Assembly: GCA_018396995.1 (NCBI GenBank)
Contig: JAGTQB010000003.1
Span: 32,455-96,454, forward strand
Length of the DNA: 64,000 nt
Reading direction: 5' to 3'
DNA from: Candidatus Bathyarchaeota archaeon
GTDB taxonomy: Archaea; Thermoproteota; Bathyarchaeia; Bathyarchaeales; DTEX01
In this document: positions 1-64,000 of the stretch, piece after piece
Numbering within the stretch: the first letter of the stretch is position 1
Layout of the letters: every line of letters starts with the position of its first letter
The notes under the pieces: model-generated
Told to the model about the DNA's origin: nothing
Seen by the model: only the letters and a program-made list of their open reading frames with translations
Database searches by the model: none
Made by a program: the position numbers and the translations under genes

Positions 1-345
1 TGCCCAAATCTTGAACGAAAAGCTTAGTCCCGTTTATTCCATAAACATATTTGTTGGTTTCTTTGTCGTAAGCTATGGCTGGCAAAGTTGCCAAATAAAT
101 CAAAGCAACGCTTCTGTTTGTTTTGTCTGAAATGTAATCTTTAAGCAAGTTAGAATCATGATAAGGAAATATTACACCAACTCCATCTCTTTCTAGCTTT
201 GCTGGCAAAGAATCCATGTAATCGTGAAAAGACAAGATCACTTCCCAAACTTCCTTATCGTAAGGCTTCAGGTTTTGTGGCAAATGTATTTCTTGAGTAC
301 TTGGCTTGATCCACTCAGCGTTTTGGGCCGCGTGGACTATCAAAA
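1..345 (-). pseudogene. Open frame running off the left edge (…EWIKPSTQEIHLPQNLKPYDKEVWEVILSFHDYMDSLPAKLERDGVGVIFPYHDSN…), unknown product, probably a fragment
   Basis: Minus-strand translation is coding-like through position 1; frame breaks upstream near 340. Confidence 0.35.
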
Positions 346-454
346 ATATCTTTTATTGTTATCGACTCAAAATCAACTATTATAGGATTAATTTGGCGAG
401 CATTTCCAAACAAAAACAAAGCTCATAACCCATTTTAAGCAGATTCTTCAGCCT

Positions 455-912
455 TTTCAACGCAGAGGATTATCGCTCTCCACTTCAAGTCGCAAACAGA
501 AGCCATCTTATACACTTCCTCCTTATTTGGCGCATACTCAGGCCTCTTCATGCTTTGTGGGAAGCATCAAGATCAAGCTCCTCAACTCTAAACTTGTTAG
601 CCTTCAAAAAGCTCTGCAGAGCCTTCATAGCGCTCAAAGCCGTACTCTTTTTTACCCTCATCACTCCACTTATCGCAGAAAGCCTGAACCATCTCAACAA
701 TTTCATCCTTAGGCAACTTTATGAAATCATCTGGGGAAAGATTCGCAAACTGAACAAACCAGGCTAAAAGCTTAAAGTAAGCCTTCATTGTTGAGAGAGT
801 CCTTACGTTGCAAGCTCCTTAACCAATGTTGAACGGCTAACATACTCAGAATTCTTCCATTCTTTATCTAGCTTAAGTATCTCCTCAAAGAGGATTCGCC
901 AAATGAAGTCTT
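455..912 (-). pseudogene. Decayed tyrosine recombinase (integrase) N-terminal fragment
   Basis: Minus-strand pieces …FEEILKLDKEWKNSEYVSRSTLVKELA / VRTLSTMKAYFKLLAWFVQFANLSPDDFIKLPKDEIVEMVQAFCDKW… / RPEYAPNKEEVYKMASVCDLKWRAIILC, joined only by frameshifts; resembles archaeal integrase core-binding region. Confidence 0.5.
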
Positions 913-934
913 GTATTTAAATGTTACCCACCTT

Positions 935-1248
935 AGGGGGTTGGTGTGCTGGCCGTAACCCGCCTTCTGTTTTAGGCGGCATTCAGCTAAACGGGCTACC
1001 CGCGCCTCACACAGCACTCATAGGCGCCTACTTGCCCTTTCACCCCGCGGGACGGCCGTTTCACCGTCTCCACCAAACCTACTCAGCGACTTAGCACGCC
1101 GCATCGTCACAGGCTTGGTGGACGTTCCGTTTCTGTTCCGGAGCCGGGGCTCTCGCCCCGCGCCTTGCGGCGCCGCGGCCCTGTATGGTGGGCGGAGTTT
1201 CCTCAGGCCTAATGGGCCCGAGAGCCGCCCGCCAGCTCACCAACCCCC
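935..1248 (-). ncRNA. rnpB: RNase P RNA
   Basis: Reverse complement contains the conserved GAGGAAACTCCGCCCAC, ACAGAAAC, GGTGAAACGGCC…GGGTGAAAGGGCAAGTAGGC and GCTGAATGCCGCCTAAAACAGAAGGCGGGTTAC blocks; ends pair (GGGGTTGGT…ACCAACCCCC). Confidence 0.93.
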
Positions 1249-1287
1249 AATAACGCATAATTTTTCATTTATAGATAAGTGTTTTGG

Positions 1288-3513
1288 CTAGTATGTGGCT
1301 AGAGTGTATCTCGTTTCCCCTCGAATGAATCTGCTTAGTGAGCTTGTTGAGCCGCATGACGGGCATTTTGGCTGTGTTCCGCGGAATGTTCTTCTACAGT
1401 TACTGCAGTAGGTCAGTGTTGTATCAAAAGTGTAGAGGGGTATTTTGTATTTGCCAACTATTTTCTTTGCTATTGATAGTAGTTCATCTGGACTGCTATC
1501 GCCTATGGGTATCTTAACGAGGCTGCTCCTCGATAAATGCTGATATATTTTCTCATGTATGCTGAGGCGTTTTTCAATAGGGATTTCGGTACTGTTTAAT
1601 GCAATGTTCAAGTCGCTGTAGTATGGTTTGTCTCTGCTCCCGCTGATGCGTACCCCGGACAATCCATAGCGCTCTATATCTAATGTGGCCATTCTCCTGG
1701 ACGTCTCAATGCTCGGTGTATGGGATAATGCGCAACGCATCTCTTTAACAATAGAGTGCTCTCCAATAATCTTCAACGAGTATGAGAGGACATCTTCAAT
1801 GAACGTTAAAGGCTCGCTCCCTTCATAAATTGCGCTATTCATGACGGATTGAGCAACCTCGTTAAGCCCGACAAAACTCACAAGGAATAATAAGTTATCA
1901 AACCTGCAGTATGGATCCCTTCTACCGCCATATGAGAGGAGTGGGAGGAGCCCCTCATTAACCCGGTGCTTTATAGTCAAATATTTTATTTCTAGAGCAC
2001 GGAGAGCCTTCTCCATGAAGTCATACAGGTTTTCTAAGAAAGCCTTTCTATTGCCTTTGGCTTCATAGAGGGCCCTTGGCAAATTAATCGTGACGCTGCC
2101 AGCGCATCCAACCCTAATTATATCCAGTTCCCAATCTCTCCTCCAATCGTCTACGAACATATGTCCGGATGCAAGGTGGGATGATCTCTCAACCTCCTCG
2201 GAGAATATGTTTGCAAAGTATGGAAGGCCATTTACAGCGAGTTTATGCGCCTCGTAAAGTATGTCCTCCAGCTCTCCGGAGTTCAATGCTGTTCTCTCAA
2301 CCCTAATTATTAGGCTTGGGTTGAAGATGGGTCTTGTTACACATATTTCGTTAAAAGTCTCAAGCATTAAGAGAGCCAGAGTGCGGCTCTCTTCTATGAA
2401 ATCCTCATATGTTCCCACAGTTTTACCTCCTGGAACAATAGACCCACTGTGAACCAGGAACTCTGGAATTTCTAGGCTGATACCAAAGGAAACTCCTGTG
2501 GAAACAGTCAAATTAGTTGAGATAATGAAGTTTTTGAGGGTATTTTTAACCTCCTCTCTGGGTAAACCCTTGATGAAGGGTGCCAGAAATATGTTAAAGA
2601 AGTCTATGCCTTGCTCCTGTGATATCTCCGTGGAGGAAATTTTTAAGACGTTTAATATGAGGTTTAGTGCTCCGTTGAAGCTCTCTGGCGGATGGATTAT
2701 GGCATAGTCGGACGTTTGCTCCTTAAAGATTAAACCATTCTTGAAGAAGAACCTTGCGTCGTGCATGAAGCTACTCAGCTTTAGAATCCAGTAGCCAAGA
2801 TCATCAAGGTTAAGTGAACCGGAGAGGTGTGAGTCAGCCACATCCCTTGGAAGAATATTTAGAAGGACATATTCCTCGATGACACGTTTCCCGGCAGCAG
2901 CTATTATTGCCTCAACGTTCAGGGATGCTGCACCCATGGACTTTATCAATTGCGTGACATCATATACTGGCAAGCCTAAGCGCGTCAACTTATGCCTATA
3001 TTCCTCCAACCCTCGTTCAATCAATATTGCATTTACAAACTCCCTTATCAGCGGCGCAGTCAAATATTTTGTGTCCAGCTTCGATATCCTCTCCTCTGTT
3101 TCACGAGCTATTTTTTGCGCCAAGTCTAGTGGAACATTAGCTTCTCTAACAAGAGAATCCACAATCTTGTTCCTATCAAAATATTCTATTGCTAGGCGGG
3201 ATGTTCTCACAAGCATCCTCTTTTTGGATGTGCTCTCCTCAAGGCGCATGACAAAATCTATAACTGATTTTCCTAGATCCGTCAACTTATACTTCTTTGT
3301 TTCAGGATCGGGCTCTATTAAATCCATGTTTAAGAGGACTTTAAGGTGATATGCGAACCTGCCAGCATCTTTACTTGGGCTCATTTTCAAATTATTCATT
3401 ATCTCCGTGTAGGAGAGGGAGCCCCTATCAAGCAGTAACCTAAGTATACCTAGCCTTATGCTGGAGGAGACTGCCTTAAGCACTCTTTCACTAAGCTTCT
3501 TTCTCGAGGGCAA
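1288..3513 (-). CDS. HTH + ATP-cone + anaerobic ribonucleotide reductase (NrdD)-like protein, apparently lacking catalytic motifs
   Basis: N-term winged HTH (GILRLLLDRGSLSYTEIMNNL), ATP-cone-like segment (RTSRLAIEYFDRNKIVDSLVREANV…REFVNAILIERG), NrdD-like core (SQEQGIDFFNIFLAPF; GCAGSVTINLPRAL), C-term CxxC…CPSCG zinc motif. Confidence 0.8.
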   Translation of the reverse strand: MPSRKKLSERVLKAVSSSIRLGILRLLLDRGSLSYTEIMNNLKMSPSKDAGRFAYHLKVLLNMDLIEPDPETKKYKLTDLGKSVIDFVMRLEESTSKKRMLVRTSRLAIEYFDRNKIVDSLVREANVPLDLAQKIARETEERISKLDTKYLTAPLIREFVNAILIERGLEEYRHKLTRLGLPVYDVTQLIKSMGAASLNVEAIIAAAGKRVIEEYVLLNILPRDVADSHLSGSLNLDDLGYWILKLSSFMHDARFFFKNGLIFKEQTSDYAIIHPPESFNGALNLILNVLKISSTEISQEQGIDFFNIFLAPFIKGLPREEVKNTLKNFIISTNLTVSTGVSFGISLEIPEFLVHSGSIVPGGKTVGTYEDFIEESRTLALLMLETFNEICVTRPIFNPSLIIRVERTALNSGELEDILYEAHKLAVNGLPYFANIFSEEVERSSHLASGHMFVDDWRRDWELDIIRVGCAGSVTINLPRALYEAKGNRKAFLENLYDFMEKALRALEIKYLTIKHRVNEGLLPLLSYGGRRDPYCRFDNLLFLVSFVGLNEVAQSVMNSAIYEGSEPLTFIEDVLSYSLKIIGEHSIVKEMRCALSHTPSIETSRRMATLDIERYGLSGVRISGSRDKPYYSDLNIALNSTEIPIEKRLSIHEKIYQHLSRSSLVKIPIGDSSPDELLSIAKKIVGKYKIPLYTFDTTLTYCSNCRRTFRGTQPKCPSCGSTSSLSRFIRGETRYTLATY

Positions 3514-3611
3514 AATCTACACAACCCAACAGTCAAAATATATTCCAAAACACAAAATTTAAAATTTAAATGTGATGAAAAAGGCGGTAAATGGGAATTA
3601 AGTCTCTCTTC

Positions 3612-4235
3612 TCAGACTTTTAAAGCCTTTATTAGAGTAATGGTTTCAAAAAATAGCCTCCGTCTACACGTAATCTCAACCTTAAAGTCCCTTTCCTCAA
3701 GCAATTTAATTGTCTTCTCTATGTCTGAAAGGGATGATTGAACCATTAGAAGTCTCCCCCCACAATCTAAATACCTCGGGAGATCCATCAGAAACCTGTC
3801 TATAACACGTCTCCCATCAGCCCCGCCAGCCCACGCATACTCAATCCAAGTTTTAGGCTCCTCCTCGCTGGGGAGATACGGTGGGTTAAAGAGAATCAGA
3901 GTGAATCGAAGACCAGTCCTAAGCGGGTCAAAAAGATTCCCACAAATGAAGTCAATTTTATTACGAACGCTGTTCCTCTTAGCGTTCTCCTTAGCGCACT
4001 TAACTGCCTGCGGATTTATGTCAACCGCCACTACAAATGAGGCCTTAAGTGCGGATAAGACTGATAGTATGCCGCAGCCAGTCCCCATATCTAAAACAAT
4101 ATCACCCTCACAAACATCTAAGTTATCAGCCAGAAGAAAGGTATCCTCAGCAGGCTCATAAACACCATCGAAAACATAAAACCTCAAACCACCATAAACA
4201 ACCTCCTTCAAACCATTAACCAAAGTAACCCCCAA
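3612..4235 (-). CDS. HemK2/PrmC-family class I SAM-dependent methyltransferase
   Basis: VLDMGTGCGILSV SAM motif and FNPPYLPSEEE (NPPY) catalytic motif, N-term YEPAEDTFLL. Confidence 0.85.
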   Translation of the reverse strand: MGVTLVNGLKEVVYGGLRFYVFDGVYEPAEDTFLLADNLDVCEGDIVLDMGTGCGILSVLSALKASFVVAVDINPQAVKCAKENAKRNSVRNKIDFICGNLFDPLRTGLRFTLILFNPPYLPSEEEPKTWIEYAWAGGADGRRVIDRFLMDLPRYLDCGGRLLMVQSSLSDIEKTIKLLEERDFKVEITCRRRLFFETITLIKALKV

Positions 4236-4286
4236 TAAAATTTTATTTTACCCCCTAATGTTAATAAAGTATGCTGAAGAGAGTCT

Positions 4287-4334
4287 CTGATGAGGAGAGC
4301 GGGTATTACTGAGTTAATGATGAAGGTTTCGCGC
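4287..4334 (+). ncRNA. Possible C/D-box-like element upstream of tRNA-Pro
   Basis: CTGATGA (4287-4293), CTGA (4309-4312), ATGATGA (4317-4323) in C-D'-C' spacing; no clear terminal box D. Confidence 0.25.
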
Positions 4335-4412
4335 GGGGCTGTGGGCTAGCTTGGTCTAGGCTGCGGGCCTCGGGCGCCCGCGACCCAGGTTCAAATCCTG
4401 GCAGCCCCACCA
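4335..4412 (+). tRNA. tRNA-Pro (CGG), CCA encoded
   Basis: GGGGCTG/CAGCCCC acceptor, CGGGC-CTCGGGC-GCCCG anticodon arm, GGTTCAAATCC T-arm, ACCA end. Confidence 0.93.
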
Positions 4413-4722
4413 GTCTCACAGGTTCGAATTCCCCCATATCCTCTCCTTTTAAATTCTCGGCCCCAGTTTCTTAGGGGTAATGTGAGGCAGCGCTCCGCCT
4501 TCTAAAACCACTTGGCGAGTCTCTCAAGCGCAGGATGAAGTAATGAAGACGGAAGATGCACATCAGGATCTCGTAGCGGACATGATAAAGTAATATTGCT
4601 TGATGGCGTCTGTCTCCCTGCTCAAGTATTTTCCAAATAATTATTATGGGCATGTAGAGGAGAGTGGTTATTTATTTGGATGGAAATAAGGAATTGTTTG
4701 CGGGTGTTGGGATGGCGGAGGC

Positions 4723-4917
4723 GGTGAAGAGAACTATTTAGAGGAGCTTTCTGCGCTCAAGGAGTTGCTCAAGCGTATAGAGACTTTATTGGAGGAGCAC
4801 TTAATAGGTATTGAGGAACCCCTCGCTGATGAGGTTGGGGCTATCGAGGAGTATGAGGGAGAGAAGAAAAGTGGAGAAGTAGAGCTGATGAGGCTGGGAG
4901 AATGCTTTATAATATAG
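4723..4917 (+). pseudogene. Antitoxin-like fragment (EENYLEELSALKELLKRIETLLEEHLIGIEEPLADEVGAIEEYEGEKKSGEVELMRLGE)
   Basis: Coding-like frame without an in-frame start; C-terminal pattern resembles archaeal RelB/VapB-type antitoxins. Confidence 0.4.
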
Positions 4918-4946
4918 AGTGGCTGCTGAAGGAGGATGCCATGTAA
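4902..4946 (+). pseudogene. RelE-like toxin N-terminal stub (MLYNIEWLLKEDAM*)
   Basis: ATG overlaps the antitoxin stop as in TA operons; only 14 codons remain. Confidence 0.3.
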
Positions 4947-5003
4947 CGTAAAAACATATATTTACTCTAACAATGTTAAAAACCATTTATACGTGAGGTC
5001 TAG

Positions 5004-6305
5004 ATGTACAATAGAGTTGTTATTGTAAGTGGTGTTAGGACAGCAATAGGGAATTTTGGTGGGTCCCTAAAGGATATACCGGCAGTTAAGCTTGGAAGCA
5101 TAGTTATCAAGGAGGCTCTTAAAAGAGCTGGCTTAAGACCTATGGCTGATGAGAAGGTAAGAAAGTATACTCCTAACCCCTTTAAGGGTCTTGGGATGAC
5201 AGCCCTCGAGAAACAATACTATAATTATGATGATTCCCTCATTGGCGTGCATGTAGATGAGGTTATCATGGGGAACGTCCTCCAAGCCGGTCTTGGTCAA
5301 AACCCAGCGCGTCAGGCGTCGATATATGCTGGTGTGCCGAAGGAGACACCCGCCTATACAGTCAATAAGGTTTGTGCCTCTGGGCTGAAGGCGATAGTTC
5401 TTGGGGCCCAAGAGATAGCTCTTGGCGAGGCTGATGTCGTCGTAGCTGGGGGGATGGAGAACATGAGCCAAGTGCCTTATGGGTTGCCGAAGGCCCGCTG
5501 GGGGTATAGGATGAATATCGATGTTAAAGCTGATATGTTTGACTTGATGGTCCTAGATGGCCTCTGGGAGATATTTTATGGATACCATATGGGATTCACG
5601 GCTGAAAATATAGCTGAGAAGTATGGTATCTCTAGAAGGGAGCAGGATGAAATAAGTGTGTTAAGCCACCAGAGGGCCGTTAAGGCTATTAGAGAAGGGA
5701 TATTTAAAGAGGAGGTAGTTCCAGTCGTTATCCCGCCGGCTAAGAAGGATGAGCCGCCCCGCATATTTGACACTGATGAACGCCCGAGGGAGACAAACAT
5801 AGAGCTAATGGCGCAGCTGCCACCAGTCTTCAAGAAGGATGGAACCGTAACTGCTGGGAATGCGAGCGGCATTAACGATGCTGCAGCTGCCCTAGTCCTA
5901 ATGAGTGAGAGGAAAGCCGAGGAGCTCGGCATAAAACCCTTAGCATATATTAAATGCTACGCCTCAGCTGGCGTTGACCCGGCATACATGGGGCTTGGAC
6001 CAGTCCCGGCTGTTAGGATGGTTTTAGATAAGGCCGGGTTAACGATAGATGACATAGATGTCGTGGAGCTCAATGAGGCATTTGCAGCCCAGTTCATAGC
6101 GTGCATGAGGGAGCTTAACCTAGACCTGAATAAAACTAACCTCCACGGTAGTGGTATATCGCTTGGGCACCCAATAGGCTGCACAGGTGCTAGGCTAGTG
6201 GTCACAATAATATATGAGATGAAGAGGAGAAATCTTAGGAGAGGTCTTGTGTCCCTTTGCGTTGGTGGCGGCCAGGGGATGGCAATGCTCCTAGAGAGAC
6301 CTTAG
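5004..6305 (+). CDS. Acetyl-CoA C-acetyltransferase (thiolase)
   Basis: [34 protein letters not shown] thiolase motifs. Confidence 0.95.
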
Positions 6306-6608
6306 TTGGTGTGTCAGAAAAAAGGTTATAGAGAAGAGTTAAAGAGCGGAGGTCTATTAAGGGTATCATTTAATACGCTCGGCTTCTTAAGCTACAGGAC
6401 TATGTAAAAGGAATCAATCTATATGATCATCTATGCTAATCCGAATACGGTTAGATAACATGTTAGCGAGAATCAGACCTACGAGTATGGAGCGAGCATA
6501 TTGATCTAAAACCTTGCGTCAGCAACCACTAAGAATCCCAAAAGGTCAAGCATCATAGCTATTAATACAGATGAAATCCTGGAGATAAAAAGAAAAATGA
6601 TAGTTGTT

Positions 6609-7469
6609 TTATGGCATCCATGGAGCCTTTTGTAATTTCCTTTCGGCCAGCTCTGTTGGCCAGAGTACATAAGGTTTTCTTCCAAGCCACTGCGCTATTA
6701 CGCCATTAATGTACCCTGGGGCCCAGTATATAGCTCCATGATCAGATGGATCTATTTTTGTCTTTCCACGAACGCCGATTATTTCTGTCTCTTCATAGGC
6801 TTTTTGAACTGCTTTCCAGTCTAAGGATCCGGCTCTTTCAATAGCTGCTGTTATGAAGTATATAAGGTCATATCCAGCTGGTCCCTCTAATCCACATGCC
6901 CTGTAGCCGTATTTCTTGTAGAATTTATTAAAGAACGGTACTGTTTTCTCGGTTATTGATGTGTTCCAGCTCCATGTCCCGAAGCATAAGTAGTCCGAAA
7001 GTTCTCCAAGTAATTCAGTTATCTCCCACATTGCGAAGGTGGCCATTATTCCGAGGTAAGGCATGGGGAGGCGGTTTTCATAGATTTGTCTAGCAAGCGT
7101 TACCTCTGCTCCACTAAAAACAAAGATGATAACAGCATCTGGCTTAAGCTCCTTCACCCTTAATATAACTTCACTGAAGTCTTTAGCGCCGACTGGCACG
7201 GTGATTCTCTCAAGACACGTTACTCCCCTCTCGCGGGCAAATACTTCCAAGTAATCACCAGTTCTTATGGCGGCCGTAAGAGCTTCCTGAATATAAACAA
7301 AGTTCTTAGCCTTAACAACATCTATTAAAAACGGCAGCGCTAATTTTGCAATATCATCATAATATGGGTGTATTGTGAAGAAGTTCCCGAATTTCTTAGG
7401 GTTCTGTTTATATACTAAAACTGGACCTGATGAAATTGGCGAGATGTATGGTATTCCTACACTTGCCAC
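6609..7469 (-). pseudogene. N-terminally truncated branched-chain amino-acid-type (LivK-like) substrate-binding protein
   Basis: Aligns by eye to the C-terminal two thirds of the 10779-12116 protein; no signal/anchor; in-frame TAG just upstream of the first start. Confidence 0.7.
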
Positions 7470-7606
7470 GCTAATAATAAGTAGACTCTATGCAAGGGGG
7501 GAATTGAGTTAAGAGTGTTGTTTATGATCAGCAACACATTTATGGGGTTATGCTATAGGATTTTAATCATTTAATACTACAACGTTGCTGGCGTCATGGA
7601 GGACGG

Positions 7607-8866
7607 TTGGCGGTGTTCAGCTTCTTTAAACGTTTGGATAGAAGGTTTAAGGTTCTTTTAGCATCCATAGGTGTATTATCATGGTCATCCGGCCTTTCAT
7701 CGCAGTATAATCAGCTCTACGCAACATTTCTGGGCGCTGATCCAATAAATCTAGGCTCGCTTGAGAGTTTGGGCGGCGCAGCCAGCGCCTTCTTCTCGGT
7801 TCCAGCTGGCTGGTTTATAGATAGGTTTGGCGCTAAAAAGATGCTTATTTTTGGGATATCTCTGATAACCGTTACTGCAGTCATATATAGTTGCGCTCTA
7901 AACTGGTTGATGCTTATCCCAGCAATAGTTCTCGCTAGAGTGGGCATGTGGCTCATAATGCCCCTAGCCGACATGATTATAGTTGAAGTGACAGATTATG
8001 GAAAAAGAAGTTTTGCGATAAGCATTTCACGCGTCATATGGACCATATCCAGCCTATTTTCCCCATTCATAGCGGCAATAATGATCTCTTATTCTGGTGG
8101 GATGAGCGCCGAAGGCATAAGACCACTCTATTTCGTGCAGATACCAGCATCCCTACTAGCGATACTACTGGTTCTAGCTAAGCTTGAACACCAGCCCACC
8201 CAGAAACTCCCATCACAACAGCTGCGAAAGCTCGATTTAATCCAGAGCTATAAGCAACTCATAGAGAGCGAAAAACTGCTTAAGCATTGGATGGTTGCTA
8301 TAGCGGCAATGAATTTTTGGGCTATATCACTTCCATATATTCCGTTATGGATGGTTAAAGTTAAGGGGGCCGACCAAAACATCCTTGGTCTCATCGGAAC
8401 CCTCAGCATACTATCGTCACTCCTAATAATGATGCCGATAGGTAAATTATCTGATACCATTGGGTGTAAGAAGGTATTCCTGCTCTTTCGATCCCTAATT
8501 TATGCTGGCACGCTATTACTAACCTGGGCGCCAAACCATATAATCCTAATTATAGCGGGAATCTTAGGATTAACTGCGTTAATGGGGGCGCCCGGGATGG
8601 GTGGGATAGGTGGCGCAAGCTCCATACCCTTAATAACAATGTTCTTTGAGAGCTTCTCTCCGGAGAAGAGGGGGAGGGCTCAGGGGCTCGTTGGCCTACT
8701 TAACCTTATCAGCTCCATGGCAGCTCTGCTCGGAGGTATCCTCTGGAATATGGGTTACATGGAAGTAGTGCTTCTTCTACCCCTCTTGACAGATATCTTA
8801 ATTCTGGTCCCAACCATCGTGCGTTTACCAGAAAAACCAAGTGATGGACAGAGTTCCCAACATTAA
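7607..8866 (+). CDS. MFS transporter
   Basis: About 12 hydrophobic segments, GWFIDRFGAKKMLIFG and GKLSDTIGCKKVFLL MFS loops; paralog of 12453-13685. Confidence 0.88.
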   Translation: MAVFSFFKRLDRRFKVLLASIGVLSWSSGLSSQYNQLYATFLGADPINLGSLESLGGAASAFFSVPAGWFIDRFGAKKMLIFGISLITVTAVIYSCALNWLMLIPAIVLARVGMWLIMPLADMIIVEVTDYGKRSFAISISRVIWTISSLFSPFIAAIMISYSGGMSAEGIRPLYFVQIPASLLAILLVLAKLEHQPTQKLPSQQLRKLDLIQSYKQLIESEKLLKHWMVAIAAMNFWAISLPYIPLWMVKVKGADQNILGLIGTLSILSSLLIMMPIGKLSDTIGCKKVFLLFRSLIYAGTLLLTWAPNHIILIIAGILGLTALMGAPGMGGIGGASSIPLITMFFESFSPEKRGRAQGLVGLLNLISSMAALLGGILWNMGYMEVVLLLPLLTDILILVPTIVRLPEKPSDGQSSQH

Positions 8867-8918
8867 ACATGGCCTCTTATTCTCAATAAAATGGGCTTAG
8901 GGGCCCAGAAAACGGTTT

Positions 8919-9098
8919 TCATAAATATATAGCTCCTACAACTAAAACACTCATTAATACCATAAGAAACAATTGTGACGCAAATAGTTTTAAAGAAGAT
9001 CCTACTAAATCGTTTTTCAACCAATGAATTGTCCATCCAACAGCCTTAAACTTAAATCCAGGTGTAAGGTTAAATAATGCTGATGCAGAGAATATGTG
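8919..9098 (-). pseudogene. C-terminal fragment of a membrane protein (…LFNLTPGFKFKAVGWTIHWLKNDLVGSSLKLFASQLFLMVLMSVLVVGAIYL*) truncated at tRNA-Ala
   Basis: Open, coding-like frame with a C-terminal TM helix, no start, ends at the tRNA 5' boundary. Confidence 0.3.
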
Positions 9099-9102
9099 AA
9101 GC

Positions 9103-9180
9103 GGGCCGGTAGTTCAGCCTGGTATGAACGCCTGATTTGCAATCAGGAGGTCGCGGGTTCAAATCCCGCCCGGTCCACCA
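9103..9180 (+). tRNA. tRNA-Ala (TGC), CCA encoded
   Basis: GGGCCGG/CCGGTCC acceptor with G3:U70, CCTGA-TTTGCAA-TCAGG anticodon arm, GCGGGTTCAAATCCCGC T-arm. Confidence 0.94.
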
Positions 9181-9347
9181 ATCTTTGGGTCCACATTTCC
9201 TCGCTTTTAAGTTCTGCAGACTCTTCTTTTTCGGGGTCTGGGTTAAGGGAGGAGATCTATGACTTCACTAGAAGGATTGAGTGTTATAGGCGGATTATCG
9301 CTGGGCTCAAGAGAATCCCACAATTAAAAGTCTCGAAAAATAAATAA

Positions 9348-9578
9348 ACATATGAAGCAAGTAGGCGTCAATGTGCGCTAGGAGTCACCAGAACTGTTAT
9401 TGAACAGCAGTATGCTATGGGCGGCGAGATCGTAGCTAAAGCACCATTATCAGGGGCGTTCCTAACAAGCCAAACAGTAATGGTGATCATGGCAATAGAA
9501 GCCGAGCTTCGAGCGGCCAGCAAAATAATGAGTGAATGGGATCAGACCCAACCTATAGAAGCGAGCTTAAATATTTAA
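9348..9578 (+). pseudogene. Coding-like fragment (…GVTRTVIEQQYAMGGEIVAKAPLSGAFLTSQTVMVIMAIEAELRAASKIMSEWDQTQPIEASLNI*), unknown
   Basis: About 76-codon open frame without a canonical start before an internal ATG; not in ORF track. Confidence 0.3.
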
Positions 9579-9603
9579 TTAGACCAGCTAATTACAGTTT
9601 TAA

Positions 9604-10452
9604 TTAAACCCCCATGTAGACTTCTATTTGGAGTTGTTTGGCTGTTTCTATGGCGTCTTCGTCGGCGTATGGTGTCACAATTATTAGTCTAGAAGGCTTT
9701 TTCCCCTCAACTTTCTCGTAGAATTCAGCTTTGCGCTTAAAGGCGTGGGCGTCCGCTCGGCTAATATGCGACTTAACCTCGATAAGAATTATTTTATCGT
9801 CGCGTACCGCTACATCTACATCTATTGTGCTTGGGTGTCCGAATACGTAGCCATCCTCATCCCATCTAACCCACTTCTCAACCTTTAAGCCTAGCTCCTT
9901 CTCGGCTACTCCTCTAAGTCCCTCTCTAAAGGCTTGCTCGCTTATAATGCCCCATCTGGCGCCTAAGGCATCGATATGCCTCCTAAGTAGATTGAAGCCC
10001 TCAATCATGTCAGCCCTAAGCTTAGCGAGCTCCTCATCATGCCTCCTAAAGCCAGCTATCATATCCTCCCTCAATCTATTCGTCTCCTCTCTAAGCTTGG
10101 CAATCTCATCCCAAACTCTGGCAAACTCCTCGTCGTGTCTCCTAAAGCCCTCAACCATATCCTCCCTCAATCTATTCATGTCCTCTCTAAGCTTAACTAG
10201 CTCGGCTTCTATGCTGATGAACCTCTTAGAATCCTCCTCAGACTTCCTGTTGAAGTCTTCTCTAAGCTTATTGAAGTCTTCTCTTAGCCTCACTAGCTCA
10301 GCCTCACTCCTATCAAGCCTACGGAGAATCTCCTCAAGCCCAAGTAAGCCCGCTACCGCATAGCGGAACTCCACATCCTCCCTAAGCAAAGCGAAGAACT
10401 TAGCCTTGAGCTCGCTAATCTCCATCCTGCGCCCACACCCGCTAACATTCAT
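9604..10452 (-). CDS. Coiled-coil protein with C-terminal PD-(D/E)XK nuclease-like domain (DUF3782-like)
   Basis: Repeats of LREDMxxGFRRHDEE; C-term DVDVAVRDDKIILIEVKSH (D…ExK) motif. Confidence 0.75.
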   Translation of the reverse strand: MNVSGCGRRMEISELKAKFFALLREDVEFRYAVAGLLGLEEILRRLDRSEAELVRLREDFNKLREDFNRKSEEDSKRFISIEAELVKLREDMNRLREDMVEGFRRHDEEFARVWDEIAKLREETNRLREDMIAGFRRHDEELAKLRADMIEGFNLLRRHIDALGARWGIISEQAFREGLRGVAEKELGLKVEKWVRWDEDGYVFGHPSTIDVDVAVRDDKIILIEVKSHISRADAHAFKRKAEFYEKVEGKKPSRLIIVTPYADEDAIETAKQLQIEVYMGV

Positions 10453-10546
10453 AGAATATTATTATGATGACCTATCCATATATGTTATTCTTAAGCCTAA
10501 GCTTTAAAGCCACCTTATCCTAAAGATCTTGACTAATTTATTATTG

Positions 10547-10582
10547 ATGCTAATTCTAACTGGAGACTGTTAGAATTAGCAT
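10547..10582. promoter_or_regulatory. Perfect 14-bp inverted repeat, 8-nt loop
   Basis: ATGCTAATTCTAAC-TGGAGACT-GTTAGAATTAGCAT. Confidence 0.85.
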
Positions 10583-10778
10583 GGGATGCGGGATTCATTA
10601 TTTGCAACTCGTTAACCCATTTAGAAGCTCCTTAAACTTCCCCTCTTGACAATTATTTTATCATGGCCTGACTTAGGCATATTTTACTAGCCTATACATT
10701 AGATTTATGGTATCTCAGCCTAATGAAGGTGTATAGAACATAAAAAAGGCTTAAATAAATATCGAGACTACACTAGTA

Positions 10779-12116
10779 TTGAGGGATATTATGTTATATT
10801 TGAATGAAAGATCTATTAGTAGACTGCAGGCAATAGTAATTGTTGCTGTTGTGGTTATTGCGGCTGTAGTAGGAATGCTTTACTACTTCTTGTATTATTT
10901 GCCTACTCAGCGAATAGCCGCTTTACCAGCCAAAGAGAAAATAACTATTGGAATAGCTCAGTCTTTGTCCGGGCCTATTTCTGCCCAGGTGATGATGTGG
11001 CATAGTCATTATAAGTGGATTATTGAGGATTATAATGCTAAAGGAGGGCTTTATATCCCTGAGTATGGCAAGAAGCTCCCAATAACTTACATAGAGTATG
11101 ATGATGAGAGTGACATTCATAAGATGCTTATGTTGACTGAGAAGCTTATACTTATAGACAAAGTTGATTTAATTTTTGCACCATGTACCACGGGCTTCAT
11201 CTATGCTGCTTCATCGCTTTATGAGAAATACCATTACCCAGTAATAGCTCTCACTTATGGCTCGCAGGCAGGAGCGGAAAAAATGAAGAGGGGTGAACTT
11301 AAATACCTCTTCCAAACCCTTGCCTCCCCCTCTGAAGTCGGTGAAGCGGTATGCGGGCTCCTTGAATATGTGAGGGATAGGTATGGCCCTCTTGGTAACA
11401 TTGGGATACTCTATCATTTAGATCAACACGGTATAGAGCATGCGGCAGCAATTGTTGGTAGTCTCTCACTCAAAGGGTTCAGTATAACCATGTATGAGAG
11501 CTATCCGTTCATGACTACAGAGTTTAAACCATTAATATCGAAATTAATGGAGGCAAATGTGGAGACAGTTATTTTATGTGGTTATGAGGGTGCCTTCTTC
11601 GTGAGAGATGCTATGGCAATGAGGTATAATCCAAAATTCTTGTTGCTTGGTCCATCAGGAGTAGAGACTCCAGGAATGGCTTTTGGTCCCCTTGGTTTTA
11701 CATTAGATCAGATTAAAGGGATAATGCTTTATATAGGGCCATCCGCATCTTACACTGAAAATGATTTTTTAAAACAGTGGGCTGAAGAGCATAAGGAGCG
11801 ATCTCGCGCGATATACCGCAATGAATATGGCTACCCATATCCTCCATCAGCAACATTCTACGCTGGTTTACAGTGTCTCTTTGAAGCGGTCCAAAAAGTT
11901 GGTCTTGATAAGGAGAAAATAATGGAGACTCTTAGAACAGAATATTTTAACACCATACTGGGTAAAATGCGTTTCCGGCCTGGATATTCCCCAGAGACCG
12001 AGTTGGGAGGAGGAATTATAGAACAGTGGCAGTATAGACCCATAATGGATGTCATCTGGCCCTTAAAGGCTAAATCGGCGGATATAATTTACCCGAAACC
12101 TTCATGGCCAAGCTAA
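10779..12116 (+). CDS. LivK-like (type 1 periplasmic binding fold) substrate-binding protein with N-terminal TM anchor
   Basis: N-term hydrophobic anchor, KITIGIAQSLSGPIS, NAKGGLYI… pattern. Confidence 0.85.
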   Translation: MRDIMLYLNERSISRLQAIVIVAVVVIAAVVGMLYYFLYYLPTQRIAALPAKEKITIGIAQSLSGPISAQVMMWHSHYKWIIEDYNAKGGLYIPEYGKKLPITYIEYDDESDIHKMLMLTEKLILIDKVDLIFAPCTTGFIYAASSLYEKYHYPVIALTYGSQAGAEKMKRGELKYLFQTLASPSEVGEAVCGLLEYVRDRYGPLGNIGILYHLDQHGIEHAAAIVGSLSLKGFSITMYESYPFMTTEFKPLISKLMEANVETVILCGYEGAFFVRDAMAMRYNPKFLLLGPSGVETPGMAFGPLGFTLDQIKGIMLYIGPSASYTENDFLKQWAEEHKERSRAIYRNEYGYPYPPSATFYAGLQCLFEAVQKVGLDKEKIMETLRTEYFNTILGKMRFRPGYSPETELGGGIIEQWQYRPIMDVIWPLKAKSADIIYPKPSWPS

Positions 12117-12158
12117 CAACATATACTAACCTTCCTTTACCTATCACTTTCTTCTTTT

Positions 12159-12190
12159 TTATACTAAAATTTGACTAAATTTTAGTATAA
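12159..12190. promoter_or_regulatory. Perfect 14-bp AT-rich inverted repeat, 4-nt loop
   Basis: TTATACTAAAATTT-GACT-AAATTTTAGTATAA. Confidence 0.85.
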
Positions 12191-12452
12191 GCCTCAGAAT
12201 TTGCTTAAAATTTAGAATAAGTATACGTTTTTTGCATAAGCATCTTAAGTATCATAATGATAACCTCTTCATTTGTGCTGTTTTTCTCAGTTTAACAGAT
12301 AGGCTTAACCCAATCGAATTAAGTTGTGCTAAAGAAGGGATTGTTGTGGGAGGAAGAAACATTTGGGGATACAAAAAGCTTATCTTACAATGTTGGAAGT
12401 TTAAGAGAATAAATTCGGCCACTGGAACGATAAGGTAAAATGCGTTAGTGGG

Positions 12453-13685
12453 GTGGAAAAGGGGCTGATGTTGAAGGGGATCGAGAGGAGGATCAAGATC
12501 GTGATATTAACGCAGAGTATATATAGCTTCGTTACACAAATCTTGATTCAATATAATGTGCTTTTTGCTCAAGCTTTGGGTGCTAGTGGGACCGATATAG
12601 GTCTAATCTCCCTAATTAACGCTCTTGTATTGTTCCTTTGTTCACCTCTCCTTGGGAGGATGATTGAGAAACACTTTATGAAGAAGGTTATGCTTCTGGG
12701 CTTAGTTTGTGATATGATTGCCATATTCCTCTTCATTATAGCGAATGAGTGGCGTATGCTTATACCCGCATTTGCCATATGCATCATGCTTTTTAGGCAA
12801 ATAGCCTTCGCAGACATGGTTCTCATCACCTTCACAGCACCCCAAAAGAGAGCCACGCTCATGGGCTTCTCAAGGATACTATGGGGCGTAAGCATGATCT
12901 TAGCCTCACCCATAGCAGCCTCAATCGTCACGTATTTCGGCGGAATAAATGTAAATGGCATTCGACCCCTATACTACATTTGTCTCGCTCTGCTCCTAGT
13001 AACTTCCTTCATATTGTATAAAGGGCTCGATGATTTCTTCATTTCAAATGATTTTGAGAAGAGTAGTGGCCTCCGCAATTTATTCAAGGAGTATTGGAAG
13101 TTAATTAAGACTGAGTTTCACCTCAAATATTGGTTTATAGTTAGGTTTTTCCGTGGTGGTTCACTAAATCTAGCGATGACATTCGCTCCAATATGGATCG
13201 TTAACGTCAAGGGCGCAACAGCCATTATGTTCGGCACATTAACGGCAATATCAACCATATGCGGGCTACTCACACAGTTTCCAGTGGGTAAGCTTGCGGA
13301 CAAGTTTGGGAGGAAGAAGACCTTCATTCTATTCAACGCATTTTACTGCATCGGACTAATTACGTTAGCGTTCGCCCCCTCATTCGAGTACCTGATGTTA
13401 GCTAGCATTCTGGGAATAGGTATTGGGGGCTTGGAGGGAGGGGGGATAGGCGGCGCATCAATAATACCATTTATAGCCATGTGGTGGGAGTCCGTTCCAT
13501 CAAAGAGTAGGGGCAAACTATATGGATTTGAGGGCATGATAATGGCTGCAGCGAGGCTCTTCATATCGCTCGGAGGCATTCTATGGGACCACGGTCTAAA
13601 AACCTTGGTTATATTGATCCCAGCTCTAGCGGAGCTTCTAATAACCATCCCATTAATCTCTCGCCTTCCAGAAAAGCGTGAGTGA
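12453..13685 (+). CDS. MFS transporter
   Basis: Paralog of 7607-8866; GKLADKFGRKKTFILF motif. Confidence 0.88.
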   Translation: MEKGLMLKGIERRIKIVILTQSIYSFVTQILIQYNVLFAQALGASGTDIGLISLINALVLFLCSPLLGRMIEKHFMKKVMLLGLVCDMIAIFLFIIANEWRMLIPAFAICIMLFRQIAFADMVLITFTAPQKRATLMGFSRILWGVSMILASPIAASIVTYFGGINVNGIRPLYYICLALLLVTSFILYKGLDDFFISNDFEKSSGLRNLFKEYWKLIKTEFHLKYWFIVRFFRGGSLNLAMTFAPIWIVNVKGATAIMFGTLTAISTICGLLTQFPVGKLADKFGRKKTFILFNAFYCIGLITLAFAPSFEYLMLASILGIGIGGLEGGGIGGASIIPFIAMWWESVPSKSRGKLYGFEGMIMAAARLFISLGGILWDHGLKTLVILIPALAELLITIPLISRLPEKRE

Positions 13686-13712
13686 TATGCTTGTTGCCAT
13701 CCTATAGCAGTT

Positions 13713-15125
13713 TTATGTTCCTAATATGCCCTCGGATTTAAGCTCCCTTACAGCCTCATCAAACCTTTCTATTGTTACTTCAATATCCCTTCTTGTATGT
13801 GCCGTAGATAAAATGAACCTTGGGCCCATTGGATGTATTCCTCTATTTATGAGAGCCTTCTCAAGATAATGCGTAATCCTTCGGCTCTCACTAATCTTCT
13901 TCTGAAACCTAATGTAACTCTCGATGTCCGAGACTTCTAAATCCTCTCGGCTAATCTTAAAGCCTACGTTAATTATTGATGGAGTTGTGCTCCACGCAAG
14001 TCCCTCCACTCTATTATCCTCAATAGCTTCGTTTAAGCCCCGTCTCAGCATTTCACCCCTCCTATTGACTGTTGGGTGAGCTTTACCCTCAAGTATCAGC
14101 CCCAGGCATGCGTTGCCAGCGGCTGCGGAGACTGGATTAGCGTTAAATGTTCCGCGATGGCTTACGCGCCGTGTCTCTCCTCCCTCCCTAAACTCTAAGA
14201 GGCTCATATATTCCCTTCCTCCAGCGACAGCTCCGCCAGGGTATCCGCCAGCGAGTATTTTGCCGAGGGTTGCCATATCTGGTATAATATTATAGTGCTC
14301 CTGCGCCCCGCCAGGAGCATCCCTAAAGCCCGTGACGACTTCATCAAATATTAATATGACGTCGTTATCTCTAGTCACCCTCCTAAGGTCTTCAAGAAAG
14401 TCCCTTTTAGTTGGTATGAGTCCCATTAGGGCCCCACCGGGCTCCAGTATGACACATGCCACATCGCCCCGTTCAATAGTCTTCTCTACAGCCTCAATGT
14501 CGTTTGGCGGTAGTGCAATAGTGTTTCTACATATCTCTGGCGGTATGCCAATTGGGTACTCGCTAACAAGGGTGGATGAGTAATCGGGGTTATAATCGAT
14601 TATTGTATAATCAAGCCAACCATGAAAGTGTGACATAAACTTTATGACCCTTCTTTTCCCAGTGTATGCCCTTGCTATGCGGATCGCCATTAACGTTGCC
14701 TCCGTCCCAGAGTTTGTGAATTCTACTAAGCCTCCACGCGCGCATGGTATTAGGCGGGCGACCTTCTCGCCCCACTCTATCTCGAGCTCATGTGATGCAC
14801 CGTAATGCGTCCCTTTACGTATTTGCCCTATGGCCGCCCTTACTATGACTGGGTGGGCGTGACCGAAGATGAGTGCCCCATGCCCCATCCAATAGTCAAT
14901 ATATTCGTTTCCATCGACATCCCACTTCCTAGATCCCTTAGCCTTAACACAGTATATTGGCATCGGCTCAAAATATCTTGAGTCATGTGTAACGCCTCTG
15001 GCGAATATTTTTCTAGCCCTATTATAGAGATCCATTGATCTTGGATGCTTCTCTATGTACTCCAAGTCCACTTTATTTGAGGGTCTCCCCAGCAAACCCT
15101 TCTCCCCAAAATAATATACTCGCAA
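13713..15125 (-). CDS. Class III aminotransferase (glutamate-1-semialdehyde aminomutase-like)
   Basis: ILIFDEVVTGFR, GKILAGGYPGGAVAGG PLP-lysine region, HRGTFNANPVSAAAG. Confidence 0.88.
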   Translation of the reverse strand: MRVYYFGEKGLLGRPSNKVDLEYIEKHPRSMDLYNRARKIFARGVTHDSRYFEPMPIYCVKAKGSRKWDVDGNEYIDYWMGHGALIFGHAHPVIVRAAIGQIRKGTHYGASHELEIEWGEKVARLIPCARGGLVEFTNSGTEATLMAIRIARAYTGKRRVIKFMSHFHGWLDYTIIDYNPDYSSTLVSEYPIGIPPEICRNTIALPPNDIEAVEKTIERGDVACVILEPGGALMGLIPTKRDFLEDLRRVTRDNDVILIFDEVVTGFRDAPGGAQEHYNIIPDMATLGKILAGGYPGGAVAGGREYMSLLEFREGGETRRVSHRGTFNANPVSAAAGNACLGLILEGKAHPTVNRRGEMLRRGLNEAIEDNRVEGLAWSTTPSIINVGFKISREDLEVSDIESYIRFQKKISESRRITHYLEKALINRGIHPMGPRFILSTAHTRRDIEVTIERFDEAVRELKSEGILGT

Positions 15126-15291
15126 TAAGGAATTTTCTACTAATATGTTTGCATATGATTGTGAGTATTTGAAGTAGTGGGGTCTTCATTACCTCTGGAG
15201 TTTAGCGGCATATTTACAAATTTCCCATAATGCCCGTTATCTACATATTTATATGTTTCCTACAAATCTAATTTGCTATTTGGGGGTGTAG

Positions 15292-15969
15292 ATGGGTTTT
15301 CTTGAGGATTTAGACAAATTATTGCGGGAGTTCTTATATCCATCAGTTGGCTTCTATGCTTTAACCGTCGAGCGAGTGCTACTAAGTTTAATCGTCACAT
15401 TCGGCCTGACACTATTCATTTGCTACGTGTACCGTAAAGCCTTCAGGGGAGTCATCTATACCAAGAACTTTAACCTTACGTTAGTGTTGGTTGGTCTAGT
15501 AGTTACATTGGTCACCATACCTATAAGCTCAAGCATAGCTCTCTCATTGGGGATGATCGGAGCCCTAAGTATAGTACGTTTTAGAACTGCAATTAAGGAT
15601 CCTGCGGAGATCGCCTTTACATTCTGGGCTATAGCCGTCGGGATAGCTAGCGGCGCGGCTCTCTATATGGTAGCTGTAATAGGTTCTCCGATAATTGGGC
15701 TATTTCTATTAGCACTCAGCAGAGCAAGGTTTCATGGTAGCGACCCATATCTACTAGTCGTCCATTATACGAATGAAGCTGAGAAAGCTCTTCAGCAAGC
15801 TCTTCCAAGGGGTAAGATTAGATCCCGAACTGTAACCCGTGATGGTGTGGAGCTAATGCTTGAAGTTCGGATGAAAGATAAGGAGGTAAGCCGAATAGAT
15901 GATCTTCTCAAAATTGAGGGCGTCAAAGACGTTTCATTAGTTAGCTATAGCGCTGACACTGCTCCCTGA
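15292..15969 (+). CDS. DUF4956-family membrane protein
   Basis: N-term TM helices; SLGMIGALSIVRFRTAIKDPAEIAFTFWAIAVGIASG signature. Confidence 0.85.
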   Translation: MGFLEDLDKLLREFLYPSVGFYALTVERVLLSLIVTFGLTLFICYVYRKAFRGVIYTKNFNLTLVLVGLVVTLVTIPISSSIALSLGMIGALSIVRFRTAIKDPAEIAFTFWAIAVGIASGAALYMVAVIGSPIIGLFLLALSRARFHGSDPYLLVVHYTNEAEKALQQALPRGKIRSRTVTRDGVELMLEVRMKDKEVSRIDDLLKIEGVKDVSLVSYSADTAP

Positions 15970-15978
15970 GGTGGAAAA

Positions 15979-18468
15979 TTGAGGCAAGGTATGTTCAGAC
16001 GATATACGAAAACTACGTTGATAATTCTTCTCTCCGTTATTCTTCTATTTGCCATGCTTATTAGCTTTAACCCCGCCCAGAGTGAGACGCCTCCAAAAAA
16101 TAAGCTGCGATGGTGTGGCGAGAGTTATTTGAATGATCAAGCATCAGTCTTCTTCAATGACAGCTATATTCACGAGATCCGCTTATACTTTGATGATCCC
16201 AATTGGTATGATACCCTTTATGCAGCCCACGATAAAGACCGAAATACTAAGGATCCCTATTTCCCAGCCCGTTTTGTCTCTCATGGAATTGAAATTAAGC
16301 GTGTTGGTGTCCGCTTTAAGGGGTTCTCGACATTTGGCTTTGGTATGGAGGGATGGGTTAAGAAATCATTTCGAATAGACTTTAACTATTATGATAATGG
16401 AACCAAGCCTGAAACAACCTTCTTCGGTCTCAAAAAACTAGATCTTAATAATTTAGCCTTAGACCCAACACTCATGAAAGAAAAACTTTTCATGGATTTC
16501 GCCCGCAAATATGTGCCTGCTCCCCGTTCCGTCTACACACGCCTGTATATTAATGATGAATATTACGGCCTTTACCTGGCCGTGGAACACATAGACAATA
16601 CTTTCATTGAAACTCACTTCGGAGATTATAAGCACGGAAATATCTATAAGGCTGAGATGCTGGCAACCCTTTCATACTTTGGCCCGGACCCCAAACTTTA
16701 CTATGGATTTTATGAACTCAAAAATAATGAGGATATTAATGACTGGTCTGACTTAATTGAGTTGACAAGGGTGCTTACTTTAACGCCCTTGGAAGAGTTA
16801 CCTGAGAAACTTGAGCCAATTTTGGATGTTAAATCCGTCCTTTACACCCTCGCTCTCCTCGACCTGTTTGTAAACTTAGACTCCTATATTGGTAACGCGC
16901 GTAACTACTACCTCTACCGTAATGGTGAGTCTGGAAAATTCACAATGCTTTTGTGGGACGCTAATTTAGCCTTCGGATCCTTTTGGATAATGATGCCCAG
17001 AAATATAAGGGACCCCGCAGAATACGATGTTTTTCCACCAGCAACTCTGCAGCCCATTAGGCTTGAGTTCGTGCCCGGAGGAAAGCTTTCACTGCCTCCC
17101 CCGCCACCTGCAATTAACGAAATTAAAGACCCCTCAGCCCTAGTCAATCTGGTGCTGATAAAGAGAGTTTTGGCGGTAGAGTCTTATAAGAAAATTTATC
17201 TTCGAGCTCTCGCACAGATGCTTCGCGAAGGTTTTGATGCAGAGACCATAAGCGCTAGAATTCAGGAACTCGCATCGCTTATCAGAGACCACGTTTACAG
17301 CGACCCGTATCTATTAACCCCTGTCTCACAGTTCGAGCCCTCCCTTAAGGGGCTAATAGATTTTGTGAGGAGGAGAGCAGCCTACTTAAATTCCCGGCTA
17401 AACCAGTTTGCTGAAAAATCAGATCTGAAGATAAACGAGTTAATGGTTGTTAACAGTGGTACATTAGCCGACAATCATGGCGACTATGACCCATGGGTAG
17501 AAATCTATAATCTGGGTCCAGGTCTGGTGAAGACTATTAGCCAATCGCTGAAGAATCGATCGATAGTGAATATTTGCCTTTTTTTGACTGATGACCCATC
17601 AGTTCCGAATAAGTGGAGACTCCCCGATAGAAGCATAGATGACGGCGCTTTTATGATACTATGGCTTGATGGCGAGCCTCATGAGGGAGATGATCATGCT
17701 CCCTTCACTCTGAACCCGGCTGGGGGCAGCCTATATCTTTACATGAACGATACCTCAGGCTACACTCTAATTGACAGCGTATCCTATCCGAGCTCCGAGA
17801 CTGACACATCATTTGGTAGGTACCCGGATGGCGAGGGGAGCTGGCGCATATTGAGTGGTGGGCCAACTCCAGGGGGACCAAACGTGCACGTAGACCCAAC
17901 TCCAAAGGTGGTTATAAATGAGATTATGGCTAGAAACAGGAGGACCCTTAGGGGGCCTGATGGCACATACCCGGACTGGATAGAGCTTTATAACGCTGGC
18001 GATACGCCAGTAGACTTGAGCGGCATGTACTTAACCGATGATCTAAGAAAACCTAGAAGGTTTCGCTTTCCAGAGGGCGTTGTTTTGGGTCCTGGTGAGT
18101 TCCTAGTTATATGGGCTGATGCATCCTTAGACCAGGTTGGAATTCATACTGGTTTCGCCCTTAAAGGGGATGGTGAAGAGCTGGCGCTAATTGCTAGGGA
18201 TGGGCGGACAGTAATAGACCACGTGGTTTTTGGGAAGCAGAGACCTGACGTCTCATATGGTAGGTACCCGGATGGCGGCCCAGATTGGGATTACCTTATA
18301 CAGCCCACCCCTGGTAAACCGAATATAAAGGTCACGAATTTGGGGCAATCTTCTTTGTGGTCAATTATGCTGCTCATAGGGTTAGCTGTTGCCATATGTC
18401 TGCCATTCTTCCTTTTGAGGGAGAAGGAGGGTTACAATGGAGGTGCGGAGAAGACACCTAAGATATGA
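15979..18468 (+). CDS. CotH-like kinase-fold protein with two lamin-tail domains and C-terminal TM
   Basis: CotH pattern (RFKGFSTFG…KKSFRIDF; GLYLAVEHIDNTF; LLWDANLAFG), two KINELM/VINEIMARN…DWIELYN lamin-tail repeats. Confidence 0.88.
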   Translation: MRQGMFRRYTKTTLIILLSVILLFAMLISFNPAQSETPPKNKLRWCGESYLNDQASVFFNDSYIHEIRLYFDDPNWYDTLYAAHDKDRNTKDPYFPARFVSHGIEIKRVGVRFKGFSTFGFGMEGWVKKSFRIDFNYYDNGTKPETTFFGLKKLDLNNLALDPTLMKEKLFMDFARKYVPAPRSVYTRLYINDEYYGLYLAVEHIDNTFIETHFGDYKHGNIYKAEMLATLSYFGPDPKLYYGFYELKNNEDINDWSDLIELTRVLTLTPLEELPEKLEPILDVKSVLYTLALLDLFVNLDSYIGNARNYYLYRNGESGKFTMLLWDANLAFGSFWIMMPRNIRDPAEYDVFPPATLQPIRLEFVPGGKLSLPPPPPAINEIKDPSALVNLVLIKRVLAVESYKKIYLRALAQMLREGFDAETISARIQELASLIRDHVYSDPYLLTPVSQFEPSLKGLIDFVRRRAAYLNSRLNQFAEKSDLKINELMVVNSGTLADNHGDYDPWVEIYNLGPGLVKTISQSLKNRSIVNICLFLTDDPSVPNKWRLPDRSIDDGAFMILWLDGEPHEGDDHAPFTLNPAGGSLYLYMNDTSGYTLIDSVSYPSSETDTSFGRYPDGEGSWRILSGGPTPGGPNVHVDPTPKVVINEIMARNRRTLRGPDGTYPDWIELYNAGDTPVDLSGMYLTDDLRKPRRFRFPEGVVLGPGEFLVIWADASLDQVGIHTGFALKGDGEELALIARDGRTVIDHVVFGKQRPDVSYGRYPDGGPDWDYLIQPTPGKPNIKVTNLGQSSLWSIMLLIGLAVAICLPFFLLREKEGYNGGAEKTPKI

Positions 18469-19150
18469 GCTAAAATACTTACTCAGTTTCATACAATATC
18501 AAGTCTTAAGGAAAAAGATAAGGGCAGTGTTAAAGATTGATCCCTATGCTGAGCCTATGGGATACTATCATGTTCGAACATTATATTTTGATGATCCTAA
18601 AAATTCCGCATATTTTGAGAAAGCTTCGGGTGCCGGAGTCAGACAAAAATATCGTCTCAGAATCTATAACCTTCGCGACAAACCAGTAAAGTTTGAAAGA
18701 AAAGTAAGGATCTATAACTGTGTATTTAAGGAGAGTGAGGTTATTGAGAGGGAGGAGGCTGAGAAAATCATGAAAGGTGATATTTGCTTTTTAGCGAGCT
18801 CTGAGATCCCGCTCCTTAAGCGCTTTTATACTGAGTGCCGCCTTAATCTCCTGCGTCCAGCAGTACTTTTAGAATATCTTCGCGAACCATACATTTATCC
18901 AGTATGTAATGTTAGAGTAACCTTTGACTTCAACTTGAGGACAAGCATAACCACGCGTCCCCTTAGATTTTTTGAAAAAGATATACCGGTAATAACTGTT
19001 GGTGGTGATAAAACAGTTATAATGGAGGTAAAATATGATGACTTTATCCCCGATCCCATTTGGAAACTTCTCTCAGAGGAGGTTGGCTTACGCCAGGCTC
19101 TTGGAAAGTTTGCACTGTGCAGGGAGGCAAAAGGTGTTTTAATCTTTTAG
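18437..19150 (+). CDS. VTC-domain (polyphosphate polymerase-like) protein
   Basis: RYELKYLLS, YHVRTLYFDD, RQKYRLRIYN, KFERKVRI, VIMEVKYDDFIPD. Confidence 0.88.
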   Translation: MEVRRRHLRYELKYLLSFIQYQVLRKKIRAVLKIDPYAEPMGYYHVRTLYFDDPKNSAYFEKASGAGVRQKYRLRIYNLRDKPVKFERKVRIYNCVFKESEVIEREEAEKIMKGDICFLASSEIPLLKRFYTECRLNLLRPAVLLEYLREPYIYPVCNVRVTFDFNLRTSITTRPLRFFEKDIPVITVGGDKTVIMEVKYDDFIPDPIWKLLSEEVGLRQALGKFALCREAKGVLIF

Positions 19151-19274
19151 GCGCAACATAGAATATCAAAGGGTTACGGTTCCCTCATAAATGTTATAGA
19201 GTAAATGAGGGGAACTATGGAGCGCCTGCAATTAGTTGGTGAGATCTTAAAGTTGAGTTTAAGTCTTATATTAA

Positions 19275-19856
19275 GTGGTAGGGTGGTTCAGCTTGGAGAG
19301 GGTTGGGGATAAAGTCTTCATCATCTTGGGGATTCTCGGCACATTAATAGCGTACATCTGTATAGGTCTCTCGATTTATCTATCTCCCTCCTTCAGCTGG
19401 TTCATTAATGCATTAAGCGACCTTGGGCATGCCCAGAAGAGTAATGTTGCACCCATATTTAATTCTGGCTTATTATTATCCGGCTTTCTAGTGGCGTTAT
19501 ACTCGGCGAGGGTCTTATTAAGATACGCAAAATATACGGGTGTATCTTTATTATTTTCATCCCTGCTATTGCAGGCTGTGGCGGCCTTTGATGAAATTTA
19601 CGGAAGAATCCACTTTATAGTATCCGTGTTATTCTTTGTCTCAGCTGGCCTCTCATGCATAATATACTCTGTAGAGAGGGGGTCTGTTTTGGCGGCGTCA
19701 GCCTTCCTCATAGGATTACTATCATGGGTTCTTTGGTGGATGGATGCATATGAGGCTGGAATCGCCGTTCCAGAAACAATATCTGCATTAGCTGTCTCAT
19801 CATGTATTATTCACTCGGCAATAATGGCGTTACGGAGCTTAAAGATTAAACATTAA
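19275..19856 (+). CDS. DUF998-like integral membrane protein
   Basis: Multiple TM helices with N-term SPSFSWFINALSDLGH motif. Confidence 0.7.
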   Translation: MVGWFSLERVGDKVFIILGILGTLIAYICIGLSIYLSPSFSWFINALSDLGHAQKSNVAPIFNSGLLLSGFLVALYSARVLLRYAKYTGVSLLFSSLLLQAVAAFDEIYGRIHFIVSVLFFVSAGLSCIIYSVERGSVLAASAFLIGLLSWVLWWMDAYEAGIAVPETISALAVSSCIIHSAIMALRSLKIKH

Positions 19857-20062
19857 AGTAGCAGTGCCATGGCTCCGAGGGTTATCAGCACAGCTCCCAT
19901 AATTATGAGTAGTATTGCAATAGATTTCTTGGATAATAGTGCGAGTAAACATAGCTTTAGGAGCGTCCCGGTGGCGAGAATTAATGCGAGGAATAGTATC
20001 ACCAATATTAACAGGAATATCGCTAAGATTAACGCTAACAGCTTTAGTAGCACTTTCCTCAC
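19853..20062 (-). CDS. Small hydrophobic protein
   Basis: 69-aa two-TM ORF; low complexity. Confidence 0.35.
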   Translation of the reverse strand: MRKVLLKLLALILAIFLLILVILFLALILATGTLLKLCLLALLSKKSIAILLIIMGAVLITLGAMALLL

Positions 20063-20290
20063 CCTGCTGATTTCACAGTTTTATCGCTTCCTCTAGCCCT
20101 AAGTGCGTATCTATATGTTAAGTTAGCCCCGCCTAAATTTGTATCCTTAACCTAATGTTGTGGGGTATATTCTTCCGTTAATGAAGGTAGCCGCATCCAT
20201 TTAACGCAAACGCTCTAAATTAAAATTGTGGCTTGGTAAACCCGTGGGAAAGTAAATATTTTAGTATTACAAGATAATTGCTGGTGCTTT

Positions 20291-21319
20291 ATGGCTTCTG
20301 CTAAGGAATGGCTTCCCTTAGACGGAGACACACTGCTGACTAGTGATGGCTTCATATTTAATGTATTTGGCTATGAACATCCAGAGGATAGGGTCTTCTC
20401 TTTTCTCAAGTATATTCCCTCAAAATTTAAAGACTTATTTAACATCCGCCTATTGAAGAGGAGATGGAGGCAGGGCGATACCGAGTTCCTCCGCGCCGAG
20501 AAGCTCTACACTGCCGAAAACTATAGGGGACTTCTAAGAACCTTTAAAGAAAATCTCCCCGTATACGTTTATTTCTGTCCCTTTAGGGGTAAAGAGGTCA
20601 TCGCCGTCCCATTCAGCTGCATTAAGAGGGTTTTTGTTCCAAGGGATTGCTTACAAGCCCTCCTTAAGGAACCTAATAGGGATAAACTTCAGGAGCTAGC
20701 GGTAAAGCTCATCACTCTTATTTCAGAAGCCTCTAATATTCCAATTGAGGACTTTGGGCTGCATGGCTCAATAGCTCTGAATATGCATGGTGAGGAATCT
20801 GACATAGATATTGTAGTTTACGGTGGGGACAACTTTAGGAGGGTTGAAGCCACCATAAATAAGCTCGTTGGGGAAGGATTACTCAGCTATGTGTTTAAAA
20901 ATAGGCTGGATGCTGTGAGGAAATATAGGGTTAAGTATGAGGGCAGGGTTCTTATGTATACGGCCGTTCGGAAGCCAGAGGAGATAAATGTGAGGTATGG
21001 CCAATACTGCTATACGCCAATAAAACCAGTCAAATTTATTTGTAAGATTAGAGATGACGATGAGACAATGTTCCGTCCAGCGATCTATGGCGTGGAGTGT
21101 TACTCTCCGCTAGACCAGTTCTCGGAGCTGCCAGATGAAATGGTTCCAGAGAGGGTTGTCTCCATGATTGGTTGCTACAGAAATGTCGCTAGGAGAGGCG
21201 ATAAGATTAGGGTCTCTGGGATATTGGAGCAGGTCAAGTCTACTCAGAATGGCAAAGTATTCTACCAGGTTATCGTCGGATCTGCTTGGGGCGGTGATGA
21301 ATACATTTGGCCCCTCTAA
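20291..21319 (+). CDS. Nucleotidyltransferase-domain protein (paralog 1)
   Basis: [25 protein letters not shown] NTase motif; C-term beta-rich tail. Confidence 0.8.
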
Positions 21320-22380
21320 GGCTCAGAGATAGGGATGCAATAATTACACATGAGGGTCTCATCTTTAGGGTTTTAGGGTATATGCACCTGCCTGAGGGCT
21401 ATATATGTGACTTAGAGTATGCCCCCTCAGAAATCTATAAATCGAGTAACCCCAAGGCCGTTAGGAGCGATGGAAGGAGGGTCTTTTATAAGTTTTATGG
21501 AGATGAAGGCTGGAGTTTCTTGTCAGAAAAATATCCTCATTATATAATGGATTGTAGATTTTTGGGGAGAAAGATTATTGGAGTGAGACACATGGCCATT
21601 AAGGAGATTAGGAGACCTGAGGAGAGGCTTCAAAAGATTATTGAGTTAAGCCCATCTGATAGCTTAATTCACGCCCTACAAAAGCTGGTTGCAATAATTA
21701 TTGCGGATCAAGGTTTATCTCTAAAAGACTTTGGCGTATTCGGCTCAATCCTCCACGGCTTCCATAATCCAAATTTCTCTGACCTAGACATGACGGTTTA
21801 TAGTAGAGACTGTCTTGAGAAGCTCCGCAGTATACTAAGCGAGTTATACGCTCGGCCCAGTTCACCACTAACAAACGAGTTTACTGATGAGAGCTCGATT
21901 AGGGGTAAGGTTTGGCGCTTTAAAGGCATAAACCCCAGGGAGTTTCTCTGGCATCAACGGCGGAAGCTAATTTACGCGGTTTTTTATGACGACTGCTTAA
22001 GGCGGAGGATAAAGGCGGAATTTGAGCCGGTTAAGGCTTGGCGCGAAATAGTAGATGAGCGCCAAGATATTCTCCGTATTCGTCGAGTTGGCTGGACTAG
22101 GTCTATTCTCAGGGTTACTGATGATAAGGATGGCCCATTCATCCCATCCATCTACTATGTTGAGCCAATTGAGGTTATTGAGGGGCTGAGGCGCGCCGAC
22201 ATCTTAAGGGTCGTTTCATATGTTGAGGAGTTTAGGATGCAATGCTTTAAGGATGAAGTAATATATGCTGAAGGAAACCTGGAGGAAGTTGAGACGGGGA
22301 GGGGGAGTTTTCACCAGATAACATTAACTTATGGGCCGCGTTACTATGAGCAGACCCTTAAAACCCTTAAACCAGTATAA
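21307..22380 (+). CDS. Nucleotidyltransferase-domain protein (paralog 2)
   Basis: [26 protein letters not shown]; same N-term ([11 protein letters not shown]…YAPSEIY) and C-term layout as paralog 1. Confidence 0.8.
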
Positions 22381-22464
22381 ACCCGAAGAAGCTTATTTTC
22401 TATCCGAGACCGAGGGGCGTAGCCCTTTTATTTTTCCTGTCCCCTTTATTGCTTTCGATACTAT

Positions 22465-23295
22465 ATGTGTAGGCTCTTTGGACTATTATCCATCACCCCA
22501 TCCAACCCCGCCAAGTATCTCGTTAATGATCCATGCTCGCTTTTATCTCAGAGTAATGCTGATCCTTTTAAGCTTCAGGGCGATGGCTGGGGCATAGGCT
22601 TCTATATTAATGGCTCTTTAAGGGTCATTAAGAGCGAGAGGCCAGTTTACGAGGAGCAGGAGCGTTTTAGGAGCCTTGCTGAAAAAATTAAGTCCAATAT
22701 TATTATTGCGCATATTAGGAGGGCCAGTAACCCGCGCGGTTTGCCAAGGGAGAGACTTATCTCAGTAGAGAATTCTCAGCCATTTTATTACGGAAAATAT
22801 GTTTTCGCCCATAATGGCGTAATAATGATTCCAGATGAGGTTGCCGAGTTCCTTGGAGAGTGGAGGGCGAGGATTAGAGGTTTAAATGATAGTGAAGTCT
22901 ACTTCTGGTATATAATGAAGGAGGTTCATGAGGGGAGGGCTCTCCCAGATGCATTGAGAAATTTTGAGAGAACCCTGTGGGATATTTGGCTTAATGTCCG
23001 CGATAAACACCTAGATAAAACTAGGCCATACATTGGCCTAAACATGGTTTTCAGTGACGGGGGAAGGTTGTATGCCTACTGTAAGTATGATGAGGAGCTT
23101 GATGGGGCTGTGAAATCACTATGCTACCGGGATCACCCCGGTATGCAAATGGTATATTCTTTAAGTACGGAGAGGCTTGTTGTGTCGTCTGAGAAAACAA
23201 ATGTTGAGGAGGATTGGAGACCCCTTGAGAGTGGTCAACTACTGACAGGTTATGTTGAAAACGGAAAGATAATGACTACAAAAATAAGGGTTTAA
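22465..23295 (+). CDS. Class II glutamine amidotransferase domain protein
   Basis: N-term MCRLFGLLS catalytic Cys2, GDGWGIGFY, HIRRASNPRG, ENSQPFYYGKYVFAHNGVI. Confidence 0.9.
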   Translation: MCRLFGLLSITPSNPAKYLVNDPCSLLSQSNADPFKLQGDGWGIGFYINGSLRVIKSERPVYEEQERFRSLAEKIKSNIIIAHIRRASNPRGLPRERLISVENSQPFYYGKYVFAHNGVIMIPDEVAEFLGEWRARIRGLNDSEVYFWYIMKEVHEGRALPDALRNFERTLWDIWLNVRDKHLDKTRPYIGLNMVFSDGGRLYAYCKYDEELDGAVKSLCYRDHPGMQMVYSLSTERLVVSSEKTNVEEDWRPLESGQLLTGYVENGKIMTTKIRV

Positions 23296-23474
23296 AATCT
23301 TCACACTATACAGGTTTAAGACTAAATACTGAGCCTACTCGTCTCTTAACATAGCTTGGGAGAACTGTAAAAATAATTCTGTGACTGAACTGGAAACATT
23401 TGCTTCAAACAATCATCCTGCCATAATAATTTCAGTTTAACGTAGCCTTAAAAAAGAATAAAACTTATATGGAG

Positions 23475-23512
23475 AACAATACCTCCACCTTATTTGTGGT
23501 GTGGAGATTGTT
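23475..23512 (+). promoter_or_regulatory. Hairpin in the his operon leader
   Basis: AACAATacCTCCAC…GTGGAGATTGTT, downstream of a TATA-like AAACTTATAT. Confidence 0.6.
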
Positions 23513-23617
23513 GGGTGGGCGCCTTCACTGTAAGTAGTGTCTCGCTTGTTGATGGGGAGCCTCGCCCACAATATATGAATAATAAAGTTTGTGACAGTTT
23601 TATTATGGTGGCCTGTT

Positions 23618-24616
23618 ATGGGTAAGGTTAGCTTCGCCATACCTAAGGGGCATCTTTCTGAGGGAGCTTTTAGGCTCCTTGAACGGGCTGGATACAGCAT
23701 TTCAGGCGCTGAGCGTTCATATAGGCCATCTATAAATGACCCAAAGATCGAATTAAAGATTCTTAGGCCACAGGAGATACCAATGTTCGTTGCCGATGGC
23801 TTACATGATATAGGTATAACTGGAATCGACTGGATAAGGGAGACTCGCGCCGAAGTTGAGGTTCTATTAGATCTCGAGTATGGCAGGGTTAAGCTAGTAT
23901 TGGCTGTACCTAGATCATGGACGGACGTGAACGATCTGTCGAGCCTACTGGAGAGGTTCAATGGTGAGGGTGAGGTTCTAAGGATATCAACTGAGTACCT
24001 TAATGTCTCGGCAGAATACCTGATGAGTAACCCAGTCTATAGGAGGCTTTATGGCAGTAAGGAGCCCTTAATGATCACCCCGTGGTGGAGGAAGGGCGAG
24101 AATGATAAGGTTGCCCTTTACCTCTCTTTCGGAGCCACCGAGGCTAAGCCGCCGGAGGAGGCTGATGCAATAATCGATGTCATGGAGACGGGGGAGTCTC
24201 TTGAAAGGAATAACTTGAAGCCCATCGAGGTCATAATGGAGTCCTCGGCGATACTAATAGCGAACAAAAACTCCCTTAAGGACCCGGAGAAACGCGAGAA
24301 AATATATGATATCCTAACGCTCCTAAAGGGCGCGATTGATGGTAGGAAGAAGCTGCACATATTTGTTAACGTGCATAAAAGTAATCTTTCAGTTCTCCTT
24401 GAGAGGTTGCCAGCTCTCAAGAAGCCGACGATAGCGCCATTGGCTGATGAGAACTGGTTCTCAGTGAATACGGTGATAGATAGGGATCAGTTCCTGGAGC
24501 TCCTGCCAATACTCAGGAGGTTGGCTCAGGGATTAGTCGTCTATGAGCCCAGACAGGTTCTCCCCCTAGAGGAGATTAGTGGCGGAGAGAGGGCTGGGAG
24601 AGATGAGACTTGCTAG
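23618..24616 (+). CDS. hisG: ATP phosphoribosyltransferase (long form, HisG_C domain); ORF track starts at 23591
   Basis: MGKVSFAIPKGHL, DIGITGIDW, HisG C-terminal regulatory-domain-like tail; operon context. Confidence 0.95.
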   Translation: MGKVSFAIPKGHLSEGAFRLLERAGYSISGAERSYRPSINDPKIELKILRPQEIPMFVADGLHDIGITGIDWIRETRAEVEVLLDLEYGRVKLVLAVPRSWTDVNDLSSLLERFNGEGEVLRISTEYLNVSAEYLMSNPVYRRLYGSKEPLMITPWWRKGENDKVALYLSFGATEAKPPEEADAIIDVMETGESLERNNLKPIEVIMESSAILIANKNSLKDPEKREKIYDILTLLKGAIDGRKKLHIFVNVHKSNLSVLLERLPALKKPTIAPLADENWFSVNTVIDRDQFLELLPILRRLAQGLVVYEPRQVLPLEEISGGERAGRDETC

Positions 24617-25899
24617 CTAGAATAGTTAAGCTGAGTAGGATCCGGGATCAGCTTTTAAGGGATAGATGGCCCAGAAAGGGCTTAGATGACGAGTTATTGA
24701 GGTATGTTGAGGGGATCATTAGGGGCGTTAGGGAGCGTGGGGACAAAGCCCTAATAGAGTTTACAGAAAGGTTTGATGGCGTTAAACTGGATGCTAATAG
24801 GCTTAGGGTAAGTCCAGAAGAGATTGAGGGGGCTTATGACAAAGTCACTGATAAGCAGATATCTGCGATAGAGACAGCTAAGAAAAGAATCTATGAATTT
24901 GAGAAAGGCATCATATCGAGGATAAATCTCGAATACACCGATGAGCTTGGCGTTAGGGTTTGGTGGAAGCCACAGCCGATTGAAAGCGTCGGCTGCTACG
25001 TGCCCGGCGGGAGATACCCATACCCAAGTACCCTCATAATGACCGTTATTCCAGCGAAGGTCGCCGGTGTTCAGAGGGTTGTTGTTTGCACCCCACCGCT
25101 CAAGGATGGCAGTATCCACCCGCTGACGCTTATTGCAGCCGATATGTGTGGCGTAAACGAGATTTATAGAGTTGGGGGAGCGCAAGCTGTGGCGGCGATG
25201 GCCTATGGGACGGAGAGCATAAAGCCAGTAAACAAGATTGTTGGTCCAGGAAACCAGTATGTTATGGCCGCTAAGCTCCTGGTTTCGCGCATTGTTCCAA
25301 TAGATCATCCAGCTGGTCCAAGCGAGATAATGATCTTAGCCGATGAGACGGCTAATTCACACCATGTTGCGTTAGATATGATCTCGCAGATGGAGCATGG
25401 CCCTGGATGCATCGCAATCTTGGTTACCACCTCAATGAGATTGGCCGAGCGTGTTCATGAAGATATAATGCGTTTAGCCGCCGGCGCCATGCTGGACGGG
25501 GATGCGTGGCTCCTTGTGGCGGACAGCTTGGATGAGGCTGTTAGCTTCATAAATTGTTTCGCGCCGGAGCACCTTGAGGTAATCACCGTTAATGCCCATA
25601 AGCTGGCTGCAGAAATACGCTCGGCTGGCCTGATACTTATCGGCGACTCAACGCCGGTATCCCTAAGCGATTACTGTCTTGGAACAAACCATGTGATTCC
25701 GACTGGAGGCTACGGCCACGTTTATCAGCCCCTTTCAGCTCTAGACTTCATAAAATTTGTGAGGGTTGCTGAGTGCCCGCCTGAGGCTTTGAGAGCCCTA
25801 TCTAAGGCTGCTATAGTCTTGGCTGAGAGTGAGGGGTTAACGAGACATGCCTTAGCAATTAGTAGGAGGGTTAAGGTTGATGGGGAAAAGGATAATTGA
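24610..25899 (+). CDS. hisD: Histidinol dehydrogenase
   Basis: [37 protein letters not shown]. Confidence 0.97.
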
Positions 25900-26995
25900 G
25901 GCTGTTATTAGGGGAGCCTGTAGTTTAAATGTATATGATGTTGGGGAGACAATTGAGGGGCTGGCCGCAAAGCTTGGTAAGAAGCCCAGCGAGATACTGA
26001 AGCTTAACTCGAATGAGAACTTCTTTGTGCCAATTGAACTCCTAAGAAGTGTTTTGAGGCAGGTTATTGAGGAGTCTGACCCGAGAATATACCCAAGGGA
26101 CGAGTATAAGATGTTGAGGGAGGCTATAGGCGGGCTCACCAAGATTCCCCCAGAATGCATTATTATAGGCGCTGGGGGTGACCAGCTAATAGATCTTGTC
26201 TCCAGAATATTTCTTAGAGAGGGGGATGAAGCTCTCTCCATAGAGCCAACTTTCACAATATACGAGCGGTGTGTTAAGGTTCAGGGCGCCGCTTATAGGA
26301 GTATACCTTTAAAGGAGGACTTCTCACTGGATGTAGACTCAATGCTCTCCACGATAACCCCAAAGACGAAGGTTATCTTCCTATGTTCGCCAAATAACCC
26401 TACTGCAAATCAGTTTAGGCGGGAGGATGTGCTACGTCTAGCGGATGAATTTGAGGGGCCAGTGGTTATAGATGAGACATACGCAGACTTCTCCGGGAAG
26501 ACTTTAATTGATGCCGCCATAGATCTCGACAACCTAATGGTTCTTAGGACTTTCTCTAAGACCTTTGGCTTAGCGGGTTTAAGAGTTGGCTACCTCGCCG
26601 CCAATAGAAGACTTGCCAGAACCATTGATGAGAGGTTCCAGATGCCCTACTCGGTCTCGACGATAGCGATTAGGGCGGCTCTCAAAATGATTGATAAATG
26701 GCCTGAAATAGCCGGAACACTCAGCGATATCAGGCGGGAGAGGGATGTCCTGGTGGCGGAGCTTAACAGCATAGGTGGCGTAAGAGCCTTCCCCTCAGAG
26801 ACAAATTTCGTATTATTCCAGGTGAATAGGGATTCGAAGGCCGTTTATAGAGCTCTCTTAAAGAGGGGTATAATTATAAGAGATATTGGGCGCGTATTAA
26901 AATTTGATAACTGTCTGAGGGTTACCGTTGCCCCAAGGCCATTGATGGAGCGCTTCATTAGGGAGCTTGGGGAGGTTATGTGTGAAGGCGCTTAA
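25877..26995 (+). CDS. hisC: Histidinol-phosphate aminotransferase
   Basis: LNSNENFF, CSPNNPTANQ, VIDETYADF, RTFSKTFGLAGLRVGY. Confidence 0.96.
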   Translation: MMGKRIIEAVIRGACSLNVYDVGETIEGLAAKLGKKPSEILKLNSNENFFVPIELLRSVLRQVIEESDPRIYPRDEYKMLREAIGGLTKIPPECIIIGAGGDQLIDLVSRIFLREGDEALSIEPTFTIYERCVKVQGAAYRSIPLKEDFSLDVDSMLSTITPKTKVIFLCSPNNPTANQFRREDVLRLADEFEGPVVIDETYADFSGKTLIDAAIDLDNLMVLRTFSKTFGLAGLRVGYLAANRRLARTIDERFQMPYSVSTIAIRAALKMIDKWPEIAGTLSDIRRERDVLVAELNSIGGVRAFPSETNFVLFQVNRDSKAVYRALLKRGIIIRDIGRVLKFDNCLRVTVAPRPLMERFIRELGEVMCEGA

Positions 26996-28190
26996 AGAAT
27001 ATATTACGGTGAGATTCGATCTAGGCGAAGCATACATTAAGAAGAGTAGGCTCAGGGAAATAGCTGAGGTTAATGCCATAATATTTGATTGTGATGGGGT
27101 CTTAATAGATGTTAGGGAATCGTATGATAAAGCTATAGCGAGGGCAACCTCATGGATATTTGAGGCGCTAACAGGCCACAAAATTCCAGAGGAACTGATC
27201 TCAAGTGAAGTGATATTCTCCTTTAGGAGGAGTGGAGGCTTCAATAACGACCATGACATAGTCTATGGTCTATTAATGTTCCTATTGTCTGAGATGCCAG
27301 CAGGCTTCATTAAGGAGCTCTCGGAAGCGATGAAGACCGTTGAATGTGGGGGAAGCAATTTTAGAAAAGTTTTGGCGGTAGGGGATATGATTCGCGCAGC
27401 GTTTCCCCTTATAGACGCTGGGGTTCTCATCAATAGGCTTAAGGATTTCACGTATATGCTCAATAATGATGGAGTCGCCTCGATTGATAGGGCAATATTG
27501 TCCTCAAAGGGTATCCCCAGAGACGTCTACGATACGCTGAAGAGTTTCCTTTATGGATCTGGGAGGGTCTCTGGGAGCATTATAGCAAAAGTTTTTGAGG
27601 AGATATTCTGCGGGCCGGAGCTCTTCAGGAGAGTGTATGGTTTAGAGCCCGAGCTCTTCCATGGGCCTGGGACAATAGAGAATAGCTGGGTTATAGTCAG
27701 GCGGGAGACCCTTGAGAGTTTTTCACAGTTGGTTGGCTGGGGTAAGCTTGGGATAGCCTCTGGAAGTATGTTTGCCCCAGCAAAACATGTTCTCGGCGAC
27801 ATCCTAGAATATTTTAATCCAAGGGCGCTCGTCTTCCTAAATGATGTGAGGCAGATTGAGGAAGAATACTTGAGGAGGGGTTTCCTTAAGATTAGTCTCG
27901 CGAAGCCCAATCCATACCAGCTCTTCAAATCCGCATGGAGCCTAGAACCCTTTAAAAATACCCTGTACATAGGGGACTCAATGGAAGATGTATTCATGGT
28001 TGAGAGGGCTAATAAGCTGGATCAAAGGTTTATATTTGCTGGAGTATACGCCTATACGGGCGCCAAGGATATGGCTCTACACGAATTCCTTAAATCTGGT
28101 TGCGACATTATTTCTCCATCCGTTAATGAGATCCCATCTATCATTGAGGCTGTTAGGAGGCGAGTTTTTGAGGGAGGCGGAATATTATAG
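26967..28190 (+). CDS. HAD-family hydrolase embedded in his operon
   Basis: IIFDCDGVLIDVRESYDKA, LYIGDSMEDVFM HAD motifs; overlaps hisC and hisB. Confidence 0.82.
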   Translation: MGRLCVKALKEYITVRFDLGEAYIKKSRLREIAEVNAIIFDCDGVLIDVRESYDKAIARATSWIFEALTGHKIPEELISSEVIFSFRRSGGFNNDHDIVYGLLMFLLSEMPAGFIKELSEAMKTVECGGSNFRKVLAVGDMIRAAFPLIDAGVLINRLKDFTYMLNNDGVASIDRAILSSKGIPRDVYDTLKSFLYGSGRVSGSIIAKVFEEIFCGPELFRRVYGLEPELFHGPGTIENSWVIVRRETLESFSQLVGWGKLGIASGSMFAPAKHVLGDILEYFNPRALVFLNDVRQIEEEYLRRGFLKISLAKPNPYQLFKSAWSLEPFKNTLYIGDSMEDVFMVERANKLDQRFIFAGVYAYTGAKDMALHEFLKSGCDIISPSVNEIPSIIEAVRRRVFEGGGIL

Positions 28191-28743
28191 GAAGACGTCT
28201 GAGACCGAGGTTAAGGTTAGGGTTAAATTAGATGGAACTGGCTCCTCAAACGTTAGTACCGGCATATCCTTCCTAGACCACATGTTAAAGTCCCTGGCAA
28301 CCCACAGCCTAATCGACTTAAATGTTGAGGCTAGGGGAGACCTAAGCCACCACGTTATTGAGGATGTAGCCATCTGTCTAGGCGAAGCGTTGAGGAGGGC
28401 CCTTGGAGACGCCGCCAATGTAAAGAGGTTTGGGTACGCAATTGTTCCAATGGACTGTTCCCTTGCCTTCGCCGCAATAGATTTATCCAATAGACCTTAC
28501 CCAAAAATAGACCTTAAGCTTGAGGGGGGAAGCGTTGAGAATATGCGCTGTGAGGACATATATCACTTCCTGGAGACCTTGGCGAACTCTCTGAGGGCTA
28601 ATATACACATATGGGTTCAGTATGGGTTAAACGACCACCATAAGGTCGAAGCAGCCTTCAAGGCGCTTGCCCTATCCCTTAGGCAAGCGGTCTCAATAGA
28701 TGCTGAGAGGGCTGGCATACCGAGCTCAAAGGGCCTCCTATAA
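28168..28743 (+). CDS. hisB: Imidazoleglycerol-phosphate dehydratase; likely TTG start at 28168
   Basis: GISFLDHMLKSLATHSLIDL, DLSHHVIEDVAI, LNDHHKVEAAFKALA. Confidence 0.95.
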   Translation: MREAEYYRKTSETEVKVRVKLDGTGSSNVSTGISFLDHMLKSLATHSLIDLNVEARGDLSHHVIEDVAICLGEALRRALGDAANVKRFGYAIVPMDCSLAFAAIDLSNRPYPKIDLKLEGGSVENMRCEDIYHFLETLANSLRANIHIWVQYGLNDHHKVEAAFKALALSLRQAVSIDAERAGIPSSKGLL

Positions 28744-28760
28744 CATAAGTATGGACTCAG

Positions 28761-29489
28761 GTGTTGCACTTGCTTGTAATACCCTCAGTAGACTTAATTG
28801 AGGGCAGGGTCGCTAGACTCATTAAGGGGAAGATTGAGCACGCAAGGTTTTATGAGCACTTCGGCGACCCCGTGGCCGTTGCCAAAATATGGGAGTTTGA
28901 GGGAGCAGGGCTGATCCACGTAGTTGATCTGGATGCAGCCCTTGGGAGGGGAGATAACATCAAAGTTATAGGCAATATAATCCGGGCCCTTAGGGTTCCT
29001 GTTCAGGTTGGTGGTGGGGTAAGGAGTCTCGAGCGGGCGCGCCAAATAATAGGCCTCGGGGCCAGTAGGGTCGTTATTGGATCGATGGCTTTTAAGGATC
29101 CAGAAGCCATTAAGACTCTCTTGGGGGAGCTGGGTTCAGATAGAGTTGTGGTTGCCCTAGACCACTCTGATGGCGTTGTTATGGTTAGTGGCTGGAGAGA
29201 GGATACTGGTGTCAGTCTTAGAGGGGCTGCAGAGAGGTTTACTAGTATGGGCGTTAGGTTCCTCCTCGTAACGTCGATCCAGCGTGATGGGACATTGGCT
29301 GGGCCGGATATAGAGAACTTATCCAAGATACTTGATTTGGACGCTAATATTATTGCCTCTGGAGGCATTAGGAGCCTAGAAGATATAATAGCCTTGAAGA
29401 AGCTGGGAGTCTATGGGGTGATAGTTGGCAGAGCCCTCTATGAGGGATGCTTTAACCTGAAAGAAGCTTTAAAAGTAGCTTCCGAGTGA
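28761..29489 (+). CDS. hisA: ProFAR isomerase
   Basis: [37 protein letters not shown]. Confidence 0.95.
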
Positions 29490-29499
29490 AGTACTATTC

Positions 29500-30318
29500 T
29501 TGTGGTGCCATACGATGACCAGATTTAAACGCATAATACCGTGCTTAGATGTTGATCATGGGAGAGTTGTTAAGGGGATAAGCTTCGTTGGCTTGAGGGA
29601 TGCTGGGGACCCCGTTGAGCTTGCTAGGCGGTACTGTGAGGATGGTGCTGACGAGCTAGTCTTCTTGGATATAACGGCGTCTGCAGAGAAGAGGAGCATA
29701 CTTATTAATGTTGTTAAAGCAGTCGCCTCAGAGGTAAATATACCCTTCACGGTCGGAGGCGGCATAAGAACAGTTGATGATGCATCAGCAGTATTGTCAA
29801 GTGGGGCTGATAAAGTTTCAATAGGCACGGCGGCGGTTGAGAGACCGGAGCTCATTAGGGAACTCGCTAAGACCTTTGGCCCGCAGCGTGTTGTTCTAGC
29901 TATAGATGCTAAGAGGAGATATGAGCGTAAACCTGATAGAAATGTTGTGGAGACCCCTGAGGGACCATGTTGGTTTGAGGTTTACATTTATGGTGGAAGG
30001 AAGCCAACTGGCTTAGATGTAATTGAGTGGGTTGTTAAATGCGAGGAGCTTGGTGCAGGAGAAATATTGCTAACGTCAATTGATAGGGATGGAACTGAGC
30101 TGGGATACGATATTGAATTAACGAAGGTGGTCTCCAGGAGCGTTAACATACCAGTTATCGCGAGCGGCGGAGCTGGTAAACCAGAACACTTCCTAGAAGT
30201 CTTCACTCTTGGGGGCGCTGATGCCGCCTTAGCCGCCTCAATCTTCCATTATAGTAAGTATCCAATACCGGTTGTTAAAAGGTTCCTTTACGAGAGGGGT
30301 GTTCCGGTTAGGATATGA
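29500..30318 (+). CDS. hisF: Imidazole glycerol phosphate synthase cyclase subunit
   Basis: [43 protein letters not shown]. Confidence 0.96.
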
Positions 30319-30677
30319 AAATCTTGAAAAAAGTTAGCTTAGATGAACTGAGCTTTGAGAAGGGTGGGGGAATACTTCCGGTTGTCGTTCAGGAGGAGGG
30401 TACTGGAAGAGTTTTAACATTAGCTTACGTGAACAGGGAGGCCATTCAAAAGACTATTGAGACAGGATACGCCCACTACTATAGGCGCTCCCACGGCAGG
30501 GTCATGATGAAGGGCGAAACGTCAGGGCATGTTCAGGAGGTCGTTAACATTCTTGTTGACTGTGATCTAGACGCAATATTATATGTCGTCAGGTCCAGAG
30601 GCCCAGCATGCCACTTAGGTGAGGAAACATGCTTCCACAATAGGCTTAAGGAAGCGGAGAACATAAAGAAAAAGTAG
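30315..30677 (+). CDS. hisI: Phosphoribosyl-AMP cyclohydrolase
   Basis: [44 protein letters not shown]. Confidence 0.95.
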
Positions 30678-30757
30678 CTCCCTTCCCCACACCACTTCCA
30701 TAAGACCAAAAATCCGCTCAACCTTCAACCATAGATAACGTCATTAAGCCATAAGTA

Positions 30758-30790
30758 GTGTCTCCTATAGCCCTAACATTATGGAGACAC
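30758..30790. terminator. Perfect 8-bp inverted repeat between convergent hisI and thiolase genes
   Basis: GTGTCTCC … GGAGACAC, 17-nt spacer. Confidence 0.45.
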
Positions 30791-30871
30791 ATTTGTGAAA
30801 CAATAAGATTTTTCTGTGAGGGATTTGTTGTGAGCGTCGTTGTGATGTTTGCCTCTAGGAAAATGTTGTTG

Positions 30872-31837
30872 CTAGGAGACCTTCACCTCAACTTTCCCCT
30901 TAATCATGTTGACTATTTTACAGAAATGACATGGCATGCCCTTTAACGAGGTTGGCATCCCGCAGATTGGGCAATCATATATTTCCGTCTCCTCCCCCTG
31001 ACCCTGACTCTTTAGAGCCTGCTCCAGCAGCGGCAGAATCCTCTTGTAATGAGAGTTTATGAACGTATGCTTAAAACTTGGTATCTTCTCCACTATTGTA
31101 TTCAATAACTCCTTCCTCCTAACTGATCTAGATCCTTTCGAGAACTGGCACTCTAAAGCCCTTATTGGCAGCCCTTTATATTCTGCGTAGTAGTAACACT
31201 CAATATCAGTCAATCCTATTAAGGGCTTTATCTTCGGCACTATTTTTGGATGCGTTTTGGGCAGGTATGGCCTGAGCCTAACAAGGGACTTAACATTTCC
31301 CTCAATATAGAAGTTAAATAGCGCTTCAACGGTGTCATCTAAGTTATGCCCGGTCGCAATCTTCGTTAATCCTAGGTCATACGCTATTTTATTGAAGAGG
31401 TAGCGTTTTATAGTCCCGCATGCGGAGCATGGTTTTTTACCATAAATGGTGCCCCTCACGTCCCCTATTGTGAACCCAAGCTCCCTCTCTAAACTATAGA
31501 CCACGAGCTCCCTGCCAAGCATTTTAGCCAAAGTCTCAACCTTCTTTAGGCAGTGGCTGGAGTATTCCGGAACACCCAAGTCTACATATATTAAAACCAT
31601 ATCTAGCTTCTCGTAGAGGTTGTGTAGGATATATGCTAGGCTTGAGCTATCCTTCCCACCTGAGACGGCGACACCAAGCCTATCATCTCTGGAGATCATT
31701 TTATGTGATTCAATTGTGTGCCTTACCCTCCTCTCTGTTAGGAGCGTGAAGCACTCTGGGCATAGGCTCAGGTTCGAGTGGGCTAAGTAAACCTCAGCCC
31801 TATTAACGCCACATCTTCTACATCTCGATACAATCAA
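30872..31837 (-). CDS. TtuA/Ncs6-family tRNA thiolation PP-loop ATPase
   Basis: CRRCG…CPEC zinc motifs, VAVSGGKDSSSL PP-loop, KPCSACGTIKR, C-term CPICG…CHFC. Confidence 0.88.
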   Translation of the reverse strand: MIVSRCRRCGVNRAEVYLAHSNLSLCPECFTLLTERRVRHTIESHKMISRDDRLGVAVSGGKDSSSLAYILHNLYEKLDMVLIYVDLGVPEYSSHCLKKVETLAKMLGRELVVYSLERELGFTIGDVRGTIYGKKPCSACGTIKRYLFNKIAYDLGLTKIATGHNLDDTVEALFNFYIEGNVKSLVRLRPYLPKTHPKIVPKIKPLIGLTDIECYYYAEYKGLPIRALECQFSKGSRSVRRKELLNTIVEKIPSFKHTFINSHYKRILPLLEQALKSQGQGEETEIYDCPICGMPTSLKGMPCHFCKIVNMIKGKVEVKVS

Positions 31838-31954
31838 AACTATCCCTCAAAGTCGCCATCCTCTTACTAAGATAAGATTTAAACTAATTAATCTATTCTT
31901 TTCGTGGCAATATTCTTCAAAAATTCTCCCCTTTTTCTACAGAGCCTTAAATAT

Positions 31955-31992
31955 ATTGTGTAACCGGATCGGGATGCTGGCGGTTACACAAT
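31955..31992 (+). promoter_or_regulatory. Perfect 12-bp inverted repeat upstream of wHTH gene
   Basis: ATTGTGTAACCG - 14 nt - CGGTTACACAAT just after a TTAAATATAT TATA-like box. Confidence 0.8.
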
Positions 31993-32024
31993 CTTCAATA
32001 ATCTAAGTGCCATAATAGTATAAA

Positions 32025-32321
32025 TTGGTGAGCGGGGTGGCCAAGAGGAGGTCTAAGCTCGAACTATATTTAGAGGTTTTAAGGGCTATAAATAAGGGGG
32101 TTAATAAGCCTACGAACATTATGTACAAATGTAATCTGTCATGGATGAATTTGAAGGAGATTTTGAATTCCCTCCTCAAACAGAACCTCATTAGTGTTAT
32201 TGAGGAGAATGGTAGGAGAGTATATGGTTTAACGGATAGAGGCCGTGATTTTCTAGAATATTTAAGTAGGGCTCAAATGCTCCTGGTCTCTGGTGGGGAG
32301 AAAAGAAGAAAACTCATGTAA
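32025..32321 (+). CDS. Winged-helix DNA-binding protein
   Basis: KPTNIMYKCNLSWMNLKEILNSLLKQNLISVIEENGRRVYGLTDRGRDFLEYL. Confidence 0.8.
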   Translation: MVSGVAKRRSKLELYLEVLRAINKGVNKPTNIMYKCNLSWMNLKEILNSLLKQNLISVIEENGRRVYGLTDRGRDFLEYLSRAQMLLVSGGEKRRKLM

Positions 32322-32327
32322 GCATAC

Positions 32328-33347
32328 CTATAAAACAATCCTAATTCTCCTACCAGCACCCCTCTCTAGAGCCTTCTTATACGCGAGATGAGCAGTTACA
32401 GCGTCCTGTATAGCAAGGCCTGTAGAAACAAAGACCGTTATTTCATCTTCGCTGGTTCTGCCGGGGGTCTTGCCGACTATTATCTCACCTAGCTCCGCCC
32501 ATATATCCCTCTTCGAGATAACCCCCATGCTTAATGGCACGTTTATCTCCCCGCCATGGGCCGCCTGCTCCCAATCATCTACGATAATCTTAGCTCTTTT
32601 GAGGATTCGTGGATCCAGCTCCTCCTTGCCGGGGGCATCCGCACCTATACAATTGAAGTGTGTCCCAGCGGAGATCCACTCATCCATAACTATTGGCGCC
32701 CTAGACGGCGTCGCGGTAACAACTATGTCCACTCCTCTAACAGCCTCCTCTGCACTCCTGACAGCTTTCACTTTAAAAATGTGCCCATACTTAGCATCCA
32801 TCTCCTCCTTAAAGGCTTTCATGTTTTTCTCATTTATATCCCACGCCTTAACCTCGTCAAATGATCTAAAAACTTCTACGAGGGCCGCGAGCTGCATTCT
32901 GGCTTGGGCTCCAGTTCCAATTATGCCGACGGATTTTGATCCTTTCCTTGCAAGGTATTTTGCGGCAACCCCACCAGCTGCGCCTGTGCGCATATTCGTT
33001 ATTGTTGTCCCACTCATGATTGCTAGTGGGAAACCGGATCTCGGATCTACCAAGATTATTATTGCCATGACTGTTGGCAGACCATACCTCTCCATATTTT
33101 TTGGGTGTGCGTTTACCACCTTGACTGCGGCGACTTCAATGCTCTCTAAATATGAGGGCATGGCCCTTAAATCTCCATAATGCTTATCAAAGAATAAGTA
33201 GATCTTCGGGGGCATCTGAACCCGACCAAGCCCCTTCTCTCTAAAGGCAAATTCAACAGCTTCCATAACCTCACTCATTGTGAGAAGTCCTTTGATCTCA
33301 TCATCGCTGAGAACTAGAGTCTCAAGCATACGACCACCCGGAAACAT
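32328..33347 (-). CDS. Ornithine cyclodeaminase/mu-crystallin family (alanine dehydrogenase-like)
   Basis: TNMRTGAAGGVAAKYLARKGSKSVGIIGTGAQARMQL; HFNCIGADAPGKEELD. Confidence 0.9.
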   Translation of the reverse strand: MFPGGRMLETLVLSDDEIKGLLTMSEVMEAVEFAFREKGLGRVQMPPKIYLFFDKHYGDLRAMPSYLESIEVAAVKVVNAHPKNMERYGLPTVMAIIILVDPRSGFPLAIMSGTTITNMRTGAAGGVAAKYLARKGSKSVGIIGTGAQARMQLAALVEVFRSFDEVKAWDINEKNMKAFKEEMDAKYGHIFKVKAVRSAEEAVRGVDIVVTATPSRAPIVMDEWISAGTHFNCIGADAPGKEELDPRILKRAKIIVDDWEQAAHGGEINVPLSMGVISKRDIWAELGEIIVGKTPGRTSEDEITVFVSTGLAIQDAVTAHLAYKKALERGAGRRIRIVL

Positions 33348-33526
33348 TTTTAAAGAATTACATGGATTTGAACTATATTTGCCTTAAGGTTTACAGACGT
33401 ATGGGACGTTTACTGCTGGAGGATCACTTCACCAACTTTCTGGATATAACCAGTTCAATAAATCAAAATAATATTTTTTATTGTACAATATAGTGAAGAT
33501 GGTGGTAATGGAGGTTTAAGACTAAT

Positions 33527-34225
33527 TTGGGTTTAAAGGTTTGCGTCCCCATCCCCGCTAGGAACCCTCAAGAGATCTTTAGCCTAATTCGCGAAGCTGA
33601 GTCCAGTGGGGTTAATCTCATCGAGGTTCGCCTAGACTATATGCGTGAGTTCTCCCCGGATAACATTGATCTCCTAAAGGATATTGTTAGAGTTTCCTCA
33701 GTCCCCCTAATAGCGACTAATAGACATAGGGGGCAGGGTGGCGTATGCACGCTTAGTGAGGAGGAGAGGATTAAGGTGCTTCTTAAGGCGGCTGAGACTG
33801 GCTTCACGTATGTTGACTTGGAGCTGGATACACAGAGCCTCCATGAAATTGTTAGACGTATCAAGGCTTACGGCGCCAAAGTAATAATCTCACACCATAT
33901 TTTCACCCATACCCCGCCAGTCAGGGAGCTTGAGACGATTGTTTTGAGGCAGGTTGAGGCTGGAGCCGACATATGTAAGGTGGTTACAATGGCTAATAGC
34001 ATAGACGATAGTGTTAGGTGCCTAGTTTTCACATATGAGATGAGTGGGAAGGTTAATCTGGTCTGTTTCGCTATGGGTGAAATGGGGGTTCTCTCAAGGG
34101 TTCTATCTCCCTTATTTGGCGCACCATTCACATATATCTCGCTTAGAAGGGGGCTCGAAACAGCTCCTGGGCAGATAACAATCCATGAGCTGAGGGATAT
34201 TTATAGGAGGATGGGGCTTGAATGA
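33527..34225 (+). CDS. aroD: 3-dehydroquinate dehydratase, type I
   Basis: VEVRLDYM-type motif, VIISHHIF, KVVTMANSIDD. Confidence 0.93.
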   Translation: MGLKVCVPIPARNPQEIFSLIREAESSGVNLIEVRLDYMREFSPDNIDLLKDIVRVSSVPLIATNRHRGQGGVCTLSEEERIKVLLKAAETGFTYVDLELDTQSLHEIVRRIKAYGAKVIISHHIFTHTPPVRELETIVLRQVEAGADICKVVTMANSIDDSVRCLVFTYEMSGKVNLVCFAMGEMGVLSRVLSPLFGAPFTYISLRRGLETAPGQITIHELRDIYRRMGLE

Positions 34226-35088
34226 TTAAGGTAAGTGGTGGAACAAAGGTCTGCGCCCTAATAGGCTGCCCGGTTGAGCACTCCCTAAGCCCCGCTATGC
34301 ATAACGCGGCCTTCCAGCACCTCGGCTTAGACTACATTTACGTCGCCTTCAATGTCCCGCCTGAAAGACTTGGGGATGCTGTTTTAGGCATAAAAGGTCT
34401 CGGAATCTACGGCGTAAATGTAACAATGCCCCACAAAATAAACGTGATAAAGTATCTTGATGAGCTAGATGAGGGCGCTAGACTAGCCGGCTCAGTAAAC
34501 ACTATACTTAATAGGGGCGAAAAACTTGTAGGATACACGACTGATGGTTTAGGAGCATTGAGAGCCCTAAGGCATGCTGGTGTAGATCCAGCTGGAAGGA
34601 AGGTCGTCATTCTGGGGGCCGGAGGGGCCTCGAGGGCAATATGCTTTGCGCTGGCTAACCATGTTCGGGAGCTAATAATATTGAATAGGACTTTGGAGAG
34701 GGCTGTGAAGCTGGCCGATGAGTTGAGGAGGGTTTTCAGTTTCGTGGGTGTTAGGGCTGGCCTGCTCTCAGAAAACGTTCTAGAGGACGTGTTGAAGGAT
34801 ACGGATATACTAATAAATGCAACTTCGGTCGGCATGAAGCCAAATATCAATGAGACTCCAGTTAAGAGGGAGCTGCTCCACGGGAATTTGACAGTTTTTG
34901 ATATAGTTTATGAACCGCTTGAGACTAGGCTCCTCAAGGAGGCTAAGTCCGTTGGCGCTAGGACTGTTGATGGTCTCTGGATGCTTGTTTATCAGGGTGC
35001 ATTATCCTTTGAAATATGGACTGGCGCTAAGGCTCCAGTAGAGGTTATGAGGGAGGCTGCTCTAAAAAGGTTGGGGGAGAAAGAGTAA
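34222..35088 (+). CDS. aroE: Shikimate dehydrogenase
   Basis: LIGCPVEHSLSPAMHNAAF, GVNVTMPHK, ILGAGGASRAI. Confidence 0.96.
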   Translation: MIKVSGGTKVCALIGCPVEHSLSPAMHNAAFQHLGLDYIYVAFNVPPERLGDAVLGIKGLGIYGVNVTMPHKINVIKYLDELDEGARLAGSVNTILNRGEKLVGYTTDGLGALRALRHAGVDPAGRKVVILGAGGASRAICFALANHVRELIILNRTLERAVKLADELRRVFSFVGVRAGLLSENVLEDVLKDTDILINATSVGMKPNINETPVKRELLHGNLTVFDIVYEPLETRLLKEAKSVGARTVDGLWMLVYQGALSFEIWTGAKAPVEVMREAALKRLGEKE

Positions 35089-35102
35089 TAGGGTGTTTAT
35101 TT

Positions 35103-35972
35103 ATGGCTCTGGTTGGACGGGCTGTTGCGCACGGAGCCGTAACAATAATTAATGCGATATCCTGCGGCTTAGGGGCGGCTCTTGGAATAAATCTTAGAAC
35201 TGAGGCTAGGGTTAAACTCACAAACGAGCCTGGAAGGATTGAGGGTAAAATCCTCTCAGACCCCTCTGAAAGCACAATTCTTATTGAGAAGGCTGTTATG
35301 CATGTCTTAAAATATTTTGGTGTCGAGGACGAGTATGGAGCCCGCGTTGAAACAGACTCAAATATTCCGATTGCGCGTGGGTTGAAGAGTAGTAGTGTAG
35401 CCGCTAATGCAATAGTTCTAGCAACAGTCTCGGCGCTCGGAGAGAGTGTGGACGATCTAACGGCAATCAACCTTGGTGTTAATGCATCAATTGAAGCCGG
35501 GGTAACCGTAACAGGCGCGTTTGATGACGCATGTGCCTCATACTTCGGAAACATAGTTGTAACAAATAACCTTGAGAGGAGGATTCTGAGGATATTTCAT
35601 CCAGAGGAGGACTATGCGGTTCTAATTTATGTCTCGCCTAGAAAGGCTTACACGGCTAAGTCAGATGTAAATAGGATGAAGATTATAGCGGAGGAGATAA
35701 AGTTCCTTCACAAGATGGCCCTATCCGGAGAATATTGGCATGCAATGACTCTCAATGGCTTAGCCTACTCAGTGGTTTTAGGATACGACCCAAATATAGC
35801 CATAGAAGCATTAGCCTCGGGGGCGATAGCCGCAGGTCTTTCCGGTAAGGGTCCAGCAGTAGCCGCTGTGGTTCCAAAAGATAGGGTTAATGATGTCCGT
35901 AATGCTTGGAGTAAGTATGAAGGCGAGGTGATTGAGACCGCTATTAACCGCAAGAAAGCCCATCCAATATAG
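35103..35972 (+). CDS. aroK: Shikimate kinase, archaeal GHMP type
   Basis: IPIARGLKSSSVAANAIVLA, GAFDDACASYFG, GLSGKGPAVAAV. Confidence 0.94.
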   Translation: MALVGRAVAHGAVTIINAISCGLGAALGINLRTEARVKLTNEPGRIEGKILSDPSESTILIEKAVMHVLKYFGVEDEYGARVETDSNIPIARGLKSSSVAANAIVLATVSALGESVDDLTAINLGVNASIEAGVTVTGAFDDACASYFGNIVVTNNLERRILRIFHPEEDYAVLIYVSPRKAYTAKSDVNRMKIIAEEIKFLHKMALSGEYWHAMTLNGLAYSVVLGYDPNIAIEALASGAIAAGLSGKGPAVAAVVPKDRVNDVRNAWSKYEGEVIETAINRKKAHPI

Positions 35973-35981
35973 CATTTTGCG

Positions 35982-37274
35982 GTGTCTCTAATGGTTAGCA
36001 TAGTTATTAGGGGCGGAGCGGCGCTTAGTGGCTCGTTGAGGGCTCCACCCTCAAAGGCTCATACACACCGAGCCGTGATAGCATCCTCCATCTCCAGCGG
36101 CGAATCAATTATCCGCAACCCACTTTTCTGTGATGACACTATCGCGACTATTAACGCATGCCGCATGCTTGGCGCTAAAATTGTAGTTTCGGGAAAGGAG
36201 ATAAAAGTCCATGGGGTGTTGAGGCCCGAGACTCCGGAAGACGTTATAGATTGCGGCGATTCCGGATCAACAATGCGCTTTATTACTCCGGTCTGCGCCC
36301 TCACCAATGGAATCTCGGTTCTTACTGGTGGTAAGAGTTTAAGAAGGAGGCCTATGGGTCCACTCCTCAGCGCCCTCAGTCAACTTGGGGTCAAATGTTA
36401 TTCTGCTCGGGGTGATGGCAGGCCGCCCATAATAGTGTTTGGCGGAGGGATTATGGGCGGTAGGGCTGAGATTAGGGGCGACGTAAGCTCCCAGTTTATA
36501 TCAGGCTTGCTCTTCGCGACACCGATGGCTGAGAGCGATACATATATATGCCTCTCAACTCCCTTGGAGTCAAAGCCATATGTGGATATAACAGTGGATA
36601 TTCTGGCGAGACATGGTGTGAAAGTAGTTTCCTCCGAAGGCATGTTTTATGTTCCATGCGGGCAGGAGTATAAACCTTATAATCACGTTATTGAGGGAGA
36701 TTACTCATCTGCCTCGTTCCTCCTAGCCGCGGCGGCGATAACTGGGTCGCATATTAGGGTTGAGGATCTTAGGGAGGAAACTCTCCAAGGCGATCGAAGG
36801 ATAATCAATATACTTAGCGATATGGGGGCTTTAGTTGAGGTTGGCCGAAACTATGTTGAGGTTAGGGGGGTTAATGGGCGTCTAAAACCTATTAGCGTGG
36901 ACTTAAGGGATAACCCGGACCTAATCCCGGTATGCGCCGCCTTAGCGTGTTTCGCTGAGGGCGAATCAATTATAAGTGGTGTTAGTAGGCTCAGATTTAA
37001 GGAGTCTGATAGAATTGAGGCGTTGGTGAGCGAGCTCACGAAGATGGGTGCCTCAGTAAAACCCCTAGAAGACTTGTTAGTGATAAGTGGTGGACGCTTA
37101 AGGGGCGCTGAAATAGACCCGCATAGAGATCATAGGATAGCGATGGCGTGTGCGGTTGTAGCCCTTGGGGCTCACGGAGAGACAATTATACGTAATGCTG
37201 AATGCATAAGTAAATCCTATCCAAACTTTATTTCAGATATGCGCTTACTTGGAGCTGATATAATTGAACTGTAA
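35982..37274 (+). CDS. aroA: EPSP synthase
   Basis: PPSKAHTHRAVIAS, DCGDSGSTMRFITPV, RFKESDRIEAL, DHRIAMA. Confidence 0.97.
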   Translation: MSLMVSIVIRGGAALSGSLRAPPSKAHTHRAVIASSISSGESIIRNPLFCDDTIATINACRMLGAKIVVSGKEIKVHGVLRPETPEDVIDCGDSGSTMRFITPVCALTNGISVLTGGKSLRRRPMGPLLSALSQLGVKCYSARGDGRPPIIVFGGGIMGGRAEIRGDVSSQFISGLLFATPMAESDTYICLSTPLESKPYVDITVDILARHGVKVVSSEGMFYVPCGQEYKPYNHVIEGDYSSASFLLAAAAITGSHIRVEDLREETLQGDRRIINILSDMGALVEVGRNYVEVRGVNGRLKPISVDLRDNPDLIPVCAALACFAEGESIISGVSRLRFKESDRIEALVSELTKMGASVKPLEDLLVISGGRLRGAEIDPHRDHRIAMACAVVALGAHGETIIRNAECISKSYPNFISDMRLLGADIIEL

Positions 37275-38364
37275 CTCGATAGGCAAGGCACTTGTCCTCA
37301 CATGTTTTGGAGAGAGTCACGGTGCTTGTATAGGGGCTGTTGTAGATGGCTGCCCAGCTGGACTGCCGCTAAGCGAGATTGATATACAGGTTGAGCTCAA
37401 TAAGAGGAGGCCAGGTCTCTCGGAGATAACATCACCTAGGAGGGAGGAAGATAAAGTCGAGATTATATCCGGCGTTTATAGGGGCTATACTACTGGGGCT
37501 CCCATATGCATGATTGTCTGGAATAGGGATATCGACTCAACACCATACGAGTCCATCATGATTAAACCTAGGCCTGGGCATGCGGACTACGCTGCTAGAA
37601 TTAAGTATGGTGGTTTTAATGACCCGCGTGGCGGCGGAAGGTTCTCTGGGCGGATGACCGTGGCTTACGTTATGGCCGGAGCCATCGCTAAGAAGCTCCT
37701 GAGCTTAATTGGGGTTGAAGTATTGGCCCACACTGTGCAGATTGGTTCTGTGGGGGTTGGAGACGAAGTCTCCTATGACGATATAAAAAGGAATGTTTAT
37801 ACGAATCCAGTTAGATGCGCGGTTCCAGAATTAGCCAATAAGATGATTGAGGAGATTTTAAGCGCGGCTAGGGATGGTGATAGCGTGGGCGGCGTCATTG
37901 AAGGTATTGCACTTAATGTTCCGGCTGGGCTTGGCGAGCCAATATTCGATTCTCTTGATGCGGATATAGCGAAGATGCTCTTTAACATACCGGCCGTTAA
38001 GGGAGTTGAGTTCGGGGCTGGCTTCAGAGTGGCTTCTATGAGGGGCTCTGAAGCAAACGACCAATACGCTATTAGGGATGGAAGAGTTATTACGCTAACA
38101 AATAATGCTGGCGGAATAATAGGTGGATTATCTAATGGAATGCCGATAAAAGTTAGAGTTGCCTTCAAACCAACACCATCAATATCGAGAAAGCAGAAGA
38201 CGGTAAACTTGGAAACAATGAGTGAGGAGGAAATTCAAGTTGCTGGGAGACACGATCCATGCATAGTCCCAAGAGCGGTTCCAGTGGTTGAAGCATGCTT
38301 AGCATTCGTAATAGCAGACCATGCATTAAGAGCCGGAAAAATACCAAGAGTAATTAAGACTTAG
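37264..38364 (+). CDS. aroC: Chorismate synthase
   Basis: GESHGACIGAVVDGCPAGLPL, RPGHADYAARIKYGGFNDPRGGGRFSGRMT. Confidence 0.97.
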   Translation: MNCNSIGKALVLTCFGESHGACIGAVVDGCPAGLPLSEIDIQVELNKRRPGLSEITSPRREEDKVEIISGVYRGYTTGAPICMIVWNRDIDSTPYESIMIKPRPGHADYAARIKYGGFNDPRGGGRFSGRMTVAYVMAGAIAKKLLSLIGVEVLAHTVQIGSVGVGDEVSYDDIKRNVYTNPVRCAVPELANKMIEEILSAARDGDSVGGVIEGIALNVPAGLGEPIFDSLDADIAKMLFNIPAVKGVEFGAGFRVASMRGSEANDQYAIRDGRVITLTNNAGGIIGGLSNGMPIKVRVAFKPTPSISRKQKTVNLETMSEEEIQVAGRHDPCIVPRAVPVVEACLAFVIADHALRAGKIPRVIKT

Positions 38365-38458
38365 GGGAAATAGGAAAGAAGCCAGTTTTCACTTTTAGGG
38401 TTTAAGAGTTCTCTGTTGATGCCCCATCTCTTCGATTAGCCCCCTCTCTCCTTCACCA

Positions 38459-39808
38459 TTATGCTCCTTTTAGGCTTTTCTGCAGATATTCTATGGCTTC
38501 TTTTACGCTTCGGAATCCATACTTGATTTCGTTATGTTCTCTTCTTAGTTCTATGACATCTTTTCTTACTTCTTCTGGCTTGCGCTTTCCCTTGATTACG
38601 TCAAGCATTAGGTCACATAGATATTTTATATCGCTCTCCGTGAATCCCCTTCTAGTCACCTCTTGGAAACCTATCCTTATTCCAGACGGGTTCTCCCGGT
38701 TGCTCTGGTCATCATATGGCAATATATTCCTATTTAGGATTATGTTTGCCCTTTCAAGATCCTCAGCAACCCTCCCTCCGCCGCCATGCTCCCGCACATC
38801 AACGGCCAGCTGATGAGACCTCGTGAAACCATGCTTCTCCCCAAGAACCTTTAGACCCCTCTCATAAAGGTACTCTCCAGCGGCTCGAGCATTCATAACA
38901 GTCTGCCTAGCCAGCTCTCTCCCAAATATCTTCAGCTCAAGCGCAGCTATGCCGGTCGCTGGAAGCCTTCCAAGATGGGTGTTCGATGTGCTTAGTGGGA
39001 ATATTGCGTACTGGACGCTCTTTATAGCCTTCTCCAACCTATCATCCCTGTTCTCGGCGAGAATCACGCCGCCCTGCGGCCCTGGAAATGTTTTGTGCGT
39101 TGACGCCGTTATGAAGTCGGCGCCCTCCCTCAATGGATCCTGGAATTCGCCGCCAGCTATTAGCCCAAGAACATGTGCTCCATCATAGACCAGGTATGCT
39201 CCAACCTCATGGGCAACTTCGCTCAGCTCCTTAACTGGATGCGGGAATAGGAATAAGCTTCCACCCAATGTTACTATGCCGGGCTTAGCAGCTCTAATAA
39301 TCTCAGCCGACTTCTCAGGGTCTATATTCATCTCATTAACGTCGTACGCCAGCTCTATGTTTTCTAGACCTAAGACCATTCCAGCCAACCCTGTATAATC
39401 GTGGGATATATGTGCGCCAGCACTTAATGGAGCGACAACCATCTTCCTATTCTTTGTGGCCATGGATAAACCTTTGAAGGCGGCTAGGTTTGCATGGGTT
39501 CCGGAGACAAGGCGCACATCAGCCCAATTGCACTTAAATAGCATCTTCATTAAGTCTGTCACACAGTTCTCTATTACCGTGATATATTTTTGCCCCTGAT
39601 AATACCTCTTCTTCACATGTCCATCAAGGTTGTTCTCGCCCTCAGCATATCTGCATTCTAAATCCATCGCTAGCTGCAGCATTTCCCTAACAGCCGGAGA
39701 TTTTATGCCCTCGCTTGCTATGAGATTTATGCACTCCTCACCCCTATACTTTTCATGCATCTCGCTAGCCTCAATAAGTTCAAGGGCTATTTTGAAGAAC
39801 TCCTCCAT
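38459..39808 (-). CDS. glyA: Serine hydroxymethyltransferase
   Basis: LIASEGIKSPAVRE, RYYQGQKY, THKTFPGPQGGVI. Confidence 0.95.
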   Translation of the reverse strand: MEEFFKIALELIEASEMHEKYRGEECINLIASEGIKSPAVREMLQLAMDLECRYAEGENNLDGHVKKRYYQGQKYITVIENCVTDLMKMLFKCNWADVRLVSGTHANLAAFKGLSMATKNRKMVVAPLSAGAHISHDYTGLAGMVLGLENIELAYDVNEMNIDPEKSAEIIRAAKPGIVTLGGSLFLFPHPVKELSEVAHEVGAYLVYDGAHVLGLIAGGEFQDPLREGADFITASTHKTFPGPQGGVILAENRDDRLEKAIKSVQYAIFPLSTSNTHLGRLPATGIAALELKIFGRELARQTVMNARAAGEYLYERGLKVLGEKHGFTRSHQLAVDVREHGGGGRVAEDLERANIILNRNILPYDDQSNRENPSGIRIGFQEVTRRGFTESDIKYLCDLMLDVIKGKRKPEEVRKDVIELRREHNEIKYGFRSVKEAIEYLQKSLKGA

Positions 39809-39880
39809 CAGACCACCTTCACAAGTAAACTCTAAAGAAATTCATTTCAAGTATTTATATTTAGCCCTGCGGCTGGCTTA

Positions 39881-41443
39881 TTAGCGCTCTAAAACAAAAG
39901 TCTTTTTCGTTACCGGTCTCCCCTTAATCTCATGGATTAACATCTCCATCCTATCTCCAACACCTATGGCCAGCGTCTCCTCCAGGATCTTTGCTGGTTT
40001 CTCAAGCCTACTTGCCCTCTCGGCATATATTGTTGCCAGAGGCTCGCCTTCAGAAACCTTATCTCCTATCTTCTTATGTAAGAGTATCCCAGCCCCCTTA
40101 TCCCTCGGAGCTCCAGCCAGCCTAGCAGCCTCAACTACTATAGAGTTATCTATCCATAGGATAACGCCCCTCCTCTTTGAGTAAACGGTATATCTCTCGT
40201 GGCCTAGGGGTATATCCTCCGGAGTTATCTTTGTGTTCCCTCCTTGGGCGCCTATAATTTCCCTCAGCTTCTCCTCAGCCTTACCGCTCTCAAGTATCTT
40301 GAGGGCTATTTCTCTCCCATTACCGCCCCTTGCCTTCCCGCTCATCTCTAACAGTATACCCGCTATATGCGCCGCCTTATCAATTAGGTCGTAGGGTCTA
40401 CTCTTTCCCATCAGGGTATTAAGCGCTTCCCATGCCTCCAGAGCTGGTCCAACAGTATAGCCGACGGGTTGCTCCCCATAGGTAACTGCACATCTAACTT
40501 CAATCCCAAGTCTCCTACCAAGCTCTATAAAGTCCTTAGCAAGCATGTCTGCTTCACCAATAGTCTTAACCTTCGTCCCCCTGCCAGTCGGTATATCTAT
40601 GACTAGGAGGTTTGCGCCTACAGCTTTCTTCTTACTCATTATTGATGGAAGGAGGAGGGGGTCTATTGAAAGCGGGTTCTCAACTCTGATAAATATGTCG
40701 TCCGCTGGAGCTAAGTCCAGAGCCCCACCCCAAACAATGCAACCATTCGTCTTCTCAACAACCTCGCGGACCTCACTTAACCTGAGGTTAACTGGCATTA
40801 GGGTCTCGGCCCTATCAGCTGTACCCGCCGCTGAGGTTATAGCCCTGGAGGAGGATTTTGGTATAGTTAGGCCGGAGGCCGCGATGATCGGAACCACTAG
40901 TAGTGTTGTTTTATCTCCTGGGACGCCGCCTATAGAATGTTTATCGACTATAAGCGGCTTCTTAAGTTCAAGTTTGCTTCCAGTCTCAACCATTGCGAGT
41001 GATAGGCTTGCGGCTTCATCTAAGTCTAGGCCAAATGCGTGGAGGGCTACTATAAATGCTGCTATCTCCACCTCACTGAGCCTTCCGCTAACAACGTCTT
41101 TGACAACCTCGTATATCTCTTCATAAGTCAATCTCTTACCGCTAAGCTTGCTCCTTATATGGTAGACTGATGTGGGAAAACTTATTGCTTCAACATTAAC
41201 CTCCTCCAGATCCCTTAAGCCTAGATAGCTCTTAACTTCGTTATATACGCCTATATGCCCCCTTGGAATACTCTCAGTAGCAAGATTAACTATGGCTATG
41301 ACATCCTTAGAATCCTTTGACACCTTAACCCTACTGAGCCCTGACACACCGAGCTCCTCGGCGTCATCACGATTCAAGACGACGATAAACTTCCCACCAG
41401 CCTCTAAATCAAGTTGCCTAACCCTTAACCTCACCATAAGCAC
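39881..41443 (-). CDS. deoA: AMP phosphorylase (archaeal thymidine phosphorylase family)
   Basis: VDKHSIGGVPGDKTTLLVVPIIAASGLTIPKSSSRAITSAAGTAD; N-term extension typical of archaeal AMPpase. Confidence 0.93.
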   Translation of the reverse strand: MLMVRLRVRQLDLEAGGKFIVVLNRDDAEELGVSGLSRVKVSKDSKDVIAIVNLATESIPRGHIGVYNEVKSYLGLRDLEEVNVEAISFPTSVYHIRSKLSGKRLTYEEIYEVVKDVVSGRLSEVEIAAFIVALHAFGLDLDEAASLSLAMVETGSKLELKKPLIVDKHSIGGVPGDKTTLLVVPIIAASGLTIPKSSSRAITSAAGTADRAETLMPVNLRLSEVREVVEKTNGCIVWGGALDLAPADDIFIRVENPLSIDPLLLPSIMSKKKAVGANLLVIDIPTGRGTKVKTIGEADMLAKDFIELGRRLGIEVRCAVTYGEQPVGYTVGPALEAWEALNTLMGKSRPYDLIDKAAHIAGILLEMSGKARGGNGREIALKILESGKAEEKLREIIGAQGGNTKITPEDIPLGHERYTVYSKRRGVILWIDNSIVVEAARLAGAPRDKGAGILLHKKIGDKVSEGEPLATIYAERASRLEKPAKILEETLAIGVGDRMEMLIHEIKGRPVTKKTFVLER

Positions 41444-41567
41444 TCTCCGGCATCCTAATACACAAATAAAACTCCCCTCTTAGAAGGATAAAAGATTTCA
41501 TCACAGCAAAACTTTAGTAAATTTTATGCTTAACTAAATCTTTTTCTCTAGTGAGCGTGCGTCCCCA

Positions 41568-42863
41568 TTGTCCAATCTAAAACTCATATATGTCATAATC
41601 GATGGCATGGGGGACCTGCCCATAAAGGAGCTCGAGGATAAGACTCCGCTCGAGTACGCTGAGACACCAAATATGGATTTCTTGGCCAGCAAGGGTAAGC
41701 TCGGACTAATGTATACTGTTGAACGTGGGGTTGCGCCTGAGAGTCATGTTGCCGCAATATCAATTCTGGGATATGATCCACACGAATACTATATTAGGAG
41801 AGGGCCAATAGAAGCCTACGGAGCTGGCTTAGAGATGGCTGATGGAGATCTGGCTCTAAGGTGCAACTTTGCAACCCTTGGTCCAAACGGTGTTATAATT
41901 GATAGGAGGGCTGGGAGAAACCTAACTACGGAGGAGGCTTTTGAGCTCGCTCGGACAATTAATGAGACCGTTAAACTTGAATCTCATCCGGCGGAGTTCG
42001 CTTTCAAGAGTACCGTTGGATATAGAGGAGTTCTAGTGATGAGAAGTAAGAGCATACCGCTTTCAGATAGAATCTCAGTCATGGATCCAGTGTATAGTAG
42101 CGTTTCTGGACTAGAGGTTGCAAAACCTAGTGCTAGCATGGTTTTAAGGGAGTGTGTTCCGCTTGAAGACAGTGAGTCGGCAAGGGTCTCGGCGGCTCTC
42201 ATAAACGAATTTATCTCCAAGAGCCACAGGGTTCTTGAGGAACACGAGGTTAATAAGAGACGTGAGGCTGAGGGTAAACTTAAGGCTAATGTAATAATCG
42301 TGAGGGGTGCAGGCAACACCTTACCGAAACTTTATAACATATGCGGGAAATACGGTGTGAGCTTTGCATGCTTAGCCGACATGCCCGTTGAGAGGGGGGT
42401 TGCCAAGCTAGCTGGGATGCACTTAATCGAGCTTCCACCTCCATCCAAAGACCTTACGGCGGATTGTTTCATAAGAGCTAAGAAAATACTGGAGAACTTA
42501 GAGAGCTTCGACTGCTTCTACATTCATCTCAAGGGGCCGGATGAGCCCGGACACGATGGAAACTGTCTCCTTAAGGCTAAGATTATAGAGATTATAGATG
42601 AACACTTCTTCGGCAGAATATTATCGAAAATAGACCTTAAGGATATAGTTATATGCGCGACCGCAGACCACTCAACGCCATGCAGCTTAAGAGCCCATAG
42701 CGATGACCCAGTTCCGGTGCTAATCTCAGGTGGGAGAATTAGGAGCGATGGAATGAAGAAGTTCTCAGAGAAGGACTGTAAGCGCGGAAGCCTGGGAATA
42801 ATAGAAAGGGGAACAATGCTAATGCCACTATTAATGGAAGCCCTCAAGAGAGGAGACGTCTAA
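41568..42863 (+). CDS. apgM: 2,3-bisphosphoglycerate-independent phosphoglycerate mutase, archaeal
   Basis: DGMGDLPIKELEDKTPLEYAETPNMDFLA; HLKGPDEPGHDG; ADHSTPC. Confidence 0.94.
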   Translation: MSNLKLIYVIIDGMGDLPIKELEDKTPLEYAETPNMDFLASKGKLGLMYTVERGVAPESHVAAISILGYDPHEYYIRRGPIEAYGAGLEMADGDLALRCNFATLGPNGVIIDRRAGRNLTTEEAFELARTINETVKLESHPAEFAFKSTVGYRGVLVMRSKSIPLSDRISVMDPVYSSVSGLEVAKPSASMVLRECVPLEDSESARVSAALINEFISKSHRVLEEHEVNKRREAEGKLKANVIIVRGAGNTLPKLYNICGKYGVSFACLADMPVERGVAKLAGMHLIELPPPSKDLTADCFIRAKKILENLESFDCFYIHLKGPDEPGHDGNCLLKAKIIEIIDEHFFGRILSKIDLKDIVICATADHSTPCSLRAHSDDPVPVLISGGRIRSDGMKKFSEKDCKRGSLGIIERGTMLMPLLMEALKRGDV

Positions 42864-42906
42864 CATACGCACAGTTTATTAGAAACCAACCTAATAATTT
42901 ATTTTT

Positions 42907-43239
42907 GGACGGCGGGTCTTAGGCGGGGGGCTAGGGGTCCCCTGAGAGGCAAACGGCCTCGACCGCAAACCCCCTATACGGCGGGCCGAAAGCCGGGGTG
43001 AGGCGCGTAAGGCCGCTGGCCCAGCCATCCTTAAGCAATGAATACCTGTCCCCTGGGGCTAGCGGTCGCGGAGCACCCTTCGTAGGAGGGGTGTAACCGC
43101 GTTTGCCGGGCGAACCTGGCCAGGCCCGGGAGGGAGCAACCTAAGCCCGGACGCTTAGTGCTCAGGGGGTGCGGGTATGAGTGGCGGGCTGGCTTGGGTC
43201 TGCGGATTCTGCGTGTCGAGCCTCGGTGACCCGCCGTCC
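42907..43239 (+). ncRNA. ffs: Signal recognition particle RNA
   Basis: Ends pair (GGACGGCGGGTC…GACCCGCCGTCC); helix 8-like GCCGGGCGAACCTGGCCAGGCCCGGGAGGGAGCAACC. Confidence 0.92.
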
Positions 43240-43264
43240 AAAAATTTTGTTCTGATTTTCTGGG

Positions 43265-44191
43265 TTAGAGGTCTTGTAGGAGCTTGCATGCTTGGCATAT
43301 ATCGCCGACAGTTATTTCCCCACATATTTTGCATCTTCTCAGATTCACTTCGGGTTTTTTCTCAATAATCTTCCCCCTTATTTTCTCAGCTGACCTGAAG
43401 ATCGTGTATTTTGTTCCGGGATGCTTTTCCTCAAGTCTGTTTAACATATTTCTTATATCGTTTCTTAGGGCCTCGCTTGCATATGGGCATGGGTTTTCCT
43501 GGAACCTTACCCCCTTAAGGTAAGCGTATAGGGCTACCTCCCTCTCTAAAACCTCGCAAAGGGGCTTTACTCTGGGAACCAATCCCTCTATCTCCTCGTT
43601 GAAGGCTGGCCCGCTCCTGAATATTCTCATCACATCCCCATGCATTATGTTAAGCATAAACGTCTGTACTTCATCATCTAGGTTATTGGCCATAGCGATC
43701 TTTGTAGCGCTAACCCTTCTGGCGAGGACGTTGAGTGCTTTCCTCCTCAGAACACCACAGTAAGAGCATGGTGTTAAGCCTCTTTTAGCATCCTTAATCC
43801 TCTTTACTATTTCGTCTAGCGTGTAGCCATATAGCTCCTTAAACGATATTATATGGTGCTCTACGCCTAAAGCCCTACAGTTCTCCGAAGCTATCTTAAC
43901 CGCCTCATCCCTATAACCCTCTATTCCCTCATCAACGGTTATGGCGCATAGGGAGGCTCTTGGGAAGTCTTTCTCAATCCTCACTAGTATATGCAATAGA
44001 CTTACGCTATCTTTTCCGCCAGATAAAGCGACAGCTACCCTATCATCAAAACTCAACATCTTATACTTCGCTATGGTTGCCCTAACCTTTCTCTCAATGG
44101 ATTCAATAAAACACTTCGTGCATAGTTTCTCACCTGAATACGCCCTAAAGTAAAAGGCTTCTCTAACGCCGCAGGATGTACACTTCGCCAT
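43265..44191 (-). CDS. TtuA/Ncs6-family tRNA thiolation PP-loop ATPase (second paralog)
   Basis: CTSCG…CTKC, VAVALSGGKDSVSLLH, TPCSYCGVLRRKALN. Confidence 0.88.
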   Translation of the reverse strand: MAKCTSCGVREAFYFRAYSGEKLCTKCFIESIERKVRATIAKYKMLSFDDRVAVALSGGKDSVSLLHILVRIEKDFPRASLCAITVDEGIEGYRDEAVKIASENCRALGVEHHIISFKELYGYTLDEIVKRIKDAKRGLTPCSYCGVLRRKALNVLARRVSATKIAMANNLDDEVQTFMLNIMHGDVMRIFRSGPAFNEEIEGLVPRVKPLCEVLEREVALYAYLKGVRFQENPCPYASEALRNDIRNMLNRLEEKHPGTKYTIFRSAEKIRGKIIEKKPEVNLRRCKICGEITVGDICQACKLLQDL

Positions 44192-44209
44192 AAGCCTTCT
44201 CCTTTTGTC

Positions 44210-45337
44210 TTAATATGTGCTTGACATGACTATATTTGCTAGGAGCAGGAAGAGCGACACTACGTTAAGAGTTTTTCTCAATGCTGGCCCTTTTCTCGGA
44301 GCTACCTCGATTAGACACTGGAGCATCTTGTCTCCATCGAGATATGGTATTGGAAGCATATTGAATGCGGCAACGCTAAGGAGCACTATGGAAAGCCAGT
44401 TTAAGGTAAGGTTTAGGTACGTATCAACTAGATAGCTGAGCCCAAGTTTACTGGGATAATATGGTGCTGACGAGATCAATCCGATAATCGCCCTATGCTC
44501 ATTATCAGGGCTTGGCGCAGCCTTAACAATAAAATCTCCCCTACTAGTCCTCACAATAATGTCTTCTCCCGGCTTAACGCTAGACATGAAGCTTACCAAG
44601 TCTTGTAGGCTGTGGATCTCATGGTCGTTTAGGGCGTATATTACATCCCATGGCCTAATACCAGCTTTCTGGAGCGGCCCACCCTCAAGCGTTTCAAGGA
44701 CTATTAGCCCCGAAGGGCTCTGTACAAATAATGCTGATAGAACAAGGAGAACTATTAGCCCAGCAAGCATGTTTGATGCAGATCCGGCTGAAAAGATCTT
44801 CATTTTAGATTTGGGTGGAGCCGCGTTTAGCTCTTTTTCATCCGTTTCAACGAAGCCGCCAAAGAAGATTCCTAGCAATAGCGCTCCAGCAGACCTTATA
44901 CTTATACCCTCATTTAAGGCGATTACTCCATGAGCAGCCTCATGAATAAAGACTGTCACAATGACGGCCACTATAAAGTAGGGTAGCCAGTAGAGCCTGA
45001 GAGTTAAGCCTGGTACAATTATCCTCACCGGAGAGAGTGTTTCTCGAAGAACCGCCGCCCTAATAATGTTCAATGAGAGGAAAGTCAATGTAAAAACCAT
45101 TAGCCCAGCGCCAATAAATACGCTTGCCCATGAGAAGATCTTCCAGATTCTCTTCCACCTGCTTGAAAGCCTATATAGGAGCCCCCTAAACCTCTTTGAC
45201 TCCCATTTAATTAAGAAGGGCTTAATATCTAATCCATACTTTTGTAGGGGCAGACTCTTACCAAGCATATACACCACTAGCCAGAATGCCAGAAATGTCA
45301 GCGTGAATATTAAAATCTCATTCAAAGCGTCCACCAT
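44210..45337 (-). CDS. Site-2 protease-like M50 metalloprotease with PDZ domain
   Basis: VFIHEAAHGVIAL (HExxH), PDZ segment GGPLQKAGIRPWDVI, IPYLDGDKML. Confidence 0.9.
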   Translation of the reverse strand: MVDALNEILIFTLTFLAFWLVVYMLGKSLPLQKYGLDIKPFLIKWESKRFRGLLYRLSSRWKRIWKIFSWASVFIGAGLMVFTLTFLSLNIIRAAVLRETLSPVRIIVPGLTLRLYWLPYFIVAVIVTVFIHEAAHGVIALNEGISIRSAGALLLGIFFGGFVETDEKELNAAPPKSKMKIFSAGSASNMLAGLIVLLVLSALFVQSPSGLIVLETLEGGPLQKAGIRPWDVIYALNDHEIHSLQDLVSFMSSVKPGEDIIVRTSRGDFIVKAAPSPDNEHRAIIGLISSAPYYPSKLGLSYLVDTYLNLTLNWLSIVLLSVAAFNMLPIPYLDGDKMLQCLIEVAPRKGPALRKTLNVVSLFLLLANIVMSSTY

Positions 45338-45418
45338 ATACCTAATTCTTCATAAATAGCTGATGGCGGTGGGATAAATATATTAGGGGCGGAGCTAACG
45401 CTATTTTTGGAGAGAAAG

Positions 45419-45574
45419 ATGGGAGAAGTAAAATGTAGTCATGGCGAGGTTATTCTTCTTGGTGAGCAAAAGGGTGAGAGGGGGGTTAATAGGTATTTTA
45501 AGTGCTTGAAATGCGGCAATGTCCTAATTCTATCCGAAGACAATGTCCTCTATGAAGTGCCTAAAAGCCAGTAA
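45419..45574 (+). CDS. 51-aa small putative zinc-binding protein
   Basis: MGEVKCSHGEVILLGEQKGERGVNRYFKCLKCGNVLILSEDNVLYEVPKSQ*; CxH…CxxC; below ORF-track length cutoff. Confidence 0.65.
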   Translation: MGEVKCSHGEVILLGEQKGERGVNRYFKCLKCGNVLILSEDNVLYEVPKSQ

Positions 45575-45859
45575 GTTTTAAGCATTTATCTAGAGATTAT
45601 GGGTTTAGACTTCCTAAGCACGTGAAAGATAAACGTAATATAAAAACGCTAGCGGGTTTTCGCGGCGTGAAGTTATCGTTATGAGTGTTTAGGGCAACTA
45701 AAGGAGACTTTAGTGGTTTTTAAAGGATATTTCGGCGTGGCGTAGTTATCAATGAGGAGCATGTCTCGTCCTCGTCCATAAGCGCTTCGTAACATGTATA
45801 AGCATGTTTAGGGTAAACCTATTTCTAGAATTGATTTTTAGGGTTAGTAGGGTTAGAGC

Positions 45860-46567
45860 TTGGCCAAGAAGCCTCTGCTCCGCGCTGAGAGGGTTGAGGT
45901 TATTTACAGCCAGATGCATTGGAAGCTGCTGGCGGATTTAAGGAGGAAGGCTATAGGTTTAATGGAAGCTCTAGAGAGGTTCAGCATACCATGTATTGTC
46001 CATGGGAGCATTGCCCGGGGGGATGTTTCGCCAAAGAGTGATATAGACGTATTCATACCAGAAATGTATTCATCCTTCACTATTGAGAACGCGCTGAGGT
46101 TCTCAGGCTTCCCAATCATTAGGCGAGTGCTCGTCCAGGCAACACCGTTCTACGCAGTTAAGGGTTATATCGAGGTTGATGAGAGGACATGCGTATCCTT
46201 CCCACTATCAAAGATGAGAACTGTTGAGAGGGAATTCTATAGGTTTGGTGGCGAGGCAACGCTGGAAATGCTTAGAAGGAATGTTAGGGTGCCGGGGGTT
46301 GATAAAAGGTTGATGCTAATTGAACCGACTGAGAGCGGCCACATTGAAAGTAGTATTCTGGGGCAGGAGGAGAGGGTAGCTAAGCTGCTCGGAATATCCG
46401 TCGAAACAGTTTTCAATAGAGTTCATACGCTTATACGCCGCGACTCGGTTGGGAGGACTGGGCTATTTATTGAAAGGAATCTCTCGCCGGACGAAACCTT
46501 CGAAATGGTTTTAAAGTGGTTAGCTGATAAGAACCCGGCGCTGAGAAGAAGATTAAGAGAGAGCTAA
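45860..46567 (+). CDS. Nucleotidyltransferase-domain protein
   Basis: CIVHGSIARGDVSPKSDIDVFIP. Confidence 0.85.
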   Translation: MAKKPLLRAERVEVIYSQMHWKLLADLRRKAIGLMEALERFSIPCIVHGSIARGDVSPKSDIDVFIPEMYSSFTIENALRFSGFPIIRRVLVQATPFYAVKGYIEVDERTCVSFPLSKMRTVEREFYRFGGEATLEMLRRNVRVPGVDKRLMLIEPTESGHIESSILGQEERVAKLLGISVETVFNRVHTLIRRDSVGRTGLFIERNLSPDETFEMVLKWLADKNPALRRRLRES

Positions 46568-46577
46568 AGCCTTTTTC

Positions 46578-47480
46578 TCATAGTAGCTCTCGCAGATAAA
46601 CCTTATAGGGGCCGAGTTTACCCCCGTAATTCCCAGCGGATATTCTGAGGACCCCTGAAACCTCTACAGCAGCTTTAATTCCCTCAGCCATCGCAGCCCT
46701 AACACTCTCTAGACTCAATCCATTTATCACCACTTCATATATTGTGTTCACACCCTCTGGAACCCGGGTATCCGCCACAACTCCCCGGAGCTTCGGGCAA
46801 TAGGGGTGATTTGTTGATGCCGGGATCTTATACTTCAATGAGCCAACCTTTGAGCCTGAGCGGCAGATACCTCCTGGGAATGGCATTACAACATCCCTAA
46901 CCCTCCTCTTTATTGCATCAACGGCAGTTTCTGCCGCCGCTAAACCGGACTTTAAGTCCTTGGCCATTATAAAGAAGTTCCCTCCCGCAATACCCTTCTT
47001 TACGCCAAAACTATTTTCAACTACAAACTCGCCCTCCATCACAGGTATCCGCCAAACCTTCCTACCATATAATTCATCAAGCTTCTGGAAGCCATCTCCA
47101 AAATACCTTAGGCTCCTCCCAACCTTAAGCCTCCTTGGGGCGCCCTCCAACGCATTAAACGCGGCTGTTGTTGGACACGTCATCACACACTGCCCTATCC
47201 TAGCAATCATCTGTCTCTTCAGATCCCCCCTAGTGCGATGATAGAAGTGGATCAGTGCACCGACCCTCCCATCCGGCGTCTCCTCAGGTGGAACGAGTCT
47301 CTCTATTCCAGCCTCGGCTGGAGAGCCTATTATTGAGGAAGCAAAGCCAGCTGCGCTCTCAGCAGCCCTCAGAACCCACTTCTCATTCTCAGCCGTTATT
47401 AAAACCCTACTAGCCCACATCTCAAACATTTCTGCAAACGTATCTTCAACCTCAACGCCACGATAACTAAAGAGGGACAA
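46578..47480 (-). CDS. ftr: Formylmethanofuran:tetrahydromethanopterin formyltransferase
   Basis: EDTFAEMFEMWASRVLITA, GQCVMTCPTTAAFNA, MPFPGGICRSGSKVGS. Confidence 0.95.
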   Translation of the reverse strand: MSLFSYRGVEVEDTFAEMFEMWASRVLITAENEKWVLRAAESAAGFASSIIGSPAEAGIERLVPPEETPDGRVGALIHFYHRTRGDLKRQMIARIGQCVMTCPTTAAFNALEGAPRRLKVGRSLRYFGDGFQKLDELYGRKVWRIPVMEGEFVVENSFGVKKGIAGGNFFIMAKDLKSGLAAAETAVDAIKRRVRDVVMPFPGGICRSGSKVGSLKYKIPASTNHPYCPKLRGVVADTRVPEGVNTIYEVVINGLSLESVRAAMAEGIKAAVEVSGVLRISAGNYGGKLGPYKVYLRELL

Positions 47481-47615
47481 TTATGTATCCTCCCCAAACC
47501 GCTTAATTACTAAACCTTTAGTATATGCTTTAATAAGATTTTCTGGAGGATTATTATTAAAATTCTTAAACTGCAGTGTTTTGGCCATTATGGGAAAAAC
47601 CTTTTATGCTTTTTA

Positions 47616-48194
47616 GTGTTACTTAATAGTGAAAAAGTATTACGGAGGATAAAATTAATGCCCTTTAGATCTGTGGATATAGCAGTGGTAGCCGTCTTCT
47701 CCGCCCTATGGGCCGCCTTAAATCTAACATTGGGGCCCCTCGGATTCTCTCTTCTCAGACTGCCGATTCTCTGTGACCTCTCCGTATACTTCCCTACACT
47801 ACTAGCCACATGGTTATCCAGCAAAATTGGTGTGCCTACAGTGGTGAACCTAATAGGCTCTCTAGTAGTATTCGTGATGAGACCTGGCTCAACGCATCTG
47901 CTGGGCTTCATAGCTTCAGCAATAGTCTTCGACGCCTTAATGGTGCTATGTAGGCATAACATTAGCTTTAAACCGCGGTGCCTCTCCGTAACCATCGCCG
48001 CAACAGCCATTTCTGCCTATCTTGCGGGCGTTTTAATTGGTGTGATATTTATGGGGAGGTCAGTTGATTGGGCGCTAACCTTTTGGGGTGGTTGGCATCT
48101 TATTGGCGGGATAATGGGTATGGTGGTCGCCCTTCTGATAATAGGGGTTCTTGAGAGGGCTGGACTGGGGAGGATGAGAATTGCTCAGCGGTAG
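47616..48194 (+). CDS. ECF transporter S-component-like membrane protein
   Basis: DIAVVAVFSALWAALNLTLGPLGF…; about 5-6 TM helices. Confidence 0.65.
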   Translation: MLLNSEKVLRRIKLMPFRSVDIAVVAVFSALWAALNLTLGPLGFSLLRLPILCDLSVYFPTLLATWLSSKIGVPTVVNLIGSLVVFVMRPGSTHLLGFIASAIVFDALMVLCRHNISFKPRCLSVTIAATAISAYLAGVLIGVIFMGRSVDWALTFWGGWHLIGGIMGMVVALLIIGVLERAGLGRMRIAQR

Positions 48195-48639
48195 AGAGGT
48201 TCTAGTATCAGATATTAAGAGGGCTGAGGAGCTTCACGGGCATCTAGGTCCCTTCCTAGTGATAGGTGTGAGAATGGGGGAGATTGCGGGGAGGTTCCTA
48301 AATGTTGAGGGGGGCAACTCTGGTATGCGGGTCATGGTGAGGGTTCCTCTTGTAACACCATTTTCATGCATCCTGGACGGTATTCAAGCGGTAACACGAT
48401 GCACAGTTGGGAATAGGAGACTTAAAATCAGAAACTCTGATGGCCCCATAATGGCGGTGTTTAAGTTAAAGGGTTGTGATAAGACCTTAAGAGTACTTGT
48501 GCGTCCTCAGCTTATAGAGGTGCTGAGGAAGCGACTTATGGATGGAGATCCGAATGAGGAGCTCGCCTGGGAAGTGGCGTCCATGCCTGAGGAAACACTA
48601 TTTGAGCTAAGCTTCTCGCTTAAACGTAAAAAAGAATAG
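48181..48639 (+). CDS. FmdE-family protein
   Basis: AEELHGHLGPFLVIGVRMGEIA. Confidence 0.85.
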   Translation: MLSGREVLVSDIKRAEELHGHLGPFLVIGVRMGEIAGRFLNVEGGNSGMRVMVRVPLVTPFSCILDGIQAVTRCTVGNRRLKIRNSDGPIMAVFKLKGCDKTLRVLVRPQLIEVLRKRLMDGDPNEELAWEVASMPEETLFELSFSLKRKKE

Positions 48640-48743
48640 AACTTTTTATTTTTTAATATCACTGTTTTAAGGTGGCACATAGAAAAGAATTTTTGCTAGA
48701 AAAAGAATTTATGTGCTAATTTATATCATAGGTGGTGGCTTAG

Positions 48744-49142
48744 ATGGTGAGTATGGAATTTATCTTGATTACTGGTAGGACTATTGAGCAGGGTAAGTTT
48801 AAGGAACATGCCAAGACCACTGAAAAATATAAAGGGAATGTGGCTATATGTGAGATGCATGCCGATGACATGTATAGACTCGGCGTAAAGGATGGGGATA
48901 ACGTTAAAGTCACAACAGAACTTGGTTCAGTTGTTGTTAAGGTTAGGAAATCTAAGAGGATAAGGACGCCTGGAATGGTTTTTATACCATTTGGCCCATG
49001 GGTTAACTCTATACTGCCATCTGAGACAGAGGGTTCTGGAATGCCTCATCTAAAGGGATTTAAGGTTAAAATAGAACCTACAAGCGAACCTGTTCCGGAC
49101 ATAAAGGATTTACTCTTAAAAACATATGGTGTTAAGAAATAA
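48744..49142 (+). CDS. fwdD: Formylmethanofuran dehydrogenase subunit D
   Basis: LITGRTIEQG, molybdopterin dinucleotide-binding beta-barrel pattern; followed by subunit B. Confidence 0.88.
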   Translation: MVSMEFILITGRTIEQGKFKEHAKTTEKYKGNVAICEMHADDMYRLGVKDGDNVKVTTELGSVVVKVRKSKRIRTPGMVFIPFGPWVNSILPSETEGSGMPHLKGFKVKIEPTSEPVPDIKDLLLKTYGVKK

Positions 49143-49158
49143 AAGATTTATGTAAGGG

Positions 49159-50616
49159 ATGATTATGCAGGTTCTCTCTGGAGTTTTATGCCCATTCTGC
49201 GGCTGCTGCTGTGATGATATTGAGGTAGTAATTAAAGATAACACTATTATTGATGTTAGGAATGCATGCGCCCTCGGCGCCTCAAAGTTTATGGGGTATT
49301 CAGTGCACAGGAACACTAAGCCCCTCATTAGGAAGAATGGCGAGCTAGTTGAGACAACACTTGATGAGGCGATAAGGCGCTGTGCCGAAATCCTTGCCGA
49401 GGCATCTTACCCGCTACTGTATGGCTGGAGCAACACCAGCTGTGAGGCGACGAAAGTAGGCTTAGAACTCGCAGAGGAGGTTGGCGGAGTAATAGACAAC
49501 ACCACCACAGTCTGCCACGGCCCAGCAATTTTAGCAATACAGGACGTCGGTATACCAAGTTGCACACTTGGCCAAATAAGGCATAGAGCCGATTTAGTGA
49601 TTTACTGGGGGTGTAACCCATGGTGCGCCCACCCGCGGCACCTTGAGCGCTATACATCTCTATCTGAGGGTAGGTTCCAGCGGGCTGCATGGAAACGTTA
49701 TTTATCACGTTTAATTCTTGAGTCAGCTAGAAAGAGGCGTTACAGGGCTGCTGGTAGGGTTATTAAGGGTGGAGCTGCGGCGCTACCAGCTGAAGAAGAA
49801 AAGAGGTGGATGCTTCCCCCACCGGAGGAGAGGAAGCTTGTCGTTGTGGATGTTCAGAGGACGAGGACAGCCGACTTAGCTGACATATTTATTAGGGTTG
49901 AGCCTGGAGGGGACTATGATGTCCTACAAGCTCTTAGAGCCCTAATAAGGGATGAGGAGCTAGATGTGGACAGCGTTGCTGGGGTTCCAGTTGAAAAGCT
50001 TGAGGAGCTCGCTGATATCATGGTTAACTGCAGGTTCGGCATACTCTTCTTTGGGCTCGGCTTAACGATGAGTGTTGGTAAATCCAGAAATGTTGAGGCT
50101 GCAATAAAATTGACTAGAGACCTAAACATGTATACGAAGTTCCTCATAATGCCGATGAGGGGCCACTTCAATGTGACTGGGGCAAACATAGTCTCCACAT
50201 GGCAGACGGGCTACCCCTACGCCGTCGACTTCTCTCATGGATACCCAAGATATAACCCAGGTGAGACATCAGCCATAGATATCCTCTCCAGAGGGGATGC
50301 TGATGCAGCGCTAGTCGTGGCCTCTGATCCAGTCTCAAGCTTCCCAAGGAGGGCTGTTGAACACCTCGTCAAGATACCGTTTGCAGTTATCGATCCATGC
50401 TTAACACCTACAGCTCTAATGGCGGACGTAGTTATTCCATCCGCCTTTGTTGGGATAGAAGCTGAGGGAACAGCATATAGAATGGACCACGTCCCACTCC
50501 CACTGAAGAAGGTCGTTGAGCCACCGGAGGGGATCCTTTCTGATGAGGAGATACTACGCAGAATACTTCGTGAGGTTAGGAGGATTAAAGGAAAATCCCA
50601 AGCCCGTAAAAATTAA
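49159..50616 (+). CDS. fwdB: Formylmethanofuran dehydrogenase subunit B
   Basis: CPFCGCCCDDIEV, TTVCHGPAIL, GCNPWCAHPRHLERY, FNVTGANIVSTWQTGYPYAVDFSHGYPRYNPGE. Confidence 0.93.
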   Translation: MIMQVLSGVLCPFCGCCCDDIEVVIKDNTIIDVRNACALGASKFMGYSVHRNTKPLIRKNGELVETTLDEAIRRCAEILAEASYPLLYGWSNTSCEATKVGLELAEEVGGVIDNTTTVCHGPAILAIQDVGIPSCTLGQIRHRADLVIYWGCNPWCAHPRHLERYTSLSEGRFQRAAWKRYLSRLILESARKRRYRAAGRVIKGGAAALPAEEEKRWMLPPPEERKLVVVDVQRTRTADLADIFIRVEPGGDYDVLQALRALIRDEELDVDSVAGVPVEKLEELADIMVNCRFGILFFGLGLTMSVGKSRNVEAAIKLTRDLNMYTKFLIMPMRGHFNVTGANIVSTWQTGYPYAVDFSHGYPRYNPGETSAIDILSRGDADAALVVASDPVSSFPRRAVEHLVKIPFAVIDPCLTPTALMADVVIPSAFVGIEAEGTAYRMDHVPLPLKKVVEPPEGILSDEEILRRILREVRRIKGKSQARKN

Positions 50617-50651
50617 GTTTTTATCCTTCTGCGTGCCTATTTACTTCTGTT

Positions 50652-50757
50652 GGGCGGGATGAGTTCCGCCCTAACCCCAGATGTGGCAGGCCTTTAGATG
50701 ACAAGGTAGCCGAAGGGGAAATCAACCAGCCTCCACAGAATGTGGGGGTGAGAGGCT
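50652..50757 (+). promoter_or_regulatory. Structured 5' leader (candidate riboswitch/translation-control element)
   Basis: Consecutive complementary segments: GGGCGG/CCGCCC, CCCC/GGGG, GGC/GCC, CCTT/AAGG, AGCCTC/GAGGCT enclosing CCACA-GAA-TGTGG; last helix overlaps the apparent start. Confidence 0.6.
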
Positions 50758-51247
50758 GAAATTTAGGCTGAAGGAAATATCATTAACAGTTGTCTTCGCA
50801 GCCCTCTACGCTGCAGCTGTTATTGTGCTGGCGCCAATAAGCTTCGGGTTGTGGCAGGTTAGGATAGCAGATGCACTACTGCCACTATCAATGATCTTCG
50901 GCATACCATGCGCCCTCGGCTTAAGCCTAGGTTGCATTATAGGCAACGTGTACGGTGGTCTAGGGCCAATAGACATAGTCGGCGGCTCAATTGCAAACTT
51001 CATTGCTTGCATCATAGCATATGAGATAGGAAGGAGGGGCGGTGTAGCCGCGAGGTTCCTTGGCTCCCTCACCGAAACGGTAATTATAACTGTTATTGTT
51101 GGCGGATACCTCTCATACCTGCTGGATGTTCCAATAGAATTAAGCATAATTGGAGTCTTGCTAGGCTCCGTCATCGCTATAAACTTGGTGGGCTTTGCCC
51201 TTGAAGAAATATTGAGACGGGTTTATGCGTCTCAGATAAGACGGTGA
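50756..51247 (+). CDS. QueT-like ECF transporter S component (apparent CTG start; first ATG/GTG/TTG is GTG 50825)
   Basis: LKFRLKEISLTVVFAALYAAAVIVLAPISFGLWQVRIADALLPLS; upstream frame lacks ATG/GTG/TTG. Confidence 0.78.
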   Translation: MKFRLKEISLTVVFAALYAAAVIVLAPISFGLWQVRIADALLPLSMIFGIPCALGLSLGCIIGNVYGGLGPIDIVGGSIANFIACIIAYEIGRRGGVAARFLGSLTETVIITVIVGGYLSYLLDVPIELSIIGVLLGSVIAINLVGFALEEILRRVYASQIRR

Positions 51248-51289
51248 CGTCTGCCGCCTATAATGAAATAAATGAGGGTGGTAAGAATT

Positions 51290-51664
51290 TTAGGGCTTGG
51301 CTACTGTAAATTGTTTCTTAATCGTCTCGGCTCCCGCCACAGCTTTTAACCTATAATAAATTGATGCAAGTATTATCCCCCAGACCGCCACGGTTACGGC
51401 GCTTATCGCAGTTCCAATCGTCGCCATCTCATAGAGCATCACAGGTACATCCGCTGGATTAGCCATGGCTGTTAAGAACGGTGGCCAAAGGGTGACCTCT
51501 CCATGCCATATATGCTCTAGAGCCAGCAGTAATGCACCTCCCCATAGTAGTGCATTGAGGATCCAAAGCTTCAGTTTCTCAGCCACACTTCTAGAAATCT
51601 TCTGTACAGCGGAGAAGATTATTGCTAAGACCATTGGTACTAGGAAACAGGCCATCCTCCTCAC
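51290..51664 (-). CDS. Hypothetical membrane protein
   Basis: 3-4 TM helices; ILNALLWGGALLLALEHIWHG. Confidence 0.6.
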   Translation of the reverse strand: MRRMACFLVPMVLAIIFSAVQKISRSVAEKLKLWILNALLWGGALLLALEHIWHGEVTLWPPFLTAMANPADVPVMLYEMATIGTAISAVTVAVWGIILASIYYRLKAVAGAETIKKQFTVAKP

Positions 51665-51706
51665 CGTAACACAATTTTTATATTTGGTAACACCAATATA
51701 AAGTTA

Positions 51707-52039
51707 TTGGAGGAGATTGTGATGTGGCTCGTAATCCTGGCCTTTGCTGCTGCAATCTCTACCGTAATCTGGTACTCCAGCGCAGAGGACGATAAGTATA
51801 TGACTAATATGCTCTGCTTAATGCTCTGGGGTGCAACAATAATGGCTCTCATAGATAGAGTAACTGGCTACCTTATGGAGGGCGGAGCATTCCTTGAGCT
51901 AACTCCAGAGGCCGTAGCATTAGGCTTCGTAATGCTGACGGCGGCCATAATTCTATGGGAAATAACGCTGCTAATTAAGGATCCAAAGGGAGTGCTCTCA
52001 AAGAAGCGGAAGATTATAGGCGGGCTGGAGGGGAAATAG
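51707..52039 (+). CDS. Hypothetical membrane protein
   Basis: 3 TM helices; MLCLMLWGATIMALIDRVTG similar to divergent neighbour. Confidence 0.6.
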   Translation: MEEIVMWLVILAFAAAISTVIWYSSAEDDKYMTNMLCLMLWGATIMALIDRVTGYLMEGGAFLELTPEAVALGFVMLTAAIILWEITLLIKDPKGVLSKKRKIIGGLEGK

Positions 52040-52102
52040 GGAATCCGCATGCCGTCAAAACCAGCTTGCTTCCCAAATGAGATGTTGTTCCGGACTTAGA
52101 AT

Positions 52103-52242
52103 TGGCGGGCCCGCCGGGATTTGAACCCGGGATCTCCGGCTCTCTCCGGCTCCAAATCTTTTGGCAGATTAAATCTTAGAAGGCCGACGCGTTATCCATG
52201 CTACGCTTCCCGAATCGGGCTTAGACCCGATTTCACGGGCCC
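52103..52242 (-). tRNA. tRNA-Arg (TCT) with two apparent introns, CCA encoded
   Basis: GGGCCCG/CGGGCCC acceptor, GCGT/ACGC D-stem, TCGGC-CTTCTAA-GCCGG anticodon arm, CCGGGTTCAAATCCCGG T-arm only after removing about 27 nt at position 8/9 and about 35 nt at 37/38. Confidence 0.88.
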
Positions 52243-52335
52243 ATCGCCACCATCCCAGCGGCCCACTTTACTCTCTTATCACAGTAAAATTTAAACTTTC
52301 TTAATTAATCTCGTACATCTGGCTTTAACATTCTG

Positions 52336-52788
52336 TTAAGAAGTGAACTTGGGCTTTCCCATGGAATGAAGTGAATCCCGCTCTAATTTTTGTCCCTGGT
52401 ACCTGCCCCTATATGGTATCGCCCCCTCGCATTTCGCCAATATAAGATGTAGGAACCTTTCTCCTCCAGCTATTTTTATAGGATGCCTTGTAGGGTTATA
52501 AACTTCTATTACTAGTTGCCCCTCAAATCCCGGGTCAACTATCGTCGGGGATATTATTAGCCCAGCTCTAGCCCACGTGGACCTCAAGTTGCAGAATCCT
52601 ATTAAATCTACTGGCATCCTAATGTACTCTAGAGTCCATATAAGCTTGACTTCACCTCCCTCCATCGTGGTGTCTTCCGCTATCCTGAGGTCTAAGCCAG
52701 CCTCCCGAACAATCTCGTCACTAAAGGGTTCAATTACGAGCTTCCTAGACTGAATATACTTTTTGATTAAATTGTGACCAATAATCAA
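52336..52788 (-). CDS. dcd: dCTP deaminase/dUTPase family
   Basis: FCNLRSTWARAGLIISPTIVDPGFEGQLVIEVYN. Confidence 0.88.
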   Translation of the reverse strand: MIIGHNLIKKYIQSRKLVIEPFSDEIVREAGLDLRIAEDTTMEGGEVKLIWTLEYIRMPVDLIGFCNLRSTWARAGLIISPTIVDPGFEGQLVIEVYNPTRHPIKIAGGERFLHLILAKCEGAIPYRGRYQGQKLERDSLHSMGKPKFTS

Positions 52789-52962
52789 CGCTTAGCACCC
52801 ACCAACAAAGAAGAATATTGATGATATTTTAGGCTTTTACCTTTTTCCTTTTTAGAATATTTTTGCGGTTCTCCGCTGGATGGCATGTTTATGCGGTCTA
52901 TCTTTGTATATTTGGAGTTTTTAAATTTCTTTACGATTCCCCTATCTTAACGGGGTTAAATA

Positions 52963-53484
52963 ATGTGCATTCTTGGAAAGGATAGGCTTGTAGAGTTAAT
53001 AGAGAGGTGTAAATGCATCCATCCATTTGATCCAAGTCTCCTTGATGGGGATGGATATATTTTAACAGTTAAAGAGGATGTAACACTACAGTACCTTGAG
53101 CACAAGAACGTGGTCTCAAACGAAATAGTCTTTACCCCCCCGAATATAGTTGCGCATCTAACAGCAAAAAGCAAGTATGGAAGAATGGGATTATCGTTCC
53201 TCAACGCCGCGAAGGTTCACAGCGGTTTCGTTGGCAGAATAGTTCTAGAAGTTGTTAACTTGAGTAACGATAGGACGCCAATAACAATTAAGCGCGGAGA
53301 TCCATTCATGCATATTGAGTTTATAACGAGGATGGGCGCGCCATCGCCCTACACGGGCGAATACCAATTTCAATATATGACGGATGAAGAGATAAAAATG
53401 TACATTCCAGTTTTAGAAAGAACCTTTGAAAATTATGAAGAATTGGCTAAAATATGGTTTAAAAATAGACCATTAAGACCCTAA
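52963..53484 (+). CDS. dCTP deaminase/dUTPase family (second paralog)
   Basis: HLTAKSKYGRMGLSFLNAAKVHSGFVGRIVLEVVNLS. Confidence 0.85.
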   Translation: MCILGKDRLVELIERCKCIHPFDPSLLDGDGYILTVKEDVTLQYLEHKNVVSNEIVFTPPNIVAHLTAKSKYGRMGLSFLNAAKVHSGFVGRIVLEVVNLSNDRTPITIKRGDPFMHIEFITRMGAPSPYTGEYQFQYMTDEEIKMYIPVLERTFENYEELAKIWFKNRPLRP

Positions 53485-53618
53485 AAATCATCAATAAGCG
53501 TCTTTGGCTTAGGGCGCTCCAGCGTCTCCCCTACTAAAGTTCCTCTTTTCGTTACACTTATATTAAGGTTTAAATATTTTTGGCAAATCCTTATTGTTGT
53601 AAGGTTTAGGGAAGACAT

Positions 53619-54116
53619 ATGAAGGCGCGAAACTATAGGGAAGTTAAAGGCATGCCTTATACTAGAATAGAGTATGTTGACAGCATCCCGCAATCCAAGA
53701 TAACTAAATATACCTTAGGTAAGCCCTCAGAGACATATACCTACCAGATCTCGCTCGTAGCTAACGAGAGGGTTCAAATTAGGCATAATGCGCTTGAAGC
53801 CGCGCGCGTCGCAGCCAATAGGTATTTGCAAAAGATGCTTGGCGACAAGTTCTTTATGCGGGTCATGGTTATACCACATGTTATTCTTAGGGAAAATAAG
53901 ATGGTGATGGGTGCTAAGGCGGAGAGGCTCCAAAAGGGTATGCGTAGGGCTTTTGGTAAGCCAGTTGGTAGGGCTGCCCGGGTTGAACCAAACCAAGAGA
54001 TAATAGTTGTTAGGGTGGATGAGAGCGGTCTGGAGATCGCGAAGGAGGCTCTGAGGAGGGCCGCTGTGAAGCTCCCAACAACATGTAGAATAATTGTTGA
54101 AAAGATTTCCACATAA
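53619..54116 (+). CDS. rpl10e: 50S ribosomal protein L10e (uL16)
   Basis: MKARNYREVKGMPYTRIEYVDSIPQSKITKYTLG; RMRRAFGKPVGRAARV-type L10e signature. Confidence 0.95.
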   Translation: MKARNYREVKGMPYTRIEYVDSIPQSKITKYTLGKPSETYTYQISLVANERVQIRHNALEAARVAANRYLQKMLGDKFFMRVMVIPHVILRENKMVMGAKAERLQKGMRRAFGKPVGRAARVEPNQEIIVVRVDESGLEIAKEALRRAAVKLPTTCRIIVEKIST

Positions 54117-54136
54117 TAAAGTGGTAGCTTGGTGGC

Positions 54137-56548
54137 TTGAAGATGCCGGAGAAGAATAAAAAATATATATTGTGGCTCGACGAAATAAGCATTAAAGATA
54201 GCCCGCTTGTTGGCGGTAAAAGCGCTAGTCTAGGCGAGATGGTTAGAAAGGTCGGCGTTCCAGTCCCCTATGGTTTCGTTATTACCGCTGATGCATATAG
54301 GTACTATATGGAGACCAATGGTTTAGACAAGAAGATAGCTGAAGTTCTTAAGGATCTAAAAGACCCGAATGATACAGTGGTTCTCCAAAGAGTTGGCGCT
54401 AAGATAAGGAATATAGTTTCTTCAGCTGAGATGCCTAAAGACTTAGAAGAAGAGATTGTAAACGCTTACAGCGAGCTTGCTAAGCTTATTGGTGAAAGTG
54501 AACCTTTCGTTGCAATTCGTAGCTCCGCCACAGCTGAGGATCTGCCGGATGCTAGCTTCGCTGGCCAGCAGGAGACATATCTGAATGTTCATGGAGCTAA
54601 GGAGGTTATTGAAAAGATAAAGCAATGTTATGCAAGTCTCTTCACCGATAGGGCAATATTCTATAGAACTCAAAAGAAATTTGACCATATGACTGTGGCG
54701 TTAAGTACAATTGTTCAGCTAATGGTTTATAGCAGGGCTAGTGGAGTTGCGTTTACGCTTGATGTGGCTACTGGCGATAGAAGCGTCGTCTTAATAGAGG
54801 CCAGCTATGGGCTTGGCGAATACATTGTTCAGGGAAAGGTGACTCCAGACGAATATTATGTTAGGAAATCTGACCTGAAGATTATAAAAAAGAACATTCC
54901 AAAGAAGACAGTCCAGTTGGTGAGAAACCCAACTGGTGGAACTGAGGAGAAGCCCATCCCACCGGAGCTGCAAGATAAGCAGGTTCTCACTGATGAACAG
55001 ATTAAGGAGCTAGCTATATACGCTATAAAAATTGAAGAGCATTATGGTAAGCCAATGGATATTGAGTGGGCCCTTGACGAGAGGACAAACAAAATATTTA
55101 TACTTCAAGCGAGACCGGAAACCTTCTGGGCCCTTAAAGAAGAGGAGACTGCTAAAAAAGAGAAGGGCGTTATAAGGGAGCGGAAGATATTAGTTCGAGG
55201 TCTCCCAGCGTCACCTGGAATATCTATTGGCAGGGTTCGCGTAATACTATCACTTGATGAAATCACTGAGTTTCAGGAGGGCGAGATACTAGTCACGGAG
55301 ATGACTGCGCCAGACTGGGTTCCAATAATGCGTAAAGCATCGGCAATTGTAACGAATTCGGGAGGGGTAACATGTCACGCAGCAATAGTTTCAAGGGAGC
55401 TTGGCATACCATGTATTGTTGGAACCGCCTCGAAAGGCACTCCAGCGACTGAAATCCTTAAAGACGGCATGGTTGTAACTGTAGATGCAAATTTAGGTGT
55501 TGTATACGAGGGTGCCCTCGAGGAATACTCCGTGGGGGAGTCAAAAGCAGGAGTGGGGGTTACGCCCGTAGTGGCTACGGCCCAGCTGGTTGAGCAATAC
55601 CCCATCACTGGAACTAAAATATATGTGAATTTAGGTGAACCTGAGATTGCTGAGAAGGTTGCAGCCTTACCAGCTGATGGTGTCGGTCTCCTGAGGCAGG
55701 AGTTTATTTGGACTAGTGAGATAGGTGAACATCCACTCTACATGATTGAGACTGGTAGGGCTGAGGAATTCGTTAATAAGCTTGCTGAGGCAATACGCCG
55801 CATATGCGCCGCCTTCTACCCAAGGCCTGTTGTCATGCGCTTTAGCGACTTCAAGTCCACAGAATATAGGAAGCTTAAAGGCGGGGAGAAGTATGAGCCA
55901 TATGAGCCATCAGCCCTCTTCGGATGGAGGGGCGCGTCAAGGTATTATGATCCAAGGTATATTGAAGCATTCAAGCTTGAGATTAAGGCCGTTAAAAAGG
56001 TTAGGGAGGAGTATGGGCTTAAAAACCTCTGGGTTATGATACCATTCTGTAGACGGGTTGATGAGTTAGAAAGAATAATTAAGATAATGGAGGAGGAGGG
56101 GTTAAGGAAGGATCCGGATTTCAAAATCTGGTTGATGGCCGAGCTTCCGAGCAACATTCTCCTTGCGGATAAATTCAATAAATATATTGATGGTTATAGC
56201 ATTGGTAGCAACGACTTAACAATGACCATTTTAGGCTGCGATAGAGATAACGAAGCTGTTGCACACTTATTTGATGAAAGGGATCTGGCTGTTAAACGTG
56301 CAATCAAGCTGCTTATTAAGCTAGCTCATAAAGATGGGAAAGTCGTTAGTATATGTGGGCAGGCGCCGAGCATCTACCCAGACTTCGTGGAGTTCCTTAT
56401 AAGATCCGGGATAGATAGCATATCTGTTAACCCCGACGCAGTCGTGTATACCAGAAAACTTGTCGCCTCAATAGAACAGCGTATAATGCTCGAAAAGGCA
56501 ACTGGCATGGGCATTAAGGAGGACCCCGACCTAGACATACCAATCTAA
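54137..56548 (+). CDS. ppsA: Phosphoenolpyruvate synthase
   Basis: VGGKSASLGEMV, RSSATAEDLPDASFAGQQETYLNV, GGVTCHAAIVSRELGIPCIVG. Confidence 0.97.
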   Translation: MKMPEKNKKYILWLDEISIKDSPLVGGKSASLGEMVRKVGVPVPYGFVITADAYRYYMETNGLDKKIAEVLKDLKDPNDTVVLQRVGAKIRNIVSSAEMPKDLEEEIVNAYSELAKLIGESEPFVAIRSSATAEDLPDASFAGQQETYLNVHGAKEVIEKIKQCYASLFTDRAIFYRTQKKFDHMTVALSTIVQLMVYSRASGVAFTLDVATGDRSVVLIEASYGLGEYIVQGKVTPDEYYVRKSDLKIIKKNIPKKTVQLVRNPTGGTEEKPIPPELQDKQVLTDEQIKELAIYAIKIEEHYGKPMDIEWALDERTNKIFILQARPETFWALKEEETAKKEKGVIRERKILVRGLPASPGISIGRVRVILSLDEITEFQEGEILVTEMTAPDWVPIMRKASAIVTNSGGVTCHAAIVSRELGIPCIVGTASKGTPATEILKDGMVVTVDANLGVVYEGALEEYSVGESKAGVGVTPVVATAQLVEQYPITGTKIYVNLGEPEIAEKVAALPADGVGLLRQEFIWTSEIGEHPLYMIETGRAEEFVNKLAEAIRRICAAFYPRPVVMRFSDFKSTEYRKLKGGEKYEPYEPSALFGWRGASRYYDPRYIEAFKLEIKAVKKVREEYGLKNLWVMIPFCRRVDELERIIKIMEEEGLRKDPDFKIWLMAELPSNILLADKFNKYIDGYSIGSNDLTMTILGCDRDNEAVAHLFDERDLAVKRAIKLLIKLAHKDGKVVSICGQAPSIYPDFVEFLIRSGIDSISVNPDAVVYTRKLVASIEQRIMLEKATGMGIKEDPDLDIPI

Positions 56549-56611
56549 AATTTTTGAGTCCACTGGGCCAGCCCAGTAAAGTTATATCCTGATATAATAC
56601 TTAATTTTTCT

Positions 56612-57628
56612 TTGGTTATCTTGTCAGCTCCCTTTGATTTAGAAAAAAATAGAGTTAAAGGAGAAGTTATTAGGCGTGGAGCTCGTAGAGTCCTGGTACA
56701 GTTGCCTGAGGGGCTTAGATCTAAAGCCTTCCAGATTGCATCAGTTATAGAGGAGGCTGGCGCACTCGCAATAGTCTCCGCGGATCCATGCTATGGGGCA
56801 TGTGATCTAGCTCTGGAGGAGACTAGATCTCTCTCAGCTGATCTCTTAATACACTTCGGTCACTCTGAGTCAGGTTATTTTAGTTTGGGGGGCGATGTAC
56901 CAATAATTTATGTTGAGGCTAAGGCAATTGTTAATGTTAGTGATGTTGTTGAGAAGTCTCTGGAGCACTTGAGGGGCTGGAGTAAAATTGGTTTGGCGAC
57001 AACGGTTCAACATGCGCATTCCATGGATGAAGCGGTGAAGGTGCTTGAGAATGCTGGTAAGAGAATTTATGTTGGACGTGAGCCGAGTTTAAAGTATCCG
57101 GGCCAAGTTCTCGGATGCGATTATAGAAATTGTAAGTCGATATCCAGTATGGTGGATGCTTTTCTTTTCATTGGGTCTGGCCTATTCCACGCTATTGGAG
57201 TGTTCCTGGCGACGATGAAGCCAACTATTGCGGCTGACCCCTTCACGGGTAATGTTATTAGGGTGGACGATTTTGCTAAGGTCATAATTAATAGGCGGTG
57301 GATGGATATATGTGAAGCTTCGAGGGCTAAGAGGTGGGGTGTAATAGTTGGGCTTAAATCTGGACAACAGAACCTTGAGTTGGCATTAAAGCTGAAGGGG
57401 GATCTTGAGGTCTCCGGTAGAAGAGCAATTCTATTGTCTATGAGGGAGATAACCCCTGATACTTTAAGAAACTTTACTGAAATTGAAGCTTACGTGAACA
57501 CAGCTTGTCCAAGAATCTCCCTATATGAAACGAGGCTATTTGACAAGCCAGTCCTAATCCCCAAAGAGGTTTACGTTGCCCTTGGAAAGATGTCGTGGGA
57601 GGAGTATTTGAGGTCAGGTCTCCTATAA
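56612..57628 (+). CDS. dph2: Diphthamide biosynthesis enzyme Dph2 (archaeal)
   Basis: [42 protein letters not shown] cysteine motifs. Confidence 0.94.
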
Positions 57629-57635
57629 GGATTAT

Positions 57636-58286
57636 GTGATGTTGGAGCTGTGGTTCATGTTAAGGAGAAAACATGTCGCTATACTTCTTTCACAGCTCGA
57701 ACCTATCCCGAGCCCAAGGCTCGAGTGGGAGAGCTATACTATTGATGCGGAGAGCGCGGCTACAATAGTTTATATTGCGGCGCATGAGCATGACGATATA
57801 GCTGGGAGAAGTGTTATAGATCTTGGCTGTGGTTCCGGTATACTGGCGATAGCCGCATCGCTATTTGGTGCCGAGTGGGTTGTTGGCGTTGATATTGATA
57901 GGGAGGCTATAAAGGCTGCTGTCAGAAATGCCAGTAAAGTTGGCGCTAAAGTGGACTTCATTAATGGGGATATAGCGTGCATAATCGGGCACTTTGATAC
58001 AGCCTTAATGAACCCGCCGTTCGGGAGCTGGCATAGGGGAGCGGACATAAACTTCCTGAGGAAAGCTCTTGAGATATCAAATGTAATATACTCACTGCAT
58101 AAGAGAAGTCCCTCCACAAGAAACTTTTTAAGTAGGTTTATCCCTGAGCTCGGCGGCGCTGTGGATCGAATCTATGAGGTGGATATTGTTATAGGGAGGA
58201 CATTTAACTTCCATAAGAAGATGCATTATAGAGTTAAAGCCGACCTCTACAGAATTATTAGCTCTGGCCACAAGGGGTCTGCATAA
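57636..58286 (+). CDS. METTL5-like RNA m6A methyltransferase
   Basis: [53 protein letters not shown]. Confidence 0.88.
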
Positions 58287-58350
58287 GGCAAAACTAATAT
58301 TTCGTTGATGGATTTTAAGTGTTGATAAATAATGTAGTGGATAGCTGGCT

Positions 58351-58932
58351 ATGTTGGGGGAAAAGAGAAGCGGCCGCTTCGTTATACCTGGGGATAAGAT
58401 AGGTGTCATAGAGGAGTTTATACCCGGCTATGGAACCTATGTTGTAGATGGCGCCATATATGCGAGCAGCGTCGGCTTCCTCTCCATTGACCCAAAGAGC
58501 AGGATAGCTTCTATAAAACCGGCTTCTCAGAGAATATATGCGCCTAAAGTTGGAAATATTGTTGTGGGATGCGTTTGGGGCGTCCAAACGGCGATGGCCT
58601 TTATACGAATAATCAAGATTGAGAGAAGCTTCCTCTCAGGCTTCTTCACCGGAGTTTTACATGTCTCGGATATTGACATAAGATTCACTAAAGATATCCT
58701 CGACGCGCTTAAGCTTGGCGATATAGTCCGCGCAAAGGTTATAAGTGAAGCCAATAGAACATATCATTTGTCTACAAAAGGGCAGAATCTGGGTGTGATA
58801 CTGGCGCTTTGCTCTAAATGTGGTGGTACGTTGAGGTTAAAGAGTAAGAGGGAGAAGAAATTACAGTGTGAGGTTTGTGGGAATGTGGAAACTAGAAAAA
58901 TAGCATCAGATTATGGTTCGGGTAATCTTTGA
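58351..58932 (+). CDS. csl4: Exosome RNA-binding protein Csl4
   Basis: S1-like domain plus C-term CSKCGGTLRL…CEVCGN zinc ribbon; dph2-rpoL neighbourhood. Confidence 0.9.
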   Translation: MLGEKRSGRFVIPGDKIGVIEEFIPGYGTYVVDGAIYASSVGFLSIDPKSRIASIKPASQRIYAPKVGNIVVGCVWGVQTAMAFIRIIKIERSFLSGFFTGVLHVSDIDIRFTKDILDALKLGDIVRAKVISEANRTYHLSTKGQNLGVILALCSKCGGTLRLKSKREKKLQCEVCGNVETRKIASDYGSGNL

Positions 58933-58945
58933 TGGGGGTGCTAGT

Positions 58946-59248
58946 ATGCAGATAAGAGTGTTAGAGAAGAAGGAGAATGAAGTTGTGCTTGAGATTGAGG
59001 GTGAGGGGCACACATTATGTAATCTCCTAGAATCGGTTCTACTTGAAGATAGAGATGTTGAGTTCGCTGGCTATACAATACCCCATCCGCTTGTGGGAAA
59101 ACCAATACTAAGGGTGCGCACAAGAGGAGATAAGAAGCCTAAGGAGGCGCTTAGGGAGGCGCTAACAAAGATAGTTGAGAGGGGTAGGAAGCTCGGGGAG
59201 GAATTTGAAAGAGTCTTCAGAGAATATGATGAGGCGCATTTAAGATAG
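58946..59248 (+). CDS. rpoL: RNA polymerase subunit Rpo11/RpoL (ORF track start 58913)
   Basis: EGEGHTLCNLLESVLLEDRDVEFAGYTIPHPLVGKPILRVRT. Confidence 0.93.
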   Translation: MQIRVLEKKENEVVLEIEGEGHTLCNLLESVLLEDRDVEFAGYTIPHPLVGKPILRVRTRGDKKPKEALREALTKIVERGRKLGEEFERVFREYDEAHLR

Positions 59249-59656
59249 AAGTCTCTTACTCTCATCTAAAATTATTTTTAACAATATGCTTATTTTCTCC
59301 GCTAAGTCCCCCTCACGCGCCAGGATGTCAATTGTTTCCTTAATGGATATTATTCCCGAGAGCCAACCATAAACGAGCAGAGCCTCAGCGGCATCCGCCT
59401 GCCTATGTCTATCCATCCTATGCGGCAGCAGCCCCCTGACGCCAGCCCTCCTCAGGGCCGATGAGAGGACAAAGCTACTCAACTTGCGCCCAACAGGTCT
59501 GCCAGAACTCTTTGATAAGGCTAATGAATAAACGAAGTTCACATATGCGTCTCCGAGGGAGGCTAAATCCTTATCACTTAAGATCTCCTCAATTCTAGAA
59601 TACTTGCGTATAAAGGGGAAGTACCCACCTAAACCAACGTCGGCCAACAATTTCAC
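59240..59656 (-). CDS. RNase III-like family protein
   Basis: LASLGDAYVNFVYSLALSKSSGRPVGRKL; RMDRHRQADAAEALLVYGWL. Confidence 0.75.
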   Translation of the reverse strand: MKLLADVGLGGYFPFIRKYSRIEEILSDKDLASLGDAYVNFVYSLALSKSSGRPVGRKLSSFVLSSALRRAGVRGLLPHRMDRHRQADAAEALLVYGWLSGIISIKETIDILAREGDLAEKISILLKIILDESKRLLS

Positions 59657-59685
59657 CAGCGGTATTCACTAAGAATATTAGAGAG

Positions 59686-60771
59686 TTGCCTACATCATTA
59701 TTTATTGATTTTATGAAGAGGACGTTAGTCTTAAAAGTTGATGGGGAGAACCCTGAGCCAGAGAAGATTAGGTTAGCGGCTAATATTATACGTGAGGGTG
59801 GGCTGGTTGCCTTTCCAACAGAGACCGTATATGGCTTAGGAGCCGATGCCTTAAATCCTAAAGCCGTCAAAGAAATATATGTCGCTAAGATGAGACCCGT
59901 GGATAACCCTATAATAGTTCATATAGCCAGCAGGGAGGAAGTCTATAGGCTTGCAGTGAATGTTCCAAGAAGCGTTGAGAAGCTTATTGAGACTTTCTGG
60001 CCCGGCCCATTAACGCTAGTTCTCAAGGCCTCGGATATCGTCCCTAAGGTGACAACTGGTGGGCTAGATACGGTTGCAATAAGGATGCCTAAGCATAAGG
60101 TTGCCCTAGCCTTAATAAGGGGGGCCGAGAGACCGATAGCTGCTCCAAGCGCGAATATTGCTGGCAAGCCGAGCCCCACATTGGCGGAACATGTCATTCA
60201 AGACCTATATGGGAGAATAGATGCAATACTTGATGCTGGCCCAACAAATATAGGTGTTGAATCAACGGTTCTAGACGTAACGTGCAACCCGCCGCAGATA
60301 CTTAGGCCTGGAGGGGTTACACTTGAGGAGCTTAAAGCGATTTTAGGTGAGGTAAGTATACATCCGGCGGCGATTGCAAGAGGCGAAATCTATATTGAGC
60401 ATGCTAAATCCCCTGGAATGAAGTATAGGCATTATGCACCTAAGGCTGAGATGCTTGTTGTTGAAGGTGAACTGAGTTCCGTTATCAAGGAGATTAAGGG
60501 GCTAGCCGAACATTACCTTAAGGCTGGGAAGAAAGTTGGCATACTTGCAACAGATGAGAGTATGGGGGAGTATAATTTGGGAATAGTGAAGTCTATGGGA
60601 AGCAGAAAAAACTTACCCCTTGTGGCGAGAAACCTCTTCAGGCTCCTTAGGGAATTTGATGAGGAGGGTGTGGACATAATTATTGCTGAAGGGGTTCAGC
60701 AGGAAGATTTAGGTCTAGCAATAATGAATAGGCTTAGGAAGGCTGCGGGCTATAATATAATCAGAGTCTAA
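59686..60771 (+). CDS. L-threonylcarbamoyladenylate synthase (Sua5/TsaC)
   Basis: GGLVAFPTETVYGLGADA, KMRPVDNPIIVHI, PSANIAGKPSPT, C-term Sua5 domain. Confidence 0.95.
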   Translation: MPTSLFIDFMKRTLVLKVDGENPEPEKIRLAANIIREGGLVAFPTETVYGLGADALNPKAVKEIYVAKMRPVDNPIIVHIASREEVYRLAVNVPRSVEKLIETFWPGPLTLVLKASDIVPKVTTGGLDTVAIRMPKHKVALALIRGAERPIAAPSANIAGKPSPTLAEHVIQDLYGRIDAILDAGPTNIGVESTVLDVTCNPPQILRPGGVTLEELKAILGEVSIHPAAIARGEIYIEHAKSPGMKYRHYAPKAEMLVVEGELSSVIKEIKGLAEHYLKAGKKVGILATDESMGEYNLGIVKSMGSRKNLPLVARNLFRLLREFDEEGVDIIIAEGVQQEDLGLAIMNRLRKAAGYNIIRV

Positions 60772-60772
60772 A

Positions 60773-61717
60773 TTATTCTTCCTCAGCGTCGGTTATACCC
60801 TTCTCTGTTATCATGAAAGTAGCCTCTCTTTCCGGCAGGTATGGGCTATCGATTATCCTAGCTATCCTAACCCCCTTATTCCCTTTCCTCAAGTATACTC
60901 TATGAGTGCATGCATGAGCCATAACGTGTCCGCCAGCTGGCCTCGTTGGATCGCCGAAGAAGGCTGCTGGATTAGCCTGAACCTGATTAGTTATAACTAC
61001 GGCTAAGTTATATGCCTCAGCAAGCCTTAGTAGTTTATGGAGGTACTGGTTCAGCTTCTGCTGTCTCTCTGAGAGGGTTTCACGCCCAATATATTCTCCC
61101 CTAAAGTGGCTTATCATGCTGTCAACTACGACGATCCTTACGTTATTCTCCGGACATAATGTGAATAATTTATCTATGAGTAGGCACTGGTGGCTGCTGT
61201 TATATGCTCTTGCAACAAGTATGTTGCCTGCGGCTTCACGTGGATTAAGCCCTAGGCCCGACGCTATCTGATATATCCTTTCAGGCATGAATGTTCCCTC
61301 AGTGTCTATAAACACAGCCCTGCCCTCGAGACCACCCCTCTCGTATGGCAGCTGGGCTGTTACTGAAAGCATCATACATAGCTGTGTCTTCCCAGAACCA
61401 TATTCACCTATAAGCTCTGTAATCGCCTGTGTCTCTATCCCACCGCCGAGGATCTCATCAAGCTTCTTTGAACCAGTTGTGCAGCGCTTCATATTCTTCC
61501 TCTGTTCATAATACTCTAACGCCGTCTTAAAGTCGGCGGAGAGCATTCTACGCGCGGACTCCTGGATTTTAAATATCGTGCTTAGCCCTATACCTGTCTT
61601 CTCGGCTATTTCTACTGGGGGAGTTACAGCTATAGCTTCTATCGTCGTGAAGCCCGCAGCCCTAAGCTTAGACGCTATCGTCGGCCCAACTCCATCCAGT
61701 GACTCTAAATCCTCCAT
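60773..61717 (-). CDS. radA: DNA repair and recombination protein RadA
   Basis: [24 protein letters not shown] Hh[12 protein letters not shown] Walker [11 protein letters not shown]. Confidence 0.96.
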
Positions 61718-61836
61718 TTAACACCCCTCATAACGCTGATGGTACGTAATTTATGCATAAAAATTCCCGTCTTAACCATCTTTCCTAAACCGTGATATAT
61801 ATTACATTCGCACCTATTTAAGGAGTCTGTGAAGAG

Positions 61837-62166
61837 TTAGGTAGGGGGAGGGGGGTGCTTTCTACCATCCATTTCTAGAATCTTTCGAAGGAACTCTACT
61901 ATGATCTTTACTATCTCATTCTCCAAATTTATTTGGTAAGTTTTCGGCTTATACTGGTTCTCCTTAACCCAACCTATCTCTACAAGCGTTTTTAAGCGCC
62001 TATCTATTGATGGTGTCCTAAGCCCTGTGATTTTAGCGAGGGCATATTTTGTGAAGGCTTTTTCTGGATTCAAAGCTAAGTGGGCTAGAACCCTAAATCT
62101 TTTCCCTACGCCGAGACCCGCTTCAACTTCTTCCCACATACTCCCTCTAACTCTTTTCTTCCCCAT
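61837..62166 (-). CDS. Winged-helix protein downstream of cdc6
   Basis: RFRVLAHLALNPEKAFTKYALAKITGLRTPSIDRRLKTLVEIGWV. Confidence 0.75.
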   Translation of the reverse strand: MGKKRVRGSMWEEVEAGLGVGKRFRVLAHLALNPEKAFTKYALAKITGLRTPSIDRRLKTLVEIGWVKENQYKPKTYQINLENEIVKIIVEFLRKILEMDGRKHPPPPT

Positions 62167-62172
62167 GTTCCC

Positions 62173-63345
62173 CTACTCAATCTGCTCTAATTGTTTTAGT
62201 AGGTTATTAAGGAATCTCTCTAGGTCTACAAGTGCAGCTCCTGAAACCCCTACCTCCAGCAGGGACTTCATATCTACTATTCCACGGTAAATGAGGTCTT
62301 GTACGCGCTCCTCAAAATCTTCAACAGGCTTAACATGATACTCTTCACAAACAACATTATAGAATTTCCTAAGATCCCTTAAGCTTATGTAGGCCGCTCT
62401 ACTTGCCCTTAATCCCCTCACTAAAGCTAGGAGTATGAGCCTGCTATCTTTATCTAGGCTTAATATATCTTCAGCAGTTATCGTCGGATTTATTCCACTA
62501 TAGACTTTACGGATGTGCTCCGGGGTCACTTTACTCGAGCCCATGTTCTCAGCGAGTATTCCGGAATAATAAAGCAGCTCTAATCCAACCCTTACATCTC
62601 CATTGACGGGTGGGCTCGCTGTTAAATCGCTTATCAAGTCGAGGGTCTCATCTAAAACGGTGTTAGGCTGGAAGGCCTCCTCAACTCTGTCGGCCAATAT
62701 ATCCCTAATCTGCTTACTAGTATACCTTGGGAACTCTATTATCCCCCTTCCAAGAGTTGACCTCTCGCCGGATTCTAAATAATCGTGCCACTTGATGGAT
62801 CTGGCAATGAATATCCCCCCAATAACTGGTATGGGTGCGCCGGGTTGCATCTCCGGTATACGCGTAATATCGTATACTATATGCTCCCTCGGGCTTATCT
62901 GGACAAAATAATCTATCTCATCAAACGTTACTAACAGGAATATTTCCTCAAACTTTAGGTAGTCGATAAGCTGTTTAAGCATTTCCTCCGGGCTTAAACT
63001 CTTTGTCGAGATTTTCGGCGTAACCTTCCTAACCAAATTACTGTAGAGGACGTATCGCGTAGTTCCATCAACCTTACAGTTCATGTAGACGTGCTGTAGG
63101 TTGATGCCCTCCCTACGCGCCTTTTCAGAAATAAGCTCACCAAACCTGATTGTTGTACATGTCTTTCCGGTCCCAGCCGGCCCAATAACCTCTATGAAGC
63201 GCGGGTAAGTCTCCCAAATATTCTCAAGCATCCTCCCATAAATTGATAGGAGCATGTTTATCTGCTGCTCTCTATGAGGGAGTCTTTTCGGAATATAGTA
63301 TGGCGATAGCTTATTCCTATCCTTAAAGATTAATGATTTAGACAA
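62173..63345 (-). CDS. cdc6: Orc1/Cdc6-type replication initiator
   Basis: LPHREQQINMLL, GPAGTGKTCTTIRFGE Walker A, LLVTFDEIDYF Walker B, C-term wHTH. Confidence 0.92.
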   Translation of the reverse strand: MSKSLIFKDRNKLSPYYIPKRLPHREQQINMLLSIYGRMLENIWETYPRFIEVIGPAGTGKTCTTIRFGELISEKARREGINLQHVYMNCKVDGTTRYVLYSNLVRKVTPKISTKSLSPEEMLKQLIDYLKFEEIFLLVTFDEIDYFVQISPREHIVYDITRIPEMQPGAPIPVIGGIFIARSIKWHDYLESGERSTLGRGIIEFPRYTSKQIRDILADRVEEAFQPNTVLDETLDLISDLTASPPVNGDVRVGLELLYYSGILAENMGSSKVTPEHIRKVYSGINPTITAEDILSLDKDSRLILLALVRGLRASRAAYISLRDLRKFYNVVCEEYHVKPVEDFEERVQDLIYRGIVDMKSLLEVGVSGAALVDLERFLNNLLKQLEQIE

Positions 63346-63502
63346 GACTCAACCCAACAAGAAAAATTTGATGCCAATGAGTAAAAATAATTTGCTCTTG
63401 CCCTTAAGAACCTGCGGCTTAATTTCACTAAGGGGATTACTTTAAATTTCTATTAAAACTATGTTTGCTTAGTTAGTGCGGTAGCATTAGACTGGTGTCA
63501 TT

Positions 63503-64000
63503 ATGCCGGGTAAGATGCCGCCTAAAATTATGGAGAAAATCGTTTATAATAGGCTTGGTGTTCCTGATCCGAGTGTTCTGGTTGGACCTGCTATTGGTGA
63601 GGATGCTGCAATAATTGGCATTGGCGACATCTTGGCTTTAGTAGTTCACAGCGATGCAATAAGTGGTGCAAGCGAGTTCCTAGGCTGGCTTGCTGTGCAT
63701 GTAGCCGCTAATGACGTATCTGTCAGGGGGGCTAAACCGAGATGGTTTTTAATGTCCCTATTCCTTCCAGAAGCCTCTGCAGAAGATCTCCTCGATAAAA
63801 TTATGTCTCAAGTGGATAGGGCGGCTAAGGAGTTAGGGATGATGGTTGTTGGGGGTCATACTGAGAGGACCCCAGGGCTTAGTAAACCATTAGTGGGCAC
63901 AATGGCCATTGGTTTAGCTGAGAGGAATAGGGTTGTCACAACTTCAGGGGCTGGGGCTGGGGACTATTTAATCATGAGCAAGACGGCCGCCTTGGAGGGA
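63503..64000 (+). CDS. AIR synthase-related (PurM/HypE-like) protein, truncated by window end
   Basis: ATG 63503: MPGKMPPKIMEKIVYNRLGVPDPSVLVGPAIGEDAAII…DAISGASEFLGWLAVHVAANDVSVRGAKPRWF. Confidence 0.85.
   Translation, partial: MPGKMPPKIMEKIVYNRLGVPDPSVLVGPAIGEDAAIIGIGDILALVVHSDAISGASEFLGWLAVHVAANDVSVRGAKPRWFLMSLFLPEASAEDLLDKIMSQVDRAAKELGMMVVGGHTERTPGLSKPLVGTMAIGLAERNRVVTTSGAGAGDYLIMSKTAALEG

Follow-up and report, generated by a model that had tools for sequence, protein, structure and literature searches.

A class III reductase-like protein with an N-terminal winged HTH domain

The window analyzed here is a 64,000-nucleotide stretch of contig JAGTQB010000003.1 (positions 32,455 to 96,454; assembly GCA_018396995.1) from a Candidatus Bathyarchaeota archaeon, which among named genomes is closest to Ca. 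Bathyarchaeota MAGs. It codes for a protein combining a winged helix-turn-helix (wHTH) domain, an ATP-cone, and a body related to NrdD, the class III ribonucleotide reductase (RNR), which we term HTH-NrdD (Table 1). The open reading frame lies exactly where the original prediction placed it, and all the motifs quoted there are present. The gene is flanked on its own strand by a methyltransferase-like ORF directly upstream and an archaeal RNase P RNA directly downstream, and an archaeal SRP RNA is also found in the window.

Table 1. Features of the HTH-NrdD gene and other elements noted in the window
Feature	Window coordinates	Strand	Basis or remark
HTH-ATP-cone-NrdD protein	1288..3513	-	741 aa, TTG start
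ArsR/SmtB-like winged HTH, residues 10-88 (predicted DNA-binding domain)	3250..3486	-	Pfam DUF7347/HTH_5, Foldseek
Modified ATP-cone, residues 101-176	2986..3213	-	Pfam, conservation, cone alignment, Foldseek
NrdD (class III RNR) body, residues 200-728, catalytic residues missing	1330..2916	-	Pfam PF13597, Foldseek
Finger-loop region of active site, residues 443-456 (RSSHLASGHMFVDD), thiyl-radical CC motif missing	2146..2187	-	
Zinc site C703/C706...C717/C720	1354..1407	-	All four Cys kept in 130/131 aligned HTH members (pattern count)
C-terminal tail, residues 725-741, glycyl-radical motif missing	1291..1341	-	
Methyltransferase-like ORF	3612-4235	-	207 aa
Archaeal RNase P RNA	944-1240	-	231.5 bits
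Archaeal SRP RNA	42910-43236	+	160.4 bits

Each of the three parts is recovered by Pfam above cut-off: DUF7347 and HTH_5 at residues 10-88 (the latter at 27.3 bits; cut-off 22), the ATP-cone at residues 101-172 (27.2 bits; cut-off 25.8), and NRDD (PF13597) at residues 200-728 (191.8 bits; cut-off 26.2). Among the NCBIfam models, the NrdD equivalog TIGR02487 gives the protein 197 bits, well below its cut-off of 326, and the ArsR/SmtB metalloregulator model NF033788 gives it 27.9, below its cut-off of 55; the NrdR model TIGR00244 is not among its NCBIfam matches. An AlphaFold model built with 20 relatives attained a mean pLDDT of 85.8, and, when the whole model was compared with the PDB by Foldseek, the first 36 matches were class III NrdD structures (best, 9d3x at 8.5e-26), with 4coj and 1hk8 also among the matches to the body. 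The N-terminal 200 residues modeled alone (mean pLDDT 80.3) matched the NrdR structures 9a6n, 9fvr, and 7p37 as well as the ArsR/SmtB proteins CzrA, HlyU, CadC, and BigR (TM(target) of about 0.7-0.77; rmsd of about 2.0-2.8 A), in every case with E-values above 0.001. This predicted N-terminal fold is consistent and agrees with Pfam, and as evidence it is weak. The proposed architecture of a winged HTH, an ATP-cone-like segment, and an NrdD-like body with an intact four-cysteine C-terminal zinc site is thus upheld, the first two by Pfam with weak Foldseek matches to ArsR/SmtB proteins and NrdR, respectively, and the third by both methods.

Loss of the catalytic residues

The active site was compared in an alignment of 153 proteins comprising HTH members and catalytic NrdDs; the positions given for HTH-NrdD rest on this alignment and not on superposed model coordinates. 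The catalytic NrdDs display CC at the thiyl position, a Cys at the second active-site position (which we take to be C79 of T4 NrdD), and a glycyl motif of the form VTGYY or VVGY, and in this alignment all three are absent from every HTH member. The window protein has SSHLASGHMF where the catalytic NrdDs have CC, and its glycyl-radical position reads RFIRGETRYTLATY-stop. The loss of the MCCRL-type cysteines and of the glycyl-radical motif, which had been predicted for this one protein, therefore extends to all HTH members. Two of them, L059 and L070, possess a single Cys in the loop region, with neither CC nor a glycyl motif. The f18 proteins lack even the finger loop and terminate at the zinc site, and in many HTH members the chain stops right after that site. 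By pattern count, RVxGY is matched by 16 of 17 catalytic NrdDs. The 131 HTH members counted had been selected by their RTS motif and missing glycyl motif, so that the count of zero for the latter and of 131/131 for RTS merely restates the selection. Separately, two HTH-NrdD relatives from family f24 (L054 and L063) lack most of the C-terminal tail along with the cysteines of the zinc site.

These losses bear on whether the protein could be a catalytically active RNR with unusual chemistry centered on an alternative radical site. In favor of this reading, the protein retains NLPR and a number of barrel residues. However, both Cys residues and the Gly are lost in all members, many of the proteins terminate directly behind the zinc site, those of the ammonia oxidizers have no finger loop, and the host already owns both NrdDG and NrdJ. 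An ordinary NrdD is encoded on its contig 8 beside a radical-SAM nrdG-like ORF and a single class II NrdJ on its contig 2, and no NrdG gene adjoins the HTH-NrdD gene among the ORFs of the window. We accordingly regard residual catalysis as highly improbable. HTH-NrdD is neither NrdR nor a working NrdD; it is a catalytically dead relative of NrdD that has gained a wHTH.

A modified ATP-cone

Conservation within the protein is highest in the ATP-cone (mean of 0.75, against 0.61 for the HTH and 0.47 for the NrdD body), which departs from the usual form by displaying VRTSR in place of VxKRDG. In Escherichia coli NrdR the nucleotide-contact residues are V51, K53, E59, and K65, of which K53 is the Lys that contacts both nucleotides (PMC12176259). 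Alignment with the cones of NrdR, NrdD, and NrdJ shows that V51, E59, and K65 are kept as V102, E110, and K116 in HTH-NrdD, that the K53 position is occupied by Thr104 in the window protein, this Thr being itself conserved, and that the last helix usual in ATP-cones is shortened or missing. The domain inferred in the original prediction is thus confirmed by Pfam, but, because the K53 position is a Thr and the last helix is missing, the sensing of ATP and dATP typical of other ATP-cones cannot be assumed for it. Judging from sequence, the cone probably still serves as a ligand-binding or contact surface, and its ligand may differ from that of NrdR.

Phyletic distribution and RNR complement

The phylum was sampled with 398 genomes, of which 284 gave matches to HTH-NrdD at a threshold of 1e-10 and about 236 have a best match at or below 1e-40; the latter figure is approximate, as a few catalytic NrdDs without an HTH also reach this value. 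Nearly all members sampled from that range carry the HTH and the ATP-cone, and all three domains (HTH, ATP-cone, and NRDD) are present in 20 of 20 diverse relatives scanned. A single branch with 100/99 support parts 29 HTH members from 13 catalytic NrdDs in our tree. Sequence, structural model, and phylogeny hence concur with the earlier description of a non-catalytic, HTH-fused derivative of NrdD. A viral scan returned one relative, aligned over residues 96-724 only and hence without the HTH. The same data dispose of the idea that the gene is a degenerating pseudogene or an assembly artifact: the loss of catalytic residues is all that could be said for it, and it is refuted by the conservation of hundreds of open, full-length copies, some of them in single-contig genomes, and by the fact that conservation is strongest in the ATP-cone and the HTH. 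We give it practically no credence.

At G006:C17:8048-12727, a single 1580-aa open frame shows three separate NrdD match pieces, the pattern expected for intein insertions.

The only ATP-cones in the host genome are those of the ordinary NrdD, NrdJ, and HTH-NrdD. Searches with TIGR00244 recovered no NrdR from this genome, from the rest of its family, or from the ammonia oxidizers; NrdR has been described as rare in archaea (PMC9110341). The two proteins are nevertheless not mutually exclusive, since Bathyarchaeia family f2 carries both. Many genomes of the phylum (G016:C8, G069:C67, G230:C3, G062:C1, and others) also contain open frames, about 92-115 aa long, whose match to NrdR is limited to its ATP-cone (approximately positions 47-124), and it is possible that these are stand-alone ATP-cone proteins.

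We term the members of f18, f50, and f47 ammonia oxidizers on the basis of amoA. The amoA gene was found in 14 genomes, and in all 14 HTH-NrdD is the sole NRDD-domain match above cut-off; one has an additional weak NRDD stretch of 59 positions, which falls below it. The retention of the enzyme body in aerobes without a class III RNR is a strong argument for a non-enzymatic role.

Gene neighborhoods

We compared 140 loci, in 133 of which an HTH member could be recognized; some of them are duplicate entries of the same genome, and some contigs break off before a judgment is possible. In 44 of the 133 loci the HTH-NrdD gene is followed on its own strand by RNR genes no more than 0.9 kb away, and in none of the 133 were RNR genes found upstream or on the opposite strand. 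The downstream genes encode NrdD of three types (A, B, and C, the last being the kind that the window genome itself possesses) or NrdJ with and without an ATP-cone, and at the type B loci a gene for an NrdH-like redoxin is placed in between. At locus L086, where the HTH-NrdD gene is followed by NrdD of another type, a shortened, apparently truncated nrdH-like frame stands between the two. A survey of homologs for neighboring RNR genes, which had been proposed as a check, thus yields the linkage in relatives but not in the window's own genus, where neither the downstream RNR nor the convergent pyrB arrangement was seen.

That second arrangement raises the question of whether HTH-NrdD might be a nucleotide-sensing regulator aimed mainly at pyrimidine or other metabolism, as the pyrBI neighborhood could suggest, and not at RNR. 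Indeed, pyrB adjoins the HTH-NrdD gene in about half of the loci, mostly those of Bathyarchaeia family f2. However, in nearly all such cases the two genes are convergent (tail to tail) and have no common promoter, the co-oriented adjacent downstream gene of known nucleotide function is that of an RNR, and inherited gene order offers a simpler reading of the pyrB association. We therefore set pyrB aside as a target on account of its convergent orientation, and a principal role outside RNR control is unlikely.

Candidate operators

Inverted repeats were identified near these genes in two lineages and are candidate operators only; no binding data are available. Both consensus sequences were derived from the loci where they are reported, and one is AT-rich. 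In the f18 ammonia oxidizers, the dyad GGTGTCAATA-n-TATTGAACC is found upstream of nrdJ in 25 of 25 loci, with 12-17 of its 17 fixed positions matched. A scan of 11 ammonia-oxidizer genomes and one other genome placed its exact form at nrdJ in 10 genomes, with only two exact matches elsewhere, and once a single mismatch is allowed in the same scan the counts equal those of the control. No copy was found upstream of the HTH-NrdD gene of the ammonia oxidizers themselves, and the dyad does not recur at the RNR gaps of Bathyarchaeia. The Bathyarchaeia dyad, TATACAAAATTTTATACA, is different; it is confined almost entirely to the gaps between HTH-NrdD and RNR genes, with at most one further site at up to two mismatches in each f4 genome. 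A box resembling it is kept at L086, though the NrdD downstream is of another type.

In the genome of the window, the one TATACAAAATTTTATACA match, with two mismatches on contig C11, equals the control count and is ascribed to chance. Promoter footprinting across the window's family identified a conserved nrdD promoter box, TCTAA..TTTTTGATAATTAAATTTAAATTTTTGTA, and no operator common to the nrdD, nrdJ, and HTH-NrdD promoters.

These dyads also help in weighing a further alternative, namely that HTH-NrdD is a non-catalytic NrdD-like subunit that regulates RNR as a protein by binding NrdD or NrdJ, with its HTH acting on its own gene only. Such a role would accord with a body that has the full NrdD fold, with the dimeric nature of NrdD enzymes, which makes mixed dimers conceivable, and with the adjacency of RNR genes in many relatives. 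Against it, the wHTH is kept in all members, the gene adjoins class III NrdD in some relatives and class II NrdJ in others, and conserved dyads precede the RNR genes. We judge regulation at the protein level to be unlikely.

Functional inference and general considerations

We consider it likely that HTH-NrdD is a nucleotide-responsive transcription regulator of RNR genes and an archaeal functional analog of NrdR, with DNA binding, the ligand, and the sign of regulation all being inferred. The original prediction of a repurposed reductase acting as a dNTP-responsive, DNA-binding regulator is at this inferential level supported by the RNR linkage, the dyads, the lack of NrdR in the host, and the retention of the protein in ammonia oxidizers. 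Given that the gene directly precedes those of working reductases in many archaea, this one not included, HTH-NrdD is probably a switch that fits the supply of DNA precursors to demand.

As to mechanism, the predicted fold would allow HTH-NrdD to dimerize through the NrdD body and the ArsR-like wHTH, and the paired wHTH domains would then bind a dyad operator just upstream of an RNR promoter (that of nrdD, nrdH-nrdD, or nrdJ). The gene order and the dyads are observed, the binding is inferred, and in many lineages the presumed RNR target is simply the next gene. A nucleotide at the modified ATP-cone would change the conformation of the protein and hence its DNA binding, possibly with a contribution to sensing from allosteric or substrate pockets that the inactive body has retained, and RNR expression would be lowered when dNTPs are plentiful. 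In the organism of the window, HTH-NrdD would have to act in trans on nrdDG and nrdJ, as these candidate targets are unlinked to it.

Comparison with known systems brings out what is shared and what is distinctive. Like NrdR, HTH-NrdD joins a DNA-binding domain to an ATP-cone, and in both the genomic association extends to more than one RNR class. In contrast to NrdR, it has an ArsR-type wHTH instead of a Zn-ribbon, VRTSR instead of VxKRDG, a cone without the last helix, and a whole dead NrdD body attached, and it occurs in archaea where NrdR is mostly absent. With class III NrdD (Thermotoga maritima, S. thermophilus, P. copri, and T4) it shares the fold, the zinc site, NLPR, and the N-terminal ATP-cone, and it differs in lacking the thiyl Cys, the second Cys, and the glycyl motif and in the added N-terminal wHTH. 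The wHTH fold is held in common with ArsR/SmtB repressors such as CzrA, CadC, and HlyU, whereas the remainder, ATP-cone plus NrdD body, is not. The class II NrdJ of ammonia oxidizers, encoded by a neighboring gene, likewise has an ATP-cone; unlike HTH-NrdD, it is a catalytic RNR and its cone is of the standard KRDG type.

Our search of open papers found no description of the HTH-NrdD family; subscription papers and ortholog databases such as arCOG lay outside it. On a more speculative note, it is quite conceivable, though we would stop short of asserting it, that early in this phylum a whole RNR was converted into a transcription factor that senses nucleotides through its former reductase pockets and ATP-cone and that controls class II and class III RNRs in place of NrdR in Bathyarchaeia, ammonia oxidizers, and their relatives. 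How dNTP supply is controlled in archaea without NrdR is an open question, for which this family provides a concrete candidate, spanning a large part of one archaeal phylum, ammonia oxidizers included, with defined target genes and candidate operators. If true, it would clearly exemplify how an essential metabolic enzyme can come to regulate its own catalytic kin as well as a different RNR class, NrdJ.
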